Positions 1 through 64,000 of a DNA stretch of 64,000 nt are shown in pieces. How positions within the stretch are numbered: position 1 is the stretch's first letter; every line of letters starts with the position of its first letter. The stretch spans positions 186,001 to 250,000 of the forward strand of contig NZ_PDDM01000003.1 of NCBI RefSeq assembly GCF_002914585.1. Direction: 5' to 3'. This stretch comes from Pseudanabaena sp. BC1403. Its GTDB lineage: Bacteria > Cyanobacteriota > Cyanobacteriia > Pseudanabaenales > Pseudanabaenaceae. The notes under the pieces were generated by a model, which saw nothing but the letters and a program-made list of their open reading frames with translations, searched no databases and was not told where the DNA came from. A program made the translations under genes and the position numbers.

Positions 1-157
1 TTGAGAATAATCCCAAAAAATCCACAGAGTATGGTTGCCAAAGCAAAGGCTTCCAACAATTTCTTGATAATTCCCTAATTTCATACAGGTTAATAAATTT
101 AACTCTAAAGGTTCCTGATGCACTTTGCGATCGCAGCAATCCCAGATAATTCTCTAT
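1..157. other. Left-edge non-coding or partial-gene sequence
   Basis: No complete gene is visible. On the plus strand one frame is open from the window edge to a TAA at 76-78 and could be the last 25 codons of a gene entering from the left. On the minus strand a short hydrophobic reading frame also runs off the edge. Neither can be chosen without flanking sequence. A HIP1-like GCGATCGC lies near 127. Confidence 0.3.
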
Positions 158-200
158 ATATACAAAAGGAGTCTCACGCGATGAGACTCCTTTTGTATAT
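158..200. terminator. Perfect 19-bp hairpin downstream of adhE
   Basis: Arms 158-176 and 182-200 are perfectly complementary around a 5-nt loop. On the minus strand it lies about 80 nt past the adhE stop and the stem begins with an A/T-rich stretch, so it is a plausible factor-independent terminator for the pfl-adhE operon, and for any plus-strand gene arriving from the left. Confidence 0.6.
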
Positions 201-220
201 GTCCTTTAAGCTTGCTCTTA

Positions 221-264
221 ATACCCATTCTCGAAAGTGTGACAACACTTTTGGAAACTAAAAA
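221..264 (+). repeat. Truncated copy of the 103-bp ATACCAA element
   Basis: The segment starts ATACCCATTC and contains the AAGTGTG.CAACACTT hairpin followed by an A-rich stretch. It matches the first third of the full elements at 33150-33252 and 48206-48308. The rest of the element is missing. Confidence 0.5.
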
Positions 265-282
265 GCTAATCTAGTAATAGTT

Positions 283-2907
283 TTAAATACTCAAAATAGC
301 AACGCTGTTTTGAGCATTAGTATAAAAGGCTTGTAGCATTAGCTGCTTGAGGTCAGCGATCATAGGATAGCGAGGATTTGCGCCCGTACATTGATCGTCA
401 AAGGCTTGATCCGCCATGTCTTCCACATGTGCCATAAAAAACTCTTCACCAATACCTTGCTCTAGGAGTGCATCCTTAATCGTCGCAGGAATATCAACTT
501 GACGTTTGAGATCTTCAACAGCAGCGATCAATAGCTCAACCTTCTCGTCATCAGTCTCACCACCTAAATGCAGATAGTTAGCAATCTGGGCATAGCGCCA
601 CTTGCTATTGGGATATTTATTTTGCGAGAAAATCGCTTGCTTAAAGGGCACATCAGTTGCGTTGTAGCGAATCACATGGGAAATCATCAGCGCGTTAGCT
701 AAACCGTGAGCAATATGGCAAGTGCCACCTAATTGGTGCGCGATCGAGTGACATACTCCTAAAAAAGCATTAGCAAAAGCCATCCCTGCGATCGTGGCGG
801 CGTAGTGCACTTTTTCCCTTGCTTTAGGATCTTTGGCTCCATTTTTGTAAGCGCTAGGCAGATACTTGAACAACAAACGAATTGCTTCGAGAGCTAATCC
901 ATTGGTATATTCCGAAGCCAGTACGGAAACGTAAGACTCGATCGCATGGGTGAGGGCATCAATGCCACCATAGGCAGTTAAACGTTTGGGAATGTTCATC
1001 GTCAGTTCGGGATCGACGATCGCCATATTCGGGGTTAGGGCATAATCGGCAAGGGGATATTTGATGCCAGATTTCTCATCGGTGACGACCGCAAAAGGAG
1101 TAACTTCGGAACCAGTTCCCGATGTGGTGGGGATCGCGACCATCATTGCTTTTGCGCCCAAAGGTGGCAACTCATAAACCCGCTTGCGAATATCCATAAA
1201 TCGCATCGCCAAGCCTTCAAATTCAATATCGGGATGTTCGTACAACAGCCACATGATTTTGGCGGCATCCATTGGCGAACCGCCACCAAAGGCGATAATT
1301 ACATCGGGATGGAAGCTATTACAAATCGTCAAACCTTTGCGGACGGTGGCAAGCGAAGGATCGGGTTCGACATCATAAAAGGTATAGTGGGCGATGCCGA
1401 TTTCTTCTAAGCTATCGGTGACTTCTTTGGTTAAGCCTAATTCAAACAAAGGGCGATCGGTAACAATCAATGCGCGTTTTCGGCCCATGAGATCCCGCAA
1501 AGCGACAGGCAAGCAGCCAGCTTTGAAGTAAATCTTTGGTGGGATGCGAAACCAGAGCATATTCTCACGGCGTTCGGCGGCGGTTTTGATATTTAATAAA
1601 TGATGGGGAGTCACATTGGCGGAAACCGAGTTACCGCCCCAGCTACCACAACCCAATGTCAGCGAAGGATCGAGACGGAAGTTATAGAGATCGCCGATCG
1701 CCCCTTGTGAAGATGGCGTATTAATCAACACCCGCGAGGTTTCCAATTTATTCTCAAAATAGCGGATATGTTCTTGATTATTAGGCGCGGTATACAACAC
1801 CGAAGTATGCCCATGTCCACCAAATATAACCAATGCTTCTGCCTTGTCCACCGCATCATGGAAATCTTCAGCACGATACATCGCAAGGATCGGCGACAAT
1901 TTCTCAAAGGCAAAGGGTTCATCCTGAGAAATCTTCTCCACTTCACCAATTAATACTCTGGTATTTGCAGGAATCTCAAATCCTGCCACCTCAGCAATCT
2001 TTAGCACTGGCTGTCCTACAATCGCGGCATTCAGTCTGCCATCCTTGAGAATTACTTGGCGAATTTGGTCACGCTCTACTTCATTGAGGAAATACGCACC
2101 ACGTTTGATAAATTCTGCTCTCACCGCTTCATAAATTGCATCAACTACCACCACCGACTGCTCCGAAGCGCAAATCGTGCCATTGTCAAAGGTTTTACTG
2201 AGAATGATCGAACTTACCGCCATCAAAATATGGGCAGTTTCATCGATAATCGCGGGCGTATTCCCCGCACCAACGCCGATGGAAGGATGTCCCGAAGAAT
2301 AGGCCGCTTTGACCATCCCAGGCCCCCCAGTTGCCAAAATCAACTTGATATTCGGGTTTTGCATCAGGGCTTGAGAAAGTGGCACGGTTGGCTCATCAAT
2401 CCAGCCAATAATGTCGGGAGGCGCACCCGCAGCTACGGCTGCATCAAGAACGATTTTGGCGGCTGCGATTGTGCATTCCTTAGCATGGGGATGGGGCGAG
2501 AAGATGATGCCATTACGGGTCTTGAGCGCAATCAAAGACTTAAAGATGGTGGTAGAAGTGGGATTCGTCACAGGTACGATCCCCGCTAATAGCCCCACAG
2601 GTTCAGCAATGCGTTCATAGCCAAAATGCTTGTCCGATTCAATCACCCCACAGGTTTTATCATTCTTATACTTGTTGTAAATCATTTCCGAAGCAAAGTG
2701 ATTCTTGATCGCTTTGTCTTCGATGACACCCATTCCCGATTCTTTTACCGCAGCCTTAGCCAGAGGAATCCTCGCCGCATTTGCCGCCAGCGCTGCCTGT
2801 TTAAAAATGCGATCAACCTGCTCTTGTGTAAAAGTCGCATATTCTGCTTGGGCAACTTTCACTCTCTGAATCAACAATTCCAATTCTTCAACATTTGTGA
2901 CTTTCAT
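283..2907 (-). CDS. adhE: Bifunctional acetaldehyde-CoA/alcohol dehydrogenase AdhE
   Basis: Reduces acetyl-CoA to acetaldehyde and then ethanol with two NADH, regenerating NAD+ during dark fermentation; cytoplasmic. The 874-residue length is normal for AdhE fusions. The N-terminal half is an aldehyde dehydrogenase with the catalytic cysteine in DNGTICASE (Cys246). The C-terminal half is an iron-dependent alcohol dehydrogenase with a GGGSPMDAAK nucleotide-binding motif and the metal-ligand region GVCHSIAHQLGG followed by HIAHGLAN. It is the last gene of pflB-pflA-adhE, 74 nt after pflA, with a hairpin of ATTACGA repeats in the gap. Co-transcription with pfl is inferred from orientation and spacing. 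Identification is secure. Confidence 0.96.
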   Translation of the reverse strand: MKVTNVEELELLIQRVKVAQAEYATFTQEQVDRIFKQAALAANAARIPLAKAAVKESGMGVIEDKAIKNHFASEMIYNKYKNDKTCGVIESDKHFGYERIAEPVGLLAGIVPVTNPTSTTIFKSLIALKTRNGIIFSPHPHAKECTIAAAKIVLDAAVAAGAPPDIIGWIDEPTVPLSQALMQNPNIKLILATGGPGMVKAAYSSGHPSIGVGAGNTPAIIDETAHILMAVSSIILSKTFDNGTICASEQSVVVVDAIYEAVRAEFIKRGAYFLNEVERDQIRQVILKDGRLNAAIVGQPVLKIAEVAGFEIPANTRVLIGEVEKISQDEPFAFEKLSPILAMYRAEDFHDAVDKAEALVIFGGHGHTSVLYTAPNNQEHIRYFENKLETSRVLINTPSSQGAIGDLYNFRLDPSLTLGCGSWGGNSVSANVTPHHLLNIKTAAERRENMLWFRIPPKIYFKAGCLPVALRDLMGRKRALIVTDRPLFELGLTKEVTDSLEEIGIAHYTFYDVEPDPSLATVRKGLTICNSFHPDVIIAFGGGSPMDAAKIMWLLYEHPDIEFEGLAMRFMDIRKRVYELPPLGAKAMMVAIPTTSGTGSEVTPFAVVTDEKSGIKYPLADYALTPNMAIVDPELTMNIPKRLTAYGGIDALTHAIESYVSVLASEYTNGLALEAIRLLFKYLPSAYKNGAKDPKAREKVHYAATIAGMAFANAFLGVCHSIAHQLGGTCHIAHGLANALMISHVIRYNATDVPFKQAIFSQNKYPNSKWRYAQIANYLHLGGETDDEKVELLIAAVEDLKRQVDIPATIKDALLEQGIGEEFFMAHVEDMADQAFDDQCTGANPRYPMIADLKQLMLQAFYTNAQNSVAILSI

Positions 2908-2927
2908 AATGGATACTCTTCAATTTG

Positions 2928-2980
2928 AATTACGAATTACGAATTACGAGTTGTTAATTCGTAATTCGTAATTCGTAATT
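2928..2980. repeat. Heptamer-repeat hairpin between pflA and adhE
   Basis: Three ATTACGA heptamers (2928-2949) face three complementary heptamers (2959-2980), making a perfect 22-bp stem with a 9-nt loop. It fills almost the whole pflA-adhE gap. Similar tandem heptamers are common in cyanobacterial intergenic DNA. In the operon mRNA it could act as a stability or processing hairpin. Confidence 0.75.
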
Positions 2981-2981
2981 T

Positions 2982-3722
2982 TTAAAACCCGATCGCCCCC
3001 AGTGCATTAATTCCGCGATCGCGAAATATATCAACCGTTAGCTGTACTAGTTCGGGAGGTGCAGTTGGCGTGTCTTTGAGGTAATAGGGTAATCCCAGTT
3101 GCTCCCATTTGTATTCGCCCATCTTATGAAACGGTAGAACTTCCAATCTTTCGACGTTTTTAAGGGTGGCAATAAAATCGGCAAGTTGATTGATATTGGT
3201 CAGATTATCGGTGAGATGGGGGACTAGAACGAACCTGATCCATACAGGTTTATGGATATCACTGAGATATTTGGCGATCGCTAAAGTGGGTTCAATCGAA
3301 ACACTGGTAACTTTGTAATAAAGTTCGGGAATATAAGACTTTATATCTAGAAGAACCAAGTCAGTTTCCTCAAGAACTGGTTTTGCTCCCTCGATCGCAC
3401 AGTAACCTGATGTGTCAAGAGCTGTATGCAAACCTAGTTGATGGCAACGTTTGAATATCTCTCTGGTAAATTCAGGCTGCATTAAGGGTTCACCACCACT
3501 TACGGTTACGCCTCCTTTGCGGATGTAGGATTTGCATTTGGTAATTTCATCAATTAGATAATCAACGGTGACTTCTTTACCATCATGGGAACTACGACAA
3601 TCGGGATTGTGACAATAGAGACAGCGGAGGGGACAGCCTTGAGTGAAGACGATAAATCTTATTCCAGGCCCGTCAACTGTCCCAAAGGTTTCGATTGAAT
3701 GAATGCGACCAATACCAGACAT
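2982..3722 (-). CDS. pflA: Pyruvate formate-lyase activating enzyme (radical SAM)
   Basis: Installs the glycyl radical on PflB using S-adenosylmethionine and a [4Fe-4S] cluster; cytoplasmic, active only without oxygen. The 246-residue length is typical. The radical SAM motif CPLRCLYC (CX3CX2C) lies near residue 30, preceded by the GTVDGPGIR family signature; the SAM-binding GGEP follows near residue 77. It sits directly downstream of pflB (51-nt gap holding a 16-bp hairpin) and upstream of adhE, the expected order for a fermentation operon. Identification is secure. Confidence 0.96.
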   Translation of the reverse strand: MSGIGRIHSIETFGTVDGPGIRFIVFTQGCPLRCLYCHNPDCRSSHDGKEVTVDYLIDEITKCKSYIRKGGVTVSGGEPLMQPEFTREIFKRCHQLGLHTALDTSGYCAIEGAKPVLEETDLVLLDIKSYIPELYYKVTSVSIEPTLAIAKYLSDIHKPVWIRFVLVPHLTDNLTNINQLADFIATLKNVERLEVLPFHKMGEYKWEQLGLPYYLKDTPTAPPELVQLTVDIFRDRGINALGAIGF

Positions 3723-3737
3723 GATATTTCCTCTTTA

Positions 3738-3772
3738 TTTTAAAAAGTGCCGCGAAGCGGCACTTTTTAAAA
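3738..3772. terminator. 16-bp hairpin between pflB and pflA
   Basis: Perfect arms 3738-3753 and 3757-3772 around a GAA triloop, beginning immediately after the pflB stop codon on the minus strand and ending in a T run in that direction. It could attenuate pflA and adhE relative to pflB, or protect the pflB 3' end, giving the excess of PflB over its activase that the pathway needs. That role is inferred. Confidence 0.65.
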
Positions 3773-3773
3773 A

Positions 3774-6002
3774 CTATACCCGTTCATGGAACGTGCGCTT
3801 AATTACATCCATTTGCTGCTCACGGGTGAGCTTAATAAAGTTCACCGCATAGCCCGAAACTCGAATCGTAAGCTGTGGATAGTTCTCAGGATGTTCCATT
3901 GCATCGAGTAGGGTACTGCGATCGATCGCATTGACATTAATGTGATGACCACCATCGTGGAAATAACCATCGAGCAACCCAACCAGATTATTGGTGCGAT
4001 CGCTTTCCTGTCTACCCAGAGCCATTGGCACTATCGAGAAAGTATTAGAAATACCATCCTGACAGTCGCTGTAGGGTAATTTCGATACCGATGAGAGCGA
4101 GGCGATCGCGCCACAGTGATCGCGTCCATGCATGGGATTAGCTCCAGGAGCAAAGGGTTCACCAGCCCTGCGTCCATCGGGAGTGTTACCTGTTTTTTTG
4201 CCATAGACGACATTAGAAGTAATCGTCAGTACCGACTGGGTGGGAACCGCATGGCGATAGGTGGGATGCTTGCGAATTTCGTTCATGAACCTTGCCACAA
4301 GGTCGATCGCAATATTATCTACAAGATCATCGTTATTGCCATATTTAGGATATTCGCCTTCAGTAACATAATCTACCGCCAAACCCTGTTCGTTGCGAAT
4401 TACTTTCACCTTGGCATATTTAATTGCCGAGAGCGAATCGGTAACTACCGATAAACCAGCGATCCCACAAGCCATCGTTCGATAAACATCGCGATCGTGT
4501 AATGCCATTTCGATGCGCTCGTAGCAATACTTGTCATGCATATAGTGAATGACATTCAGCGTATTGATGTATGCCTTCGCTAGCCAGCCCATCATTTGCT
4601 GCAAGCGATCGTTAACTTCTTGATAATCCAGATACTCACTGGTAATTGGTGCAAAGTTGGGAGCAACTTGATCCCCAGACTTCTCATCCTTACCGCCGTT
4701 AATCGCATAGAGCAGAGTCTTCGCTAAGTTCACCCGCGCACCGAAGAACTGCATCTGTTTACCGATTCGCATTACCGACACACAACAGGCGATCGCATAG
4801 TCATCGCCATAGGTGGGACGCATCAAGTCATCGTTTTCATACTGAATGGAACTGGTGTCGCTAGAAATCTTGGCACAGAACTGTTTGAAGTTTTCAGGCA
4901 GATGTTCTGACCATAAAACCGTGAGATTAGGTTCTGGTGCAGTTCCCAGATTGACGAGGGTATGCAAAAATCGATAACTGTTTTTGGTGACTAAAGTCCG
5001 ACCATCAGCACTCATGCCGCCGATCGCTTCAGTAACCCAAGTGGGATCGCCTGAGAATAGGTCATTGTAGTCGGGAGTACGCAAGAACCGTACCATTCGC
5101 AACTTCATCACGAAATGATCAACTAGTTCCTGTAATTCAGTTTCTGTCGTTAGACCATTGCGTAAATCGCGATCAAAATATATGTCTAAAAACGTCGAAA
5201 CCCGACCGAGGGACATTGCCGCCCCATTTTGTTCTTTGACTGCGCCGAGATAGCCAAAATATAGCCATTGCACCGCTTCTTTAGCGGTCATGGCAGGACG
5301 ACCAATATCAAAGCCATACTTCGCTGCCATTTCCTTGAGTTCAAACAGCGATCGCATCTGTTCCGATAGCTCCTCCCTGAGACGAATGGTTTCTTCGTCC
5401 ATCACATCAACATCAAGGGATTCTTTCTGCGTCTTCTTGTCGTCAATTAGGCGATCAACCCCATATAGAGCCACACGGCGATAGTCACCAATGATCCGTC
5501 CACGTCCGTAAGCATCAGGTAAACCCGTGATAATGCCCGATTTTCTCGCTTTCCGCATTTCACTGGTATAGACATCAAACACACCATCATTATGGGTTTT
5601 GCGATATTTAGTAAAAACTTCTTCAGTCTGGGGATCGAGTTCATAGCCATAGGCTTCTAACCCAGCTTTAACCACGCGAATACCGCCATAGGGCATGATC
5701 GCCCGTTTCAAAGGCTTGTCTGTTTGCAAACCAACAATTTGCTCTAATTCGCGATCAATGTATCCCGCATCATGGGACGTAATCGATGTCGGGATCTTTG
5801 TGTCTACATCCAATATTCCCTTTTGGTGTTCGAGTTTCATTAATTCTAAAACTTCATGCCAAAGCTGCTGTGTTCTAGCTGTTGGTGTAGCCAAAAACTC
5901 AGCATTTCCTTCGTAGGGACTGTAATTCTTTTGAATAAAATCTCTGACGTTGACTTCTCTAGTCCAACTGCCTTCCGTAAAGCCCTGCCATTCGACATAC
6001 AT
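3774..6002 (-). CDS. pflB: Formate C-acetyltransferase (pyruvate formate-lyase)
   Basis: Converts pyruvate plus CoA to acetyl-CoA and formate by a glycyl-radical mechanism. The active-site cysteine pair is in IACCVS (Cys406-Cys407) and the radical glycine is in VSGYAV near the C-terminus (Gly717). The start is placed at ATG 6002 (742 residues): a GGAGG at 6011-6015 stands 8 nt upstream, whereas the in-frame ATG at 6017 overlaps that ribosome-binding site. First gene of the pflB-pflA-adhE operon. The upstream region carries a 103-bp repeat and a hairpin, so the promoter must lie between them and the gene or within them. Confidence 0.96.
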
Positions 6003-6010
6003 AGCTTTAA

Positions 6011-6015
6011 CCTCC
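6011..6015 (-). promoter_or_regulatory. Shine-Dalgarno of pflB, decides its start
   Basis: GGAGG on the minus strand, 8 nt before the ATG at 6002. It selects this start over the in-frame ATG five codons upstream. Confidence 0.75.
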
Positions 6016-6154
6016 ATTTTTTTGTGAAAGATATAAGCTGTTTTTTATCTTCCAAATCTATTATAGATTTATCAACTAGTTCCAAAGATAATGCTGTTAA
6101 TGTCATTACAAAAGTTAACTGTGCGATCGCTTTATCACAATTCTTGAAAGTGTG

Positions 6155-6257
6155 ATACCAAAACACAAAATGGCTACGCCATTTTGTGTTTCCAAACCCC
6201 TTACGGGGTTTAGTTTTTAATTCACGAAAGTGTGGCAACACTTTTGTGAATTGGTAT
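6155..6257 (-). repeat. 103-bp ATACCAA element, full copy
   Basis: Bounded by ATACCAA and TTGGTAT. It contains three hairpins in reverse order relative to the copies at 33150 and 48206: an ACACAAAATGGC..GCCATTTTGTGT stem, an AACCCC..GGGGTT stem, and an AATTCAC..GTGAATT stem around a GTGTGGCAACAC core. Length is exactly the same as the other two intact copies. No coding capacity; behaves like a miniature palindromic element. Confidence 0.8.
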
Positions 6258-6270
6258 GACTTTATCAAGC

Positions 6271-6323
6271 AAAAAGCTAACGAGAGTTGCGGCGCAAAGC
6301 GACACAACTCTCGTTAGCTTTTT
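6271..6323. repeat. Long hairpin upstream of pflB with partly decayed core
   Basis: Arms 6271-6289 and 6305-6323 are perfectly complementary; the interior (GCGGCGC..GCGACAC) matches the GCGGCGC hairpin family seen at 34757, 36953, 48307 and 49456 but is no longer fully paired. On the minus strand it lies downstream of the gene at 6367-6897 and may terminate it. Confidence 0.65.
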
Positions 6324-6366
6324 GGTTTTATTTCTAAGAACAGGTTTCTTATGGAAAGTGCGTCAA

Positions 6367-6897
6367 TTATTGCCAGTCACACAATTTTGATGGAGAGGTC
6401 ATGAGCGGCTGTTGATATTGATAAAATCCCTCAACATTCAGTTTTGCCTGACTAAATAAGATCCATTCAGTACGTCCACCCCGATCCGTAGCAGTACGAA
6501 TGAACTTGCCATCCTTGAGAGACAAGTGTCCTTCTTCATCCCATTTAAATTCAGGCTTTGGAATACTTATCCATTGGCGACCACCCCAAGATATTGCTAG
6601 CGCTTCGCCAGTTACGAGACTGCTATTCGTGAGCCCGCGTACACAGATAAAATCATCCGAATGTGGATAGCCATAATATCCATCCACACGATCGCCTGTT
6701 TTTACAAAATTAAAACAGACCCCTGCGCCATTGCGCCAATCTTGGGGTTTGGGTTGACTACAGAACTGATAATTGCCATTTGCTAAAGTAGCGATCGCAT
6801 TTTGAGCATTAGCTTCATCACTAGAGAGTAATACACTTACAGATATAGCTACCAAAATCACGCCGCAGAACTTGAAGAGATTGTTCTTACTAAACAC
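6367..6897 (-). CDS. Secreted protein of unknown function
   Basis: I do not recognise the family. The 176-residue protein begins with a signal peptide (Lys-rich start, hydrophobic residues about 10-27, AxA-like ANA near 31), so it is probably periplasmic. The mature part has cysteines in QFCSQP, GVCFNF, DFICVRG and KLCDWQ, suggesting disulfides, and is rich in Gly, Trp and aromatic residues, suggesting a small beta-rich domain. It is divergent from the protease gene at 7125 and has its own downstream hairpin at 6271-6323. No operon partner is evident. Confidence 0.7.
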   Translation of the reverse strand: MFSKNNLFKFCGVILVAISVSVLLSSDEANAQNAIATLANGNYQFCSQPKPQDWRNGAGVCFNFVKTGDRVDGYYGYPHSDDFICVRGLTNSSLVTGEALAISWGGRQWISIPKPEFKWDEEGHLSLKDGKFIRTATDRGGRTEWILFSQAKLNVEGFYQYQQPLMTSPSKLCDWQ

Positions 6898-6974
6898 AAT
6901 TGCATCCCCTCCTAAATATTAGGAAGTTGCTTATACCTATAATTTTACTCCTTTTCATAAATGATCATTTGCAA

Positions 6975-7027
6975 GTCGCAATCAGGAAAAGGGCAACACT
7001 TCGTGTTGCCCTTTTCCTGATTGCGAC
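6975..7027. repeat. Perfect 25-bp hairpin ahead of the HtrA-type protease
   Basis: Arms 6975-6999 and 7003-7027 with a TTC triloop. It lies between the divergent genes at 6367 (-) and 7125 (+), not after any gene end, so it is not an obvious terminator. It belongs to the window-wide set of long hairpins with a triloop closed by A-T or G-C pairs. It also argues against the reading frame that would extend the protease upstream through it. Confidence 0.75.
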
Positions 7028-7124
7028 AAATGGCTTAAACATTCATCGGAACCGTCCGATCGCGACTCTCGTCAAAACTGCCAGAACAGGAATTATCCAG
7101 ACAGCAGAGAAAGCAGAGAAGCAC

Positions 7125-8144
7125 ATGAAAACCAGAGCGATCGCCTTGAGCCTAATATCGGCAATCTTAGTTAGCATTCCTAGCTTTAGCAAATCTGCCT
7201 CAGCCGCCCCCATCGATTTTGATACTGACGAAAAAATCACGATGGAAGTCTATCGTTCTGCGAATCCTGCGGTGGTAACGATTAAAACCACAACTAGCAC
7301 AGGCTCAGGTAGCATCATTAGTCCCGACGGCTTAGTAATTACCAATGAACATGTAATTCGTGACGCAAAAAATGGCATTGTCAGAATTATTAATACTGAA
7401 GGTAAAACCTATAACGGGCAGGTTCTCACCATTGATCGCAAAAATGATTTAGCACTAGTTCGGATTACCTCTAGCGATCGCTTTCCGACCATAACATTCG
7501 CCGATCGCGAAAATATTCTAGTTGGTCAAAAGGTGTTTGCGATCGGTAGTCCCTTTGGCTTGTCTGGAACTCTTACCACGGGTATTCTTAGTCGTGTTGC
7601 GACCGATGGCGATCTGCAAACCGATGCCAGACTCAATCCTGGTAATTCTGGGGGGCCATTGCTCAATTCTCGTGGTGAAATGATTGGCGTGAACAAGGCA
7701 ATTCTTAGCCCTGATGGTCGTTCCAATACTGGGATTGGCTTTGCAACGAGCGCCCCCATCGCTAAAGAATTTATCACCCGCAGCGCGGCGCTCATCCAGC
7801 CCAAAGCTGTAGCCAGTCTTCCTAATTCTCAAATTAATTCTCAAATCAAAGATGCTCCAGCAATGGCTCCCAAAACTGCCGCTCCAGCGATCGCATCTGT
7901 ACGATTTGAACGTCCTCAATTAGGAGTAATTCTCAATCCTTCTAGTCTTACCGTTTATGAAGTGCGTCCCAATTCTCTCGCTAGTCAGATGGGTTTACAA
8001 CGTGGCGATCGCCTTGTTAGTTTAAATGGCGCACCACTCACCGATGCGAAGCAAATAGTTGATTACCTAGCTCAGCGTCCATCGGTAGCCCTTTTGACCG
8101 TAGCCAGAAATACAGGCATTACCAACTATCAAATCAAGTTTTAA
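7125..8144 (+). CDS. HtrA/Deg-type serine protease (S1C) with PDZ domain
   Basis: Periplasmic or thylakoid-lumen protease/chaperone of the HtrA-HhoA-HhoB class, acting on misfolded proteins. Start chosen at ATG 7125 (339 residues), which begins a clear signal peptide ending in SASAA; a longer in-frame reading from 6900 would translate a 25-bp perfect hairpin and is unlikely. Catalytic triad: His76 (TNEHVI), Asp108 (KNDLAL), Ser175 (GNSGGP). A linker rich in Ala and Pro leads to one C-terminal PDZ domain (about residues 250-335) with the GVxL-type carboxylate loop. Which of the three cyanobacterial Deg paralogues it is cannot be told by eye. Confidence 0.9.
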   Translation: MKTRAIALSLISAILVSIPSFSKSASAAPIDFDTDEKITMEVYRSANPAVVTIKTTTSTGSGSIISPDGLVITNEHVIRDAKNGIVRIINTEGKTYNGQVLTIDRKNDLALVRITSSDRFPTITFADRENILVGQKVFAIGSPFGLSGTLTTGILSRVATDGDLQTDARLNPGNSGGPLLNSRGEMIGVNKAILSPDGRSNTGIGFATSAPIAKEFITRSAALIQPKAVASLPNSQINSQIKDAPAMAPKTAAPAIASVRFERPQLGVILNPSSLTVYEVRPNSLASQMGLQRGDRLVSLNGAPLTDAKQIVDYLAQRPSVALLTVARNTGITNYQIKF

Positions 8145-8161
8145 TATAGTTTTTGATCAAA

Positions 8162-8226
8162 CAAACCACAATAAATTTTTTAAAAGTGTTGCTTTACAAC
8201 ACTTTTAAAAAATTTATTGTGGTTTG
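8162..8226. terminator. Perfect 30-bp hairpin between convergent genes
   Basis: Arms 8162-8191 and 8197-8226 are fully complementary around CTTTA. The right arm contains the last codons and the stop codon (8214-8216) of the minus-strand gene, and the left arm is a mirror copy of that coding end. It sits between converging genes and can terminate both. The inner GTGTTG..CAACAC core recurs at 11370 and 34828. Confidence 0.8.
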
Positions 8227-8699
8227 GGATTGCGGCAATATTGTTGTAACTCCTGTTCTAAATCAATTCCGTTGTTACCAATAGAAATCAAATTTGCAGA
8301 TGCAGCTTGGAATGCCGCATAATCTCCCTGATCTTGATCGCGCTTTGCTCTTGTCAATTTATCACCTAGCTCTTCAGCAAATTTTAGATAGCGTTCTTGT
8401 AAGGATTTGAGCTGTATATCTTCGACTTTAAGTGTCATTAAATCTTGTTTTAGGTTATTGATATAACGCAAAATCACCGACAATTCCGTCGTGTTCGATG
8501 CTCCTGCCGCTTTGTCGGTAATAGTTATAAATGCTTTACATTCAGAGGCTCTGTTCACCTTATCTATTACTTTTTCATTCGATTTAATGACCGAATTTAT
8601 AGGCGAAGCAAAGGTATTGGTATACATCCCACAGGGAGTCAAGATTGCTCCAATTGCTATTACATTCAAAAGGGTAAGATTTAGTTTCGTTTGGAACAT
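8214..8699 (-). CDS. Secreted helical protein of unknown function
   Basis: The 161-residue product starts with a signal peptide (hydrophobic residues about 8-22, TFA/S near 31). The mature part is mostly predicted helix with heptad-like leucines (NNLKQDLMTLKVEDIQLKS) and one Cys near each end (SECKAF and QYCRNP), which may pair. No family recognised; resembles the many small helical periplasmic proteins of cyanobacteria. Its stop codon is embedded in the hairpin at 8162-8226. Confidence 0.65.
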   Translation of the reverse strand: MFQTKLNLTLLNVIAIGAILTPCGMYTNTFASPINSVIKSNEKVIDKVNRASECKAFITITDKAAGASNTTELSVILRYINNLKQDLMTLKVEDIQLKSLQERYLKFAEELGDKLTRAKRDQDQGDYAAFQAASANLISIGNNGIDLEQELQQYCRNPKPQ

Positions 8700-8773
8700 A
8701 TATTTCTCTAATCTTTAGATAGCTAGGTACTTATACAAAGTAAATTACCCAAATTTGTAAGATTTTGCTACTA

Positions 8774-8872
8774 ATAGCAATTCACAAAAGCGTGACCACA
8801 CTTTTGTGAATTAAAACCCAAACCCAGCTAGAGTTTTAAAAACACGAAATGGTTACATTTGCGTTTCGGTAT
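8774..8872 (+). repeat. Degenerate copy of the 103-bp ATACCAA element
   Basis: Retains the AATTCACAAAAG..CTTTTGTGAATT stem, remnants of the middle stem and the final CGGTAT end, with several substitutions that break pairing in the third stem. Same element as 6155-6257, 33150-33252 and 48206-48308. Confidence 0.65.
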
Positions 8873-9170
8873 AAATGGGCGAATGAGGGGGCGAAGTTTT
8901 ACAAATTTGGGTTTGTTATTAATTAAGTCCATCTACGTTAAATAGGGAAGAAAAAGAAAACTGTAAATGCCCAGATCTCTAACTTTTTCTTTGCAAGCAC
9001 AGAGCAATCTTTTTGCCACAATAACTATAGTCAAAAGTCGGGGATTGCAATCTCTATTTTTTTAGTTGTTTAATCAAGAATTTGAATTCTTGAGATGCAT
9101 TAGCCAAGAATTGAGGTTAGGGCGGCAAAAGCACAACTTTATTAATGTAGATAGGCTTAATAAAACCCAG
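8873..9170. other. Non-coding stretch upstream of the porin gene
   Basis: No gene seen. AT-rich, with a CAAGAATTTGAATTCTTG palindrome near 9074-9091. It separates the divergent genes at 8214 (-) and 9359 (+) and must contain their promoters, but no confident -10/-35 pair stands out. Confidence 0.4.
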
Positions 9171-9223
9171 AACCCGAAGAAGCTGATTCGCCCGCTTTGC
9201 GGGCGAATCAGCTTCTTCGGGTT
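9171..9223. repeat. Perfect 25-bp hairpin in the porin upstream region
   Basis: Arms 9171-9195 and 9199-9223 with a TTT triloop closed by GCCCGC/GCGGGC. It is about 135 nt before the porin start and follows no gene end, so if it terminates anything it would be an unseen upstream transcript. Same architecture as the other long hairpins here. Confidence 0.7.
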
Positions 9224-9358
9224 TTATATTTAATTATGTTTACCTACTTAAACAAACTCTAAGAAACAAAAACTTGGTTGTAATCCTAAAAGGGTATTTA
9301 ATAATTTCTATAGGTGAACAATCTTACAAAAATGTTGTGTGATGTGAGTGAAAAACAA

Positions 9359-11191
9359 ATGAATGTCAAGATTTCTTCCACTCTGATAATACTATCTGCT
9401 GTCTTGAATGTCTTTTTAGATAGTGGGACTCAGGCTTTTGCACTAGAACCGCCCCAAGAGGGTAAAGTGCCCAAAGTCATAGAAACTTCTATGCCTGATC
9501 CATTAGAACAGCAGCGCGATCGCCTATCCAACTACAATGCTACGCCCGAATCAACGCAACCGATCGCCCAAATCACCTCTGTATCACAACTATCAGATGT
9601 AAAAACAACTGATTGGGCTTTTACCGCATTGCAAAGTCTGGTGGAGCGTTATGGCTGTATCGCAGGCTATCCTGACCGTACCTATCGCGGAAAACAAGCG
9701 ATCGCCCGTTACGAATTTGCGGCGGGACTGAATGCCTGTTTAGATAAAATCAATGAAATAATCAGTGCAGGGCTAGCCGACAAAGTCAGTCAAGCAGATT
9801 TGGCAACCCTGAAAAAACTCCAAGAAGAATTTGCAGCTGAGCTATCAGTATTAAGGGGGAGGGTCGATGCTCTGGATGTGAAAACCAGCCGACTTGAAGC
9901 GCAGCAGTTTTCGACAACGACAAAGCTAAACGTTCTCAGTTCCTTCAACCTGAGTAGCTCGTTTAGTGGCGGAAATATTTTTGCAGAAGGATTGCCGATT
10001 TCTGGAAGCTCTCCTGTGGCTCGGTTTGCCGCGCGTAATCCATTTACTGGAAGTCCCATTGTTGGAACAATTACCGAAAAGCCAAATACCACCTTCAGTT
10101 ATTCTAACTATCTTCTCCTTACTTCCTCGTTTACGGGAAAAGATTCACTGAATCTGATTTTAGCTATGGGGAATGGCAATCCGCCCGCTAGTGCCTATAG
10201 TTCAGCAGGTTTTTCTAGTACATTTGGTGTACCTTATGCCGATTCCAATCCCGTCGTACCTCTAGCCCCAAATAGCGTTGGTTTGTTTGAGCTGTTCTAT
10301 AGTTTTCCCGTTAGTGATACGGTGAGGGTACAAGTTGGACCAAAGATCCTCCCTTTTCGTCAGTTTGATGTCAATCGCTTTACGTCAGTAATTAATGGCG
10401 CAGGAGGCTTAAACTCCTATCAAAGTACACTCGCTAATAGTGGGCTATCAGGAGCAGGGGCGATCGCTAGTTGGAGAATTTCCGATCAATTTTTGTTAAA
10501 AGCAGGCTATCTTGCGCGTAACGATGCCTCTTTTCTATACTTTGGTGGAGACAGTGCCAGCAATCCCAATCGCGGCTTATTCGGTGGTTCCAATCAGATT
10601 TTGACAGAGCTAACTTATTCGCCTAGCGATTCCACGAATTTTCGATTTCTCTACAGCCGTACCTATAACCAAGCACCTCCCGCTTCGCCCCTTGGTCAAC
10701 CCAATCTGCCTTTCTTCTTAACCTATTCGGCGCGAGGAGTGGCTGATGATGGATTTGGCGGTAGATTACAAGACAGTACAGGTGACAATTTTGTCTTTAA
10801 CTTTGATTGGTTACTAAATCAATCCTTTGGTTTATTTGGTCGCTATTCCTATAGTAGTTATCGCATTGCACCTGTAAATCTTGCGATCGCTGGTGGTAAT
10901 GTCAATCTGCAAGCCTTCCAAGTTGGGCTAGCCTTTCCCGATCTTGGGAAGGAAGGAGCATTAGGCACGCTTTCGTTTACCATGCCATTTCAAGTACTTT
11001 CTGGACGAAACTTTCTCGTTGCTGGTAATGGTGATGGCGGCACACAATATGATTTAGAGCTAACGTATTCTTATCCGATTATGAGATTTATCACGCTTAC
11101 GCCTTCGTTGTTTGCTACGTTTAATGCGAACAACTTTAGTAGTAACCCCACGATTTGGGGAGTGGTCTTTCGGACACAGTTCCTATTTTAG
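9359..11191 (+). CDS. SLH-domain OprB-family porin
   Basis: Outer-membrane channel of the cyanobacterial SLH-OprB type, reported in the family to pass inorganic ions including iron and small solutes. Start chosen at ATG 9359 (610 residues), where a signal peptide begins; upstream in-frame GTG 9314 and ATG 9332 are alternatives. After the signal peptide a single SLH domain (about residues 74-135, DWAFTALQSL..GYPDRTYRG) would bind the pyrogenic cell-wall polymer, followed by a short coiled coil (about 140-180) and a beta-barrel of alternating hydrophobic strands ending in Phe (RTQFLF), the usual C-terminal outer-membrane signal. Its stop overlaps the first base of a 143-bp repeat. Confidence 0.88.
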   Translation: MNVKISSTLIILSAVLNVFLDSGTQAFALEPPQEGKVPKVIETSMPDPLEQQRDRLSNYNATPESTQPIAQITSVSQLSDVKTTDWAFTALQSLVERYGCIAGYPDRTYRGKQAIARYEFAAGLNACLDKINEIISAGLADKVSQADLATLKKLQEEFAAELSVLRGRVDALDVKTSRLEAQQFSTTTKLNVLSSFNLSSSFSGGNIFAEGLPISGSSPVARFAARNPFTGSPIVGTITEKPNTTFSYSNYLLLTSSFTGKDSLNLILAMGNGNPPASAYSSAGFSSTFGVPYADSNPVVPLAPNSVGLFELFYSFPVSDTVRVQVGPKILPFRQFDVNRFTSVINGAGGLNSYQSTLANSGLSGAGAIASWRISDQFLLKAGYLARNDASFLYFGGDSASNPNRGLFGGSNQILTELTYSPSDSTNFRFLYSRTYNQAPPASPLGQPNLPFFLTYSARGVADDGFGGRLQDSTGDNFVFNFDWLLNQSFGLFGRYSYSSYRIAPVNLAIAGGNVNLQAFQVGLAFPDLGKEGALGTLSFTMPFQVLSGRNFLVAGNGDGGTQYDLELTYSYPIMRFITLTPSLFATFNANNFSSNPTIWGVVFRTQFLF

Positions 11192-11332
11192 AAACCATTT
11201 AAGAATTGCCATAGATCCCCCCCAGCCCCCCTTAAAAAGGGGGGAGAATTAAATTCTTCCCCCTTTTTAAGGGGGATTGAGGGGGATCTCTTAGGGCTGT
11301 TAGCGCTAGAAAGTAATTCTTAAATAGTTTCT
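11190..11332 (+). repeat. ~142-bp inverted-repeat element, copy 1
   Basis: Terminal inverted repeats AGAAACCATTTAAGAATT and AATTCTTAAATAGTTTCT enclose a long internal hairpin (CCCCCTTAAAAAGGGGGG..CCCCCTTTTTAAGGGGG). Non-coding, 143 bp, starting within the porin stop codon. Other copies: 23874-24014 and a decayed one at 45882-46009. Looks like a miniature inverted-repeat element mobilised in trans. Confidence 0.8.
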
Positions 11333-11369
11333 TAGAGTAGGTTTACAGAGCCTTGTGCTGAAGTAAAAA

Positions 11370-11420
11370 CATGATTTTTGTTAAAAGTGTTGCTTTGCAA
11401 CACTTTTAACAAAAATCATG
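11370..11420. repeat. Perfect 24-bp hairpin before the P450 gene
   Basis: Arms 11370-11393 and 11397-11420, TTT triloop, GTGTTGC core shared with 34828-34876. Lies between co-directional porin and P450 genes, 39 nt before the P450 start, so it may terminate readthrough from the porin or sit in the P450 leader. Confidence 0.7.
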
Positions 11421-11458
11421 GCTCGTTTGATCGCAAAATACTGTAGGAAGTAAAGAAG

Positions 11459-12844
11459 ATGCCAGATCCCGTAGTTTGGTCTCATGAAGTTGCCAATGTA
11501 CCGCTTCCACCTTTAGTAAAGGGATTGCCAATTTTGGGAAGCAGTTTGGAACTCGCAGATGATAGCCCCAAATTTTTTCTGAAACAATATCATGAGGTTG
11601 GAGCGATTTTCCGAGTTCGCGCCCTCGATCGCCAATTTACAGTAATTGCTGGCGTGGAAGCCAATCAGTTCGTCAACCAAGTTGGAACCGAGTTTCTTAG
11701 TGGAAAAGACTTTTGGCAAGATTTTGTCAAAGAATTGGGTGTTGAGGAGTTATTGGTCAGTTTAGATGGCGATCGCCACCAACAGCAGCGCCGATTTTTG
11801 AAATCAGGATATTCGCGCAACGCCATTATCTATGCTTTCCCAGAGACAATCCAATTAATCCAGTCTTTGACCTCCGATTTGCGATCGGGACAACGAATAC
11901 AAGTTTTACCATTTTTTAAACGAATTATTTGCGAACAGTTGGGAATGCTGCTTGCCGATTGCTCTCCTGGAGAGTATTGTACAGATTTAGTTGATTTTTT
12001 ACAGACAGCTCTAAATGTATTGGTGGTGCGGCAATCGCCATCATTTTTGCTGTGGAAGCCATCTTATAAACGTGCCAAGCGAAGGGTACTCGAATTAGCT
12101 CGCATCGCGATCGCTAAACGGCGCAACAGTGATGTTAAGCGGGAAAGACCAAATTTAATCGACGATCTAATTGCGGACTCCAAGACAATACATCCCATGT
12201 TCTCGGAAGCCGAATTGATTGCGGCAGCGGTTGGCCCATACCTTGCTGGCATAGATACGGTTGCGAATACCTGCTCTTTTATGCTCTATGCGTTGCTGAA
12301 ATCTCCTGAAGTCATGGCAAAAGTGATGCAGGAAGTCGATCTGCTGTTTCGAGATGGTATACCCAGTGCGGAACAATTACGCGGGATGAGTGCTTTACAC
12401 GGTACGGCGATGGAGACACTGCGGATGTATCCTGTGGCGGCAGCAATTCAACGCTATGCGATCGCGGATTTTGCATTTCAAGGCTATCGAGTGGAGGCGG
12501 GAACCCATGTGATCATTGCCACGACATTGCCCCATTTTTTGCCGCAATTCTTCCCAAATCCCAACAATTTTGACATCGATCGCTTTCATCCACCTCGCAG
12601 CGAACATAAGCAAAATGGTGCTTTTGCTCCTTTTGGGGCAGGCGCACATCTCTGCTTAGGTAACGGGTTAGCCGAAGTCCAAATCATGCTAACCATGGCG
12701 ACGCTGTTACATCAGTTGGAGTTTTCCCTCGAATCTCCAGATTACATAATTCAACCAACTAACAATCCTACGCTTACCCCAGGCAACAAGTTTTATCTGC
12801 GTGTCCAACCTAGAAATTCTCATAATAAAAATTGGGTTGAGTGA
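11459..12844 (+). CDS. Cytochrome P450
   Basis: Haem-thiolate monooxygenase of 461 residues; substrate unknown. Landmarks: the I-helix oxygen-binding motif AGIDT (about 262-266), the K-helix ExxR in METLRMYP (about 319-322), and the haem-binding loop FAPFGAGAHLCLG with the cysteine ligand at about 399. No membrane anchor is visible, as usual for bacterial P450s. It may be related to CYP120-type enzymes of cyanobacteria, but I would not assign a subfamily. No redox partner gene is adjacent. The last codons and stop lie in the left arm of the hairpin at 12834-12875. Confidence 0.92.
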   Translation: MPDPVVWSHEVANVPLPPLVKGLPILGSSLELADDSPKFFLKQYHEVGAIFRVRALDRQFTVIAGVEANQFVNQVGTEFLSGKDFWQDFVKELGVEELLVSLDGDRHQQQRRFLKSGYSRNAIIYAFPETIQLIQSLTSDLRSGQRIQVLPFFKRIICEQLGMLLADCSPGEYCTDLVDFLQTALNVLVVRQSPSFLLWKPSYKRAKRRVLELARIAIAKRRNSDVKRERPNLIDDLIADSKTIHPMFSEAELIAAAVGPYLAGIDTVANTCSFMLYALLKSPEVMAKVMQEVDLLFRDGIPSAEQLRGMSALHGTAMETLRMYPVAAAIQRYAIADFAFQGYRVEAGTHVIIATTLPHFLPQFFPNPNNFDIDRFHPPRSEHKQNGAFAPFGAGAHLCLGNGLAEVQIMLTMATLLHQLEFSLESPDYIIQPTNNPTLTPGNKFYLRVQPRNSHNKNWVE

Positions 12845-12875
12845 AAGCAAGCCTAAGCTTGCTTTCACTCAACCC
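12834..12875. terminator. 19-bp hairpin overlapping the P450 stop codon
   Basis: Arms 12834-12852 and 12857-12875 around CTAA. The left arm includes the final P450 codons and the TGA at 12842-12844. The right arm overlaps a second imperfect stem (CCCGATTT at 12873-12880 with AAATCGGG at 12901-12908). Likely terminator of the P450 transcript. Confidence 0.7.
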
Positions 12876-12931
12876 GATTTCTGTGGTGCGGAAAACACCA
12901 AAATCGGGCTCATAATGAGAACTGCGTCTGG

Positions 12932-12959
12932 GTAGGGGCAATTCATGAATTGCCCCTAC
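12932..12959. repeat. 28-bp palindrome with GTAGGGG/CCCCTAC ends
   Basis: A perfect palindrome centred on TCATGA, bounded by GTAGGGG and CCCCTAC. It carries the same GTAG head as the REP elements around the RAYT gene at 40-41 kb and is probably a dispersed palindromic repeat. Confidence 0.65.
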
Positions 12960-13048
12960 GGTAAGATGAAGATGTCGGGACATTTTCTGCGTAAGTCCTA
13001 CTACCTTTAAAAAATCATTCTTTTAAGGAGCGATAAGAAATCACAGTC

Positions 13049-16000
13049 ATGTTTGAGATATCTGGCTACAAAATTAATTCGTTAATTTATGAAAGCGCTC
13101 TATCGAGCGTTTATAGAGGATATCGTGAGAGCGATTTCCAACCAGTTATCCTGAAAATCCTCAAATTGGAATACCCAACACCAGAGGCGATCGCGAGGTA
13201 CAAATTAGAATACGAAATTTGTAAGCGGCTAAGTCATATTGAGGGCGTGATTAAAGCCTATGACTTTACGAAATACCAGCAATTTCGATGCATTACCTTT
13301 GAAGATTTTGGCGGTGAATCACTCCGCATCTTGAAGTCATCGCGCACCTTTAGTCTGGCAGAAATTCTCGCGATCGCAGTTCAAGTTGCTGGCATTCTCA
13401 GCGAAATTCATGGGGCGAATGTAATTCATAAAGATATCAATCCCTCCAATATCATTTTTAACCCTCGGACATCTCAAGTCAAAATTATTGATTTTAGTAT
13501 CTCCAATATTTTGTTACGGGAAAATCCGACCATCCGCAATCCGAATACATTGGAAGGAACGCTTGCCTATATGTCACCAGAGCAGACAGGTCGGATGAAC
13601 CGTACTCTCGACAACCGCAGCGATTTATATTCTTTGGGGGTGACCTTGTATGAACTTATCTGCGATCGCCTCCCTTTTGAATCTAATGATCTGATCGAGA
13701 TGGTTCATTGCCATATTGCTAAGCTCCCCATCGATCCCTATAAACTAAATCCTGAGATTCCTAAACCTGTTTCAGATATTGTCATGAAGTTATTGGCAAA
13801 AACAGCAGAAGATCGCTATCAAAGTGCGCTGGGATTAAAAGCAGATTTAATGATTTGCAGCCAGCTCTTAGAAAGTAAAGGTGAAATCAGTGATTTTTTA
13901 CTAGGTGAACAAGATGTTTCCGATAAGTTTCAAGTTTCACAGAAGCTTTATGGTAGGGAAAAAGAAATATGGCTATTACTAGCGGTATTTGAATGTCTGC
14001 ATCTTGGCAAAGCTGAAGTCGTGATGGTTACGGGTTTCTCTGGTATTGGTAAATCAGTACTTGTGCATGAAATTTACAAACCAATTACCCAAAAGCGTGG
14101 TTACTTTATTTCGGGTAAGTTCGACCAGTTTCAACGCAATATTCCCTATAGTGCATTTGTGAATGCTTTTCGGGAACTGGTGGCACAGTTGCTGACCGAA
14201 ACTAAAAGCGAACTGCAAATATGGCGCGATCGCTTACTAGATGCTTTGGGAAGTAATGCTCAAATCATTATTGATGTGATCCCCGATGTGGAAAAGATCG
14301 TTGGAAAGCAATCCGAAGTATTAGAACTCTTACCCAATGAAGCCCAGAATCGGTTCAATTTAGTTTTTCAGAATTTCGTGCGGGTGTTTACGAAACCAGA
14401 ACATCCACTTGTGATTTTTTTAGACGATCTTCATTGGGCTGACTTGGCTTCTCTAAAGCTTTTACAGTTATTAGTCACTTCTAGCGATAGTCAATTTCTC
14501 TACTTTATCGGAGCCTATCGCAATAATGAAGTAGATGCAATTCATCCATTAAGTTTAACCTTGAATAAGATTGCGGTAACGGGAATATCAATCAACGAAA
14601 TTTTCTTATCCCCTCTAGAGAAATCAAATGTTTATGAATTGGTGGCTGACACCCTGAAATGTGATCTCAAAACCGTTCAACCACTTGCCGAACTCGTCTT
14701 TCAAAAAACCGCTGGCAATCCATTTTTTATTAACGAATTTCTGAAATCACTATATGCTGAAGGTTTAATCAATTTCGATCTGAAGCATGGTACTTGGCGA
14801 TGGGATTTAAGCCAAATTCAGTCCGCCGACTTTACCGATAATGTAGTTGAGTTGATGTCGGGGAAAATTCAGAAGTTAGCGCCTGAGTCTCAGGAAATCA
14901 TCCAAATCGCCGCCTGTATTGGTAACCATTTTGATTCTCAAACTCTAGCGATCGCTGCCAATCGTCCACATATAAAAGTTATCCAAGATCTCTTACCTGT
15001 CTTAACCGAAGGGTTGATCTTACCGCTAACATCGAACTACAAGTTTGCGATCGTTGATACCGACAACGATCTTTCAGAAAGTTTTTTGGTTGACTATAAG
15101 TTTCTGCACGATCGCGTCCAGCAAGCAGCTTATGTACTGATTCCCGAATCTGAGAAGCAAGTTACGCATCTTAAAATTGGTCGCCAGTTACTCAAGAAAA
15201 TTCGCAGACAACAATCAAATTCAAATTCAAATTCAAATGGAGAAGGTTTAGCGATCGAGGAGGAAGTATTTCGGATCGCGAACCATCTAAATACGGGAAT
15301 GGGATTGATTACCGATCCCCAAGAACGGCTCGAATTAGCAGACCTAAATTTGATTGCAGGTAAAAAAGCCAAAGATTCTAATGCCTATGCCGATGCCCAA
15401 AAATATCTAGCGATCGGTATTGGTCTATTGCCAGACTCTGCATGGGAAATGCACTATCCGCTGTCGCTGAGACTTTATGAGGCTGCGGCTGAATCAGCCT
15501 ATTTGAATGCTGAATTTGATGAGTGCCATCGCTTAGTTGATCGCATCGTGCACCATGCTAAGCATATTCTCGATACGATTAAGTCCTACAAAGTCAAGAT
15601 TAATGCCTATACAGCCCAGAAAAAGTTTCGCGAAGTTCCCACAACGGTTAATTCGATCCTGATTCGTTTGGGCGAACCAATTCCACCTTTCCCGAATGAG
15701 TTGCAGGTTGGTTGGGAACTCATTGGTACGGAGCTACGCACGCGCTTATTTAGGATCGATGACTGGAGAGGTTTACCAATCATGAACGATCCTTACAAAC
15801 TAGCGGCGATCAGTATTATGAACTCACTTGCGGCGGCAAGTATCAATTTAAATCCTTTACTCATAGGTATGGTGATTCTTCGCATTGTGAACATGACTCT
15901 GCGATATGGACTCTCACCAGATGCACTAATTCAAGGCTCGGCTTATGGATTAGTGCGATGGATGGCTTTTCAAGATATAGAAGGTAGCTATCGGATGGGA

Positions 16001-18481
16001 CTAGTGAGTTTGCAATTAATCGAAAAGATGAATATGCAATCTGGAATTTCTATGGCAGTCATTGCCTTTGAGACCTGTTTAAGACATTGGAAAGAACATC
16101 TCCGAAAATCTCTGCCCAACTTGCTAAAATCACTACAAATGAGCATTGAACTTGGTGAATATGAAGTTACAGGGTTTGGCATTCTTGGTTACTGTATCCA
16201 TCGTTTTTTTGTCGGCGATCCCTTAGTATCAGTAATTCAAGATTTTCAAAACTATGAGGCTTCCCTTTTACATAAAATCAAGCAGCCCTATATTATCGAT
16301 CAATTTCGAGCTTGGCATCAGCTAGCCCTCAATTTTGCAGGATTGGGAGAGAATATGCCATTTCTTGTTGGGACGGCTCTAGACGAGTTCGAGCTTCTCC
16401 CCACTTTTTTGGCAGAAAAAAATGGAATTCCAATTTACTATACTTGCACGGCTAAGGGCATATCACACTATTTTTTTTATGAATACAAGGCAGCGATCGC
16501 GACCTTTGAGCAAGCCACACCTTTTTCGCAATCTATTGTTAGTGCGTTCGGAGGTTCCCAGCATAACTTCTATCAATCCCTTGCTTGTTTGGGTTTCTGT
16601 AGGCATTTGCTGCGATCTTCCCGTCACGCTTATCTCAAGATAGTTGCGAAAAACCAGAAAAAAATGCAGCGTTGGGCAAAACATTGTCCGATGAATTTTC
16701 AACATAAATATGATTTGGTGGAAGCAGAAAGATTTGCCATACTTGGGCAGCAATCACAGGCGATGGAATATTACGATCGCGCCATCAAAGGCGCAAGAGA
16801 AAATGAATATATTCAAGAAGAAGCTCTAGCCAACGAACTGGCTGCGAAGTTTTATCTCCAAAAGCATAGAGATAAGATCGCCCAATCTTATTTCGCTGAT
16901 GCGGTCTCTTGCTATCAGAGTTGGGGCGCGATCGCTAAAGTAAATCACCTGAAAGAGACCTATTTGCAATTTTCCAGCCGCAAGTTCGATCCACGTCAAG
17001 ATACGCTTACTCTCTCCTCAGATCTAAGCCGATCATCTACGTTTAGAAGTGGACATACGGGAATTGATTTAGCATCAGTAATTAAGACCTTCCAAATACT
17101 ATCCGATGAGATCGACTTAACGAAGCTATTGTCAAAACTAATGAAGATATTGATTGAAAATGCAGGAGCAGAAGTTGGATATTTAATATTAGAAAGCGAA
17201 AACGGACTCAAGATAGAAGCGATTGGCAATGCAGGAAGAGATGAGATAGAAATATTGGGATCACGAGCGATGGAAAATGCGATTCCAGTATCGATCATCA
17301 ACTTTGTCGCACGGACGTTAGAGAGCATCGTACTAGGAAATGCCACCCAAGAAGGAAAATTCACAGGAGATGCGTATATCCAAAAGCATCAGCCAAAATC
17401 ATTATTATGTATGCCATTAATCAATCAAGGAGAACTAGCAGGCATACTCTACCTAGAAAACGCCCTCGTAACCGAAGCATTTACAACCGAACGGCTCAAA
17501 ATCCTAGCATTACTATCGAGCCAAGCCGCGATCGCAATCAACAACGCACGTTTATACAGCAACCTGAAGCAATTTAACGAAAACTTAGAACAACTAGTCA
17601 GCGAACGAACCCAAGAACTATCACAAGCGCTGAGCAACCTCAAATCAGCACAAACAGAATTAGTTAAATCAGAAAAGATGGCAGCATTAGGAGGATTAGT
17701 GGCAGGGATCGCGCATGAGATCAACACACCAATAGGAATAAGCGTAACAGCCGCATCATTAATCACCGATAAAATCCAAGAACTAACAGAATCCCTACAA
17801 AAGGGAACACTAAAACGATCAGAACTAGATAAATTGATGGAGACCTTAAAACAAAGTAGCAAGATCGTGCTGTCTAATTTAAATCGAGCAGCAGAACTGA
17901 TCCAGAGCTTTAAGCAAGTAGCAGTCGATCAGTCCAGTGAAGAAAGGAGAAGATTCAACCTCAAAGACTACCTTGAAGAAATTCTACTCAATCTCAAGCC
18001 GAAACTCAAACGCACAAAAATCAACGTCCAAATAGAATGCGCGGAAAATATAATCCTAGATAGTTATCCAGGACTGATATCACAGATCGCGACCAACTTA
18101 GTCATGAACTCCTTAAGTCATGCATACGATGCCGAAGACAAAGGCACGATCCACTTTGCCATAACGCAGGAACAACAACAGCTAAACTTTGAATATAGCG
18201 ATGATGGGAAGGGCATAGCCCCCGATAATATCGGCAAGATATTTGACCCATTTTATACAACTAAACGGGGACAGGGAGGGAGTGGATTAGGACTGCATAT
18301 TGTTTACAATCTGGTTACCCAAAAACTACAGGGTAGCATTACCTGCGAGAGTCAAGTTGGCGTAGGGACTAAATTTATTATGCAAATTCCCCTCACAGGT
18401 CAAGCATTCAGCGATTCTCCCAGAGATGAGTTTGATGATCGCGATCGAAGACAAAGAGAGGAGGAAAATATTCATGTTTGA
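13049..18481 (+). CDS. Ser/Thr kinase-ATPase-GAF-histidine kinase, copy 1
   Basis: Giant 1810-residue signalling protein of the trifunctional family known from filamentous cyanobacteria (HstK-like). Domains: Ser/Thr kinase-like 1-265 (HKD catalytic loop 127-129); AAA/STAND ATPase about 300-560 (Walker A lysine 335 in GFSGIGKS, Walker B Asp459 in FLDDLHWAD); long helical TPR-like region about 600-1290; GAF about 1345-1500; histidine kinase about 1540-1795 (His1556 in [19 protein letters not shown] lid). Odd: the kinase DFG motif reads DFS (148-150) here, DFG in copy 2, so this kinase may be impaired. The stop overlaps the start of copy 2 by 8 nt, so the two are translationally coupled. A short Ser-Asn run from a TTCAAA microsatellite (about 15212-15240) is unique to this copy. 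Confidence 0.92.
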   Translation: MFEISGYKINSLIYESALSSVYRGYRESDFQPVILKILKLEYPTPEAIARYKLEYEICKRLSHIEGVIKAYDFTKYQQFRCITFEDFGGESLRILKSSRTFSLAEILAIAVQVAGILSEIHGANVIHKDINPSNIIFNPRTSQVKIIDFSISNILLRENPTIRNPNTLEGTLAYMSPEQTGRMNRTLDNRSDLYSLGVTLYELICDRLPFESNDLIEMVHCHIAKLPIDPYKLNPEIPKPVSDIVMKLLAKTAEDRYQSALGLKADLMICSQLLESKGEISDFLLGEQDVSDKFQVSQKLYGREKEIWLLLAVFECLHLGKAEVVMVTGFSGIGKSVLVHEIYKPITQKRGYFISGKFDQFQRNIPYSAFVNAFRELVAQLLTETKSELQIWRDRLLDALGSNAQIIIDVIPDVEKIVGKQSEVLELLPNEAQNRFNLVFQNFVRVFTKPEHPLVIFLDDLHWADLASLKLLQLLVTSSDSQFLYFIGAYRNNEVDAIHPLSLTLNKIAVTGISINEIFLSPLEKSNVYELVADTLKCDLKTVQPLAELVFQKTAGNPFFINEFLKSLYAEGLINFDLKHGTWRWDLSQIQSADFTDNVVELMSGKIQKLAPESQEIIQIAACIGNHFDSQTLAIAANRPHIKVIQDLLPVLTEGLILPLTSNYKFAIVDTDNDLSESFLVDYKFLHDRVQQAAYVLIPESEKQVTHLKIGRQLLKKIRRQQSNSNSNSNGEGLAIEEEVFRIANHLNTGMGLITDPQERLELADLNLIAGKKAKDSNAYADAQKYLAIGIGLLPDSAWEMHYPLSLRLYEAAAESAYLNAEFDECHRLVDRIVHHAKHILDTIKSYKVKINAYTAQKKFREVPTTVNSILIRLGEPIPPFPNELQVGWELIGTELRTRLFRIDDWRGLPIMNDPYKLAAISIMNSLAAASINLNPLLIGMVILRIVNMTLRYGLSPDALIQGSAYGLVRWMAFQDIEGSYRMGLVSLQLIEKMNMQSGISMAVIAFETCLRHWKEHLRKSLPNLLKSLQMSIELGEYEVTGFGILGYCIHRFFVGDPLVSVIQDFQNYEASLLHKIKQPYIIDQFRAWHQLALNFAGLGENMPFLVGTALDEFELLPTFLAEKNGIPIYYTCTAKGISHYFFYEYKAAIATFEQATPFSQSIVSAFGGSQHNFYQSLACLGFCRHLLRSSRHAYLKIVAKNQKKMQRWAKHCPMNFQHKYDLVEAERFAILGQQSQAMEYYDRAIKGARENEYIQEEALANELAAKFYLQKHRDKIAQSYFADAVSCYQSWGAIAKVNHLKETYLQFSSRKFDPRQDTLTLSSDLSRSSTFRSGHTGIDLASVIKTFQILSDEIDLTKLLSKLMKILIENAGAEVGYLILESENGLKIEAIGNAGRDEIEILGSRAMENAIPVSIINFVARTLESIVLGNATQEGKFTGDAYIQKHQPKSLLCMPLINQGELAGILYLENALVTEAFTTERLKILALLSSQAAIAINNARLYSNLKQFNENLEQLVSERTQELSQALSNLKSAQTELVKSEKMAALGGLVAGIAHEINTPIGISVTAASLITDKIQELTESLQKGTLKRSELDKLMETLKQSSKIVLSNLNRAAELIQSFKQVAVDQSSEERRRFNLKDYLEEILLNLKPKLKRTKINVQIECAENIILDSYPGLISQIATNLVMNSLSHAYDAEDKGTIHFAITQEQQQLNFEYSDDGKGIAPDNIGKIFDPFYTTKRGQGGSGLGLHIVYNLVTQKLQGSITCESQVGVGTKFIMQIPLTGQAFSDSPRDEFDDRDRRQREEENIHV

Positions 18482-21400
18482 GATATCTGGCTACAAAATT
18501 AATTCGTTAATTTATGAAAGTGCTCTATCGATTGTGTATAGAGGATATCGTGAGAGCGATTTCCAACCAGTTATCCTGAAAATCCTCAAATTGGAATACC
18601 CAACACCAGAGGCGATCGCGAGGTACAAATTAGAATACGAAATTTGTAAGCGGCTAAGTCATATTGAGGGCGTGATTAAAGCCTATGACTTTACGAAATA
18701 CCAGCAATTTCGATGCATTACCTTTGAAGATTTTGGCGGTGAATCACTCCGCATCTTGAAGTCATCGCGCACCTTTAGTCTGGCAGAAATTCTCGCGATC
18801 GCAGTTCAAGTTGCTGGCATTCTCAGCGAAATTCATGGGGCGAATGTAATTCATAAAGATATCAATCCCTCCAATATCATTTTTAACCCTCGGACATCTC
18901 AAGTCAAAATCGTTGATTTTGGCATCTCTAATATTTTGTCGCGGGAAAATCCGACCATCCGCAATCCGAATATGTTGGAAGGAACGCTTGCCTATATGTC
19001 GCCAGAGCAGACAGGACGGATGAACCGTACTCTCGACAACCGCAGTGATTTATATTCTTTGGGGGTGACCTTGTATGAACTTATCTGCGATCGCCTCCCT
19101 TTTGAATCCAATGATCCGCTCGAATTAGTCCATTGCCATATTGCCAAGCTCCCCGTTGATCCCTATAAACTAAATCCTGAGATTCCTAAATCTGTTTCAG
19201 ATATTGTCATGAAACTATTGGCAAAAACAGCAGAAGATCGCTATCAAAGTGCATTGGGATTAAGAGCAGATTTAATGATTTGCAGCCAGCTCTTAGAAAG
19301 TAAAGGTGAAATCACTGATTTTTTACTAGGTGAACAAGATGTTTCCGATAAGTTTCAAGTTTCACAGAAGCTTTATGGTAGGGAAAAAGAAATATGGCTA
19401 TTACTAGCGGCATTTGCCTGTCTGAACCTTGGCAAAGCTGAAGTCATGATGGTTACGGGTTTCTCTGGTATTGGTAAATCAGTGCTTGTGCATGAAATTT
19501 ACAAACCAATTACCCAAAAGCGTGGTTACTTTATTTCGGGTAAGTTCGACCAGTTTCAACGCAATATTCCCTATAGTGCGCTTGTGAATGCTTTTCGGGA
19601 ACTGATGACGCAACTGCTGACCGAAACAGAAAGCGAACTGCAAGCATGGAGAAAGCGCTTGCTGGAGGCTTTGGGAAGTAATGCTCAAATCATCATTGAT
19701 GTGATCCCCGAAGTTGAAAAGATTACTGGCAAGCAAGCGGCAGCATTAGAACTTCCACCCACCGAAGCCCAGAATCGTTTCAATTTAGTTTTTCAGAACT
19801 TTGTGCGCGTGTTTACGAAACCAGAACATCCACTTGTGATTTTTTTAGATGATCTCCAGTGGGCTGATGTCGCTTCTTTAAAACTGCTGCAACTACTTGT
19901 TACTGCCTCAGATAGTCAGTTTCTCTACTTTATCGGAGCCTATCGCAATAATGAAGTAGATGCAATTCATCCCTTAAGTTTGACCCTGAATGAGATTGCG
20001 GCAACGGGAACCGCCATCAACAACATCTTTCTATCACCTCTAGAGCGATCGGATGTCTATGATCTAGTGTCTGACACTTTGAAAAGTGATTGCGCAATGA
20101 TCAAACCTCTCGCCGAACTCGTCTTCCAAAAAACCGCTGGCAATCCATTTTTTATTAACGAATTTCTGAAATCACTATATGCTGACGGCTTGATTGATTT
20201 TGATTTAAAAAATCGTACTTGGCGATGGGATTTAAGCCAAATCCAGTCAGCTGACTTTACTGATAATGTGGTTGAGTTGATGTCGGGGAAAATACAAAAG
20301 TTGACACCCGATGCTCAGAAAATTATCCAAATCGCAGCCTGTATTGGCAATCATTTTGATTCTCAAACCCTAGCAATTGCTGCGGATCGTCCACATCGAC
20401 TGGTGCTGCAAGATCTATTACCTGTTTTAACCGAAGGTTTGATTTTGCCGCTCACCACCAACTACAAATTCGCGATTGTTGATATCGATAATGATTTTTC
20501 GGAAGATTTTTTAATTGACTACAAATTTCTCCATGATCGGGTTCAGCAAGCAGCTTATGTGCTGATTCCTGAATCTGACAAACAAATTACGCATCTTAAA
20601 ATCGGTCGCCAGTTGCTCAAGAAAATTCGCAAGCAACAAGCAAATGGAGAAAGTATAGCGATCGAAGAGGAAGCATTTCGGATCGCAAACCATCTAAATA
20701 TGGGAATGGGATTGATTACCGATTCCCAAGAACGACTCGAATTAGCTGAGCTAAATCTGAGCGCAGGTAAAAAAGCCAAGGCTTCAAACGCTTATGCCGA
20801 TGCCCAGAAGTACCTAGCGATCGGTATTGGGCTGTTGCCAGATTCTGCATGGGAAATTCACTATCCACTTACGTTGAGACTCTATGAGGCTGCGGCCGAA
20901 TCAGCTTATTTGAACATAGACTTTGATGAGTGCCATCGCTTAGTCGATCGCATCGTACACCATGCCAAGCATATTCTCGATACGATTAAGTCCTACAAAG
21001 TCAAGATTAATGCTTATACAGCCCAGAGGAGATTTTATGAAGTTCCCACAACTGTAAATTCCATTCTAATTCGTTTAGGTGAACCGATTCCACCTTTTCC
21101 AAACGAATTGCAGGTCGGGGTGGAACTCCTACGAACAGAGCTACGAACGCGCTTATTGGGGATCAAGGACTGGACAAGTTTACCAACGATGACCGATCCA
21201 TACAAAATTGCGGCGGTTTATATTATGACCACAATCGCGACCTCTGCAATTAATTTGAATCCTTTACTCGTAGGTGTCGTGATTCTCCGCATCGTGAATT
21301 TGTCACTAAAATATGGAGTTTCGCCAGATTCGCTGATTCAAGGAGCCGCCTATGGACTAATCCGCTGGATCGCTTTTCAAGATATCGAAGGTAGCTACAA

Positions 21401-23816
21401 AACTGGGATAGTTAGTTTGCAATTAATTGAACAAAATAACATTCGAGCTGGTGCATCTTTATCAATCGTAGCCTTTGAAGCCTGTCTGAGGCATTGGAAA
21501 GAACACCTAAGGGAGTCAATACCCAATTTGCGAAATGCAATACAACTTGGCATCGAACTTGGCGAATATGAATCCATAAGCTTTGGGGTGTCGGCGTACT
21601 GTCTCCATCGTTTTTTTGTCGGCGATCCTTTAGCCTTGGTTATTCAAGATTTTCAAAATTATGATGACTTACTATTAAATAAAATCAAACAACCGCAAAT
21701 TGTCGATCAACACCGAGCTATGCATCAACTTGCCCTCAATTTTGCAGGACTAGGAGAGAATATACCATTTCTTGTTGGTACGGCTCTAAACGAGCTTGAT
21801 CTTCTTCCCACCTTTGTCGCAGAAAAGAATGGAATTCCGATTTACTATACTTGTACTGCTAAGGGCATATCGCACTATTTCTTTTATGACTACAAAGCGG
21901 CGATCGCGGCTTTTGAGCAGGCTATTCCTTACTCACGATCCTTGGCTTGTGCGATCGGATTAGCGCAGAATAATTTCTATCTATCTCTTGCTTGTTTGGG
22001 CTTGTGCAAAAAATTACCGAGATCTTCCCGTCACACTTATCTCAAGATAGTTGCGAAAAATCAGAAAAACATGCAGCGTTGGGCAAAACACTGTCCGATG
22101 AACTTTCAACATAAATACGATTTGGTGGAAGCAGAAAAATTCGCTTTATTAGGGCAGCAAATTGACGCAATGGCTTCCTACGATCGCGCCATCAAAGGGG
22201 CAAGAGAAAATGAATATATTCAAGAAGAAGCTCTAGCCAATGAACTGGCTGCGAAGTTTTATCTCCAAAAGCATAGAGATAAGATCGCCCAAACTTATTT
22301 TGCCGATGCGGTCTCTTGCTATCAGAGTTGGGGAGCGATCGCAAAAGTAAAGCACTTGCAAGAGAACTATGTACAATTTACCAACCGCAAGTTTACTTCT
22401 AGCAAAGACACTCAGATCTTAGATAACAGCTACTCTAATCTAAGCACAACCACGATGCTAGCTACGAATAGATCGATGGGAATTGATTTAGCATCAGTAA
22501 TTAAGACCTTCCAAATACTATCCGATGAGATCGACTTAACGAAGCTATTGTCAAAACTAATGAAGATATTGATTGAAAATGCAGGAGCAGAAGTTGGATA
22601 TTTAATATTAGAAAGCGAAAACGGACTCAAGATAGAAGCGATCGGGAATGCAGGAAGAGATGAGATAGAAATATTGGGATCGCGAGCGATGGAAAATACG
22701 ATTCCAGAGTCGATCATCAACTTTGTCGCGCGGAGCTTAGAGAGCGTCGTACTAGGAAATGCCACCCAAGAAGGAAAATTCACAGGAGATGTATATATCC
22801 AAAAGCATCGACCAAAATCATTATTATGTATGCCATTAATCAATCAAGGAGAACTAGCAGGGATACTCTACCTAGAAAACGCCCTCGTAACCGAAGCATT
22901 TACAACCGAACGCCTCAAAATCCTAGCGTTACTATCAAGCCAAGCCGCGATCGCCATCAACAACGCACGTTTATACAGCAACCTGAAACAGTTTAACGAA
23001 AACTTAGAACAACTAGTCAGCGAACGAACCCAAGAACTATCACAAGCGCTGACCAACCTCAAATCAGCACAAACAGAATTAGTTAAATCAGAAAAGATGG
23101 CAGCATTAGGAGGATTAGTGGCAGGCATCGCCCATGAGATCAATACACCAATAGGAATAAGCGTAACAGCCGCATCATTAATCACCGATAAAATCCAAGA
23201 ACTAACAGAATCCCTACAAAAGGGAACACTAAAACGATCAGAACTAGATAAATTGATGGACACCTTAGAACAAAGCAGCAAAATCGTGCTGTCTAATTTA
23301 AATCGAGCAGCAGAACTGATCCAGAGCTTTAAGCAAGTAGCAGTCGATCAGTCCAGTGAAGAAAGGAGAAGATTCAATTTCAAAGACTACCTTGAAGAAA
23401 TTCTACTCAATCTAAAGCCAAAACTCAAACGCACAAAAATCAACGTCCAAATAGAATGCGCGGAAAATATAATCCTAGATAGTTATCCAGGACTGATATC
23501 ACAGATCGCGACCAACTTAGTGATGAACTCCTTAAGTCATGCATACGATGCCGAAGACAAAGGCACGATCCACTTTGCCATAACGCAGCAAAAACACCAG
23601 CTAAACTTTGAATATAGCGATGATGGGAAGGGAATCGGTCCCGATAATATCGGCAAGATATTTGACCCATTTTATACAACAAAACGGGGACAGGGAGGGA
23701 GTGGTTTAGGACTGCATATTGTTTACAATCTGGTTACCCAAAAGTTACAAGGTACTATTACCTGCGAGAGCCAAGTTGGCGTAGGGACTAAATTTATTAT
23801 GCAAATTCCATTGTGA
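18474..23816 (+). CDS. Ser/Thr kinase-ATPase-GAF-histidine kinase, copy 2
   Basis: Tandem paralogue of 13049-18481, 1780 residues with the same domain order. Start chosen at ATG 18474, which matches the N-terminus of copy 1 and follows an AGGAGG ribosome-binding site; an in-frame ATG at 18426 lies inside the end of copy 1. The kinase motif is intact (HKD 127-129, DFG 148-150). Histidine kinase phosphoacceptor His1554. The first ~1.1 kb and the last ~1.35 kb are almost identical to copy 1 at the nucleotide level while the middle (about 21.1-22.2 kb) is clearly diverged, which suggests gene conversion at both ends. Input ligands for the GAF and helical regions are unknown. Confidence 0.92.
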   Translation: MFEISGYKINSLIYESALSIVYRGYRESDFQPVILKILKLEYPTPEAIARYKLEYEICKRLSHIEGVIKAYDFTKYQQFRCITFEDFGGESLRILKSSRTFSLAEILAIAVQVAGILSEIHGANVIHKDINPSNIIFNPRTSQVKIVDFGISNILSRENPTIRNPNMLEGTLAYMSPEQTGRMNRTLDNRSDLYSLGVTLYELICDRLPFESNDPLELVHCHIAKLPVDPYKLNPEIPKSVSDIVMKLLAKTAEDRYQSALGLRADLMICSQLLESKGEITDFLLGEQDVSDKFQVSQKLYGREKEIWLLLAAFACLNLGKAEVMMVTGFSGIGKSVLVHEIYKPITQKRGYFISGKFDQFQRNIPYSALVNAFRELMTQLLTETESELQAWRKRLLEALGSNAQIIIDVIPEVEKITGKQAAALELPPTEAQNRFNLVFQNFVRVFTKPEHPLVIFLDDLQWADVASLKLLQLLVTASDSQFLYFIGAYRNNEVDAIHPLSLTLNEIAATGTAINNIFLSPLERSDVYDLVSDTLKSDCAMIKPLAELVFQKTAGNPFFINEFLKSLYADGLIDFDLKNRTWRWDLSQIQSADFTDNVVELMSGKIQKLTPDAQKIIQIAACIGNHFDSQTLAIAADRPHRLVLQDLLPVLTEGLILPLTTNYKFAIVDIDNDFSEDFLIDYKFLHDRVQQAAYVLIPESDKQITHLKIGRQLLKKIRKQQANGESIAIEEEAFRIANHLNMGMGLITDSQERLELAELNLSAGKKAKASNAYADAQKYLAIGIGLLPDSAWEIHYPLTLRLYEAAAESAYLNIDFDECHRLVDRIVHHAKHILDTIKSYKVKINAYTAQRRFYEVPTTVNSILIRLGEPIPPFPNELQVGVELLRTELRTRLLGIKDWTSLPTMTDPYKIAAVYIMTTIATSAINLNPLLVGVVILRIVNLSLKYGVSPDSLIQGAAYGLIRWIAFQDIEGSYKTGIVSLQLIEQNNIRAGASLSIVAFEACLRHWKEHLRESIPNLRNAIQLGIELGEYESISFGVSAYCLHRFFVGDPLALVIQDFQNYDDLLLNKIKQPQIVDQHRAMHQLALNFAGLGENIPFLVGTALNELDLLPTFVAEKNGIPIYYTCTAKGISHYFFYDYKAAIAAFEQAIPYSRSLACAIGLAQNNFYLSLACLGLCKKLPRSSRHTYLKIVAKNQKNMQRWAKHCPMNFQHKYDLVEAEKFALLGQQIDAMASYDRAIKGARENEYIQEEALANELAAKFYLQKHRDKIAQTYFADAVSCYQSWGAIAKVKHLQENYVQFTNRKFTSSKDTQILDNSYSNLSTTTMLATNRSMGIDLASVIKTFQILSDEIDLTKLLSKLMKILIENAGAEVGYLILESENGLKIEAIGNAGRDEIEILGSRAMENTIPESIINFVARSLESVVLGNATQEGKFTGDVYIQKHRPKSLLCMPLINQGELAGILYLENALVTEAFTTERLKILALLSSQAAIAINNARLYSNLKQFNENLEQLVSERTQELSQALTNLKSAQTELVKSEKMAALGGLVAGIAHEINTPIGISVTAASLITDKIQELTESLQKGTLKRSELDKLMDTLEQSSKIVLSNLNRAAELIQSFKQVAVDQSSEERRRFNFKDYLEEILLNLKPKLKRTKINVQIECAENIILDSYPGLISQIATNLVMNSLSHAYDAEDKGTIHFAITQQKHQLNFEYSDDGKGIGPDNIGKIFDPFYTTKRGQGGSGLGLHIVYNLVTQKLQGTITCESQVGVGTKFIMQIPL

Positions 23817-23873
23817 TCATTATGATTATTATGCAGATTCATTTATGATTGTAGTTATAGATTTTTAAGTTTA

Positions 23874-24014
23874 AGAAATCATTTAAGAATTGAGCTAGAT
23901 CCCCGAGTCCCCCTTAAAAAGGGGGGAGAATTAAATTCCTCCCCCTTTTTAAGGGGAAGTGAGGGGGATCTCTTGGAGCTTTTGACCGCAGAAAGTAATT
24001 CTTAAATGGTTTCT
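23874..24014 (+). repeat. ~142-bp inverted-repeat element, copy 2
   Basis: 141 bp with ends AGAAATCATTTAAGAATT and AATTCTTAAATGGTTTCT and the internal CCCCCTTAAAAAGGGGGG-type hairpin. Clearly the same element as 11190-11332. It lies between the second giant kinase and the next signalling gene, whose start is only 29 nt further on, so its right end may carry that gene's leader. Confidence 0.8.
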
Positions 24015-24042
24015 AATACATTCACGCCAATTCAAATTTTCC

Positions 24043-25383
24043 ATGGTTGATGATGAGCTAATGATTGATGACATGATGGAATTTGCTGATGAAGATGAAA
24101 TTAGTCAAGTTTCATCATATAGTCTAGAGTCATGGAAAGTTCTGATCGTTGATGATGAAGTAGAAATTCACAACATCACGCGACTTGCCTTAGAAGATTT
24201 TAACTTTGATAAGAAAAGGCTACAATTTTTAAGTGCTTATTCAGGTGCCGAAGCTCGACGGATGATGACCGAAAATCCTGATATTGCAGTTGTTTTGCTA
24301 GATGTGATTATGGAATCTGATGATGCAGGTTTAATCACAGCAAAGTACATCCGCGAAACACTCCAAAATAGAGCGGTGCGGATTATTTTGCGCACAGGAC
24401 AGCCAGGACAAGTACCCGAACGACAAGCAATCGTCGATTATGATATCGATGACTACAAGACTAAAACGGAATTTACTTCACAAAAGTTGTTCACCACGAT
24501 TATTACGGCTCTGCGATCGTACAAGGCATATACATCCTTAGCAGCCTTAAATGCCAATCTAGATCACGCTAATGCAGAACTCATTCGAGCTAACAAGCTA
24601 AAAGATGAATTTCTAGCCACTATGAACCATGAATTACGCACTCCACTCAATGGAATCTTAGGTATGGCTGAATGCTTGTATGAAGAAATTTTTGGCGCAA
24701 TTAATCCGAGCCAAAAGGATGCGATCGAAACGATTCAAAGCAGTGGTAATCATTTACTAGAATTGATTCAAGATATTCTCGATGTCTCCCAAATTATGGC
24801 AGGTATGATAAAGCTAGACATCAAAACTATTGCGATCGCTGATTTGTGCAACTCTAGTTTGGAACTGGTGCAACAACAAGCTCTCAAAAAACAAATTCAA
24901 CTAACTACAAGTGTATTCTCAAATACTGAAGTTATTGCAGTTGATCAGCTTCGCATCAGACAAGTATTATTCAATTTACTTGATAATGCAGTTAAATTTA
25001 CTCCTGCGGGAGGCAAGGTAAGTCTTGATGTCAGAATAGTAAATGATCCTTCTAGGGAGATTGCTATCACTCACCCTATGGCAAATAGCTCTTGGATTAA
25101 GTTTTCAGTTGCAGATACAGGAATTGGCATTGATTCAAGCGATCGCGATAAGCTGTTTAAACCATTTATTCAGCTTGATAGTGGACTCAACCGCAAGTAC
25201 GAAGGCTCAGGATTAGGATTGGTAATTGTAAAGGAAATCGTAAAACTCCACGGTGGTTCTGTTGATTTTAATAGCCAGATTGGTCAAGGCAGTTGTTTTA
25301 TAATACTTCTACCTTACAGGGATAGCAGCACTCTCAACACTCCAAAAGATCACAGTGCTTTGAGCGCAAACCCGAGCCAATAA
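24043..25383 (+). CDS. Receiver domain-histidine kinase
   Basis: 446-residue soluble protein. An acidic N-terminus leads to a receiver domain (about 28-160; VLIVDDE acidic pocket, phosphoacceptor Asp in VVLLDVIM), then a HisKA dimerisation helix with His196 (MNHELRTP) and an HATPase domain (N-box LFNLLDNAVKF, G1 ADTGIGI, G2 GSGLGLVIV). A receiver placed ahead of a kinase means it can take phosphate from another histidine kinase and tune its own activity. The receiver is nearly the same as that of the GGDEF protein at 29582, and the stretch DYDIDDYKTKTEFTS is shared, showing local module duplication. Part of the 13-31 kb array. Confidence 0.9.
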   Translation: MVDDELMIDDMMEFADEDEISQVSSYSLESWKVLIVDDEVEIHNITRLALEDFNFDKKRLQFLSAYSGAEARRMMTENPDIAVVLLDVIMESDDAGLITAKYIRETLQNRAVRIILRTGQPGQVPERQAIVDYDIDDYKTKTEFTSQKLFTTIITALRSYKAYTSLAALNANLDHANAELIRANKLKDEFLATMNHELRTPLNGILGMAECLYEEIFGAINPSQKDAIETIQSSGNHLLELIQDILDVSQIMAGMIKLDIKTIAIADLCNSSLELVQQQALKKQIQLTTSVFSNTEVIAVDQLRIRQVLFNLLDNAVKFTPAGGKVSLDVRIVNDPSREIAITHPMANSSWIKFSVADTGIGIDSSDRDKLFKPFIQLDSGLNRKYEGSGLGLVIVKEIVKLHGGSVDFNSQIGQGSCFIILLPYRDSSTLNTPKDHSALSANPSQ

Positions 25384-25421
25384 ATTTTTAAAGGAGTTAA
25401 TTTGCAACACTTTTAAAAATT
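25382..25421. repeat. Decayed long hairpin at the 3' end of the receiver-kinase gene
   Basis: Outer arms AAATTTTTAAA and TTTTAAAAATTT still pair and the right half keeps TGCAACACTTTTAAAAATTT, as in the hairpins at 8162 and 11370, but the left inner arm is altered (GGAGTTAA). The gene's stop codon overlaps the left edge. Perhaps a terminator that has lost its core. Confidence 0.5.
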
Positions 25422-25494
25422 TGTTGCGGGTCTTTTGACTGTAAATTGCTGTAAAAAGTCTTTATTTCTTTCTCTTTTAGGTTAGTCATCTGCT

Positions 25495-28269
25495 ATGTCT
25501 TCTTCGGCTAAACATTCCATTCCCAAATTCATTCATCGTATTCCTCTGCGGGCTATTCTGATTGTGCCGTTTGTCCTACAAATCTTTGCCGCCGTTGGAC
25601 TGACAGGCTATCTCTCACTCCGCAATGGGCAGAAGGCGGTGAATGAGCTTGTTGATCTATTACAGAAAGAAACGACTTTTAGAGTTAGCGAAAGAGTTCA
25701 GGACTACTTAGAGGCACCACATTTAGTCAATCAGATTAACGAGGATGCGGCCCAAACAGGAGTGTTGGATTTCAATGACCTTGAGAGTAATAGAAACTAC
25801 TTTTGGAGACAGGTTCTCCGTTTTAAGTCGATTGGTCATGTGGGACTGGCTAACGAAAAAGGTCAATATCTGCGTGTGGGTTGGGTAAACCGTTGGGTCG
25901 GTTCTGAGGAACCTCAACTTGCCGTGAAACCGACGCTAGGAATTGGCGATTTTTTGTATTACAAACTTGACAAGAATGGTAATCCCACTACAGTTGCGAA
26001 GACTGTGCCTAATTATGATGTTCGCAAGCGTCCTTTTTATAAGGCTGCTCTCAAAAACAATAGCGCCGCTTGGAGTGATGTGTATATTAATGCTGGCTAT
26101 GGTTCGCTACAAATTAATGCCAGTTCCCCATACTACGACAAACAGGGGAATTTTATTGGTGTGCTTACTTGTCAGATGGGGCTAGATCAGATTCGTGGAT
26201 TTTTGCAAACTTTACAGATAGGCAAATCTGGCAAAGTGTTCATAATTGAGCCATCTGGTGAACTAATTGCAACTTCCATCCCCAACGAACTCCTAACCGT
26301 CGGTAAAGGTGAAACTCAACAGCGTCTGAAAGCGCAGAATAGTAGTAATCCGATCGCCCGTAAAAGTATAGAATCTCTCACCGAACGCATCAAGAATTTG
26401 GATGACCTTCGCGAAGGAACCCAGTTGGATTTTCAGTTAGATGGTCAAAGATACTTTCTGAAAGTATCTCCAATGAGGGATGCCTATGGGCTTAACTGGC
26501 TGACGGTGGTTGTAGTTCCCGAAGCTGACTTCATGGCTCAAATCGAAGCAAATACGCACACTACGATTTTTTTATGTTTAGGAGCCTTGGGCTTGGCGAC
26601 TATTCTGGGGATTTATACTTCGCGTTGGATTGTGCGCCCGATCCTGAAATTGCAGCAGGCTAGTGAAGCGATCGCCTCTGGAGAACTTGATCGCATCGTT
26701 GAAGTCGAAGGCATTAACGAACTCGAAGGATTGGCGCGATCGTTTAATCAAATGGCGACCCAACTTAATAACTCTTTTACAGCCCTCGAAGATCGCGTCG
26801 CTGATCGCACTATCGAACTACAACAAGCCAAACTTGTTGCCGACAACGCCAACCAAGCCAAGAGCGAATTTCTCGCCAACATGAGTCACGAATTGCGAAC
26901 ACCCCTAAATGGCGTTCTCGGTTATGCTCAAATTTTGGCTCGTTCCAAGACCTTAGCAGACAAAGACCGTCATGGAGCCAACATCATTTATCAATGCGGT
27001 TCCCATTTGCTTAATTTGATCAACGATGTTCTGGATATTGCTAAAATCGAAGCCCGCAGATTAGAGCTATCTCCCCAAGCTCTACATTTACCTGCACTGC
27101 TCCAAGGAGTCGTCGAAATTTGCCAGATCCGCGCTGACCAGAAAGGAATTGACTTCCACTACGAATCAGAGCCGAACTTACCACTAGGGATCGAAGCCGA
27201 TGAGAAGCGGTTACGCCAAGTTTTGATTAACCTCTTGGGTAATGCGATCAAATTTACAGATAGAGGTAGTGTGACTTTGCGAGTTGAGCAATTGTCCTCA
27301 GATACTCAAACTGATACTCAATCGACGAGACTACGTTTCTGGGTCGCTGATACTGGCGTGGGTATTGCTCCAGAATATGTCAACAATCTATTCCAAGCAT
27401 TTCAGCAAGTGGGCGATAAAACTCGCCAAGCCGAAGGCACAGGGTTGGGATTAGCGATTAGTCAGCAGATCGTGCAGTTAATGGGTGGACAGATCCAAGT
27501 TAAGAGCCAAATCGGTGTTGGTAGTGAGTTCTTCTTTGAAGTCGAGGTGCCTTTAGCTTTGGATTGGAGTCGTCAGCAAACAATGCTGATGAACAACATC
27601 GTCGGCTATGAAGGAGCGCGTCGCCAGATTTTGTTGGTGGACGATCGCTGGGAAAATCGAGCTGTGTTGATGAATTTGTTGGAACCCATCGGTTTTGCGA
27701 TCGCCGAAGCGGAAAATGGACAGGATGCACTGAATCAAATGCAGCAGAAATTACCAGATTTAGTGATTACTGACTTAGTAATGCCTGTCATGGATGGCTT
27801 TGAATTCGTGAAACAATTGAGAAGCGATCCAGAAAAACAATCGCTCAAAGTGATTGTTTCCTCAGCATCGGTATCTCAACTTGATCGACAAATGAGCCTA
27901 GATGCAGGTGGGGATGATTTCTTGGCAAAACCTGTGCAAGTGGATGAGCTGTTGACTTTGCTAGCTCAGCATCTGCAACTTACTTGGCAATATGACGAAA
28001 CCAAGTTAGACTCTGCATTGATCAGTAATAAAGTTTCCACTACTGAGATGATTGCGCCTCCAATCAACGACTTGCAAATTTTAATGGAACTGGCACAGGA
28101 TGGTCTTTTGCGGAAACTTGCCGAGACTGCCGAGAAGATTGCACAAAAAAGCGAGAGTTACCAACCTTTTGTTCAACGTCTTCTCCAATTGACAAAGCAA
28201 CTCCAGCCCGAAAAGATCGAGTCATTTATTCAACCATACCTCACCAATGAAAGGACTGTGGATGATTAA
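25495..28269 (+). CDS. Membrane hybrid histidine kinase (Cache-HAMP-HK-receiver)
   Basis: 924 residues. Transmembrane segment about 17-38, periplasmic double-Cache-like sensor about 40-345, second transmembrane segment about 348-372, HAMP 373-425, HisKA with His465 (MSHELRTP), HATPase about 510-680, receiver about 705-825 with Asp760 ([11 protein letters not shown]), then a C-terminal helical tail of about 60 residues found on some cyanobacterial hybrid kinases. The sensor would bind a small extracellular ligand; which one is unknown. The stop codon overlaps the start of the next gene (ATGATTAA), so the pair is translationally coupled. Confidence 0.9.
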
Positions 28270-29530
28270 TTTTATGACAACCGTTTTAACTGGACTAATT
28301 TTAATCGTTGACGACATCCCCAGCAATCTGGATGTCATCTCAGAAGCTCTAAGTACTGTCGGCTATGAAGTAGCGATCGCCACCAGCGGTGAGCGAGCCT
28401 TGCAACACTTGAAGCGACAATCACCTGATTTAATTTTACTGGATGTGATGATGCCAGTTATGGACGGTTTTGAAACTTGCCAAAGAATTAAGGCTAATCC
28501 TCAAACTTGCAATATACCCATCATTTTTATGACTGCCGTTGCGGATGCTGTTAGCAAAGTGAAAGGATTTGAGCTTGGGGCAGTAGACTATATCACCAAG
28601 CCTTTTCAAGAACAGGAAGTTTTAGCGCGACTAAAAACTCACCTCAAGCTGAAGCAAGTGAGTCAAGCCCTCGAAACTAGAAATGCAGAATTGCTACAAC
28701 TGACGGAGAACCTTGAACAAATGGTAGGCGATCGCACTCAAGAATTATCGAAAGCCCTTATCAACCTCAAAGCTGCTCAAAATGGACTAGTCGAATCCGA
28801 AAAAATGGCAGCTTTAGGTGGATTAGTCGCAGGTATAGCTCACGAAATCAACACCCCGCTTGGAATTGGTGTGACTGCTGCCTCACTAATCGCGGATAAA
28901 ACGCAAGAAATGGCAAATATACTAAAAAATGGAACTATAAAACGCTCCGATCTCGACAAGTTTATGGATAATCTGCAACAAAGCAGCACAATCATTCTGG
29001 CAAATTTAAATCGAGCTGTCGAGCTGATTCAGAGTTTTAAGCAGGTAGCTGTCGATCAGTCTAGCGAAGAGAGGCGATCATTCCAGATAAAAACTTACCT
29101 TGAAGAAGTTTTGCTCAACCTTCAACCCAAACTAAAACGGACAAAACTTAACGTGCACATAGATTGCGCCGAAAATATTACCCTTGATAGTTTTCCGGGA
29201 TTGATTTCGCAGATCGTCACTAACCTAGTGATGAATTCCTTGATTCATGCTTACGATCAGGGTGATGACGGTACAATTGTTTTTGCTATTTCTCAACAAC
29301 ACAAATGTCTTACTTTTGAATATAGTGATGACGGTAAAGGAATAGCGATCGATAACATTGGCAAAATTTTTGACCCTTTTTATACTACCAAACGCGGACA
29401 AGGAGGGAGTGGTTTGGGGCTGCATATTGTCTATAATCTTGTCACTCAAAAATTACAAGGCAGTATTACCTGTGAGAGTCAAGTCGGCGTTGGCACTAAA
29501 TTTATCATGCAAATTCCGCTCTACTTATAG
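28262..29530 (+). CDS. Receiver-histidine kinase, translationally coupled
   Basis: 422 residues from ATG 28262, chosen because AAAGGA stands 6 nt upstream; ATG 28247 and 28274 are alternatives. Receiver about 10-125 (Asp61 in [13 protein letters not shown]), coiled linker, then a histidine kinase with His194 (GIAHEINTP) and GGSGLGL lid. The kinase half is a paralogue of the C-terminal kinase in both giant proteins at 13-24 kb (shared [18 protein letters not shown]), but it uses ordinary local codons. Overlaps the membrane hybrid kinase gene by 8 nt, so the two likely form a unit: sensor kinase phosphorylates this receiver. Confidence 0.9.
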
Positions 29531-29581
29531 AAACCTTTAATGCTTAGATGTATTCTAGATTGAGATAAAGATATCATAAAA

Positions 29582-31096
29582 ATGATTGCAATGATTGATG
29601 ATGAGCTAGTATTCATAGATGAACTAGAATTTGCTGACGAAGTAGATTCAGTTTCGCCAAAAGATTCTCTACAGAATCTTGAGTCTTGGAAGATTCTGAT
29701 CGTCGATGATGAAGTAGAGATTCATAACATCACCCGCCTTGCCTTAGGCGATTTTACTTTTGACAATAAAAAACTACAGTTCCTAAGCGCCTATTCAGGT
29801 ATAGATGCACGTCAGATGATGATCGACAATCCTGATGTGGCAGTTACTTTGCTCGATGTAATAATGGAATCTGATGATGCTGGTTTGATTACAGCAAAGT
29901 ACATTCGCGAAATACTCCAAAACCGAGCAATTCGGATCATTTTACGGACAGGACAGCCAGGACAGGTACCCGAAAGACAAGTTATTATTGATTATGATAT
30001 CGATGATTATAAGACCAAAACAGAATTTACTTCGCAAAAGTTGTTTACCACGATTATTACTGCTCTGCGCTCATATAAAGCTTATGTCGAATTAGCCTCA
30101 ATTAATAATGAATTAGAACAACGAGTAGAAGATAGAACCATCAAATTACAGGATGAAATTGACAGGCGAAAAGAAGCAGAAGATATCCTTTATGGCGTTT
30201 TGAATAGTTCTCTTGATGGTATTGTCGCTCTAAAAGCGGTTCGAGAATCGACAGGATATATTCAAGACTTCCGTTGCCTGATGATCAATCCCATAATTAT
30301 CAAAGCTTTTGGAAAAAACCATGAAGATTTGATCGGCAAACTAGTTCCCCAAAATTTATTCACGCTTCTCGAACCAGATCTCTTTGATCGCTTGGTTACG
30401 ATTGTCGAGACAGGGGAACCTCTAGAACGTGATTTTTATTATCAATGGGGAAAATCTTGCTGGTATCAGTTTGCAGTCGTTAAGATGGAAGATGGGCTAG
30501 CGATTACAGTCCGAGATATTACTGCACGTAAACAGGCCGAACTGGCTTTGCAAGATGCCAATCAGAAACTTGAAGTCTTGGTGAATTTGGATGGTTTGAC
30601 CAAGGTAGCTAACCGTCGTTGTTTTGACGCGAGACTAAATGAAGAATGGAAACGTTTAGCCAGAGCAGAGCGATCGCTTTCATTAATTCTGTTCGATTTG
30701 GATTCATTCAAACTCTACAACGATTTTTATGGGCATCTTGCTGGCGATGATTGCCTGATCAAGGTGGCACAGGCTGTGCATAAGTCGGTTGATCGAGCTG
30801 GTGATTTAGTATCGCGCTATGGAGGTGAAGAATTTGTGGTACTGCTTCCTGATACTGATTTGGAAGGAGCCATTTCAGTCGCAGTGCGAATTCAGGAAGC
30901 GCTTCAGATACTGGAAATTCCTCACGAACGTTCTGAGGTAAAGCCAATTGTCACGGTCAGCTTAGGGATTGCTTCACTTGTACCGACAATAGAAGTTCAG
31001 CCAGAGATATTAATTAATCAAGCTGATCAAGCGTTATACAGTGCCAAACAGCAAGGACGCGATCGCTACGCTATTTTCCATAACAACCAAACATGA
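29582..31096 (+). CDS. Receiver-PAS-like-GGDEF diguanylate cyclase
   Basis: 504 residues: receiver about 30-165 (Asp92 in TLLDVIM), coiled linker, PAS-like sensor about 200-320, GGDEF domain about 335-500 with intact GGEEF at 414-418 and the inhibitory-site RAGD (405-408) exactly five residues before it. It should therefore make c-di-GMP and be product-inhibited. Last gene of the signalling array and the only recognisable output domain in it, so it is the likely endpoint of the relay. Its receiver is a close paralogue of the one at 24043. Confidence 0.92.
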   Translation: MIAMIDDELVFIDELEFADEVDSVSPKDSLQNLESWKILIVDDEVEIHNITRLALGDFTFDNKKLQFLSAYSGIDARQMMIDNPDVAVTLLDVIMESDDAGLITAKYIREILQNRAIRIILRTGQPGQVPERQVIIDYDIDDYKTKTEFTSQKLFTTIITALRSYKAYVELASINNELEQRVEDRTIKLQDEIDRRKEAEDILYGVLNSSLDGIVALKAVRESTGYIQDFRCLMINPIIIKAFGKNHEDLIGKLVPQNLFTLLEPDLFDRLVTIVETGEPLERDFYYQWGKSCWYQFAVVKMEDGLAITVRDITARKQAELALQDANQKLEVLVNLDGLTKVANRRCFDARLNEEWKRLARAERSLSLILFDLDSFKLYNDFYGHLAGDDCLIKVAQAVHKSVDRAGDLVSRYGGEEFVVLLPDTDLEGAISVAVRIQEALQILEIPHERSEVKPIVTVSLGIASLVPTIEVQPEILINQADQALYSAKQQGRDRYAIFHNNQT

Positions 31097-31172
31097 AAAT
31101 CCCCGTAAAATGAACCCTCTGCTGTTTAGATAGTACTAGGCGGCGCGAAGTTTTGCCCATTACTATGCATGG

Positions 31173-32174
31173 TTATGGAATCTCAATTTCCCGCAAAAAT
31201 TTAGCACTATCTTCTGGCATTGCCGTATTGATATACATACCACTACCTAGCTCAAACCCTGCCGATTGGGACACACGAGGCACGATCGCTAGATACCAGT
31301 GGAAGTAATCAGATTGCTTCTCATCAGTCGGCATTGAGCGAATTGTGTAATTGTAAGCAGGATTATTTAAGCCATAATATAACTTGGCAAGAACTGTTTT
31401 GAGAGTATAGGCAAGATCAGCTATTTCAGGTTCACTAATATCGCCAAAGGAAGAATTGTGACTTCGAGGGAATACCCACATATGGAAAGGGGAAAGTGCG
31501 GCATAAGGAATGAAAGTCACAAAATATTCTGTTTCTAAGACAATTCGTTCTTTTGCCTTTAACTCATCTCTGAGGGTATAGCAAAATAAACATTCGCCCA
31601 TATCATCGAAATAGCTGATTGCTTCGATCATCCGATAGCGGATTTGCGATGGGACAACGGGTGTAGCCGTAATCTGTGAATGTGGATGTTCTAGAGATGT
31701 ACCTGCGCTCTCACCATGATTTTTAAAGATGATGATGCTTTCAATGCGTTGATCTAGGCGAATCAAGTTATAGCGCTGACGATAGGCTTTGAGAATATTA
31801 ATCACATCCCTAATTTCCATCAAGGCAATCGTGGCATTATGGTCAGGATGTTCAATTAAGACTTCGTGATAGCCCACGCCTGTAATCGAGCGATGAATAC
31901 CGTCGCTATGCCGAACGCGATCGCCTATAGGAGAGAGCGCAGGATATTTATTCGGGATAATCCGCACCCGCCAACCGCATTCATCTTCTATCCGTAGATA
32001 TTCTGTTTCGGCGGGATTTTCATTACCCTTGCAAAAAGGACAACTATGTTTATAAATTGGCAACTCTGGCGGGATATCATCATGCGATCGCGCAAATTCA
32101 TGGGGACGCTTAGATCTCTCTGTAGCAAAAATCACCCAGTCTTTAGTAATTACGTTTTGGCGGAGATGTGACAT
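31173..32174 (-). CDS. galT: Galactose-1-phosphate uridylyltransferase
   Basis: Transfers UMP between UDP-glucose and galactose-1-phosphate (Leloir pathway), supplying UDP-galactose for glycolipid or polysaccharide synthesis; cytoplasmic. 333 residues from ATG 32174; the in-frame TTG at 32207 is less likely. A zinc-type CPFC stands near residue 46 and the HIT-like active site is in LEHPHSQI, where the His-Pro-His carries the nucleotidyl-histidine. The Tab2-like gene is 43 nt upstream on the same strand, so they may be co-transcribed, without an obvious functional link. Confidence 0.92.
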   Translation of the reverse strand: MSHLRQNVITKDWVIFATERSKRPHEFARSHDDIPPELPIYKHSCPFCKGNENPAETEYLRIEDECGWRVRIIPNKYPALSPIGDRVRHSDGIHRSITGVGYHEVLIEHPDHNATIALMEIRDVINILKAYRQRYNLIRLDQRIESIIIFKNHGESAGTSLEHPHSQITATPVVPSQIRYRMIEAISYFDDMGECLFCYTLRDELKAKERIVLETEYFVTFIPYAALSPFHMWVFPRSHNSSFGDISEPEIADLAYTLKTVLAKLYYGLNNPAYNYTIRSMPTDEKQSDYFHWYLAIVPRVSQSAGFELGSGMYINTAMPEDSAKFLREIEIP

Positions 32175-32217
32175 CGGAGTGAGCTCATAGAAAATTCTGC
32201 TAATCAAGACAAATAGT

Positions 32218-33078
32218 CTATATTGACATAACTTCTTTCAGCATCCAAAACCCTGCAAAATGCTCTTCTTCAGGACTAGTTTGTACCGCTAAGAAGTGAA
32301 ATCCCTGAGAACTTTGTTTGGATTTCTCAAATGCGGCTCCCTGCGCGATCGCCTCTTTATCTTTTGGTGCTTGCAAGTTAGCTAAAACCCATCTAGCATC
32401 AGCACTTGCTTCAAGCTGCATCTGTGTGCGATCGCCTAATAGATTGCGTTCAAACTTGACAAACACAGGATCGACTCCCGACATCCAAGCCGCCAAAGCC
32501 GTCGCTCTTGCAGAAAGAATAATTATCCCTGAAATAATAGTTTCAGGATCAAGGCTACTAATATCGAGAAGTTCACTAAAATCCATTGACCATTCTTTCG
32601 CATCTGCAAAATCACCTGCTTTCAGCGATACCGATATCCAGCGCTCACCCATCAGAGCATCTGGGACGGGTTTAGGATCTTGGGCTGCCAATACTTTCAA
32701 AGGCAAAGGATTAGGATCAACAGCTTGAAAGCCATCCCGATTAGGATAAATACTCGCCATTCTCTCCGCCAACCATCCTGACATCGTAAATACACGCCGA
32801 GATGCTTGTCCTGTGATTCCCGCCAGCTTACAGCCACGCATAATTATATTGGTCATACTGGGACGAAAGAAGCGGATTTTAATGGGGTTTTGCCCCGTCA
32901 TGTTTACGCAGTCGGTGAGTTGCTTCGCTAGCCATTCGGAGTTCACTTCCGTAGGTGGACATTCGCGCACCCATTCAAACTGGCGTTCGCGATCGCAGAT
33001 CAGCAATTCCCAAATTTTTTTATTATTAGCATCCAGCAAGGGACGGGAATAAAAATCTAACTCCCAAATATTCGACAT
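32218..33078 (-). CDS. Tab2/Atab2-family RNA-binding protein
   Basis: 286 residues; the opening WELDFYSRPLLDANNKKIWE is the hallmark of the Tab2 family, whose algal and plant members bind psaA/psaB mRNA leaders and promote photosystem I (and II) protein synthesis. The conserved C-terminal WILxxL-like segment appears as RWVLANLQ. The cyanobacterial function is inferred from those homologues. Lies 43 nt upstream of galT; a 103-bp repeat follows upstream at 33150. Confidence 0.88.
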   Translation of the reverse strand: MSNIWELDFYSRPLLDANNKKIWELLICDRERQFEWVRECPPTEVNSEWLAKQLTDCVNMTGQNPIKIRFFRPSMTNIIMRGCKLAGITGQASRRVFTMSGWLAERMASIYPNRDGFQAVDPNPLPLKVLAAQDPKPVPDALMGERWISVSLKAGDFADAKEWSMDFSELLDISSLDPETIISGIIILSARATALAAWMSGVDPVFVKFERNLLGDRTQMQLEASADARWVLANLQAPKDKEAIAQGAAFEKSKQSSQGFHFLAVQTSPEEEHFAGFWMLKEVMSI

Positions 33079-33149
33079 AAATTAATTTCTAACTTGGTTT
33101 TCTGAACTTGGCTTTTTTCATGTTAACGCGATCTCAGCCCATAGATTTG

Positions 33150-33252
33150 ATACCAATTCACAAAAGTGTGGCAACACTTCTGTGAATTAAAAACCAAACC
33201 CTGTAAGGGTTTTAAAAGCACAAAATGGCGTAGCCATTTTGTGCTTTGGTAT
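33150..33252 (+). repeat. 103-bp ATACCAA element, full copy
   Basis: Ends ATACCAA/TTGGTAT and three hairpins: AATTCACAAAAGTG..CACTTCTGTGAATT, AACCCTG..AGGGTT and AGCACAAAATGGC..GCCATTTTGTGCT. Same length and opposite orientation to the copy at 6155-6257. Located between the petE terminator and the Tab2-like gene. Confidence 0.82.
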
Positions 33253-33326
33253 GACGCGATTATTGATGATGTATTCGAGAGGATTGTTGCTTTGTTTAGC
33301 TCTTAGCAATCTCTCTATGCGTTAAA

Positions 33327-33365
33327 CAAAAAAGAGGTGCAAACATTGTTTGCACCTCTTTTTTG
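33327..33365 (-). terminator. petE terminator hairpin
   Basis: Perfect 18-bp arms 33327-33344 and 33348-33365 with an ATT loop, 19 nt downstream of the petE stop; on the minus strand the stem ends in CCTCTTTTTT. A good factor-independent terminator. Confidence 0.85.
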
Positions 33366-33383
33366 CGAGAATAAGCTTAGCTG

Positions 33384-33758
33384 TTATTGAACAACTACTT
33401 TGCCTTGCATACCAGCGCCACGGTGGGGAGAGCAGTAGTAAGCGAACTCACCAGCTTCATTAAAGGTGGACTCTAGCTCAGCCTTAGGCTTTTGCGCTAA
33501 CTTCTTGTGAGAAAGTTCTTCATGACCGTCAAACACAATATTGTGTGGGAAAGCTTTGTTGTTAACCCATTTGACAGTATCGCCTACTTTGATTGTGACC
33601 ACTTTAGGCTCGAATACTAGCTGACCACCATCAGAACCCATCTTAACGGTGACAGTATCAGCAGCAGCAGGGCTCGCTGACATGAAAAAACTACCGACAA
33701 TAAAAACGAAGCTAGCGATCAAAAGGCTAAGCTTTTTCGCAAATGACGCAATATTCAT
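33384..33758 (-). CDS. petE: Plastocyanin precursor
   Basis: Small blue-copper protein carrying electrons from cytochrome b6f to photosystem I in the thylakoid lumen. 124-residue precursor: signal peptide to AAADT (about residue 34), then a mature cupredoxin of about 90 residues. Copper ligands His72 (FPHNIVF), Cys109, His112 and Met117 (YYCSPHRGAGM) are all present. Strong terminator downstream; psbV lies 140 nt upstream on the same strand. In many cyanobacteria petE is copper-regulated; nothing in this upstream sequence lets me show that. Confidence 0.95.
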   Translation of the reverse strand: MNIASFAKKLSLLIASFVFIVGSFFMSASPAAADTVTVKMGSDGGQLVFEPKVVTIKVGDTVKWVNNKAFPHNIVFDGHEELSHKKLAQKPKAELESTFNEAGEFAYYCSPHRGAGMQGKVVVQ

Positions 33759-33898
33759 GATTAATTACCGACTAAAATTCAACTTGACTTGCACTAATTC
33801 GACTCGACTCGAACTAAAGCAACTAAAACACGTAGAGAAAAGCTAATAAGACTAGCTAATTTAAATGTGGCGTATGACTAGTACGCTACATTATTGGT

Positions 33899-34396
33899 TT
33901 AATAGTATATCTTTCCGCCGCCCCAAGCGATACCTCTAACATTGGGTTCGTAGAGGATATAACCAGCTATTAGCTTGAGGTCGTTGTCAGTAAGACCACG
34001 CATGGTTGGGAAAATATCGGTGCTCTTGAGGCTAGGGTGAACGTCATAGATTTCGGTCACACCATCATAGGTGGTGGGATTCTTCATGAAATCAACCAAA
34101 CCAAGGACGTTGTTACGAACGGGGTTTGCACCAGCCAAGGAGTCGGGAGAAAGGTTGACGTTGGGATTGGTAAATGTTGCGCCGCCAAGGTGGCAGGTAG
34201 CACAGGTATTGGAGAATAATTTCTTACCCTTAGAAATGTCTTTTTGGGTTAAGACAATATTGGTGTTTTCGTTAAGGGGAACGGTACGCAGTGCGATCGG
34301 AATGTCGGCTGCGCTGACGCTGGTGGTAAAAAGCTGGAAGGCTAGCATTACGAATGCGATCGCCACCGCCAAGTATTTAAAAGAATTTTTGTTCAT
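33899..34396 (-). CDS. psbV: Photosystem II cytochrome c550 precursor
   Basis: Lumenal extrinsic subunit stabilising the oxygen-evolving manganese cluster. 165 residues from ATG 34396 (an ATG at 34408 is an alternative). Signal peptide to VSAA, then a c-type haem site CATCH (Cys65, Cys68, His69) and a distal-ligand region around YDVHPSL. C-terminus GGGKIYY is typical of PsbV. Neighbour petE also encodes a lumenal electron-transfer protein; in many genomes psbV is followed by psbV2 or petJ instead. Confidence 0.95.
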   Translation of the reverse strand: MNKNSFKYLAVAIAFVMLAFQLFTTSVSAADIPIALRTVPLNENTNIVLTQKDISKGKKLFSNTCATCHLGGATFTNPNVNLSPDSLAGANPVRNNVLGLVDFMKNPTTYDGVTEIYDVHPSLKSTDIFPTMRGLTDNDLKLIAGYILYEPNVRGIAWGGGKIYY

Positions 34397-34497
34397 AATT
34401 ACGGACATAACTTAATTTATCTAAGTTTATCTAAAAGAATTTAACCTAATCTCAAAGATTTATTGCGATTTTGCGATCGCGGTTACTCTTTAAATTT

Positions 34498-34692
34498 TTA
34501 GGTGTTTTTGAAAGAGGTTTTAGAATTTTGGGCTTCGGATGCCATGATTACGGCTTTTGCGTCTTCCAAAGCAAGTTTGGTTTCGGCATCTTGGTAAGCG
34601 ATCCCAAGGCGATCGCATAGTTTAAATACAGACTCAAGGGTGAGTTTGTAGTCTTCCGCGATCTCAGCGATCGAATAATCAGCAAAGCCCAT
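34498..34692 (-). CDS. Small conserved protein with IF-2 N-terminal-like helices
   Basis: 64 residues, acidic, beginning GFADYSIAEIAEDYKLTLESVF. The pattern of an Ile-Ala-Glu helix, short turn and LCDRLGI helix resembles the IF-2 N-terminal helical subdomain, and related cyanobacterial ORFs sit near psbV. Role unknown. Starts 105 nt upstream of psbV on the same strand, so it may share its promoter. Small but with a clear stop, start and conserved-looking composition. Confidence 0.7.
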   Translation of the reverse strand: MGFADYSIAEIAEDYKLTLESVFKLCDRLGIAYQDAETKLALEDAKAVIMASEAQNSKTSFKNT

Positions 34693-34756
34693 AGCAATAC
34701 CCGTATCTAGTTAATTCTAGAGATGTTTGTGCTATTTTCTCATGCAAAGGGGAGAC

Positions 34757-34809
34757 AAAACCCAAAAAGTAAAGGCGGCGCTTCGCGCCGCCTTTACTTT
34801 TTGGGTTTT
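34757..34809. repeat. Perfect 25-bp hairpin, GCGGCGC core
   Basis: Arms 34757-34781 and 34785-34809, TTC triloop, GGCGGCGC/GCGCCGCC core as at 49456. Lies between the divergent genes at 34498 (-) and 34935 (+), where a terminator is not expected. Confidence 0.75.
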
Positions 34810-34827
34810 AGAGAGTGAACGAGCCAA

Positions 34828-34876
34828 AAGAACTTTTTTGAAAGTGTTGCTTTGCAACACTTTCAAAAAAGTTCTT
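34828..34876. repeat. Perfect 23-bp hairpin, GTGTTGC core
   Basis: Arms 34828-34850 and 34854-34876, TTT triloop. It follows the previous hairpin by 18 nt, so members of two core classes stand side by side in the leader of the C39 gene. Confidence 0.75.
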
Positions 34877-34934
34877 GGTTTGGGTTTGAGCGCAAAGTGT
34901 TGTAATAGATGCAGTAGTCAACAGTGAAACAGTA

Positions 34935-36788
34935 ATGACAGCCGCTTCAAATAATTCACCTGTTAATGCTCCTGCTCCTGCCCCAGTACAAACAGCGATC
35001 GCCATTACTCAAGCGCCTACTGAGATTGTGGTCAATCGTGAAATTGCGATCGCAGGAACAGCAGACTTTACTCAAGTTTTACAAATTCTAGTGACATTGC
35101 CCAATGACGCAAATGTCCCAGTACAAACTAACCCAACCGCAGGTACTTGGCTTGCCAAAATTTCGGCTGGGTTACCAACTGCGATGGCGACATTTTTGCG
35201 AGTGCGGGCGATCGGCGCAAATAATCAGCTTTTGGCTGAGTTGATTGTCAATGTTTTAGTTAAGAATCCTGATATCACATTGGTAACCAAGCAAGCTACT
35301 CGTTTTAAAGCTTCCCCTGCGGATTCGGGGACTTTACCGCCCAATGGCAAAGTCGATGTGCAAGCTGGACAAACTCTTGAAGTGTTGCGTTATGGATCTG
35401 TTGATGGGCATATCAAGGTCTTGCTCAAGCAACCGATCGCACCGATGGGAGCCTTTGGTTACTTCTATGCGCCCCATGTGGATTTGATTGCACCGATTAC
35501 GCTGACTGTGAAGCAAGACACGATTTTCAAGATTTCTACAGCGGCTTCGCAAGCTTTACCTTTTACCCAAAAAGCCGAGGTGAAAGCGGGGACAAAATTG
35601 TTGTTGGATGGGAATTTTACGATCGCGGCTAACCATGTCCAAGTCAAACTTGCTCAACCCTTGGCTCCCGTCGGACAGGTTGGCTTCTTTTTCTTGCCCC
35701 ATGTGGAATTATCAAAACTTGGCGAATCCCTTGATTTCTCGAATCCTGCCGATGTTAGTGATATCCCGATCAATGGTGCGATCGCTACGGTGATTACTGA
35801 CACCTTTTTGAAAGCATCGTCACAAAATGCTAGTAGCCTCTCCGATTCGCAAAAAATCATGGTTAAAGCGGGTACGACTTATCCGATTAGCGGCTATGCC
35901 TCGGTTAATGGTCATTTCCGCGTGAAGTTTGTCTCTGCGATCGCCCCGATTGGCAATGTGGGATTTTTCTATGAGCGACATGTCAGCATTACCAAAAATG
36001 GTAAGGCGATCCTGTTCGACCCTGATATGAAAACCTTGACCGTTAGGCAAAATACAGTTCTCAAGAAGCGCCCCATTGATTCGCGACAGTTAGCTGCAAA
36101 TGAATTAGCACCCCTCAACGCAGGTGATGTGTTTGGTCTGGATAGCTATAGCCTGACCGATATTCATTTCCAAGTCACTTTAAATGAGGATGTACCACCT
36201 CTGGGCAAGTCGGGCTTTGTATTTGCGGGGCACGTCAACCTTCAGCAAGGCAATAAGGCGATCGAGATTACGCCCAAGCGCAAAGTTTTAGGAGTGCCCT
36301 ATTTTTCACAATTAGACAATCCGCGAGATCCTTTTGTGACCTGTAATGTTACCTCGATCGCTATGGTGTTAGCTTTTCACGGTAGGCGATCGCGCAATCC
36401 GCAACAACAGCTAGAGGATGAGCTATATCAATGGGTTATCAATAAATACGGAGCACAATCCCGAACCGATAATGCCGTTTTACAAGGGCTATATCGTGCC
36501 TACGGTTTTGGTGGCAACTTCAGCACTACCCGCACATGGTCACAAATCAAACAAGAAATCACCGAAAATCGTCCTGTTGTGATTGGTGGCTACTTCACCC
36601 ACGGCGGACATATCATTACGATCATTGGCTTCGATGAGCAGGGATATATCGTTCATGATCCCTATGGTAATGCTCTTACAGGCTATAGCCAAACCGAAGG
36701 AAAGAGTTTGCGCTATCCATACATTTACATGCGAGATATGTGCGGTGTCGATGGCGATGTATGGGCGCATTTCATTCTGCCCAAATAA
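34935..36788 (+). CDS. C39-like cysteine peptidase with four tandem repeats
   Basis: 617 residues. The Ala/Pro-rich N-terminus has no signal peptide. An Ig-like segment (about 30-105) precedes four repeats of about 75 residues (starting near 112, 188, 280 and 352), each with a T.FK.....S..L start and a closing G.VGFFY..HV motif; they look like SH3-type binding modules. The last 185 residues are a C39-type papain-fold domain (VPYFSQLDNP) with Cys470 (TCNVTSIAM), His559 (GGHIITIIGF) and Asp in VHDPYG. Such proteins usually cleave peptides or amide bonds in cell-wall or secreted substrates; how this one leaves the cell, if it does, is unclear. Confidence 0.85.
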   Translation: MTAASNNSPVNAPAPAPVQTAIAITQAPTEIVVNREIAIAGTADFTQVLQILVTLPNDANVPVQTNPTAGTWLAKISAGLPTAMATFLRVRAIGANNQLLAELIVNVLVKNPDITLVTKQATRFKASPADSGTLPPNGKVDVQAGQTLEVLRYGSVDGHIKVLLKQPIAPMGAFGYFYAPHVDLIAPITLTVKQDTIFKISTAASQALPFTQKAEVKAGTKLLLDGNFTIAANHVQVKLAQPLAPVGQVGFFFLPHVELSKLGESLDFSNPADVSDIPINGAIATVITDTFLKASSQNASSLSDSQKIMVKAGTTYPISGYASVNGHFRVKFVSAIAPIGNVGFFYERHVSITKNGKAILFDPDMKTLTVRQNTVLKKRPIDSRQLAANELAPLNAGDVFGLDSYSLTDIHFQVTLNEDVPPLGKSGFVFAGHVNLQQGNKAIEITPKRKVLGVPYFSQLDNPRDPFVTCNVTSIAMVLAFHGRRSRNPQQQLEDELYQWVINKYGAQSRTDNAVLQGLYRAYGFGGNFSTTRTWSQIKQEITENRPVVIGGYFTHGGHIITIIGFDEQGYIVHDPYGNALTGYSQTEGKSLRYPYIYMRDMCGVDGDVWAHFILPK

Positions 36789-36789
36789 A

Positions 36790-36928
36790 CCCAGCACTCA
36801 AGTGCTGGCTAAAAACTAAAGTCCACTAAAGTGGACTAAAGAATATTTTTAAGCAACCAGTTGAAACGTGTCGAATTTCTTCAGTCGGTTGAAACCGACT
36901 TTAGCTCTTAGCCCGCACTTGAGTGCAG
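36790..36928. repeat. Multi-hairpin intergenic repeat (CAGCACT type)
   Basis: Three palindromes in a row: CCAGCACTCAAGTGCTGG (36791-36808), GTCCACTAAAGTGGAC (36821-36836) and AGTCGGTTGAAACCGACT (36883-36900), followed by CCCGCACTTGAGTGC that answers the first one. I recognise this as a dispersed cyanobacterial repeat type. It starts right after the C39 gene stop and may end its transcript. Confidence 0.7.
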
Positions 36929-36952
36929 TGCGACTTGTGTGTACTTAACATA

Positions 36953-37005
36953 AAAACCGAAAAGAGATTTGCGGCGCGAAGCGCCGCAAATCTCTTTTCG
37001 GTTTT
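36953..37005. terminator. Perfect 25-bp hairpin between convergent C39 gene and hisA
   Basis: Arms 36953-36977 and 36981-37005, GAA triloop, GCGGCGC core, A/T-rich outer arms on both sides. Positioned 9 nt past the hisA stop, so it can end hisA transcripts and any plus-strand readthrough. Confidence 0.8.
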
Positions 37006-37013
37006 GTAGAGTT

Positions 37014-37778
37014 TTAGGCGATCGCCGAGTTATCAATTACATCTTGCCAACGCCCATTACCCACCGCCCGAAGAGCTTCACGTAGTTGGATATCACCTGT
37101 ATAAATCGCTTTGCCAACGATCGCACCCTTCACGCCGACAGATTCCAGCGATAGCAGATTTAACAAATCCGTAATCGAACTAATTCCACCTGACGCAATC
37201 ACAGGTACATCAACATTTTCGGCAAGTTGGCGCAAAGCCTCGATATTTGGCCCCTGCATCGTGCCATCGCGATGAATATCCGTATAAATAATTCCTGCGA
37301 TGCCTACAGAAGTCATGCGTTTGGCAAGATCCACAGCAGTTACATCCGAATTGGTCAACCAGCCTCTAGTGGCAACCTTGCCATTACGGGCATCAATGCC
37401 AATCATAATTTGCTCAGGAAATTCCGCACAAATATCGGCAACTAGTTGCGAGCTTTCCACCGCAGCCGTGCCTAAAATCACCCGACTCACGCCAGAATTT
37501 AGCACTGACACGATACTTTCGCGATCGCGCAAGCCGCCACCCATCTGTACTCGCATCGGAATTGATCGGGCGATCGCCTCAATTACCTTTAAGTTTTTCG
37601 GCTTGCCTTCCTTTGCACCATCCAAATCAACCACATGCAAATACTTAGCGCCTTGATCGTACCAACGCTGAGCAACCTCAACGGGGTCTTCACCAAATAC
37701 TTCTGATTTTTGATAATCCCCCTGATAGAGCCTGACACAGCGTCCATCTAAAATATCAATTGCGGGAATTACATCCAT
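37014..37778 (-). CDS. hisA: Phosphoribosylformimino-AICAR ribotide isomerase
   Basis: Fourth step of histidine biosynthesis: Amadori rearrangement of ProFAR to PRFAR on a TIM barrel. 254 residues, normal length. The opening [16 protein letters not shown] contains the first catalytic aspartate; the second is in [14 protein letters not shown]. Phosphate-binding glycines in GGGLRDRE and ASGGISS. No other his genes are nearby, as is usual in cyanobacteria, where his genes are scattered. Identification is secure. Confidence 0.95.
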
Positions 37779-37899
37779 AATTTTTACCTACGATCCCAGA
37801 AGCTTATTCTATCTAGATTTAGCGATCGCGGTATAGTACAAATCAAGGAAATCCGCTTTTATTGTCTAACTCGCCCCTTAATTTGCCCCTTTGTCCCCT

Positions 37900-38754
37900 A
37901 TGAAATCGCCTAAGCAGTCAGTCTCCCAAAAGTTAATGTTCGTTGGCATCGTCATTAGCGTTGCTTTTTTGCTGATGGCGATCGCCACACCATTGCTGCA
38001 AGCGCTGGGGATTTTGACAGATCCCATTGAATTTCTTAGCAATCCGATCCATCAGCCACCATCGCCACAACATTGGTTTGGCACGGATTTACAGGGACAT
38101 GATGTATTTACGAGAACGATCGCAGGTGCTGGTGTCGCATGGCAAGTAACGATCGCCTCAACCGTAATTAGTCTTGTAATCGGCGTACCCTTGGGGATGC
38201 TAAGCGGCTACAAAGGCGGCTGGCTCGATCGCATCTTAGTCTTTTTGATGGATGCCATCTACACGTTGCCGAGTTTATTGCTATCGCTAACGATCGCCTT
38301 TGTTGTCGGTGCTGGGGTCTGGAATGCTGCGATCGCGCTCAGTGTTGCCTATATCCCCCAATATTTTCGGGTGATCCGCAACCAAACTGTGAGTACGAAA
38401 ACCGAAGTTTATATCGAAGCTGCTCAAGCGATCGGTGCTGACACGAAAACAATCTTAATCAAATATCTCGCGCCCAACGTCGTCCAAAGTTTACCCGTAA
38501 TTTTCACCCTCAACGCCGCCGATGCGATTTTGACCCTTGCAGGTTTAGGCTTTTTAGGTTTAGGCATTCCCGAAGATGTCCCTGAATGGGGGCATGATCT
38601 TAAGCAAGCTCTTGACGCACTTTCGACTGGCGAAAATATCTGGTGGACAACAATTTTCCCTGGTTTGGCGATTACTTTAATGACGATCGGTTTATCGCTT
38701 GTAGGTGAAGGCTTGACTCAGAGATTTAGCAGCAAGAAAGAAACAAATGCCTAG
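37900..38754 (+). CDS. ABC transporter permease, oligopeptide/nickel type (DppC/OppC)
   Basis: Inner-membrane permease of 284 residues from ATG 37900 (the TTG at 37891 is less likely). N-terminal transmembrane segment about 15-38, then a periplasmic loop with HWFGTDLQGHDVFTR typical of the DppC family and five further helices. The cytoplasmic EAA loop is EAAQAIGADTKTILIKYLAPN-like (positions about 172-193) and would contact the ATPase. The partner permease, binding protein and ATPases are not in the window, which is common in cyanobacteria. Its last 8 nt overlap hicA. Confidence 0.9.
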   Translation: MKSPKQSVSQKLMFVGIVISVAFLLMAIATPLLQALGILTDPIEFLSNPIHQPPSPQHWFGTDLQGHDVFTRTIAGAGVAWQVTIASTVISLVIGVPLGMLSGYKGGWLDRILVFLMDAIYTLPSLLLSLTIAFVVGAGVWNAAIALSVAYIPQYFRVIRNQTVSTKTEVYIEAAQAIGADTKTILIKYLAPNVVQSLPVIFTLNAADAILTLAGLGFLGLGIPEDVPEWGHDLKQALDALSTGENIWWTTIFPGLAITLMTIGLSLVGEGLTQRFSSKKETNA

Positions 38755-38974
38755 AAAAATTCGGGAATTCAAAGCCCAAGTTGCGCGTGAGGGATTCGTT
38801 TATTTGCCCAAACGGGGTAAGGGTAGTCATGAGCGCTGGCGACACCCTATGCTCAGTCAAACGTTAACTATTTCGGGTAAGGATGGTGATGATGTACCAA
38901 TATACTTAGAGAAGCAACTCGCAAAATTATTGGATGCAATCAAGAAGCTAGGGAATCAGGAGGAGGATTTATGA
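38747..38974 (+). CDS. hicA: HicA-family mRNA interferase toxin
   Basis: 75-residue toxin of the double-stranded-RNA-binding fold that cleaves mRNA and stalls growth unless bound by HicB. The catalytic histidine is in KGSHERW, inside the GKGSH motif, and the fold closes with the helix LEKQLAKLLDAI. It overlaps the preceding permease gene by 8 nt and the antitoxin hicB by 4 nt (ATGA). Toxin-first order is normal for HicAB. Confidence 0.9.
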   Translation: MPRKIREFKAQVAREGFVYLPKRGKGSHERWRHPMLSQTLTISGKDGDDVPIYLEKQLAKLLDAIKKLGNQEEDL

Positions 38975-39189
38975 ACAGATACAGTATGAATGTTCAATGG
39001 TCTGAGGCAGATCACTTATTTCTAGTCACGATTCCAGAATTTGCCGATCTCGTTGTCATGCCTTGTACGCATGGCGAAACTCGTGAGCAGGCAATTCATA
39101 ATGGTGAAGAGGTTATTGAAATGTACCTAGAAGCTTGGCAAATGGAAGGTGAATCTATTCCTGAGCCGAAGATACTTCAAGCTGTTTAG
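38971..39189 (+). CDS. hicB: HicB-family antitoxin
   Basis: 72 residues with the partial RNase H fold of HicB: SMNVQWSEADHLFLVTIPEF, then the ETREQAIHNGEEVIEMYLEAW helix. No C-terminal ribbon-helix-helix or HTH domain is present, so it may not repress its own promoter; it ends just after PEPKILQAV. Translationally coupled to hicA through ATGA. Confidence 0.9.
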   Translation: MNRYSMNVQWSEADHLFLVTIPEFADLVVMPCTHGETREQAIHNGEEVIEMYLEAWQMEGESIPEPKILQAV

Positions 39190-39217
39190 CGATGTTCAAG
39201 TGCGATCAGCGATCCAC

Positions 39218-39338
39218 GTAGGGTACGTTAATGAAATGTAACTCACCTTTTTAATGTTTTAATGTCAATTAAATGAACCTTTTCCAACCTTTTGCATGAC
39301 AATTGTTTGTGCGTTACGCTACGCTAATACACCCTACT
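39218..39338. repeat. REP pair (BIME) copy A
   Basis: Begins GTAGGGTACGTTA, answered by TAACTCACC eight nt later (first hairpin), then about 60 nt, and ends GTGCGTTACGCTACGCTAA..CACCCTAC, the inverted second hairpin with GTAG on the opposite strand. Same layout as the copies flanking the RAYT gene. Follows hicB by 28 nt. Confidence 0.8.
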
Positions 39339-39440
39339 GGAACGTTTCATCTAAAATAGTGTATTAGAAAAGTACTATAGATTTTACAATCTAAGAATTT
39401 AAGCCGAAATCTATTGCACTATTTTAGATGAAACAGTCCA
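39338..39440. repeat. Palindromic element 1 of a tandem pair
   Basis: Arms GTTTCATCTAAAATAGTG (39344-39361) and 39417-39434 pair perfectly over 18 bp; outer TGGA..TCCA extends the match. Inside is AATCTATTGCA, shared with element 2. No coding potential. Confidence 0.65.
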
Positions 39441-39444
39441 CTAC

Positions 39445-39547
39445 TGGATAGACATGGCTAATTTGGTGCTTTAGGAAAATCTTAGAGTGTTGATACAGTA
39501 GGTATTTAACCTAAAATCTATTGCATCATTTTAGATGTGTCTATCCA
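39445..39547. repeat. Palindromic element 2 of a tandem pair
   Basis: Same length and internal motif (AATCTATTGCATCATTTTAGAT) as element 1, but the terminal arms are different: TGGATAGACA (39445-39454) pairs with TGTCTATCCA (39538-39547). The ends changed together, keeping complementarity. Confidence 0.65.
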
Positions 39548-39829
39548 CTACTTGCTAATACACAGTTAGATATCTGTGTATCTCTTGAACATCTGGTTTT
39601 TCAATTTAAGATGCTATGATACAATGCAATGGAAATGAGGTTATCCGCAAGTCCATATAAAATTTTTTCTGCTTAATGAGCGTGCCAAAGAAAGAGTAGA
39701 TAAAAATACGGATGTTAAGCATTGGTGTCTGGCAAATGTCTGATAACACAGTAAGTCCTCTTAAATTTGGGATATCACTGTTATTAGCTGTTCCAAAAAT
39801 AAAGTTTTATCTGCGGAGGTTAACAAAGA
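39548..39829. other. Non-coding stretch before the coiled-coil gene
   Basis: No gene seen. A small ACACAGTTAGATATCTGTGT palindrome lies at about 39560-39579. The last part holds the GGAGG (39815-39819) that serves the GTG start at 39830. Promoter not resolved. Confidence 0.4.
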
Positions 39830-40444
39830 GTGTTTTTAGGAGATAGAGGAGAGGTAAAGGCATTAAAGTCAGAGATCAAAGCCTTACAGGTTAAGATTAC
39901 AGCTTTAGAAGAAAAGATAGAGCATCAAAATAAAAGAATTTTAGACCATATCAGAATAAACTTAGATTATTTAAAAGAGATGACTGATCGTCTTTTCAAA
40001 AGTGACAGTAAAAATCGAGAACTTATTGAGAGAGCTATTACAGTGGCAGAAGAAAACCAGATGCAGATTGGTCAGATTAAGAATAACCAAATTAGCATTA
40101 TGTCTCCAGGAGGTATCAATACTGTTACCGACATGAGTGTCAATCATATTAATCAAAACATAGATATTGATTCCAAGACAAAACAGACTTTAGCTGAAGC
40201 TGCAAAAGAAATTCAAGATCTATTAGAGCAGTTAAGCAAAATCTACCCAACTACAACAACAGCAGAGAAGGGTAGTATTGCAGTAAAAGCAATGGAAGAG
40301 ATTGAGAAAAAGCCAAATACCAAGAGTAAAATCCTTAAGGCATTGAAAGTTGGTGGTGCAGCAGCTCTGATGGAACTTACCAATAATCCTATTGTCAAAA
40401 TTCTGACTCCAATGCTGGAGAGCCTTTTAGACAACGGTCAATAG
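39830..40444 (+). CDS. Coiled-coil protein with conserved cyanobacterial C-terminal module
   Basis: 204 residues from GTG 39830, supported by GGAGG ten nt upstream. The first ~80 residues are Lys/Glu-rich coiled coil. Residues about 90-115 (SPGGINTVTDMSVNHINQNI) are a polar linker. The last ~85 residues (AEAAKEIQDLLEQLSKIYP..GGAAALMELTNNPIVK) match a helical module I recall at the C-terminus of various cyanobacterial proteins, including pentapeptide-repeat ones; I do not know its function. No signal peptide or membrane segment. Sits inside the RAYT/TA island. Confidence 0.75.
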   Translation: MFLGDRGEVKALKSEIKALQVKITALEEKIEHQNKRILDHIRINLDYLKEMTDRLFKSDSKNRELIERAITVAEENQMQIGQIKNNQISIMSPGGINTVTDMSVNHINQNIDIDSKTKQTLAEAAKEIQDLLEQLSKIYPTTTTAEKGSIAVKAMEEIEKKPNTKSKILKALKVGGAAALMELTNNPIVKILTPMLESLLDNGQ

Positions 40445-40462
40445 AGTGAAATTGCCGATCGC

Positions 40463-40574
40463 GTAGGGTGCGTTAATGAAATGTAACGCACCTTTTTAAC
40501 ATCAATTAAATAAACCTTTTCCAACCTTTTATATAACAAATGTTTGTGCGTTACGCTACGCTAACACACTCTAC
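40463..40574. repeat. REP pair (BIME) copy B, 3' flank of the RAYT gene
   Basis: GTAGGGTGCGTTA with TAACGCACC eight nt on gives a 9-bp stem headed by GTAG; the distal half GTGCGTTACGCTACGCTAACACACTCTAC is its inverted partner (40546-40574). It ends 9 nt from the RAYT stop codon. Confidence 0.85.
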
Positions 40575-40582
40575 GGGGCTGG

Positions 40583-41134
40583 TTATTCGTCCCAAATGTC
40601 TTGGGGCTTTTCTGTAACTTCTGTGGCTCCCCAATCGGGTGGATATTGTCCCTGTGCGATAAAACGATGAATGCTGGAAAATTGCCAATCTTCTGCTTTT
40701 GCACATAATCCATGTCGTACAGGATTGTAATGAATATAATCGCAATGTAGAGCATAATCTCGCTCATCTCGGATTAGATGCTCCCAAAAACGACGCTGCC
40801 ATAGATTCTTTTCTTGTCGTTTTTGTCGCGATCGCGAAACTTCTGCATTAATTCCTAATTGATCGCCATAATGTTTGGTTACATAGGTTTTGATTAATCG
40901 TAATCTTACCGAAAAATCCTTGTCTTCTTCTGGCAACGTCCACAGACAATGGAAATGATCGGGCAATAGAACAAAAGCATTTATTTCAAATGGATATTTC
41001 TCTCGAACTTTAGCGATCGCCTCGCGCAATCCTTTACGTCCCAAATCACTACAAAGCCAAGGAATTCTCTGATAGGTGACTTGGGTAATAAAATAAGTTC
41101 CTTCTGTAATTACTGGTCTTCGATAATTTGACAT
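40583..41134 (-). CDS. REP-associated tyrosine transposase (RAYT, Y1/HUH)
   Basis: 183-residue single-strand transposase of the IS200/IS605-like superfamily. The HUH metal site is HFH at residues 60-62 (LLPDHFHCLW); the nucleophilic tyrosine is in DYIHYNPV (Tyr133 or Tyr136). The N-terminal YRRPVITEGTYFITQVTYQR strand is typical of RAYTs. The gene lies between two REP pairs, starting 5 nt from copy C and ending 9 nt from copy B, as expected for a RAYT with its cognate REPs. Reading frame is intact and motifs are complete, so it may be active. Confidence 0.92.
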   Translation of the reverse strand: MSNYRRPVITEGTYFITQVTYQRIPWLCSDLGRKGLREAIAKVREKYPFEINAFVLLPDHFHCLWTLPEEDKDFSVRLRLIKTYVTKHYGDQLGINAEVSRSRQKRQEKNLWQRRFWEHLIRDERDYALHCDYIHYNPVRHGLCAKAEDWQFSSIHRFIAQGQYPPDWGATEVTEKPQDIWDE

Positions 41135-41139
41135 TTCGC

Positions 41140-41219
41140 GTAGGGTGCGTTAATGAAATGTAACGCACCTTTCTGATGATTTTAGTAGGGTGCGTTACGC
41201 TACGCTAACACACCCTACT
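41140..41219. repeat. REP pair (BIME) copy C, 5' flank of the RAYT gene
   Basis: Compact form: the two inverted REPs are separated by only about 10 nt (GTAGGGTGCGTTA..TAACGCACC, then GTAGGGTGCGTTACGC..CACCCTAC). The RAYT start codon is 5 nt away, so the REP may overlap the gene's leader. Confidence 0.85.
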
Positions 41220-41314
41220 TGGTTTGAGATGTATTGCGATCGCTGATTTTTTTTAGAAAGCTTGATAACGATATAATCTAAATAAAGACTGCGTAAAAAA
41301 GGAAACAAATAGCC

Positions 41315-41542
41315 ATGAGCCAAGTAGAAATCACAGAATCTTTGCTAACTAGCACGGGTTTTTATAGACTATTTCAAACCTTACCCCTAGAAATCCGACA
41401 AGGCTTTCTACAACTTTTATTTCAAAATAATTCATCTGAATTAGAAGACTCTATCCTTTATTTAGCTTGTGAAAATTCTCGTAAAGAAGGTTTTTTATCT
41501 GAATTAGAGTCTCAATCTCTCTTGGAGAGTTTGCCTCAATGA
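41315..41542 (+). CDS. Probable antitoxin partner of the RelE-like toxin
   Basis: 75 residues, acidic, no recognised DNA-binding fold. The C-terminal half (LEDSILYLACENSRKEGFLSELE) is predicted helical and Glu-rich, suited to wrapping a toxin. Its stop overlaps the next start by 4 nt (ATGA), and antitoxin-first order with a small toxin is classic for type II systems. Antitoxin role is inferred from position. Confidence 0.7.
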   Translation: MSQVEITESLLTSTGFYRLFQTLPLEIRQGFLQLLFQNNSSELEDSILYLACENSRKEGFLSELESQSLLESLPQ

Positions 41543-41808
41543 AATATCAAATTGCCAAACGCTTCAAAAAAGATTTAGACAAAATCAACGACCAAAAGAT
41601 TCTCGCAAAAGTCAGAAAATGTATTGAAGCAATTGGAACTTCTCAAACACTGTCCGAAATTCCAGATCTTGAGCCATTAAAAGGGTTTTCGGGATACTAT
41701 CGCATTAAATTTGATTACAGCTATCGTATTGGGATTTTTTGGGATGGAGAAGTTATTGAAATTCTTAAAATAGAAAGTCGTGAGGGATTTTACAAAAATT
41801 TCCCTTGA
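41539..41808 (+). CDS. RelE/ParE-superfamily toxin
   Basis: 89 residues. The pattern KRFKKDLDKINDQKILAKVRKCIEAI, then LEPLKGFSGYYRIKFDYSYRIGIFWDGEVIEIL, is the RelE/ParE fold with the central GYYRI-x-F-DYSYRI strand pair. C-terminal basic-aromatic residues (ESREGFYKNFP) may form the ribonuclease site. Likely a ribosome-dependent mRNA nuclease, though a ParE-type gyrase poison cannot be excluded by eye. Coupled to the upstream antitoxin. Confidence 0.85.
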   Translation: MKYQIAKRFKKDLDKINDQKILAKVRKCIEAIGTSQTLSEIPDLEPLKGFSGYYRIKFDYSYRIGIFWDGEVIEILKIESREGFYKNFP

Positions 41809-41956
41809 TTGCCTTATACATACATAGTTATCAATTGCCCAATCTTGATGAACCTACAAAACAACTGCAAGTGCTTGTTAATGAGTTAATTATAATGTGG
41901 AAGATCTAAATCTATAAATTCAGGTAAATTTTTTAGCTAATGACTTGGAGTTTTTG

Positions 41957-42415
41957 ATGCATGAAGTCCTCGCACAAGGTAGAAATGGCATAGAAATCAT
42001 GCTGAGAGACGAAGATGGTAATTTATTGCCAGCCAGCATTGATACAGGTTGTCGTGATTGGACAGATACGGATGGTCGTCATACTGATTGTCTTATCAAG
42101 TTATCTTGGGCTGGTGGTGTGATTGAAGAAACGGATTGGAACTATTTTACATCATTTAAGAAGGTGAGAAAGCGGCTTGCGATTCATGGTCTTTTACCTG
42201 TGTGTTATGGAGCAAGTCGGCGAGTCATACTAACTGGGATGGCTATAGATATGAGCTTAGGGGCGAAGATATGGCAGGTAAATCAAGATGATGAGATGTA
42301 TCACCCCCTCGTATACATTTTTAAGACAGGAGAAGATGTAGAGCCTGTCAGCGTTGAAGAGCAGGAGAATTTCCAAGCAGAATGGTGGAAGCGAAAGCAA
42401 GAACAATTAGCGTAA
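41957..42415 (+). CDS. Hypothetical protein
   Basis: 152 residues from ATG 41957 (a TTG at 41945 is an alternative). No signal peptide or membrane segment. Asp/Trp-rich: CRDWTDTDGRHTDC, ETDWNYF and a C-terminal QAEWWKRKQEQLA helix. Cysteines in DTGCRDW and HTDCLIK are 12 residues apart and could bind metal or pair. I do not recognise a family. In the TA/REP island, followed by BIME copy D. Confidence 0.6.
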   Translation: MHEVLAQGRNGIEIMLRDEDGNLLPASIDTGCRDWTDTDGRHTDCLIKLSWAGGVIEETDWNYFTSFKKVRKRLAIHGLLPVCYGASRRVILTGMAIDMSLGAKIWQVNQDDEMYHPLVYIFKTGEDVEPVSVEEQENFQAEWWKRKQEQLA

Positions 42416-42484
42416 CAGAACAACTCAGATACATTGGACTAACTGGATTGAGCTATAAATTAGTGAAGTGCGATCGCTGATCAT

Positions 42485-42598
42485 GTAGGGTGCGTTAAAT
42501 GAAATGTAACGTACCTTTTGAATGTCAATTAAATGAACCTTTTACAACCTTTTCGATAACAAATGTTTGTGCGTTATGCTAGGCTAGCGCACCCTACT
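42485..42598. repeat. REP pair (BIME) copy D
   Basis: GTAGGGTGCGTTAAATGAAATGTAACG start and GTGCGTTATGCTAGGCTAGCGCACCCTAC end (42570-42598). The internal spacer resembles that of copies A and B (AATGTCAATTAAATGAACCTTTT). A few substitutions weaken both stems. Confidence 0.8.
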
Positions 42599-42649
42599 GA
42601 ATACTTATTATATAAGGCGGCAGGGCTTGGAAATCTCGAAGGAAGATAG

Positions 42650-42775
42650 GCAGATTTTGCAGTTTATCCTCGAATTCCAACCATCACTAAAGATAAAGAA
42701 GCCATGGGAGCTTGGGTAAGCTTTTACAGGAATTGGATCAGTCGAGAATTTTTTTCTAATTGTAAGTCATGCTAA
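42650..42775 (+). pseudogene. Possible 3' remnant of a degraded gene
   Basis: A 41-codon frame after an in-frame TAG reads ADFAVYPRIPTITKDKEA and continues to FYRNWISREFF, with protein-like composition but no start codon at its left end. Its stop overlaps the ATG of the lipoprotein gene at 42769. Could be the tail of a gene cut by BIME copy D, or chance. Confidence 0.25.
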
Positions 42776-43263
42776 ATAAAAAATTTATAATAGCTACGGT
42801 TGCTTTCATCGTCGCATCTTATCTTAGTGGATGCACTTCTACCGAAGATGGCGTTCCCCCGCAAGTCTGGAGTAAATACAAGTTGGTAATGGCAGAAGAA
42901 TACAAGCCAGCAAAATATCCTAAAGATGTGTTGAGATGCCATTACACTGTTCGCAAAGAAACTGTAGAAGAAATCGAACAATTTTTTCAGGCGCAATTAC
43001 GAAAAAATCGGTGGTCTAGATTTAAAGCCAGAGAAAATGAAGCCTATGCAGACTTAAGGAAAAAATTACCTTATACGATTTCTTTTGGCGGTAATGGGGA
43101 AGAAAATCCAATAGTACGTTTCGGCGATGGAGTAATCTTAGTAAGTACAAATGAGTATTTGGGAGGGCAAAGATTTATTAAAATCTCGCCTGAAGAAGAA
43201 CGCCAACTATTATTGATTACAGGCATGGATGGAAGTAGATCTTATACAAATTGTAGCAATTAG
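42769..43263 (+). CDS. Putative lipoprotein of unknown function
   Basis: 164 residues. Signal peptide with a lipobox YLSGC, so Cys22 should be lipidated; the following Thr-Ser is compatible with outer-membrane sorting. The mature part is charged, with a helix HYTVRKETVEEIEQFFQAQLRKNRW and a DLRKKLPYTISFGG strand. No family recognised. Flanked by BIME copies D and E. Confidence 0.7.
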   Translation: MLNKKFIIATVAFIVASYLSGCTSTEDGVPPQVWSKYKLVMAEEYKPAKYPKDVLRCHYTVRKETVEEIEQFFQAQLRKNRWSRFKARENEAYADLRKKLPYTISFGGNGEENPIVRFGDGVILVSTNEYLGGQRFIKISPEEERQLLLITGMDGSRSYTNCSN

Positions 43264-43333
43264 CAAGGGTTGATCGCAAAGATAAATCCTTTAACAAAAT
43301 CGCAGGATTTGAATATTCGTGACAGCCGATCGC

Positions 43334-43414
43334 GTAGGGCTCGTTAATGAAATGTAACGCACCTTTCTAATGCTAAATGTTTGAGTGCGTTACGCTACGC
43401 TAACTCACCCTACT
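43334..43414. repeat. REP pair (BIME) copy E
   Basis: Compact form: GTAGGGCTCGTTAATGAAATGTAACGC start and GTGCGTTACGCTACGCTAACTCACCCTAC end, about 14 nt apart. Last of the five copies; the next gene (lptC) is housekeeping, so it marks the right edge of the island. Confidence 0.8.
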
Positions 43415-43468
43415 TGATTTGAGGCACATTAAATGTTGAGACACCAACTCGCATTCCTTCTTAGTTGT

Positions 43469-44599
43469 TTAAGGATTCAGTGTTGAAAGGACATTTGCGC
43501 CTGTGACCGTGACGGTTTGCAATTCGAGATTTGCTACAGCGCGATCGCCTCTCACATTGAGATTCTTATCGGGCTGTTGATAGACGATATTGCCATTAGC
43601 CGTAATCATTTTTGTGGGAATCAACCATTCCACCTTATCGGCATTAACCACACCTTGAGTAGAGCTAAAACTTGCCGATACTTCCCCTATGAGATTAATC
43701 TGCTCTTTTTCTACTTGGGCTTCTCCCTTCTGGGCTTTGATGACAATACCTCGACTCTTACTCGTTCCTGTAAAAGGCACTGGCAGAGTTACTAACTTTT
43801 TCTCAAGATTCCAAATCGCTTGAGATGCCTCAAGGTCAACATCTAGTTTCGGATCTTTGGCTTTGATATCACCCGTGAAAGTAACTTCCTTTTTCTGAAT
43901 ATTCCAATCACCTTTCTTTGCAGTTAGTTGTAATTTGTCTTTGACTTGGACTACAGAAATAGGAACATCAGTAAACACGCGATCGCGCTTTGCATCCCAA
44001 GTAACTTTCTCGCTCTTCATTTCTAGCGGTGGCTCTACCGCGATCACAACTACTTGTTTCTCCATGCTATACACATTGACACTAGGTTTAGCCGTTAATT
44101 CTTTGCCAGTCATGGTCAGCTTATCCTCAGGCTTATCAATTTGAATATTGCCTGTCGCCTTGAGCAGATCTTGCTCTGATTGCCAGACCATGCGATCGGC
44201 TTTCATATTGATCTTTTCTTGAACTGCGATCGCCTTAATATTTCCCTCTAGCGAAATTGCTTTACTGGCTTGATCAATAGTTCCTTTATTACCAGTTGCC
44301 TCCATGAGCGGTTCACCATCACGGTAAAATTTGCCTTTCACATCTTCGACATCAGCAATTTTACGATCTTCGCGATAGGTAGCACTTTTAGCTTGAATTT
44401 CCCAAAGGAGCTTCCCATTGGCATCAAATTCGGTAAGGGTAATATTCTGAAGGCTAGAACCAGCCGTTTGAGCAGTCTTATTGAGACTTGTAACTGCGGG
44501 ACGCAAAAATATAAACCATCCCAGCGCAAACATCAGCACTGTTGCCACAAAGATGGTGATAAACAGGCGCAAATTACGACGGCTAAATATTTGTTGCAT
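43469..44599 (-). CDS. lptC: LPS export protein LptC family
   Basis: 376 residues: one N-terminal transmembrane helix (about 12-32) anchoring a long periplasmic beta-jellyroll with repeated strands such as GTIDQASKAISLEGNI and KGDWNIQKKEVTFTGDI. This matches the enlarged cyanobacterial LptC, which passes lipopolysaccharide from the LptBFG ABC transporter to LptA/LptD. Downstream of dus with a perfect hairpin between them. No other lpt genes here. Symbol given on domain grounds. Confidence 0.8.
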   Translation of the reverse strand: MQQIFSRRNLRLFITIFVATVLMFALGWFIFLRPAVTSLNKTAQTAGSSLQNITLTEFDANGKLLWEIQAKSATYREDRKIADVEDVKGKFYRDGEPLMEATGNKGTIDQASKAISLEGNIKAIAVQEKINMKADRMVWQSEQDLLKATGNIQIDKPEDKLTMTGKELTAKPSVNVYSMEKQVVVIAVEPPLEMKSEKVTWDAKRDRVFTDVPISVVQVKDKLQLTAKKGDWNIQKKEVTFTGDIKAKDPKLDVDLEASQAIWNLEKKLVTLPVPFTGTSKSRGIVIKAQKGEAQVEKEQINLIGEVSASFSSTQGVVNADKVEWLIPTKMITANGNIVYQQPDKNLNVRGDRAVANLELQTVTVTGANVLSTLNP

Positions 44600-44651
44600 G
44601 ATGCTTCTTGATAAAGTTAGGTGATTTGCGCCGTGCTTTGCACAGTGAGAA

Positions 44652-44706
44652 TCAAGAATTATTTTTTGTGAGGTGGCTTTGCCACCTCACAAAAAATAAT
44701 TCTTGA
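44652..44706 (-). terminator. Perfect 26-bp hairpin between dus and lptC
   Basis: Arms 44652-44677 and 44681-44706, TTT loop, GGTGGC/GCCACC core. Lies 6 nt past the dus stop and ahead of lptC on the same strand, so it probably terminates dus; lptC then needs its own promoter in the remaining ~50 nt. Confidence 0.75.
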
Positions 44707-44712
44707 GTTTTA

Positions 44713-45786
44713 TTATTGCTTCATGGCGATCATTTCTGCCATATCTTCAGATGAAATCATCTGAAACTTGCCTTGAGAATTAGCAATTTGCGCGATCGCA
44801 GCATCAAGACAATCAAAGCCATCCTGCACCGACTCAATCCGACAGAGGCGATCGCGCAAAGCCGCCGCACCGACAAAGCCCTTCGCATACCAAGTCATAT
44901 GCTTGCGGGATTGCCTGATGCCACGGATACCTTTGTAATCCCAAAGCCCTTGTAAATGCTCTTTAGCCACTTGCAAACATTCGATCGCAGTCGGTTTTGG
45001 TAAATATTCACCCGTTTTTAAAAAATGATCAACCTCGCCCACCAAAAACGGATATCCCAAAGTCCCCCGCGAACACATCACCCCATCCGCACCCGTCTGC
45101 TCTAAACAAGCGATCGCTGCCTCCACCGAAAAAATATCACCATTGGCAATTACAGGAATCGTCAGCACCTCTTTGACCTTACGAATCCACTCCCACTTGG
45201 CAACACCCGTATAGCCCTGCGATCGCGTCCTCGCGTGGACGGTGATCATCTTTGCTCCTGCATCCTCCATCCGCTTAGCAAAGTCCAAAATCGTAATTTC
45301 GGCATCGTCCCAACCGATGCGGGTTTTCACCGTGACAGGAATATCGACGGCATCGACCACCGATCGCACAATTTGGGCGGCGAGTTCAGGCTGACGCAAC
45401 AGAGATGAACCACCGCCTTTTTTAGTAATTTTATTGACTGGGCAACCCATATTAATGTCTACGGTGTCTGCGCCTTCGATAACTGCTTTTTGGGCAGCCT
45501 CTGCTAAGAAATCAGGACGACAATCAAAAAGCTGAATGCTAATAGGTGTTTCATGGCGATCGATCTCCATTAATTTGGGCAAAGCTTTCATATGATGCAA
45601 ATCCGTAGCGCTGATCATCTCGGTGTAAAGCATCGAATCGGGCGCATAGCGCCTTACTAACCGCCGAAACACCAAATCTGTCACCCCTGACAATGGCGAT
45701 TGCAGCACCCGACTTTTGAGGATGACATTGCCAATAGTTAAAGTATCAGCGAATTTTTGCGGTAATTTTGATAGACCAGAAATCAT
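44713..45786 (-). CDS. dus: tRNA-dihydrouridine synthase
   Basis: Flavoenzyme that reduces specific uridines of tRNA to dihydrouridine with NADPH. 357 residues from ATG 45786 (an in-frame TTG at 45807 is less likely). FMN TIM barrel with SPLSGVTDLVFRRL, the catalytic-cysteine motif VDINMGCPVNK, TVKTRIGW and VIANGDI. Closest to the DusB type by motif, but I leave the subclass open. Terminator hairpin downstream. Confidence 0.92.
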   Translation of the reverse strand: MISGLSKLPQKFADTLTIGNVILKSRVLQSPLSGVTDLVFRRLVRRYAPDSMLYTEMISATDLHHMKALPKLMEIDRHETPISIQLFDCRPDFLAEAAQKAVIEGADTVDINMGCPVNKITKKGGGSSLLRQPELAAQIVRSVVDAVDIPVTVKTRIGWDDAEITILDFAKRMEDAGAKMITVHARTRSQGYTGVAKWEWIRKVKEVLTIPVIANGDIFSVEAAIACLEQTGADGVMCSRGTLGYPFLVGEVDHFLKTGEYLPKPTAIECLQVAKEHLQGLWDYKGIRGIRQSRKHMTWYAKGFVGAAALRDRLCRIESVQDGFDCLDAAIAQIANSQGKFQMISSEDMAEMIAMKQ

Positions 45787-45881
45787 GTCTGCAAATTTTG
45801 CCCTCAAAGTTGATCATTTTTTGCTTTCTTGGGCGCTATATACAAAGGTATAGTAGTTTTAAGATTTTTTGTGACTCGACC

Positions 45882-46009
45882 CCATTTAGGAATTGCCAAA
45901 GATCGCCCTAGCCTCCCTAAAAAAGGGGAAGAATTAAATTCTTGTCCCTTTTTTAGGGACTGAGGGGATCTCTTCGAGTCTTTGACCGTAGAAAGTAATT
46001 CTTAAATGG
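45882..46009 (+). repeat. ~142-bp inverted-repeat element, decayed copy 3
   Basis: 128 bp recognisable: CCATTTAGGAATTGCC start, CCTCCCTAAAAAAGGGG..CCCTTTTTTAGGGA hairpin, GATCTCTT, GAAAGTAATTCTTAAATGG end. Terminal repeats are shortened and the inner stem has lost several G/C. Located in the divergent region between dus and prk, about 70 nt before prk. Confidence 0.65.
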
Positions 46010-46078
46010 CTGCTGCGGGCGATCGCACTCACGCTAATAAAAAAGCACATAAATTAAATAAAATTAAGGAGAAAAAAT

Positions 46079-46984
46079 TTGTCTAAAAAACATCCAGTTA
46101 TTTCTGTAACAGGCTCGTCAGGGGCTGGTACTAGTACCGTTAAACGTGCTTTTGAACATATCTTTTTGATGGAAAATATTAAGGCAGCGATCGTCGAAGG
46201 CGATAGCTATCACAAATATAACCGTGTAGAGATGCGTGAAGTGATGAAGAAAGCTACGGCTGAAGGTCGCAACATGAGTCACTTCGGCTTAGAAGCAAAT
46301 GTGTTAGATAAGCTAGAAGCACTCTTCAAGGAATATGGCGAGACTGGGAATGGGCAAAGACGTTACTATCTCCACAGTACCGAGGAAGCTGAGCATCACA
46401 ATGGTCGCTTAGGTACTGAGGCAAAACCTGGAGAATTTACTCCTTGGGAAAGCATCGAATCTGACACAGATATGCTTTTCTATGAAGGTTTGCATGGTGG
46501 TATCGTTGCCAAAGATATTGACGTTGCTCAGTATGTTGATCTACTAGTGGGTGTAGTTCCCATTGTGAATTTGGAATGGATTCAAAAAATTCATCGTGAT
46601 AATGCTGAACGTGGCTATAGTGCAGAGGCGATCGTCGATACAATTTTGCGTCGGATGCCAGATTATGTAAACTATATTGCACCTCAATTCTCGAAAACTC
46701 ATATCAACTTCCAGCGTGTTTCGACTGTTGACACTTCCAATCCTTTCATCTGTCGCGATATTCCGACCCTCGACGAAAGTCTTGTTGTTATCCACACCAA
46801 TCGTTGCTTCCGTGAAAAGTTTAATATTGACTTCCCTTACCTTCTCGACATGATTCATGATTCTTTCATGTCTCGTCATACGACCTTGGTTGTCCCTGGC
46901 GGCAAGATGGGCTTTGCAATGGAGTTGATTCTCCAGCCACTCATCGATTCAATGCTGATTGAATCGAAAAAGTTGAGATCATAA
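46079..46984 (+). CDS. prk: Phosphoribulokinase, class I (proteobacterial type)
   Basis: ATP-dependent kinase forming ribulose-1,5-bisphosphate. 301 residues with a TTG start supported by AAGGAG upstream. P-loop TGSSGAGTSTV (residues 11-21), then VEGDSYHKYNR, FYEGLHGG, and NLEWIQKIHRDNAERGYS. These match the octameric class I enzymes of purple bacteria, whereas the Calvin-cycle PRK of cyanobacteria is class II, about 333 residues, starting with a GDSGCGKST-type loop. So this is probably a second, horizontally derived PRK. Its stop codon lies in a hairpin shared with the convergent glycosyltransferase gene. Substrate is inferred from family. Confidence 0.9.
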   Translation: MSKKHPVISVTGSSGAGTSTVKRAFEHIFLMENIKAAIVEGDSYHKYNRVEMREVMKKATAEGRNMSHFGLEANVLDKLEALFKEYGETGNGQRRYYLHSTEEAEHHNGRLGTEAKPGEFTPWESIESDTDMLFYEGLHGGIVAKDIDVAQYVDLLVGVVPIVNLEWIQKIHRDNAERGYSAEAIVDTILRRMPDYVNYIAPQFSKTHINFQRVSTVDTSNPFICRDIPTLDESLVVIHTNRCFREKFNIDFPYLLDMIHDSFMSRHTTLVVPGGKMGFAMELILQPLIDSMLIESKKLRS

Positions 46985-47018
46985 AAAAAGGGGCGCAATG
47001 CGCCCCTTTTTTATGATC
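46977..47018. terminator. Bidirectional hairpin containing two stop codons
   Basis: Arms 46977-46996 and 47000-47018 (one bulged A) around AAT. Both convergent genes end in GATCATAA, prk at 46977-46984 and the glycosyltransferase on the minus strand at 47011-47018, so each stop codon is in one arm. A/T-rich flanks make it a terminator in both directions. Confidence 0.85.
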
Positions 47019-48150
47019 GATCGCACCAAGCCTGTTCTACAAACTCCAAAAACTCTGTTTGAAATCTCTCCGTTGAGAAGCGCATCGCATTTTCGTGACA
47101 AGTCGCAGGTAAAATGCGATCGCTATTCTCTTCAAACTCAAGCACAGCTTCACGGATACTCATCACCGTTTGTTGTGCAAAAAATACACCTGTGGGGCGA
47201 TCGCAGTCTAAGCCGCGCACTGATTCACTTACCCCACCCCGACCGTAGGCAATTACTGGCGTGCCACAGGCTTGAGCCTCTACAGGCGTAATCCCAAAAT
47301 CTTCCTCAGATGCAAATACAAAGGCTTTAGCATTTTGCATGTATCCGCGTAATAAATCTGGTTCTAAATGCCCAAGAAACTTGATATTACTGCTTGATTT
47401 GGCACGAATTTTTGCCATCTGTTCGCCATCACCAATCACAATTAATTGGCGATCGCCCATTTGCGAAAATGCTTCCACAATTAGATCAATCCTTTTATAG
47501 GGAACCAACCGTGACGCAGTGAGATAGAAGTCCTGCTTTTGTTCGCACAATGTATAATTTTGCAGATCTACAGGTGGATAAATTACTTCTGCCGATCGCC
47601 GATAGACTTTTTGAATCCGACGGGCGATAAACTTGGAATTAGCGATAAACAGATCAACACCGTTTGCCGTGCGCGTATCCCAAATTCTGATCTGATGCAA
47701 AATCCATCTAGCAATCCAGCTTTTAATACCACGATCTAAATTTGACTCTTTTAAATATTGATGTTGCAAATCCCAAGCATAGCGAATTGGTGAATGCACA
47801 TAGGAAATATGTAATTGATGCGGTGCTGTCAGCACTCCTTTGGCGACAGCATGGGAACTAGAAATAATGAGATCATAGGCTGACAAATCTAGCTGCTCGA
47901 TCGCTAAGGGCATGAGCGGCAAATATTTGCGAAACTTTGTTTTGGCGAAAGGAAGCTTTTGAATAAAAGTAGTTGTAACTTTTTTGTTTTGAATAAATCC
48001 CCGTTGAAAATCATTGAAAAAATCCACGACCGCAAACAGATCGGCATGGGGAAATAAATTTAAAATTTGCTCGACCACGCGCTCCGATCCTGCATAGGTC
48101 ACAAACCATTCATGGACGATCGCAATCTTGAGATTTTCGAGTTTTGACAT
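47011..48150 (-). CDS. Glycosyltransferase, GT-B fold (GT4 family)
   Basis: 379 residues, transferring a sugar from a nucleotide-sugar donor, probably for surface polysaccharide or glycolipid. Begins with IAIVHEWFVTYAGSERVVE, giving the GSE motif of GT4 enzymes; C-terminal donor-binding EDFGITPVEAQACGTPVIAYGRGG holds the EX7E glutamates. No membrane segment. It shares no operon with other polysaccharide genes here, so the acceptor is unknown. Confidence 0.9.
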   Translation of the reverse strand: MSKLENLKIAIVHEWFVTYAGSERVVEQILNLFPHADLFAVVDFFNDFQRGFIQNKKVTTTFIQKLPFAKTKFRKYLPLMPLAIEQLDLSAYDLIISSSHAVAKGVLTAPHQLHISYVHSPIRYAWDLQHQYLKESNLDRGIKSWIARWILHQIRIWDTRTANGVDLFIANSKFIARRIQKVYRRSAEVIYPPVDLQNYTLCEQKQDFYLTASRLVPYKRIDLIVEAFSQMGDRQLIVIGDGEQMAKIRAKSSSNIKFLGHLEPDLLRGYMQNAKAFVFASEEDFGITPVEAQACGTPVIAYGRGGVSESVRGLDCDRPTGVFFAQQTVMSIREAVLEFEENSDRILPATCHENAMRFSTERFQTEFLEFVEQAWCDRS

Positions 48151-48205
48151 GATTAAGCTAAGACCAAATTCACAGTTTTCACGAAGATTGTTTTGATAAA
48201 AGATA

Positions 48206-48308
48206 ATACCAATTCACAAAAATGTGACAACAATTCTGTGAATTAAAAATCAAACCCTGTAAGGGTTTTAAAAACACAAAATGGCTGCGCTACTTTGTGT
48301 TTTGGTAT
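48206..48308 (+). repeat. 103-bp ATACCAA element, full copy
   Basis: Ends ATACCAA and TTGGTAT with the same three-hairpin order as 33150-33252. Some substitutions (AATGTG..CAATTC) loosen the first stem. Its last two bases are also the first two of the hairpin at 48307-48365, so two repeat types abut. Confidence 0.8.
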
Positions 48309-48365
48309 AAAAGCTCAAAAGAGAGTTGCGGCGCTTTGCGCCGCAACTCTCTTTTGAGCTTTTAT
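48307..48365. terminator. Perfect 28-bp hairpin, GCGGCGC core
   Basis: Arms 48307-48334 and 48338-48365, TTT triloop. It lies 35 nt past the yoeB stop on the minus strand and probably ends the toxin-antitoxin transcript. Second-longest stem in the window. Confidence 0.8.
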
Positions 48366-48399
48366 CTTGTCCTAACATAAGTGGCTATAGCTATGTCGT

Positions 48400-48657
48400 T
48401 TAATAGTGAAACTTACAAGATATAATGGCGATCTCCTCGTCTGTTACCCGATACACTAGGCGATGTTCATCTGTAATGCGTCTCGACCACAAGCCTGACA
48501 GCTCATGCTTTAATGCTTCGGGCTTACCTAATCCAGTGAAAGGATCGCGATGGATATCTTTGATGAGGGTGACGATTTTGCTGTAAATTTTCTTGTCTTG
48601 CGTTGCCCATTGGCTAAATTCATCGAATCCACGAGCTAAAAATGCTACTTTTCTCAT
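48400..48657 (-). CDS. yoeB: YoeB-type mRNA interferase toxin
   Basis: 85-residue RelE-superfamily toxin that cleaves mRNA at the ribosomal A site. Family signatures: GKPEALKHELSGLWSRRITDEHRLVYRV and a C-terminal KFHY in which His84 is the catalytic residue. Encoded after its antitoxin with a 4-nt overlap (48654-48657). Identification is secure. Confidence 0.93.
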   Translation of the reverse strand: MRKVAFLARGFDEFSQWATQDKKIYSKIVTLIKDIHRDPFTGLGKPEALKHELSGLWSRRITDEHRLVYRVTDEEIAIISCKFHY

Positions 48658-48893
48658 AATGCAGCAATGTCAACGTAGATATAGTTCTGTGGTTGTTTTA
48701 ATTCTTCCAAGCCTTCTATTAGATTGCGGCGATTAGCTTCTGTGGAGAGTAAATATGCTGTTTCGTCAATATCTATTTGTGATTCTTGCTCAATTAACAA
48801 GATAGCTTCCACAATAGTTCCTTCAGGAAGATTGATGATCGGCATATCTAGTCTGCCATTTTTTACTATGGCTTTGTATTTGATGGCGTTCAT
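48654..48893 (-). CDS. Antitoxin of YoeB with unusual N-terminus
   Basis: 79 residues. The C-terminal part DETAYLLSTEANRRNLIEGLEEL is the toxin-wrapping helix of the YefM/Phd family. The N-terminal part (IKYKAIVKNGRLDMPIINLPEGTIVEAILLIE) is not the Phd/YefM dimerisation domain; it resembles the short beta-rich DUF104-like or AbrB-like antitoxin fold. So the protein looks like a hybrid that swapped its dimerisation/DNA-binding part. Precedes yoeB and overlaps it. Confidence 0.82.
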   Translation of the reverse strand: MNAIKYKAIVKNGRLDMPIINLPEGTIVEAILLIEQESQIDIDETAYLLSTEANRRNLIEGLEELKQPQNYIYVDIAAL

Positions 48894-49017
48894 CGCGTTT
48901 TAGATAAGATGACTATAGTTTGTATTGTATGTCAGGGTAAAGAAAAAATACTGATTTTAGAGTATTTGGCGCTGAGAGAATTATGGTTAAAATAGCAACG
49001 TTGAACAGGTCTGCCTT

Positions 49018-49455
49018 ATGAAGTTTCGCCGATTATCTTCTACATTATCCTCCTTGGGTCTAGCGATCGCTAGTCTTGCCAGCCTCTCAGCGTTAACATT
49101 TTCCCCGCACATGACTGAGACTGCGATCGCCCAAGAAGCAGCTCCCACTGTGACAACAACATCCAGTGCCAATGAGATCGCCTTAGCCAAGCATTTACGT
49201 AAAATCGGCGCAAAGCTATATACCGCCTATTGGTGTCCCCATTGCCATCACCAAAAACAACGCTTTGGCAAGGAGGCTGTAAAACACTTAGAAGTCGTTG
49301 AATGCGATCAGCGCGGTGTCGATCCTCAGACCCAACTTTGCCGCGACAAGAAAGTGCGAGCTTATCCGACATGGGAGATCAACGGCAAACTCTATCCAGG
49401 AAACCACTCCCTAGAGAGTATTGCTAACTTCTCAAAATATCGTGGTAACTTGTAG
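49018..49455 (+). CDS. Exported thioredoxin-like protein (CPHC)
   Basis: 145 residues: signal peptide (hydrophobic residues about 10-30, cleaved near AQEA) then a short thioredoxin-like domain with active-site CPHC in YWCPHCHHQKQRFG. The motif and the following KEAVKHLEVVECDQRG match the lumenal domain fused to VKOR (the LTO1 protein) in cyanobacteria and plants, where it oxidises lumenal thiols. Here it is a stand-alone version, so it likely works with a separate VKOR. A second Cys pair (ECDQ..LCRD) also fits that family. A perfect hairpin begins one base after the stop. Confidence 0.85.
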   Translation: MKFRRLSSTLSSLGLAIASLASLSALTFSPHMTETAIAQEAAPTVTTTSSANEIALAKHLRKIGAKLYTAYWCPHCHHQKQRFGKEAVKHLEVVECDQRGVDPQTQLCRDKKVRAYPTWEINGKLYPGNHSLESIANFSKYRGNL

Positions 49456-49506
49456 ACCCCAAAGATTGAAAGGCGGCGCTTCGCGCCGCCTTTCAATCTT
49501 TGGGGT
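49456..49506 (+). terminator. Perfect 24-bp hairpin after the thioredoxin-like gene
   Basis: Arms 49456-49479 and 49483-49506, TTC triloop, GGCGGCGC core as at 34757. It begins directly after the stop codon, and the right arm contains no long T-run, so termination may be weak. Confidence 0.75.
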
Positions 49507-49732
49507 TGCATGATAGGGCTTTACATGCATTAATTGAGTCCAATGCACTAAATAGCTAAATTTGCAACTAGTAGTTTCGGGAAACTTGTTAGTGTAGTTA
49601 CCGTCCTACTAAAAAATAGTAATTTTCTGCATAAACATTGTATATAGGTTAAGAAGGTATTTAATAAGCCCTTGATTTTGTGCTTATTGATCTTCCAGTT
49701 TCTTTTGATTACCGCGAACCTTGCAGGCTAAT

Positions 49733-52441
49733 ATGTCTACTCTTGTCATTGTCGAATCGCCCACTAAGGCACGCACCATTCGGAATTTTTTGCCTGCTGG
49801 ATATCGAGTAGAGGCATCAATGGGGCATGTGCGCGATTTGCCACAATCAGCTAGTGATATTCCTGCCGAGCTAAAGGGTACGGAGTGGGCAAAGCTCGGC
49901 GTAAATGTTGATGCTGACTTTGAGCCGCTATACATCGTCCCAGATGACAAAAAAAAGATAGTCCGTGAACTTAAGTCAGCGCTAAAAGGTGTCAAAGAGC
50001 TCATTCTAGCGACTGACGAAGACCGTGAAGGCGAAAGTATTTCTTGGCATTTGTTGCAAATCTTGCAGCCGAAAGTACCGATTAAGCGCATGGTTTTCCA
50101 TGAGATTACCTCCGAGGCGATCAAAGCGGCGCTAAAAGATTGCCGCCAGATCGACGATCGCTTAGTCCATGCCCAAGAAACCCGCCGTATTCTCGATCGC
50201 CTTGTGGGTTACACACTTTCGCCTTTGCTTTGGAAAAAAATTGCATGGGGCTTGTCAGCGGGACGAGTACAGTCCGTAGCTGTGCGTGTGATCGTCAACC
50301 GCGAACGCGAACGCCGCGCTTTTAAATCTGGGAGTTATTGGGACTTGAAAGCAAATCTATTTGCGCCAAAACAAGAATTTCCTGTGCAGCTAGTCTCAGT
50401 TGGCGGCGTGAATGTTGCCACTGGTAAAGATTTTGATGAAGCGACGGGCAAAATCGCCAAAGGACGTAAAGTTTTATTGTTGGATGAAGCGGCTGCGATC
50501 GCACTGCAACAGAAACTAAATGGCAAAGTCTGGTCGGTGAGCAATCTTGATGAACGTCCGACCACCCGCAAGCCTTCACCACCTTTTACTACATCAACAT
50601 TGCAACAAGAAGCTAACCGTAAACTGCGCTTGTCGGCAAGGGATTCGATGCGTGTAGCTCAAGCTTTATACGAGCAAGGCTTCATTACCTATATGCGTAC
50701 TGACTCAGTGCATCTGTCCCAACAGGCGATCACGGCGGCGCGTCAATGCGTGACTAGCATGTATGGTAATAACTTCTTGAGCAAAGAGCCACGCCAATAT
50801 GTGACCAAATCCAAGGGCGCACAGGAAGCCCATGAAGCAATCCGTCCCGCAGGCGCAACTTTCCGCACTCCGCAAGAAACAGGACTGTCAGGGCGCGAGT
50901 TAGCCCTCTATGACCTGATTTGGAAGCGTACTGTTGCCTCACAGATGGAAGATGCACGCCTGACGATGCTTAGTGTGCAATTGACCGTTGAGGATGCTTT
51001 ATTCCGCGCATCGGGTAAGCGTATTGATTTCGCAGGATTTTTCCGTGCCTATGTGGAAGGCTCTGATGATCCCGATGCAGCGCTAGAAGAAAAAGAGGTA
51101 ATGTTGCCTCCGCTCAAAGTTGGGGATCATCCAGTCTGCCGTGAATTAAATACGGTCGGACATGAAACTCAACCACCTGCAAGGTTTACCGAAGCTGCCC
51201 TTGTGAAGATGCTCGAAAGTGAAGGCATTGGTCGCCCCAGTACCTACGCCAGCATTATTGGCACGATCTGCGATCGCGGCTATGTACAGCTTGTAAATAA
51301 TACGCTCATTCCTAGCTTTACCGCTTTTGCTGTCACTAGTTTATTAGAGGAGCATTTTCCCAATCTCGTTGATCCTAGTTTCACTTCCAAAATGGAACAA
51401 ACCCTCGATGACATTTCCACAGGAAGTGTGGAATGGTTGCCATACCTCAAGAAATTTTACTCAGGAGAACAGGGCTTAAGCGGACAGGTGAAGTCTCGCG
51501 ATAGCTTAATTGATGGTGAATCCGCAAGAACGGTGCGTCTGGAAGGTTTAGATGATGATGTCAAGGTTAAAATCGGTAAGTTCGGCGCATATATCCAAGT
51601 TGGAGAAGGCGATCGCACAGTTAATTCCTCCATTCCTCAAAACTTGACTCCTTCTGATCTAGTTCCCGAAAAAATCGAACTTCTGCTCAAGCAGAAGCTC
51701 GAAGGCCCTGATCAAGTTGGTATTCATCCAGAACTGAATGAGCCAATCTTCATGATGATGGGTCAATATGGCCCCTATGTACAGCTAGGTCAAGCTACAG
51801 ATGCTGTGCCTAAACCTAAACGGGCTTCATTGCCCAAGGGAATGCAGCCCGAAAATGTCACCGTCGATATTGCGGTCAAGTTACTAGCTTTGCCTCGCAC
51901 TTTGGGCGCACATCCTGAAACTGGTAATCGTGTTTTTGTGAATACGGGTAGATTTGGCCCCTATGTTTGTCATACCAAAGGGAACGGCGACAAGGACGAC
52001 AATCGATCGCTAAAGTCCACTGATGATCCCTACACGATCACCTTTGAACGCGGCTTAGAGTTGCTCGCCCAGCCCAAGACTCTACGTGGAGCCGCTGCCG
52101 CCAAGGTCTTGAAATCCCTCGGCAAACATCCCGATGATAGTGAAGCGATCGAGATTCTCGATGGTAAGTATGGCGCATATGTGAAGCATGGCAAGGTGAA
52201 TGTGTCGCTAACTAAGGAGCAAACTGTGGAAGGTCTGACCTTAGAAGAGGCGCTGTCGATGTTGGCAAGTAAGTCTGGCAAAAGTACTAGTAAGCGTACT
52301 AAGTCTGCTTCTAGCGAAACCAAGAAGGCCACCACTAAAAAGACCACCACAAAATCCACAGCGACTAAAGCCGCAACGACCAAAACTGCCGCGAAAACGA
52401 CTAAAAAGACGACAACGAAAAAGGCTGCTGCAACTAAGTAA
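49733..52441 (+). CDS. topA: DNA topoisomerase I
   Basis: Type IA enzyme that relaxes negative supercoils. 902 residues from ATG 49733 (a TTG at 49721 is less likely). Toprim domain at the start (LVIVESPTKARTIRNF, then ATDEDREGESISWHL with the metal-binding acidic cluster), active-site tyrosine in FITYMRTDS, near residue 323. The C-terminal part has repeated topo-C modules (GRFGPYVCHTKG, GKYGAYVKHGK) without zinc-finger cysteines, then a 55-residue Lys/Thr/Ala tail resembling histone tails, as in other cyanobacterial TopA. Essential housekeeping gene; followed by a hairpin. Confidence 0.95.
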   Translation: MSTLVIVESPTKARTIRNFLPAGYRVEASMGHVRDLPQSASDIPAELKGTEWAKLGVNVDADFEPLYIVPDDKKKIVRELKSALKGVKELILATDEDREGESISWHLLQILQPKVPIKRMVFHEITSEAIKAALKDCRQIDDRLVHAQETRRILDRLVGYTLSPLLWKKIAWGLSAGRVQSVAVRVIVNRERERRAFKSGSYWDLKANLFAPKQEFPVQLVSVGGVNVATGKDFDEATGKIAKGRKVLLLDEAAAIALQQKLNGKVWSVSNLDERPTTRKPSPPFTTSTLQQEANRKLRLSARDSMRVAQALYEQGFITYMRTDSVHLSQQAITAARQCVTSMYGNNFLSKEPRQYVTKSKGAQEAHEAIRPAGATFRTPQETGLSGRELALYDLIWKRTVASQMEDARLTMLSVQLTVEDALFRASGKRIDFAGFFRAYVEGSDDPDAALEEKEVMLPPLKVGDHPVCRELNTVGHETQPPARFTEAALVKMLESEGIGRPSTYASIIGTICDRGYVQLVNNTLIPSFTAFAVTSLLEEHFPNLVDPSFTSKMEQTLDDISTGSVEWLPYLKKFYSGEQGLSGQVKSRDSLIDGESARTVRLEGLDDDVKVKIGKFGAYIQVGEGDRTVNSSIPQNLTPSDLVPEKIELLLKQKLEGPDQVGIHPELNEPIFMMMGQYGPYVQLGQATDAVPKPKRASLPKGMQPENVTVDIAVKLLALPRTLGAHPETGNRVFVNTGRFGPYVCHTKGNGDKDDNRSLKSTDDPYTITFERGLELLAQPKTLRGAAAAKVLKSLGKHPDDSEAIEILDGKYGAYVKHGKVNVSLTKEQTVEGLTLEEALSMLASKSGKSTSKRTKSASSETKKATTKKTTTKSTATKAATTKTAAKTTKKTTTKKAAATK

Positions 52442-52464
52442 CCTGCGATCAGTTTACAGAAATA

Positions 52465-52501
52465 ACAAACAAAAGCTTTGCTCAGCAAAGCTTTTGTTTG
52501 T
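52465..52501 (+). terminator. topA terminator hairpin
   Basis: Arms 52465-52482 and 52484-52501 (AAACAAAAGCTTTGCT and its complement), ending in a T-rich run 24 nt after the stop. Good factor-independent terminator. Confidence 0.75.
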
Positions 52502-52786
52502 TTGGTCTCAAGAGAATACAATAACTAATTTTAGTGATCGCATTTTTTAACCGATAGTGATCAATTGGAATCATACTATGGGTGAGTTTTGGACATTAGT
52601 TCTAGGATGTCTAGCCATAAAATTCTAAAACGTTATACTAACCAATTTTTTAGGGGGTATAAGTAACTGTAGTTTTTACTTCATTTTCAAGCAGAAAAAA
52701 TTGTGAAATATAAATTTACTTGTAAATTTATTAAATATTCTATCAGGGTTACTTCAAACTTATTAATCTGATTAACAATGTAAGTA
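52502..52786. other. AT-rich non-coding stretch
   Basis: No gene, repeat family or clear regulatory site seen. Very AT-rich compared with topA upstream; promoter of the membrane-protein gene at 52787 is presumably here. Confidence 0.4.
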
Positions 52787-53902
52787 ATGAGTAAAATCTT
52801 GACATGGAATTGTTGTAAATCAAATAGATTTATAATTAAAGAGGCTTACAACATGAAATCTCAAATACCAGACAAGTCTTTTCCTCCAAATCAATTAAAG
52901 AATGGCAATCATTATTTCAAGTATTTGCTACACTTTTTGAATGAAAGATTGATAAGATCTATACATTTTGATCTGGGGTTACAGTTTTTAGTATCTATAG
53001 TTTTTACTGTGGTTTTTATTTATATAGGACAAATCGTAATATCTACATTGAATCCTAAAGATAAAATTATTTCAAATCCTGTATTGAGCATATTAAAAGC
53101 TGGAGTTGGTTTCGGCAAAAATCATGACAATGCTATCAGTAATCAGATTTTACAGAAGGAACAAATCTTAAGTGACAAAAAAGAATCATTTGGCTTTATT
53201 GTGTCTGCCGTGGCAATAGCAGGATTATTTACAACAGCTAAAAGTATACATGACCGTAACCATCAAGAAAGACTGACAAGGGCAGCCTCTTTTGCTACAG
53301 AATGGTATAGCTCCGAGATGAAAGAGTCAACACTAAAAATTAGACAATATACAAGTAAGAAACTTGAAGAACTTGAAGAAATTAGAAAGATTAATAAAGA
53401 TGGTAATAACAATAAAATAGGTGCAGTAAAGGTGTTAATGGATTTGAAGAATAAGAATCCTAGTGCATTAAAAAATATCCAAAAAAATATACACAGATCT
53501 TTTGAGTCAACAGGAAAATATTATGAATTGAAAGACCACTTAACTCAAATATTAACTTTTTTTGAAAATATGAGTCTAGATGTCAGGCTTGGGGTTGCTG
53601 ACGAGGAATATTTAAAAGAGCTGTTTTTCTCGGTCGTGATTAAGTATTATGAACTATTCAATTGCTACTTAAATAGTGCAAGAGAGAAGCATGGTTCACT
53701 AGCCTACTGCAATTTTGTAACTCTTGCTCATCGATGGGAACAATCTCTCATCTATCCTGATACTCCATCTGGTTGTCCACCAGTTCTTGATGAGCAAGCT
53801 TTTTTTGTGGTCTCTAAAGAAGAAGATAATATAAGACTAGAATCTTATAAAGAAGAAGATAATATAAGACTAGAATTTTACAAAGGAGAAGATACTACGT
53901 AG
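52787..53902 (+). CDS. Membrane protein with DUF4760-like helical domain
   Basis: 371 residues (an internal ATG at 52853 is an alternative). Two transmembrane helices at about 62-87 and 135-152, then a cytoplasmic helical region (ATEWYSSEMKESTLKIRQYTSKKLEELEEI) reminiscent of DUF4760. The C-terminus carries a tandem duplication, KEEDNIRLESY followed by KEEDNIRLEFY, from a 33-bp DNA repeat near 53816-53883. The gene is markedly AT-richer than its neighbours, which suggests recent acquisition. Function unknown. Confidence 0.65.
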   Translation: MSKILTWNCCKSNRFIIKEAYNMKSQIPDKSFPPNQLKNGNHYFKYLLHFLNERLIRSIHFDLGLQFLVSIVFTVVFIYIGQIVISTLNPKDKIISNPVLSILKAGVGFGKNHDNAISNQILQKEQILSDKKESFGFIVSAVAIAGLFTTAKSIHDRNHQERLTRAASFATEWYSSEMKESTLKIRQYTSKKLEELEEIRKINKDGNNNKIGAVKVLMDLKNKNPSALKNIQKNIHRSFESTGKYYELKDHLTQILTFFENMSLDVRLGVADEEYLKELFFSVVIKYYELFNCYLNSAREKHGSLAYCNFVTLAHRWEQSLIYPDTPSGCPPVLDEQAFFVVSKEEDNIRLESYKEEDNIRLEFYKGEDTT

Positions 53903-54001
53903 AAGGAGCATAATGTATGAATATGCAGTCTAAGCCAAATAATTTGAAAATTTAGCACAGTGATCGCAGTATGGTCATAGCATAAGAAATTAACCACACT
54001 G

Positions 54002-54391
54002 ATGACTTCCAAAGAAATCACCGATCGCATCACTAAACTCTCCGAAGGTTTGCTATTCCCAAGCGAGTCCGAATATCCCCTAGAACCTTTCACTTGGAAA
54101 TCGGCAACCCTCAACCGTAAAACTATCCTGACTCAAGCGGGTAAACCCACGAAAACGCCCATCGAAGCGATCGCCTTAGAAGATTTCTTTGCGCCCGTTG
54201 TCACCGATGAAGATTGGTTTGAAGATGAAGATCGAGAGATCGCGCAAAGGTTTCGCGATCTCCAAGCTGCGATCGCCACATTAGAAAATGTCCAAGTATT
54301 TCGCCTTGGCAAAATCGAGATCGATGTTTATATCGTTGGTGCGATCGGGCGAGATCTAGTGGGCTTAAAAACTAGAGTTATTGAAACCTAA
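54002..54391 (+). CDS. nuiA: Nuclease A inhibitor (NuiA-like)
   Basis: 129 residues matching NuiA of Anabaena in layout: ITKLSEGLLFPSESEYPLE, an AIALEDFFAPVVTDEDWFEDED acidic segment, and VQVFRLGKIEIDVYIVGAIG. NuiA binds non-specific nuclease NucA tightly and blocks its active site in the cytoplasm. No signal peptide, as expected for an intracellular inhibitor. Convergent with nucA; the stop codons overlap by 4 nt. Confidence 0.9.
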   Translation: MTSKEITDRITKLSEGLLFPSESEYPLEPFTWKSATLNRKTILTQAGKPTKTPIEAIALEDFFAPVVTDEDWFEDEDREIAQRFRDLQAAIATLENVQVFRLGKIEIDVYIVGAIGRDLVGLKTRVIET

Positions 54392-55317
54392 CAGCCTTTC
54401 TTTGACTCAATTTGCTCTTGAATATCGGGCGGCACATTGGAAAAGAAGTCGTAGCCTGTTAATTTTTCAACATCATCAACCGATACGCAAAAATCTTGCC
54501 ACTTATTGTTGCGTCCTTGCTTGTTCGGCATAAGCACAGCGATCGTTCTCGTACTAGCGGTTACACCTGCCAAACCTTTGGTGGGATCGTCGAGAACCAA
54601 GATCACTTTCCACATGGTTTCAGGCACAGAGACTTTGCCCTTCAACTGAGAAACAACACCATTGCTGCCTTCTCCACCAGTGCCAAAGCCACCAGCGATG
54701 ATATAAAGCTCTTTGCCTTGATTAGCTAACTTACGACTGTAGCTTTCTAACTTTTCCCATCCGCCTTGGTTGTTATCGGGTGCTTGAGGCACGATGTTCG
54801 TCATCAAAAAAGTCGAGGAGTTAACCTCCACCGATTGACCGCGATCTTCAGAATTAACGAGATGACCGCGATCGAACCCTGATCCGCCATAGTTAGTAGT
54901 TACTACCCGATACCATCCCTTAGGTAAAGCTGGATCAGGACGAAAATTGTTTTGACGCTTTGCCTCACCCATCCATGATTTATTTAATTGCCATGAAGCC
55001 CAGTTTGCTATGTTGCGACTTTTGCTATAGCTCAGCACATACTCAGGCTTGAGCATCAAATAGTTATCGGCATTAGCAACGTCAGGCTTTGCTTTGCTAG
55101 GGTTTCCCGCTTTTAAATTTGGATTGCCATAGTCATTGTCAAGCGTATGTGCGGGGTTTGCCTGAATAGGGACTGTGGTTGGTGTTACTTTATTGGTGAC
55201 ATTGTTGTCAAGCGTTTGCTCTGATTGTGCGTGAGCTCGGTCTATGGCTAGTGTAGTAGTTTGGCTAAAACCGATAACCAGTAAAGCCGTCAGCAATAAG
55301 GCTAGTGGCGATCGCAT
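54388..55317 (-). CDS. nucA: Non-specific DNA/RNA endonuclease (NucA-like), secreted
   Basis: 309 residues. Signal peptide about 1-26, then a Pro/Thr/Asn-rich linker to ~90, then a beta-beta-alpha-metal nuclease of the NucA/EndA family with FDRGHLVNSEDRG (Asp149-Arg150-Gly151-His152; His152 the general base). Degrades DNA and RNA outside the cytoplasm, possibly for nutrient recovery or defence against incoming DNA. Cognate inhibitor gene nuiA is tail to tail, overlapping by 4 nt. The long linker is unusual compared with the shorter Anabaena enzyme. Confidence 0.92.
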   Translation of the reverse strand: MRSPLALLLTALLVIGFSQTTTLAIDRAHAQSEQTLDNNVTNKVTPTTVPIQANPAHTLDNDYGNPNLKAGNPSKAKPDVANADNYLMLKPEYVLSYSKSRNIANWASWQLNKSWMGEAKRQNNFRPDPALPKGWYRVVTTNYGGSGFDRGHLVNSEDRGQSVEVNSSTFLMTNIVPQAPDNNQGGWEKLESYSRKLANQGKELYIIAGGFGTGGEGSNGVVSQLKGKVSVPETMWKVILVLDDPTKGLAGVTASTRTIAVLMPNKQGRNNKWQDFCVSVDDVEKLTGYDFFSNVPPDIQEQIESKKGC

Positions 55318-55404
55318 ATTGTTCTTAGGAGGAATTTGCCAATAGCATAGCGCTTGAAATACTAATTCTCAAAATGGCGTTGCCATAGTGGTCTAAAAAG
55401 CCAA

Positions 55405-55439
55405 AAAAAAGTTGCGGCACTTTGTGGCGCAACTTTTTT
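55405..55439. terminator. Hairpin after the unknown gene at 55442, one mismatch
   Basis: Arms 55405-55420 and 55424-55439 around TTT; one G-G mismatch in the GCGGCAC/GTGGCGC core. Starts with A-run, ends with T-run; on the minus strand it directly follows the stop of 55442-56266. Confidence 0.7.
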
Positions 55440-55441
55440 CT

Positions 55442-56266
55442 CTAAAGTCTGGGTGGGGCTGGCTCGGTAATTTCTGATGGTCTGTTTTGATTCATGTTGT
55501 GTAGCGTTACAGGATCTGGCGCACGCAGCCCTATTAATCGATATTTTTTAGTGTAAGTAGGAGCAATCTCTGGGGCTTCTACCCACTCATTAGTAGCCAC
55601 AAAATCTTGAGAGGAACTACCACTTAAACCAGTTCCAACGGCATTACTGCGATTTTCACTGGCTCTCGATTTGGAAGCTTCGTCTCTGGACGGGGCTGAA
55701 GCTGATGGAGGAAACTCTTGAGTTCTAGGTAATGGCTCTAACGCGATCGCAGCTCGGCGTTTAATTGGCTTAAATGTGACTTCAATTAAACCTAAATCAG
55801 GGTTGTTAATGCCGCCATCTCGATCTAGTCCTGGATTCCCTTCTTCTAAAACAATAAACTGCTTCGCGATCGCACGAGGACGTTCCAAGATGACAGAGCG
55901 ATCGCAGATTAACCCATCAATAATGGAAACACCATCAATTTTTACGCTAACTGCACTGGTGTAGTTAGGTGAGTTAATTTCAATCTTGTAGGTTTCTCGA
56001 ATACCTACATTGATATATCCCCTAGGGTCGGCTCTGCGGATATTCCCATTCTGGTTGATGGCGATCGATACAGCCGAGTTTTGAGGGATATAAGGTCTTG
56101 ATGGTACTGAGGATATGGTCTCTGTAGAGTTATTCCTGAGCTTCTCTTCGCTTAAACGATTGGCAGTAGCTGATGACGCAGTTGAACGAGCAAAACTAGC
56201 AATAACAATGCCGCCAACCAATACAGAACAAATTGCCAAAATTCGCAGGTTTGATGGGTTAAGCAT
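55442..56266 (-). CDS. Membrane-anchored protein of unknown function
   Basis: 274 residues. One N-terminal transmembrane segment (about 8-26) followed by a Ser/Asn/Pro-rich stretch, then a beta-rich region (IGRADPRGYINVGIRETYKIEI-like start near 80, GVSIIDGLICDRSVILERP), and a C-terminal disordered tail. Probably periplasmic facing. I do not recognise a family. Downstream hairpin with a poly-T end; upstream promoter not seen. Confidence 0.6.
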   Translation of the reverse strand: MLNPSNLRILAICSVLVGGIVIASFARSTASSATANRLSEEKLRNNSTETISSVPSRPYIPQNSAVSIAINQNGNIRRADPRGYINVGIRETYKIEINSPNYTSAVSVKIDGVSIIDGLICDRSVILERPRAIAKQFIVLEEGNPGLDRDGGINNPDLGLIEVTFKPIKRRAAIALEPLPRTQEFPPSASAPSRDEASKSRASENRSNAVGTGLSGSSSQDFVATNEWVEAPEIAPTYTKKYRLIGLRAPDPVTLHNMNQNRPSEITEPAPPRL

Positions 56267-56485
56267 GTGAGAAGCCTCAAATTTCTATTACCTTCAATTT
56301 ACTCTAAGTAACGTTTCAATTTTTGCTGGTTACAAATTTAGTAACGAAATTGTTTTGCGATCACAAAGCCCAAAGAGGATATGGAGCTTTTCTCTGCATC
56401 CCCTTTGGGCTTTGATCTGTTCCAACTTAATCATTGCTATATAGCTGCAATTCTTACTTTAAAGATAAAAATTTATTCCTGATTG

Positions 56486-59131
56486 CTACAGCCCATTGCC
56501 GATCGCAAAAAATGCTGACCAATAATTAGGATGATTGTATTTTGGAGATTTAATCAGAGCAACTTGCGCTCTATGTAAAGCCTCAGTGGGTGAGATATCG
56601 CCTTTTTTGAGTTCGCTATAAAATGCTTCCATTAACGCTTGAGTACCTTCATCATTGACTGACCAAAGCGAGGCGATCGCATTTTTTGCTCCTGCTTTTT
56701 GGACTTGATAACCAAAACCTAAAACCTCTACACCATCACCGAGTTTGCCTATTCCTGTCTGACAGGCACTAAGAATGATCAGGTCTATATTTGGGATTTG
56801 CCAATCGCTAATTTCGTTTAATCGAATTTTGTCACCATTACCAAAAATGATGAAAGAGTTGTCTGGTACACCAACATTAAATTTCGCATGGGTGGCAAGA
56901 TGGAGAATATTATGATTTTTGAATTTGGCTTCGATCGCTTGGCGGCTAAATTGATCTTCGATGAGGGTGACTGAGTTTTGAAATGAATTTGCGATCGCTT
57001 GAACTTCTATAAGTGTGGCAGGTAATCCAATTTGTCCAAACTTTTTCTCGTTAGCCTTGCCGCCAAATGCTCCTGCGAGGATGTTGGGTTGAGTTTTTAG
57101 ATTTGGGGCAAAGTCGAAGAGGCTGTAGGCGATCAGGTTACTAATGCGGTATTTCTCTGCTAGCCATTGTTTGCCGTCATAGATTGCTGCAAGGGGAATA
57201 TAGCGCAAGATGCCATCGGGTGCGTAGAGGATTGTGGTGACTTTGGCTTGGGTGAGTTCGGCTTCGATGGGTTTAATCAGTAATTTGTATAGTTTTGCCG
57301 CAGGTTCTTTGACATCTTCAGAGCCAGAATCAAGGAGACCCGCTCTAAAATCAATCACTAGGGTTTCTAGTTCTTTTTGCGAGATTCTGACGGTGCGGCT
57401 GATGGGGATGGTGTTGGGTGAGAAGAGGATGATTTCTATGCGATCGCCTAAAATCAAGGGATAAAGTAAAGCTGTTCCTTGAGGAATTTTTTGGAGATAT
57501 TCGGGTACTTTGTTGATTTCTGATTTGGGAAGTTGTTGAATCTGTTTAGCAAGTTGACTATTGATTTCTTTGCTATTGTCTAAGCTAACCGCTAACAATT
57601 TATCGCTAATCGCTTTCTCTGGTTCTAAAAGTCGGACACCTTGAGCCGATCTGTCACTACCTTTGATATTTTTGAAATATTCTTCAAGTTCTTGGACTTT
57701 GAGAAGATCGAGGATTTGCAGAGCTTCCATGATGCGACCTTGCTTGAGAAGGAGATCCGCAAGGTTTCGATAGCTACTTGCAATGGTATTGGTAAAAGAT
57801 TGCTGTTCTTCTTCTCTAAGACCTTTGAGACTTTGGCGAATAGACTCAAATACATTAACAGATTGCTTATAAAAGAGAATCGAGATTTCAGTCTGACCAA
57901 GCTGATTAAAATCAACACCCAAATTATTGAGTGATGTTGCCTCACCTTGGCGATCGCCAATTTGTTTTTTGATTGCCAAGGACTGCTGATGTAAATCAAT
58001 TGCTCTTTGATACTGTCTAAGATTTTTGTAGACAACACCCAAATTATTAATTGACTTAGCCTCGCCTTGGCGATCACCGATTTTCTCCTGCATTTCTAAA
58101 GCTTGTCCATAGAAGTCAATTGCCTTTTGATATTGTCCAAGCCTTTCATATGCTGCACCCAAATTATTGAGTGATCTTGCTTCAATACTGCTCTCACCGA
58201 TTTGCTTGGCGATCGCTACGGACTGCCGATAAAAATCAAGCGCCTTTTGGTACTGTCCCAGATAGTCATATACAAGTCCCAGATTATTGAGTGACGTTGC
58301 TTCACCATCGCGATCACCAATTTGCTTTTTGATCGCTAAGGATTGCTGATAGAAGTCTATTGCTTTCTGGTATTGCCCAAGATTTTTGTATATAGCTCCC
58401 AAATTATTGAGTGATCTTGCCTCTCCATTGCGATCGCCGATTTGCTTTTTAATTGCTAAGGATTGTTGATAGAAAACAATGGCTTTTTGGTACTGTCCAA
58501 GATTGTCGGACGCAAGTCCTAAATTATTGAGTGATATTGATTCCCCTTCGAGATCGTCGATTTTCTTTTGAGTTGCTAAGGCTTGCTGATAGAATTCAAT
58601 TGCTTTCTGGTACTGCCCAATATTGTTATAAGCTAATCCCAAATTATTGAGTGACGTTGCTTCTCCATAGCGATGACCAATTTGCTTTTGGATTGCTAAG
58701 GCTTGCTGATAGAGTTCTATCGCTTTCTGGTACTGTCCAAGACTATCGTATGCGCCACCTAAATTACTGAGTGCCATTGCCTCCCCTTTGCGATCGCTGA
58801 TTTGGGTTGTGATCGCTAGAGATTGTTGATAGAAATCAATTGCTTTCTGATATTGTCCAAAGTTTTCGTAGGCAGTACCTAAATTATTGAGTATAGTTGC
58901 TTCGCCTTTACGATCTTTGATAGTGCGATAGATTTCTAAAGCTAGCTGCCATGTTTGAATAGCGTCTCTATACAGACTGGCTTGATATAACTGATTTCCT
59001 TGCCTTAATAGTCGAGTTGCTTCTGCTTGGGAGTTTTGCGATGTTTGAGCTTGGATACTTTCAATGATTATGATGGACATCGGTAAACAAGACAAACAAG
59101 CCAACATTACAATACCGATCGCCTTATTCAT
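56486..59131 (-). CDS. Secreted TPR-CHAT protein (caspase-like), 10 repeats
   Basis: 881 residues from ATG 59131 (signal peptide MNKAIGIVMLACLSC to IQAQT); in-frame starts further upstream exist but lack sense. Ten 40-residue TPR units (about 35-430), each GDRxGEA.SLNNLG..Y..LGQYQKAI.FYQQSL, then a helical linker and a C-terminal CHAT domain with catalytic His748 (HLATHAKFN) and Cys790 (LSACQTGIGKLGDGVE). CHAT proteases are relatives of caspases and separase. Secretion of such proteases is a cyanobacterial pattern; target unknown. Paralogue of 59606-62851. Confidence 0.88.
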   Translation of the reverse strand: MNKAIGIVMLACLSCLPMSIIIIESIQAQTSQNSQAEATRLLRQGNQLYQASLYRDAIQTWQLALEIYRTIKDRKGEATILNNLGTAYENFGQYQKAIDFYQQSLAITTQISDRKGEAMALSNLGGAYDSLGQYQKAIELYQQALAIQKQIGHRYGEATSLNNLGLAYNNIGQYQKAIEFYQQALATQKKIDDLEGESISLNNLGLASDNLGQYQKAIVFYQQSLAIKKQIGDRNGEARSLNNLGAIYKNLGQYQKAIDFYQQSLAIKKQIGDRDGEATSLNNLGLVYDYLGQYQKALDFYRQSVAIAKQIGESSIEARSLNNLGAAYERLGQYQKAIDFYGQALEMQEKIGDRQGEAKSINNLGVVYKNLRQYQRAIDLHQQSLAIKKQIGDRQGEATSLNNLGVDFNQLGQTEISILFYKQSVNVFESIRQSLKGLREEEQQSFTNTIASSYRNLADLLLKQGRIMEALQILDLLKVQELEEYFKNIKGSDRSAQGVRLLEPEKAISDKLLAVSLDNSKEINSQLAKQIQQLPKSEINKVPEYLQKIPQGTALLYPLILGDRIEIILFSPNTIPISRTVRISQKELETLVIDFRAGLLDSGSEDVKEPAAKLYKLLIKPIEAELTQAKVTTILYAPDGILRYIPLAAIYDGKQWLAEKYRISNLIAYSLFDFAPNLKTQPNILAGAFGGKANEKKFGQIGLPATLIEVQAIANSFQNSVTLIEDQFSRQAIEAKFKNHNILHLATHAKFNVGVPDNSFIIFGNGDKIRLNEISDWQIPNIDLIILSACQTGIGKLGDGVEVLGFGYQVQKAGAKNAIASLWSVNDEGTQALMEAFYSELKKGDISPTEALHRAQVALIKSPKYNHPNYWSAFFAIGNGL

Positions 59132-59251
59132 CGTCCACATCCTCACATTTACATCAAAACCACAGTGGCACACCAGCCAGCATAAAGTGATATTCCCCAA
59201 AACAGGCAATCGTTACAAAAAACATAACCAAAATCCACCAATTCTCCGTAG

Positions 59252-59316
59252 GGGCGAAGCATTACCGCCACCATTTATGCATATCACCCCAATTATCAAA
59301 CGGTAATGCTTCGCCC
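59252..59316. repeat. Inverted repeat GGGCGAAGCATTACCG, first CHAT spacer
   Basis: Arms 59252-59267 and 59301-59316 pair perfectly over 16 bp. A third degenerate copy of the left arm is near 59474. Part of the GTAGGGG-headed group: the left arm is preceded by GTAG. Confidence 0.6.
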
Positions 59317-59358
59317 AAACCTCACAACGCAGCCACAATTTATCGGCGGGAGCGAAGA

Positions 59359-59426
59359 GGGTTAAGCATTTGCGTATTGAGATTTTTTGTGAGGAGTTTG
59401 AATATTGTGGCGCAAATGCTTAACCC
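59359..59426. repeat. Inverted repeat GGGTTAAGCATTTGCG, also upstream of the second CHAT gene
   Basis: Arms 59359-59374 and 59411-59426. The same 16-bp inverted repeat with the same spacer is at 63073-63140. In both places it follows AACCTCACAACGCAG and AGCGAAGA, so the whole upstream region of the two genes is duplicated. Confidence 0.7.
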
Positions 59427-59566
59427 CTACAGATCGGTGATAGAGACAAATTACAACAACTCATCAATCCCCTGTGGGGCGCAGCATTACCGCCACCATT
59501 TACGCATATCGCTGCGATTAGCGATCGGTAATACTTTTTCAAGAAAAAAAGGAAAGGTAAAAAAAA

Positions 59567-59605
59567 TTTTCCTTTTTCCTTTTTCCTTTTTCCTTTTTCC
59601 TTTTT
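59567..59605. repeat. TTTTTCC heptamer tract abutting the CHAT gene stop
   Basis: Five tandem TTTTTCC units end next to the stop codon of 59606-62851. A similar tract at 63148-63172 abuts the stop of the next gene. Confidence 0.7.
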
Positions 59606-62600
59606 TTACAGTCCATTGCCGATCGCAAAGAAAGCTGACCAGTAATTAGGATGGTTGAAATTAGATGATTTAATTAGCGAAACTTGCGCTCTGTGTAAAG
59701 CTTCAGTAACATCAACATCACCTTTCTGTAACTCTTGATAAAAAGCAGCCATAAGAGCCTGTGTCCCAGCATCATCGACCTTCCAAAGCGAGGCGATCGC
59801 ATTTTTTGCACCTGCCTTCTGGACTTGATAGCCAAAGCCTAAGATTTCCACACCATCGCCGAGTTTCCCAACTCCCGTTTGGCACGCACTCAACACAATC
59901 AAATCCAGATTCGGGATTTTCCAATCCGCGATTTCACCCAGACGGATTTTGTCACCATTGCCGAAGATGATGAAGGAGTTATCAGGTGTACCAGTATTAA
60001 ACTCAGCATGGGTAGCAAGGTGCAGCACATTATGATTTTTGAATTTAGACTCGATCGCTTGGCGACTGAAATTGTTTTCGGTGAGGGTAACTGAATTGGT
60101 AAATGAATTAGCGATCGCTTGAACTTCTGTGAGAGTGGCAGGTAATGCATTCTGTCCAAATCTCCGCTCTCCCGCCTTACCACCAAATGCTCCTGCGAGT
60201 ATATTTGGTTGAGTTTTTGGCTTTGCTGAAAAGTCGGAGAGACTGTAGGCGATCAGATTACTAATACGGTATTTCTCAACTAGCCATTGGTTGCCGTCAT
60301 AGAGAGCAGCAAGGGGAACATAGCGTAGTATGCCATCGGGAGCATAAAGAATGGTTTTAGCTTTGGCAGTAACCAGCTCACTTTCGATCGGTTTAATCAG
60401 CACATCATAGAGAGCTTGAGAAGCATCTTTGACATCGTCAGAACCAGCATCAAGCAGACCTGCTCTATATTCACTGATCAATGATTCGAGCTTGGCTTTG
60501 GAGATTTTGACGGTGCGACTGATGGGGAGGCTGTTGGGTGAGAAGAAAATTATTTGTAGTTGATCACCTAAAATCAATGGATAGAGTAATACGGTTCCCT
60601 GTGGAATTTGTTTGAGATAGTCAGGAACTTTGTTGATTTCTGATTTGGGAAGTTGCTGAATCTGATTAGCAAGTTGGCTATTGATTTCCTTGCTATTGTC
60701 AAAGCTAAACGCTAACAGTTTATTGCTAATCGCTTTCTCTGGTTCTAAAATCCTCACGCCCTGTGCCGATCTGTCGCTACCTTTAATGTTTTTGAGATAG
60801 TCTTCGAGTTCTTGAACTTTCAGGAGATCGAGGACTTGAAGAGCTTCCATAATGCGACCTTGGTTTAAGAGTAAACCAGCCAACCTTTTGTAGCTGCTAG
60901 AGACAGTTTCCAAATAAGAAGTTTGTTCGTCTTTATTGAGCTTACGAATATCTTTGCGAATCGATTCAGTAACATTTATAGATTGTTTGTAAAATAGAAT
61001 GGCAAGTTCAGTTTGACTAAGATTGGTAAAGATAACGCCGAGATTATTGAGAGACTTTCCTTCATCCTCGCGATTTTTGATTTTCTGCGCGATCGCTAAG
61101 CTTTGGAGATAGTACTCAATCGTTTTGTCATATTTGCCGAGCGCATAATATGCGATACCTAAATTACCTAGCGACTGTCCCTCACCCCTTCTATCTTTGA
61201 TTTCCTGCTTGATTGCTAAGCTTTGGAGTTGGTACTCAATCGCCTTGTCATATTTACCAAGCGAAAAATAAGCAATGCCTAGATTACCTAGAGCCTGCCC
61301 CTCGCCCTGTTGATCTTTGATTTCCTGTGCGATCGCTAAACCTTGGAGATGATATTCAATCGCCTTGTCATATTTGCCAAGAGAATAGTAAGCAATACCC
61401 AGATTACCTAGCTCCTGCCCCTCACCACTACGATCCTTGATTTCCCGCGCGATCGCTAAACCTTGGAGATGATACTCAATCGCTTTGTCATATTTGCCGA
61501 GAGAAGAGTAATTGAGCCCTAGATTCCCTAGTGTCTGCCCCTCACCTCTTCGATCTTTGATTTCCCTTGCGATCGCTAATTTTTGCAGTTGGTAATCAAT
61601 TGCTTTGTCATATTTACCCAGAGTATAGAAAGCATTTCCCAGATTTCCCAGCGAATTTCCTTCGCCCAGCCGATCTTTGATTTCCAGCGCGATCGCTAAG
61701 CTTTGGAGCTGGTACTCAATCGCTTGGTCATATTTACCGAGGGCATCATAAGCGTTTCCCAAATTGCCCAGCACCGAGCCTTCACCTCGACGATCTTTGA
61801 TTTCCCTAACGATCATTAAGCTTTGGAGATGGTACTCAATCGCTTTGTCATACTTACCGAGGGCAGAGTAAGCAATACCTAGATTTCCCAGTGCTTGTCC
61901 TTCGCCCATCCGATCTTTGATTTCTCGAATGATTGCTAATCTTTGCAGTTGAGACTCGATCGCTTTGTCATATTTACCGAGGGCATAATAAGCAATACCT
62001 AGATTTCCCAGTGCCTGCCCCTCCCCCAGCCGATCTTTGATTTCCCGCGTGATTGTTAATCTTTGCTGTTGGTACTCAATTGCTTTGTCATATTTAGCGA
62101 GCGCATCGTAAGCTAACCCCAGATTGCCTAGAGCCTGTCCCTCACCCCAACGATCTTTGATTTCCCTCACAATCACTAGTCTTTGGAGTTGGTACTCAAT
62201 TGCTTTGTCATATTTGCCGAGTGCATAGTAGGCGAGACCCAGATTTCCCAATGAATTCGACTCACCCCGTCGATTGGCAATTTCCTTTGCGATCGCTAAG
62301 CTTTGCAGTTGGTACTCAATTGCTTTGTCATACTTGCCGAGAACATCATAAGCGATACCCAGACTTCCTAGCGATAGTCCTTCACTCCGCCGATCTTTGA
62401 TTTCCCTTGCGATCGCTATGCTTTGCAGTTGGTACTCAATCGCTTTGTTATATTTACCAAGAGAAAAGTAAGCATTTCCCAGATTTCCCAGCGACTGTAC
62501 TTCACCCAGTCGATCTTTGATTTCCCGCGCGATCGCTAATCTTTGTAGCTGGTACTCAATTGATTTGTCATATTTACCGAAAAGCTCATAAGCGACACCC

Positions 62601-62851
62601 AGATTTCCCAGTGCTCTGCTCTCACCCTGTCGATCTTTAATGTCCTGATAGATAGCCAGAGCTTGTTGCCATGACTGGAATGCTGCCTCAAACTTGCTGA
62701 GATTGTATTGCTGACCACCTAAATTCAAAAGCCGATCTGCTTCCGCTTTGCGATCTTGTGTTGTTTGCGCTTGGACGCTCTCACTCATCACTATCTGCAC
62801 TTGACCACAAGCTAAAAAGGTCAACAGCGCAATACCAAAAACCTTATTCAC
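59606..62851 (-). CDS. Secreted TPR-CHAT protein (caspase-like), 15 repeats
   Basis: 1081 residues from GTG 62849-62851, chosen because the following residues align with the signal peptide of the paralogue at 56486 (VNKVFGIALLTFLACG to VQAQT); an upstream GTG at 62965 is possible. Fifteen 40-residue TPR units of form IKDRxGEGQALGNLGIAYYALGKYDKAIEYQLQRLAIARE, followed by the linker and CHAT domain with His948 (HLATHAEFN) and Cys990 (LSACQTGVGKLGDGVE). Five more repeats than the paralogue. HIP1 GCGATCGC recurs in the repeats about every 120 or 240 bp. Proteolytic role is inferred from CHAT homology. Confidence 0.88.
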   Translation of the reverse strand: MNKVFGIALLTFLACGQVQIVMSESVQAQTTQDRKAEADRLLNLGGQQYNLSKFEAAFQSWQQALAIYQDIKDRQGESRALGNLGVAYELFGKYDKSIEYQLQRLAIAREIKDRLGEVQSLGNLGNAYFSLGKYNKAIEYQLQSIAIAREIKDRRSEGLSLGSLGIAYDVLGKYDKAIEYQLQSLAIAKEIANRRGESNSLGNLGLAYYALGKYDKAIEYQLQRLVIVREIKDRWGEGQALGNLGLAYDALAKYDKAIEYQQQRLTITREIKDRLGEGQALGNLGIAYYALGKYDKAIESQLQRLAIIREIKDRMGEGQALGNLGIAYSALGKYDKAIEYHLQSLMIVREIKDRRGEGSVLGNLGNAYDALGKYDQAIEYQLQSLAIALEIKDRLGEGNSLGNLGNAFYTLGKYDKAIDYQLQKLAIAREIKDRRGEGQTLGNLGLNYSSLGKYDKAIEYHLQGLAIAREIKDRSGEGQELGNLGIAYYSLGKYDKAIEYHLQGLAIAQEIKDQQGEGQALGNLGIAYFSLGKYDKAIEYQLQSLAIKQEIKDRRGEGQSLGNLGIAYYALGKYDKTIEYYLQSLAIAQKIKNREDEGKSLNNLGVIFTNLSQTELAILFYKQSINVTESIRKDIRKLNKDEQTSYLETVSSSYKRLAGLLLNQGRIMEALQVLDLLKVQELEDYLKNIKGSDRSAQGVRILEPEKAISNKLLAFSFDNSKEINSQLANQIQQLPKSEINKVPDYLKQIPQGTVLLYPLILGDQLQIIFFSPNSLPISRTVKISKAKLESLISEYRAGLLDAGSDDVKDASQALYDVLIKPIESELVTAKAKTILYAPDGILRYVPLAALYDGNQWLVEKYRISNLIAYSLSDFSAKPKTQPNILAGAFGGKAGERRFGQNALPATLTEVQAIANSFTNSVTLTENNFSRQAIESKFKNHNVLHLATHAEFNTGTPDNSFIIFGNGDKIRLGEIADWKIPNLDLIVLSACQTGVGKLGDGVEILGFGYQVQKAGAKNAIASLWKVDDAGTQALMAAFYQELQKGDVDVTEALHRAQVSLIKSSNFNHPNYWSAFFAIGNGL

Positions 62852-63072
62852 AGCCAAAATCCTCGCATTTACATCGAAACCTGCGATCGCATACCAGACA
62901 GCATAAAGCGATATTCCGAAAAGTAAATAGTCGTTACAAAAAATATAACCAAAATCCCAAATCACCTATTCCCCATAGTTCAGATCCCCGACTTTTTTGT
63001 GGTTAGCACAACTAATAGGTGAATGCGCCCAAACCTCACAACGCAGTCACAATTTGTTGGCGAGAGCGAAGA

Positions 63073-63140
63073 GGGTTAAGCATTTGCGAATTGAGATTTT
63101 TTGTGAGAAGTTTCAAAATTGTGGCGCAAATGCTTAACCC
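63073..63140. repeat. Inverted repeat GGGTTAAGCATTTGCG, second copy
   Basis: Arms 63073-63088 and 63125-63140, same spacer as 59359-59426 apart from a few substitutions; ends CCCCTAC. Upstream of the second CHAT gene. Confidence 0.7.
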
Positions 63141-63147
63141 CTACAAA

Positions 63148-63172
63148 TTTTTTCCTTTTTCCTTTTTCCTTT
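63148..63172. repeat. TTTTTCC heptamer tract abutting the HAS-barrel gene stop
   Basis: Three to four tandem TTTTTCC units directly before the stop codon of the gene at 63173 (minus strand). Same heptamer as 59567-59605. Confidence 0.65.
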
Positions 63173-63808
63173 TTAAGGATGGACTTGTCCTAAAATTGCG
63201 CCGAGGCGATCATAATCATCCTTTAATAGAATGCTGAGCTTGCGTCCTGCTTGAACTAGCCAATTGCGATCGCATTTTCTCACTTGATAGACATTGCGTA
63301 ATACCGCCGCAATTAGTTCATCGACAGGTGCATTGGTCATCTGGACTAAGGTTCTGATAAAATTCAACTCTTCTGTAAAGTTCTCAATTTCTGAGTCTTC
63401 ACAGCCATATACGGCTTGATGGATTTGAGGAGGTTGTGAAGGTAGATGTTGATAGATATTGCCAACAGAACTAAAGCCTAATAGTATAACTTTAATTTCA
63501 GAACGGAGCATTGCGAAAATTTGGGGCTGCTGTTCGCGTAACTCTTGTAGACTCAAACCTAGAGCCACCGCACGATGAACAGAATCAATTGGGGCTGTTG
63601 TCGCATGATAAACCACGCCATAGGTAATAACTTCGCTATTCTCATCCTGTTGCGACTTTACCCAACTACCAAAAGATGGCATCAGTGGAAAATCTAAGTT
63701 GTCAGGTTCAAGACACTGAGCGAGAAACTCTGTCGTGGAAGTTGCCACAACTTCAGCAAGATGTTTTGGATGGCGATCGCGGCTAGATTGAACTAAAGGT
63801 AAAAACAT
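63173..63808 (-). CDS. HAS-barrel-like domain protein
   Basis: 211 residues. The opening PKHLAEVVATSTTEFLAQCLEPD and GVVYHATTAPIDSVHRAVALGLSLQELREQQP match the HAS-barrel family, a small beta-barrel found at the start of HerA-like DNA-repair ATPases and as a free protein in cyanobacteria. The C-terminal ~70 residues are helical. Often linked with HerA/NurA repair genes, but none is visible here except possibly the partial gene upstream, 15 nt away and probably co-transcribed. Confidence 0.7.
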   Translation of the reverse strand: MFLPLVQSSRDRHPKHLAEVVATSTTEFLAQCLEPDNLDFPLMPSFGSWVKSQQDENSEVITYGVVYHATTAPIDSVHRAVALGLSLQELREQQPQIFAMLRSEIKVILLGFSSVGNIYQHLPSQPPQIHQAVYGCEDSEIENFTEELNFIRTLVQMTNAPVDELIAAVLRNVYQVRKCDRNWLVQAGRKLSILLKDDYDRLGAILGQVHP

Positions 63809-63823
63809 TGAACTGGTGGTCTC

Positions 63824-64000
63824 TTAAATATCAAACAAACCATCTGCGGCTCTGCGTCCACCCCAACGCTGCACAATCAGATCGTCATAATGATCAGCAC
63901 TTTCTAGCACTTCAGTTAAGGCTAGTTTAAATTCATTTTGTTGGCAAGAACTACCGAGCAAAGTCACATGAAATCTGATATCTCCTTCATCAGCCATGCT
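63824..64000 (-). CDS. C-terminal part of an unidentified gene (runs off the window)
   Basis: The open frame from the right edge ends at TAA 63824-63826. A Met codon at 63997 begins MADEGDIRFHVTLLG and the frame ends RRAADGLFDI; since the frame continues past the edge, Met may be internal. No family recognised. Same strand as the HAS-barrel gene, 15-nt gap, so probably the same operon. Confidence 0.5.
   Translation of the reverse strand, partial: SMADEGDIRFHVTLLGSSCQQNEFKLALTEVLESADHYDDLIVQRWGGRRAADGLFDI

Follow-up and report, generated by a model that had tools for sequence, protein, structure and literature searches.

A probable REPtron of Pseudanabaena sp. BC1403 and the fixed spacing of HIP1 ahead of its GTAG repeats

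Introduction

The 64-kb stretch of Pseudanabaena sp. BC1403 DNA analysed herein (the window) carries a gene for a REP-associated tyrosine transposase (RAYT) amid five pairs of GTAG-headed repeats, and the question is raised of whether the transposase and the repeats form one system and, if so, how the repeats came to stand where they do. We consider, at a probability of about 0.8, that the window holds a REPtron, namely a domesticated HUH RAYT together with five REPINs: a single RAYT is flanked by its own GTAG REPs, of which copies are present elsewhere in the genome. Since GTAG REPs and RAYTs have already been described in Cyanobacteria (PMC3733652, PMC6006769), the presence of a REPtron in this genome is not new. 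The REPtron itself is ordinary; what seems new, provided that the target reading discussed below holds, is the anchoring of its REPs at HIP1.

The RAYT protein and its family

The open reading frame at 40583-41134 on the minus strand was predicted to encode an intact HUH/tyrosine transposase, and it is indeed intact, coding for a TnpA-REP protein of 183 aa that belongs to group 2 (subclass 2.2-like). The protein is matched above the cut-off by NF047646 (NCBIfam 'REP-associated tyrosine transposase'; E=1.4e-55), by Y1_Tnp, and by the crystallised TnpA-REP of E. coli, 4ER8 (E=3.7e-41). With the roles of residues in GTAG recognition and catalysis taken from PMC6006769, alignment with 4ER8 indicated that the catalytic set of HUH, Y115 and N119 is kept as DHFH, Y133 within YIHYNP, and N137, and that W94, Q95, E100, H101 and R104 correspond to W112, Q113, E118, H119 and R122 of the window RAYT. 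The HUH motif, the catalytic tyrosine within YI-NP and the GTAG-contact residues are all those of subclass 2.2, and the SS motif tabulated for the C-terminal tail of group 2 (subclass 2.2; PMC6006769) is also found, WQFSSIHRF aligning with WPFSTFHR of 4ER8. The proteobacterial distribution of subclass 2.2, which concerns occurrence and is no defining property, does not hold for this protein, nested as it is in a 22-row cyanobacterial clade (support 93/86). The RAYT is under purifying selection, its dN/dS being about 0.1 (0.095-0.164 for the window RAYT against its relatives, and 0.07-0.17 over all computable comparisons). Its assignment to the IS200/IS605 insertion sequences was rejected, as the genome contains one copy plus a 29% identical paralog and not several near-identical copies. 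This paralog, RAYT 2 (L058 5776-6255; G000 C30:35775-36254), has another GTAG repeat, GTAGGGGTAGAGCAT...ATGCTCTACCC, on both sides, and the two RAYTs of the genome, each with its own REP, fit the one-RAYT-one-REP rule (PMC6006769).

Almost all related cyanobacterial RAYTs inspected have REPs at their flanks, as do some RAYTs outside the phylum, and the sequence of the REP stem follows the RAYT tree: GGGTGCGTTA is found in the clade of the window RAYT, GGATGCGTTA in the Nostoc/Calothrix clade, and GGTTGGGTT in a second, distant cyanobacterial clade. This co-variation, together with the conserved GTAG-contact and catalytic residues, agrees with the original prediction that the RAYT/GTAG-REP system of Proteobacteria is also present in a cyanobacterium, while the conserved tetranucleotide, given there as GTAG/GGAG, is GTAG/GTGG in the literature (PMC6006769). 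The RAYT of one genome, G010, groups with that of Argonema (L272; support 100/92), a member of another family, more closely than with those of its own genus, and is therefore likely to have been transferred horizontally.

Organization of the five REP pairs

All five REP pairs, arranged head to head, were detected at the predicted places, in plus-strand orientation. Two of them bracket the RAYT gene and have perfect left arms: pair B (40463-40574; long spacer) lies 8 nt past the RAYT stop, and pair C (41140-41218; short spacer) lies 5 nt before its start. The stems are decayed in the remaining three, that is, pair A after hicB (39218-39337; long spacer), pair D (42485-42597; long spacer) and pair E (43334-43413; short spacer). 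The left arm consists of GTAG plus GGTGCGTTA-ATGAAATG-TAACGCACC, or a decayed copy thereof, while the right arm, read on the minus strand, is GTAGGGTGTGTTAGCGTAGCGTAACGCAC and begins with GTAGGGTGTGTTAGCGTAGCG; each pair is a heterodimer, because the left loop ATGAAATG and the right arm GTAGGGTGTGTTAGCGTAGCG differ. Two inverted REPs with GTAG facing outward thus make up the repeated unit, as in a REPIN. The right arm of pair C (41185-41218) carries GTAG on both strands, and the right flank of pair E, TTGATTTGAG, is common to the C pairs of relatives. An ATGAAAT-type arm was also found at the RAYT loci of Dolichospermum (L273, facing an AGCG-type arm) and Crocosphaera (L278).

Two spacer forms had been predicted, and both exist, with about 53-61 nt between the arms of A, B and D and about 20 nt in C and E, but the short form is not 'nearly without' a spacer. 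The left arm of B, identical to that of C, gives a perfect hairpin of 9 bp (-9.2 kcal/mol, z -6), whereas in A, D and E mismatches or insertions interrupt the left-arm stem, which is no longer formed in the folds. The pairs are 73-88% identical to one another and not near-identical, and the claim of a system that is probably still active, which rested on near-identity, is not borne out. Since A, D and E are decayed and the RAYT-flanking B and C are intact, the cluster in the window is old, the copies adjoining the RAYT being the maintained ones.

Single left arms occur besides the pairs. Several of them precede T-runs and are situated between the end of a gene and a promoter-like TATAAT. Such an arrangement, and the location of pair A 28 nt after hicB, would be expected if the repeats were kept mainly as RNA hairpins, either terminators or 3' stabilisers, an explanation to which we attach very little probability, for it accounts neither for the conservation of GTAG nor for the bracketing of the RAYT nor for the spacing of HIP1.

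REPs in the genome and in the genus

The counts of REPs in genomes come from pattern searches. The 23-nt core of the left arm gave 14 matches (up to 3 mismatches) in the 5.5-Mb genome and the reversed-pattern control gave 0, and 5 of the 14 lie inside 4.2 kb of the window (P about 4e-10), so that the cluster is not due to chance. A similar clustering is seen in G010, which carries its RAYT, 72% identical to that of the window, at another location: of its 24 cores, 7 are no more than about 8.3 kb away from the gene.

An intact RAYT of the window type was found in 5 of the 26 genomes of the genus (G000, the source genome, and G008, G010, G012 and G029); in two others (G011, G030) the gene carries in-frame stops, and in three (G020, G027, G028) only fragments or a broken copy are left. 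In G000, G011, G012, G020 and G030, hisA and a permease gene are found a few kb upstream of the RAYT, whose location in G029 is different. The layout is kept in the relatives. The short pair is 5' of the RAYT, at a distance of 18-19 nt from the start codon in G008, G011, G012, G029 and G030, and in most relatives the long pair follows the stop codon at a distance of 8 nt; pair B has a long-form ortholog in G008, G012, G029 and G030. For the same genome pairs the dS of the RAYT (0.21-0.34) is 2-3 times lower than that of hisA (0.60-0.90), and therefore its inheritance may not be purely vertical; the low dS suggests either exchange within the genus or an extra constraint.

Class-A REPs are present in every genome of the genus searched, including those without RAYT, and are nearly absent outside the genus. 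It had been proposed to test whether copy number tracks RAYT presence, and a weak trend in this direction is seen, the median number of class-A cores being 8 with RAYT versus 6 without (p=0.04 raw), but per Mb the difference gives p=0.11; the equal abundance in RAYT-less relatives that had been named as counter-evidence is thus partly observed. The relation being weak, REP copy number was rejected as a marker of RAYT presence. Loss of RAYT followed by slow decay of REPs explains the REPs of RAYT-less genomes. Their persistence, however, together with the decay of A, D and E and with the flanks of the RAYT block, which are different in every genome compared, would also be expected if the REPs were fossils that segmental duplication and REP-REP recombination had spread through a hotspot rich in toxin-antitoxin genes, while the RAYT was retained for some other role and had ceased to move them. 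We regard this explanation as unlikely, in view of the co-variation of RAYT and REP stem over phyla and of the situation in G010, where 13 copies, found in diverse surroundings, have the same 23-nt core and the REP family has therefore moved recently.

HIP1 at a fixed distance from GTAG

HIP1 is the cyanobacterial octamer GCGATCGC, and the window contains 107 HIP1 sites versus 0.5 expected from base composition. After alignment of the REPs with their flanks, a conserved 18-nt head, AGTGCGATCGCCGATCTT, was recognized before GTAG, and this head contains HIP1. Among 74 class-A REPs, counted as distinct upstream flanks with the loci fetched by the head itself left out, HIP1 (up to 1 mismatch) starts exactly at -15 from GTAG in 43, versus an expectation of 0.88 summed over the four positions tested, and 31 are without HIP1 at this position. 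The original prediction contained no link between HIP1 and REPs, and our literature search found no report placing the two side by side. At the RAYT loci of named cyanobacteria, GCGATCG occupies -16 or -15 in 14 of 76 GTAG hairpins (0.17 expected), in contrast to 0 of 120 GTAG hairpins at RAYT loci outside Cyanobacteria, and the head was accordingly rejected as an E. coli-like feature. Within the window, the head of pair D (AAGTGCGATCGCTGATCAT, 42466-42484, plus strand) includes an exact HIP1 (42470-42477) 15 nt before GTAG, and that of pair A (39199-39217, plus strand) a degenerate one (AGTGCGATCAGCGATCCAC); B and E keep only CCGATCGC adjoining GTAG, and the head is lost at C. No HIP1 head precedes those class-B homodimer REPs (GTAGGGTGCGTTAGC...) of the genome that were inspected, and hence the link to HIP1 is not general to every REP with that stem.

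As a domesticated single-strand HUH nuclease with the five pairs, each of two unlike REP arms, as its REPINs, the RAYT would, like its E. coli counterpart, bind the hairpin together with GTAG where the DNA is single-stranded (probably on the lagging strand), cut between C and T beside the hairpin and join the REPIN to a new place, and it probably copies the surrounding small hairpin repeats. In this lineage, the insertion point of new copies would be immediately 3' of a sequence that contains HIP1, the consensus being AGTGCGATCGCCGATCTT joined directly to GTAG, and this sequence would mostly be present beforehand and stay as the left flank, like the left target flank of IS200/IS605. With C at -3 and T at -2, the consensus would have a C-T step just 5' of GTAG, compatible with RAYT cleavage, as E. 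coli TnpA-REP cleaves at this dinucleotide (PMC8266576).

Alternatively, the head AGTGCGATCGCCGATCTT could belong to the mobile unit and travel with the REP as its left end. Its 18 nt are conserved over unrelated upstream flanks, the homology between cassette copies often begins exactly at -18, and the head (as 18-nt sequence or 19-mer) is mostly occupied by a REP, as expected of a carried head. REP-free orthologous sites point in the other direction. The alignment of the left flank of the G012 RAYT block with G016, G020, G024 and G025 ends 0-2 nt short of GTAG, and these four read TTTGTATTGCGATCRCTG at the junction and have no REP; at a REP site of the source genome (C1, about 37341), the REP-free orthologs G012, G017, G018 and G023 hold GCGATCGC; and for the REP site of G022 C13, G032 has GTGCGATCGCCGATCTTG and no REP. 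HIP1 is thus present at three REP-free orthologous sites, one of which holds the whole head, and this makes an insertion target likelier than cargo. Furthermore, the identical head precedes the unrelated GTAGGTTGGG REP family in G008, G015 and SU3, and tandem heads are found without REPs. Joined-flank queries gave no clean two-sided empty site, the right flanks differing in all three comparisons, so that an excision footprint or a rearrangement may also be involved. Taken together, the comparisons make it rather probable that HIP1 is the insertion target, and a head carried as cargo appears doubtful.

A wider proposal, which we put forward only tentatively, is that RAYT/REP transposition in Cyanobacteria is directed to HIP1, with the octamer, its single-strand fold or its methylation as the target determinant. 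HIP1 would then serve several RAYT/REP families as the address at which to insert, and its fixed spacing from GTAG would join the choice of REP insertion sites with the retention of many HIP1 sites by cyanobacteria. This spacing spans unrelated genomic contexts, cyanobacterial families and RAYT clades, and offers a target on which RAYT strand transfer can be tested directly.

Genes and elements associated with REPs

A hicA-hicB-like toxin-antitoxin pair (38747-39189, plus strand) adjoins pair A, and an antitoxin-like ORF with a ParE-like toxin (41315-41808, plus strand) lies between C and D; the latter genes are bracketed by REPs in G023 too, and a counterpart of pair A also follows hicB in G017. 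RAYT loci are situated amid toxin-antitoxin genes in the window (38747-43263) and in the RAYT flanks of G010, G012 and G029, the neighbours differing from genome to genome; the types are hicAB and parE-like, and, by eye from translations, BrnT-like and MazEF-like. Directly after pair A, MITE-like nested inverted repeats (CTACTGG..ATTTTAGATG..) extend over 39335-39550, and a similar element adjoins another REP in L021.

Sites similar to attC flank some REP-linked gene pairs. In the relatives' loci L060, L066, L070, L072 and L074, such integron-like sites (GTCTAAC...GTTAGGC/GTTATGC) follow small REP-headed gene pairs, which may represent either a chromosomal integron of the genus or its cassettes. 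Integron cassettes were rejected as the source of the REP units, as the left boundary is the REP head and not attC, and other copies are without attC. A two-gene cassette in L018, L060, L070-L078, L254 and L271 consists of an antitoxin-like ORF of about 91 aa and an aspartic-protease-like DTG-motif protein of about 122 aa; it is preceded by a REP left arm and a T-run, and the upstream homology stops at the HIP1 head. In L042, L048, L051 and L063, REP pairs that are not located at a RAYT 3' end include a stretch of about 30 nt similar to such an end (GAGGTTGGTTATT..AAATTTCTTG), followed by a new HIP1 head, and may be remnants or derivatives of a REPtron.

Comparison with known systems

Elements of IS200/IS605 (IS608) transpose as single strands by means of a Y1 transposase and insert on the 3' side of a target, which then remains as their left flank. 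A guide model has been described for them (PMC8266576), and they differ from the system in the window by a target of 4-5 nt and by the transposase inside the element, the window RAYT being outside its REPINs. With the E. coli REPtron (4ER8, REP/BIME; group 2, subclass 2.2) the window system shares the HUH-Y1 protein, the GTAG-contact residues, the YI-NP motif, the FSS motif in the C-terminal tail, the single copy and the flanking GTAG REPs in heterodimers; unlike it, the window system belongs to a cyanobacterial clade, its REPs are HIP1-anchored, and the genome contains about 14 class-A cores instead of hundreds of copies. To our knowledge, no transposase is known for the SDR5 repeats of Nostoc. 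According to PMC4390886, which cites Elhai 2008, SDR5 inserts between nucleotides 3 and 4 of HIP1; it is thus a tiny repeat at HIP1 sites like the REPs described here, but it lies inside HIP1, whereas REPs of the window type lie 7 nt 3' of an intact HIP1. As in the REPtrons Ma and Mb of Marinomonas MWYL1, where REPs are concentrated close to their RAYT (PMC8266576), the REPs are clustered near the RAYT, but for Marinomonas a recent arrival was inferred (PMC8266576), whereas most pairs of the window cluster are decayed. In Cyanobacteria, GTAG REPs with RAYTs and head-to-head dimers also characterize the GTAG-12, GTAG-15 and GTAG-16 REPs (PMC3733652) and TnpA-REP subclasses 2.4, 2.7 and 2.8 (PMC6006769); compared by protein motif, however, the window RAYT (DHFH, WQ, YIHYNP) fits subclass 2.2 and differs from cyanobacterial subclass 2.8 (NHYH).
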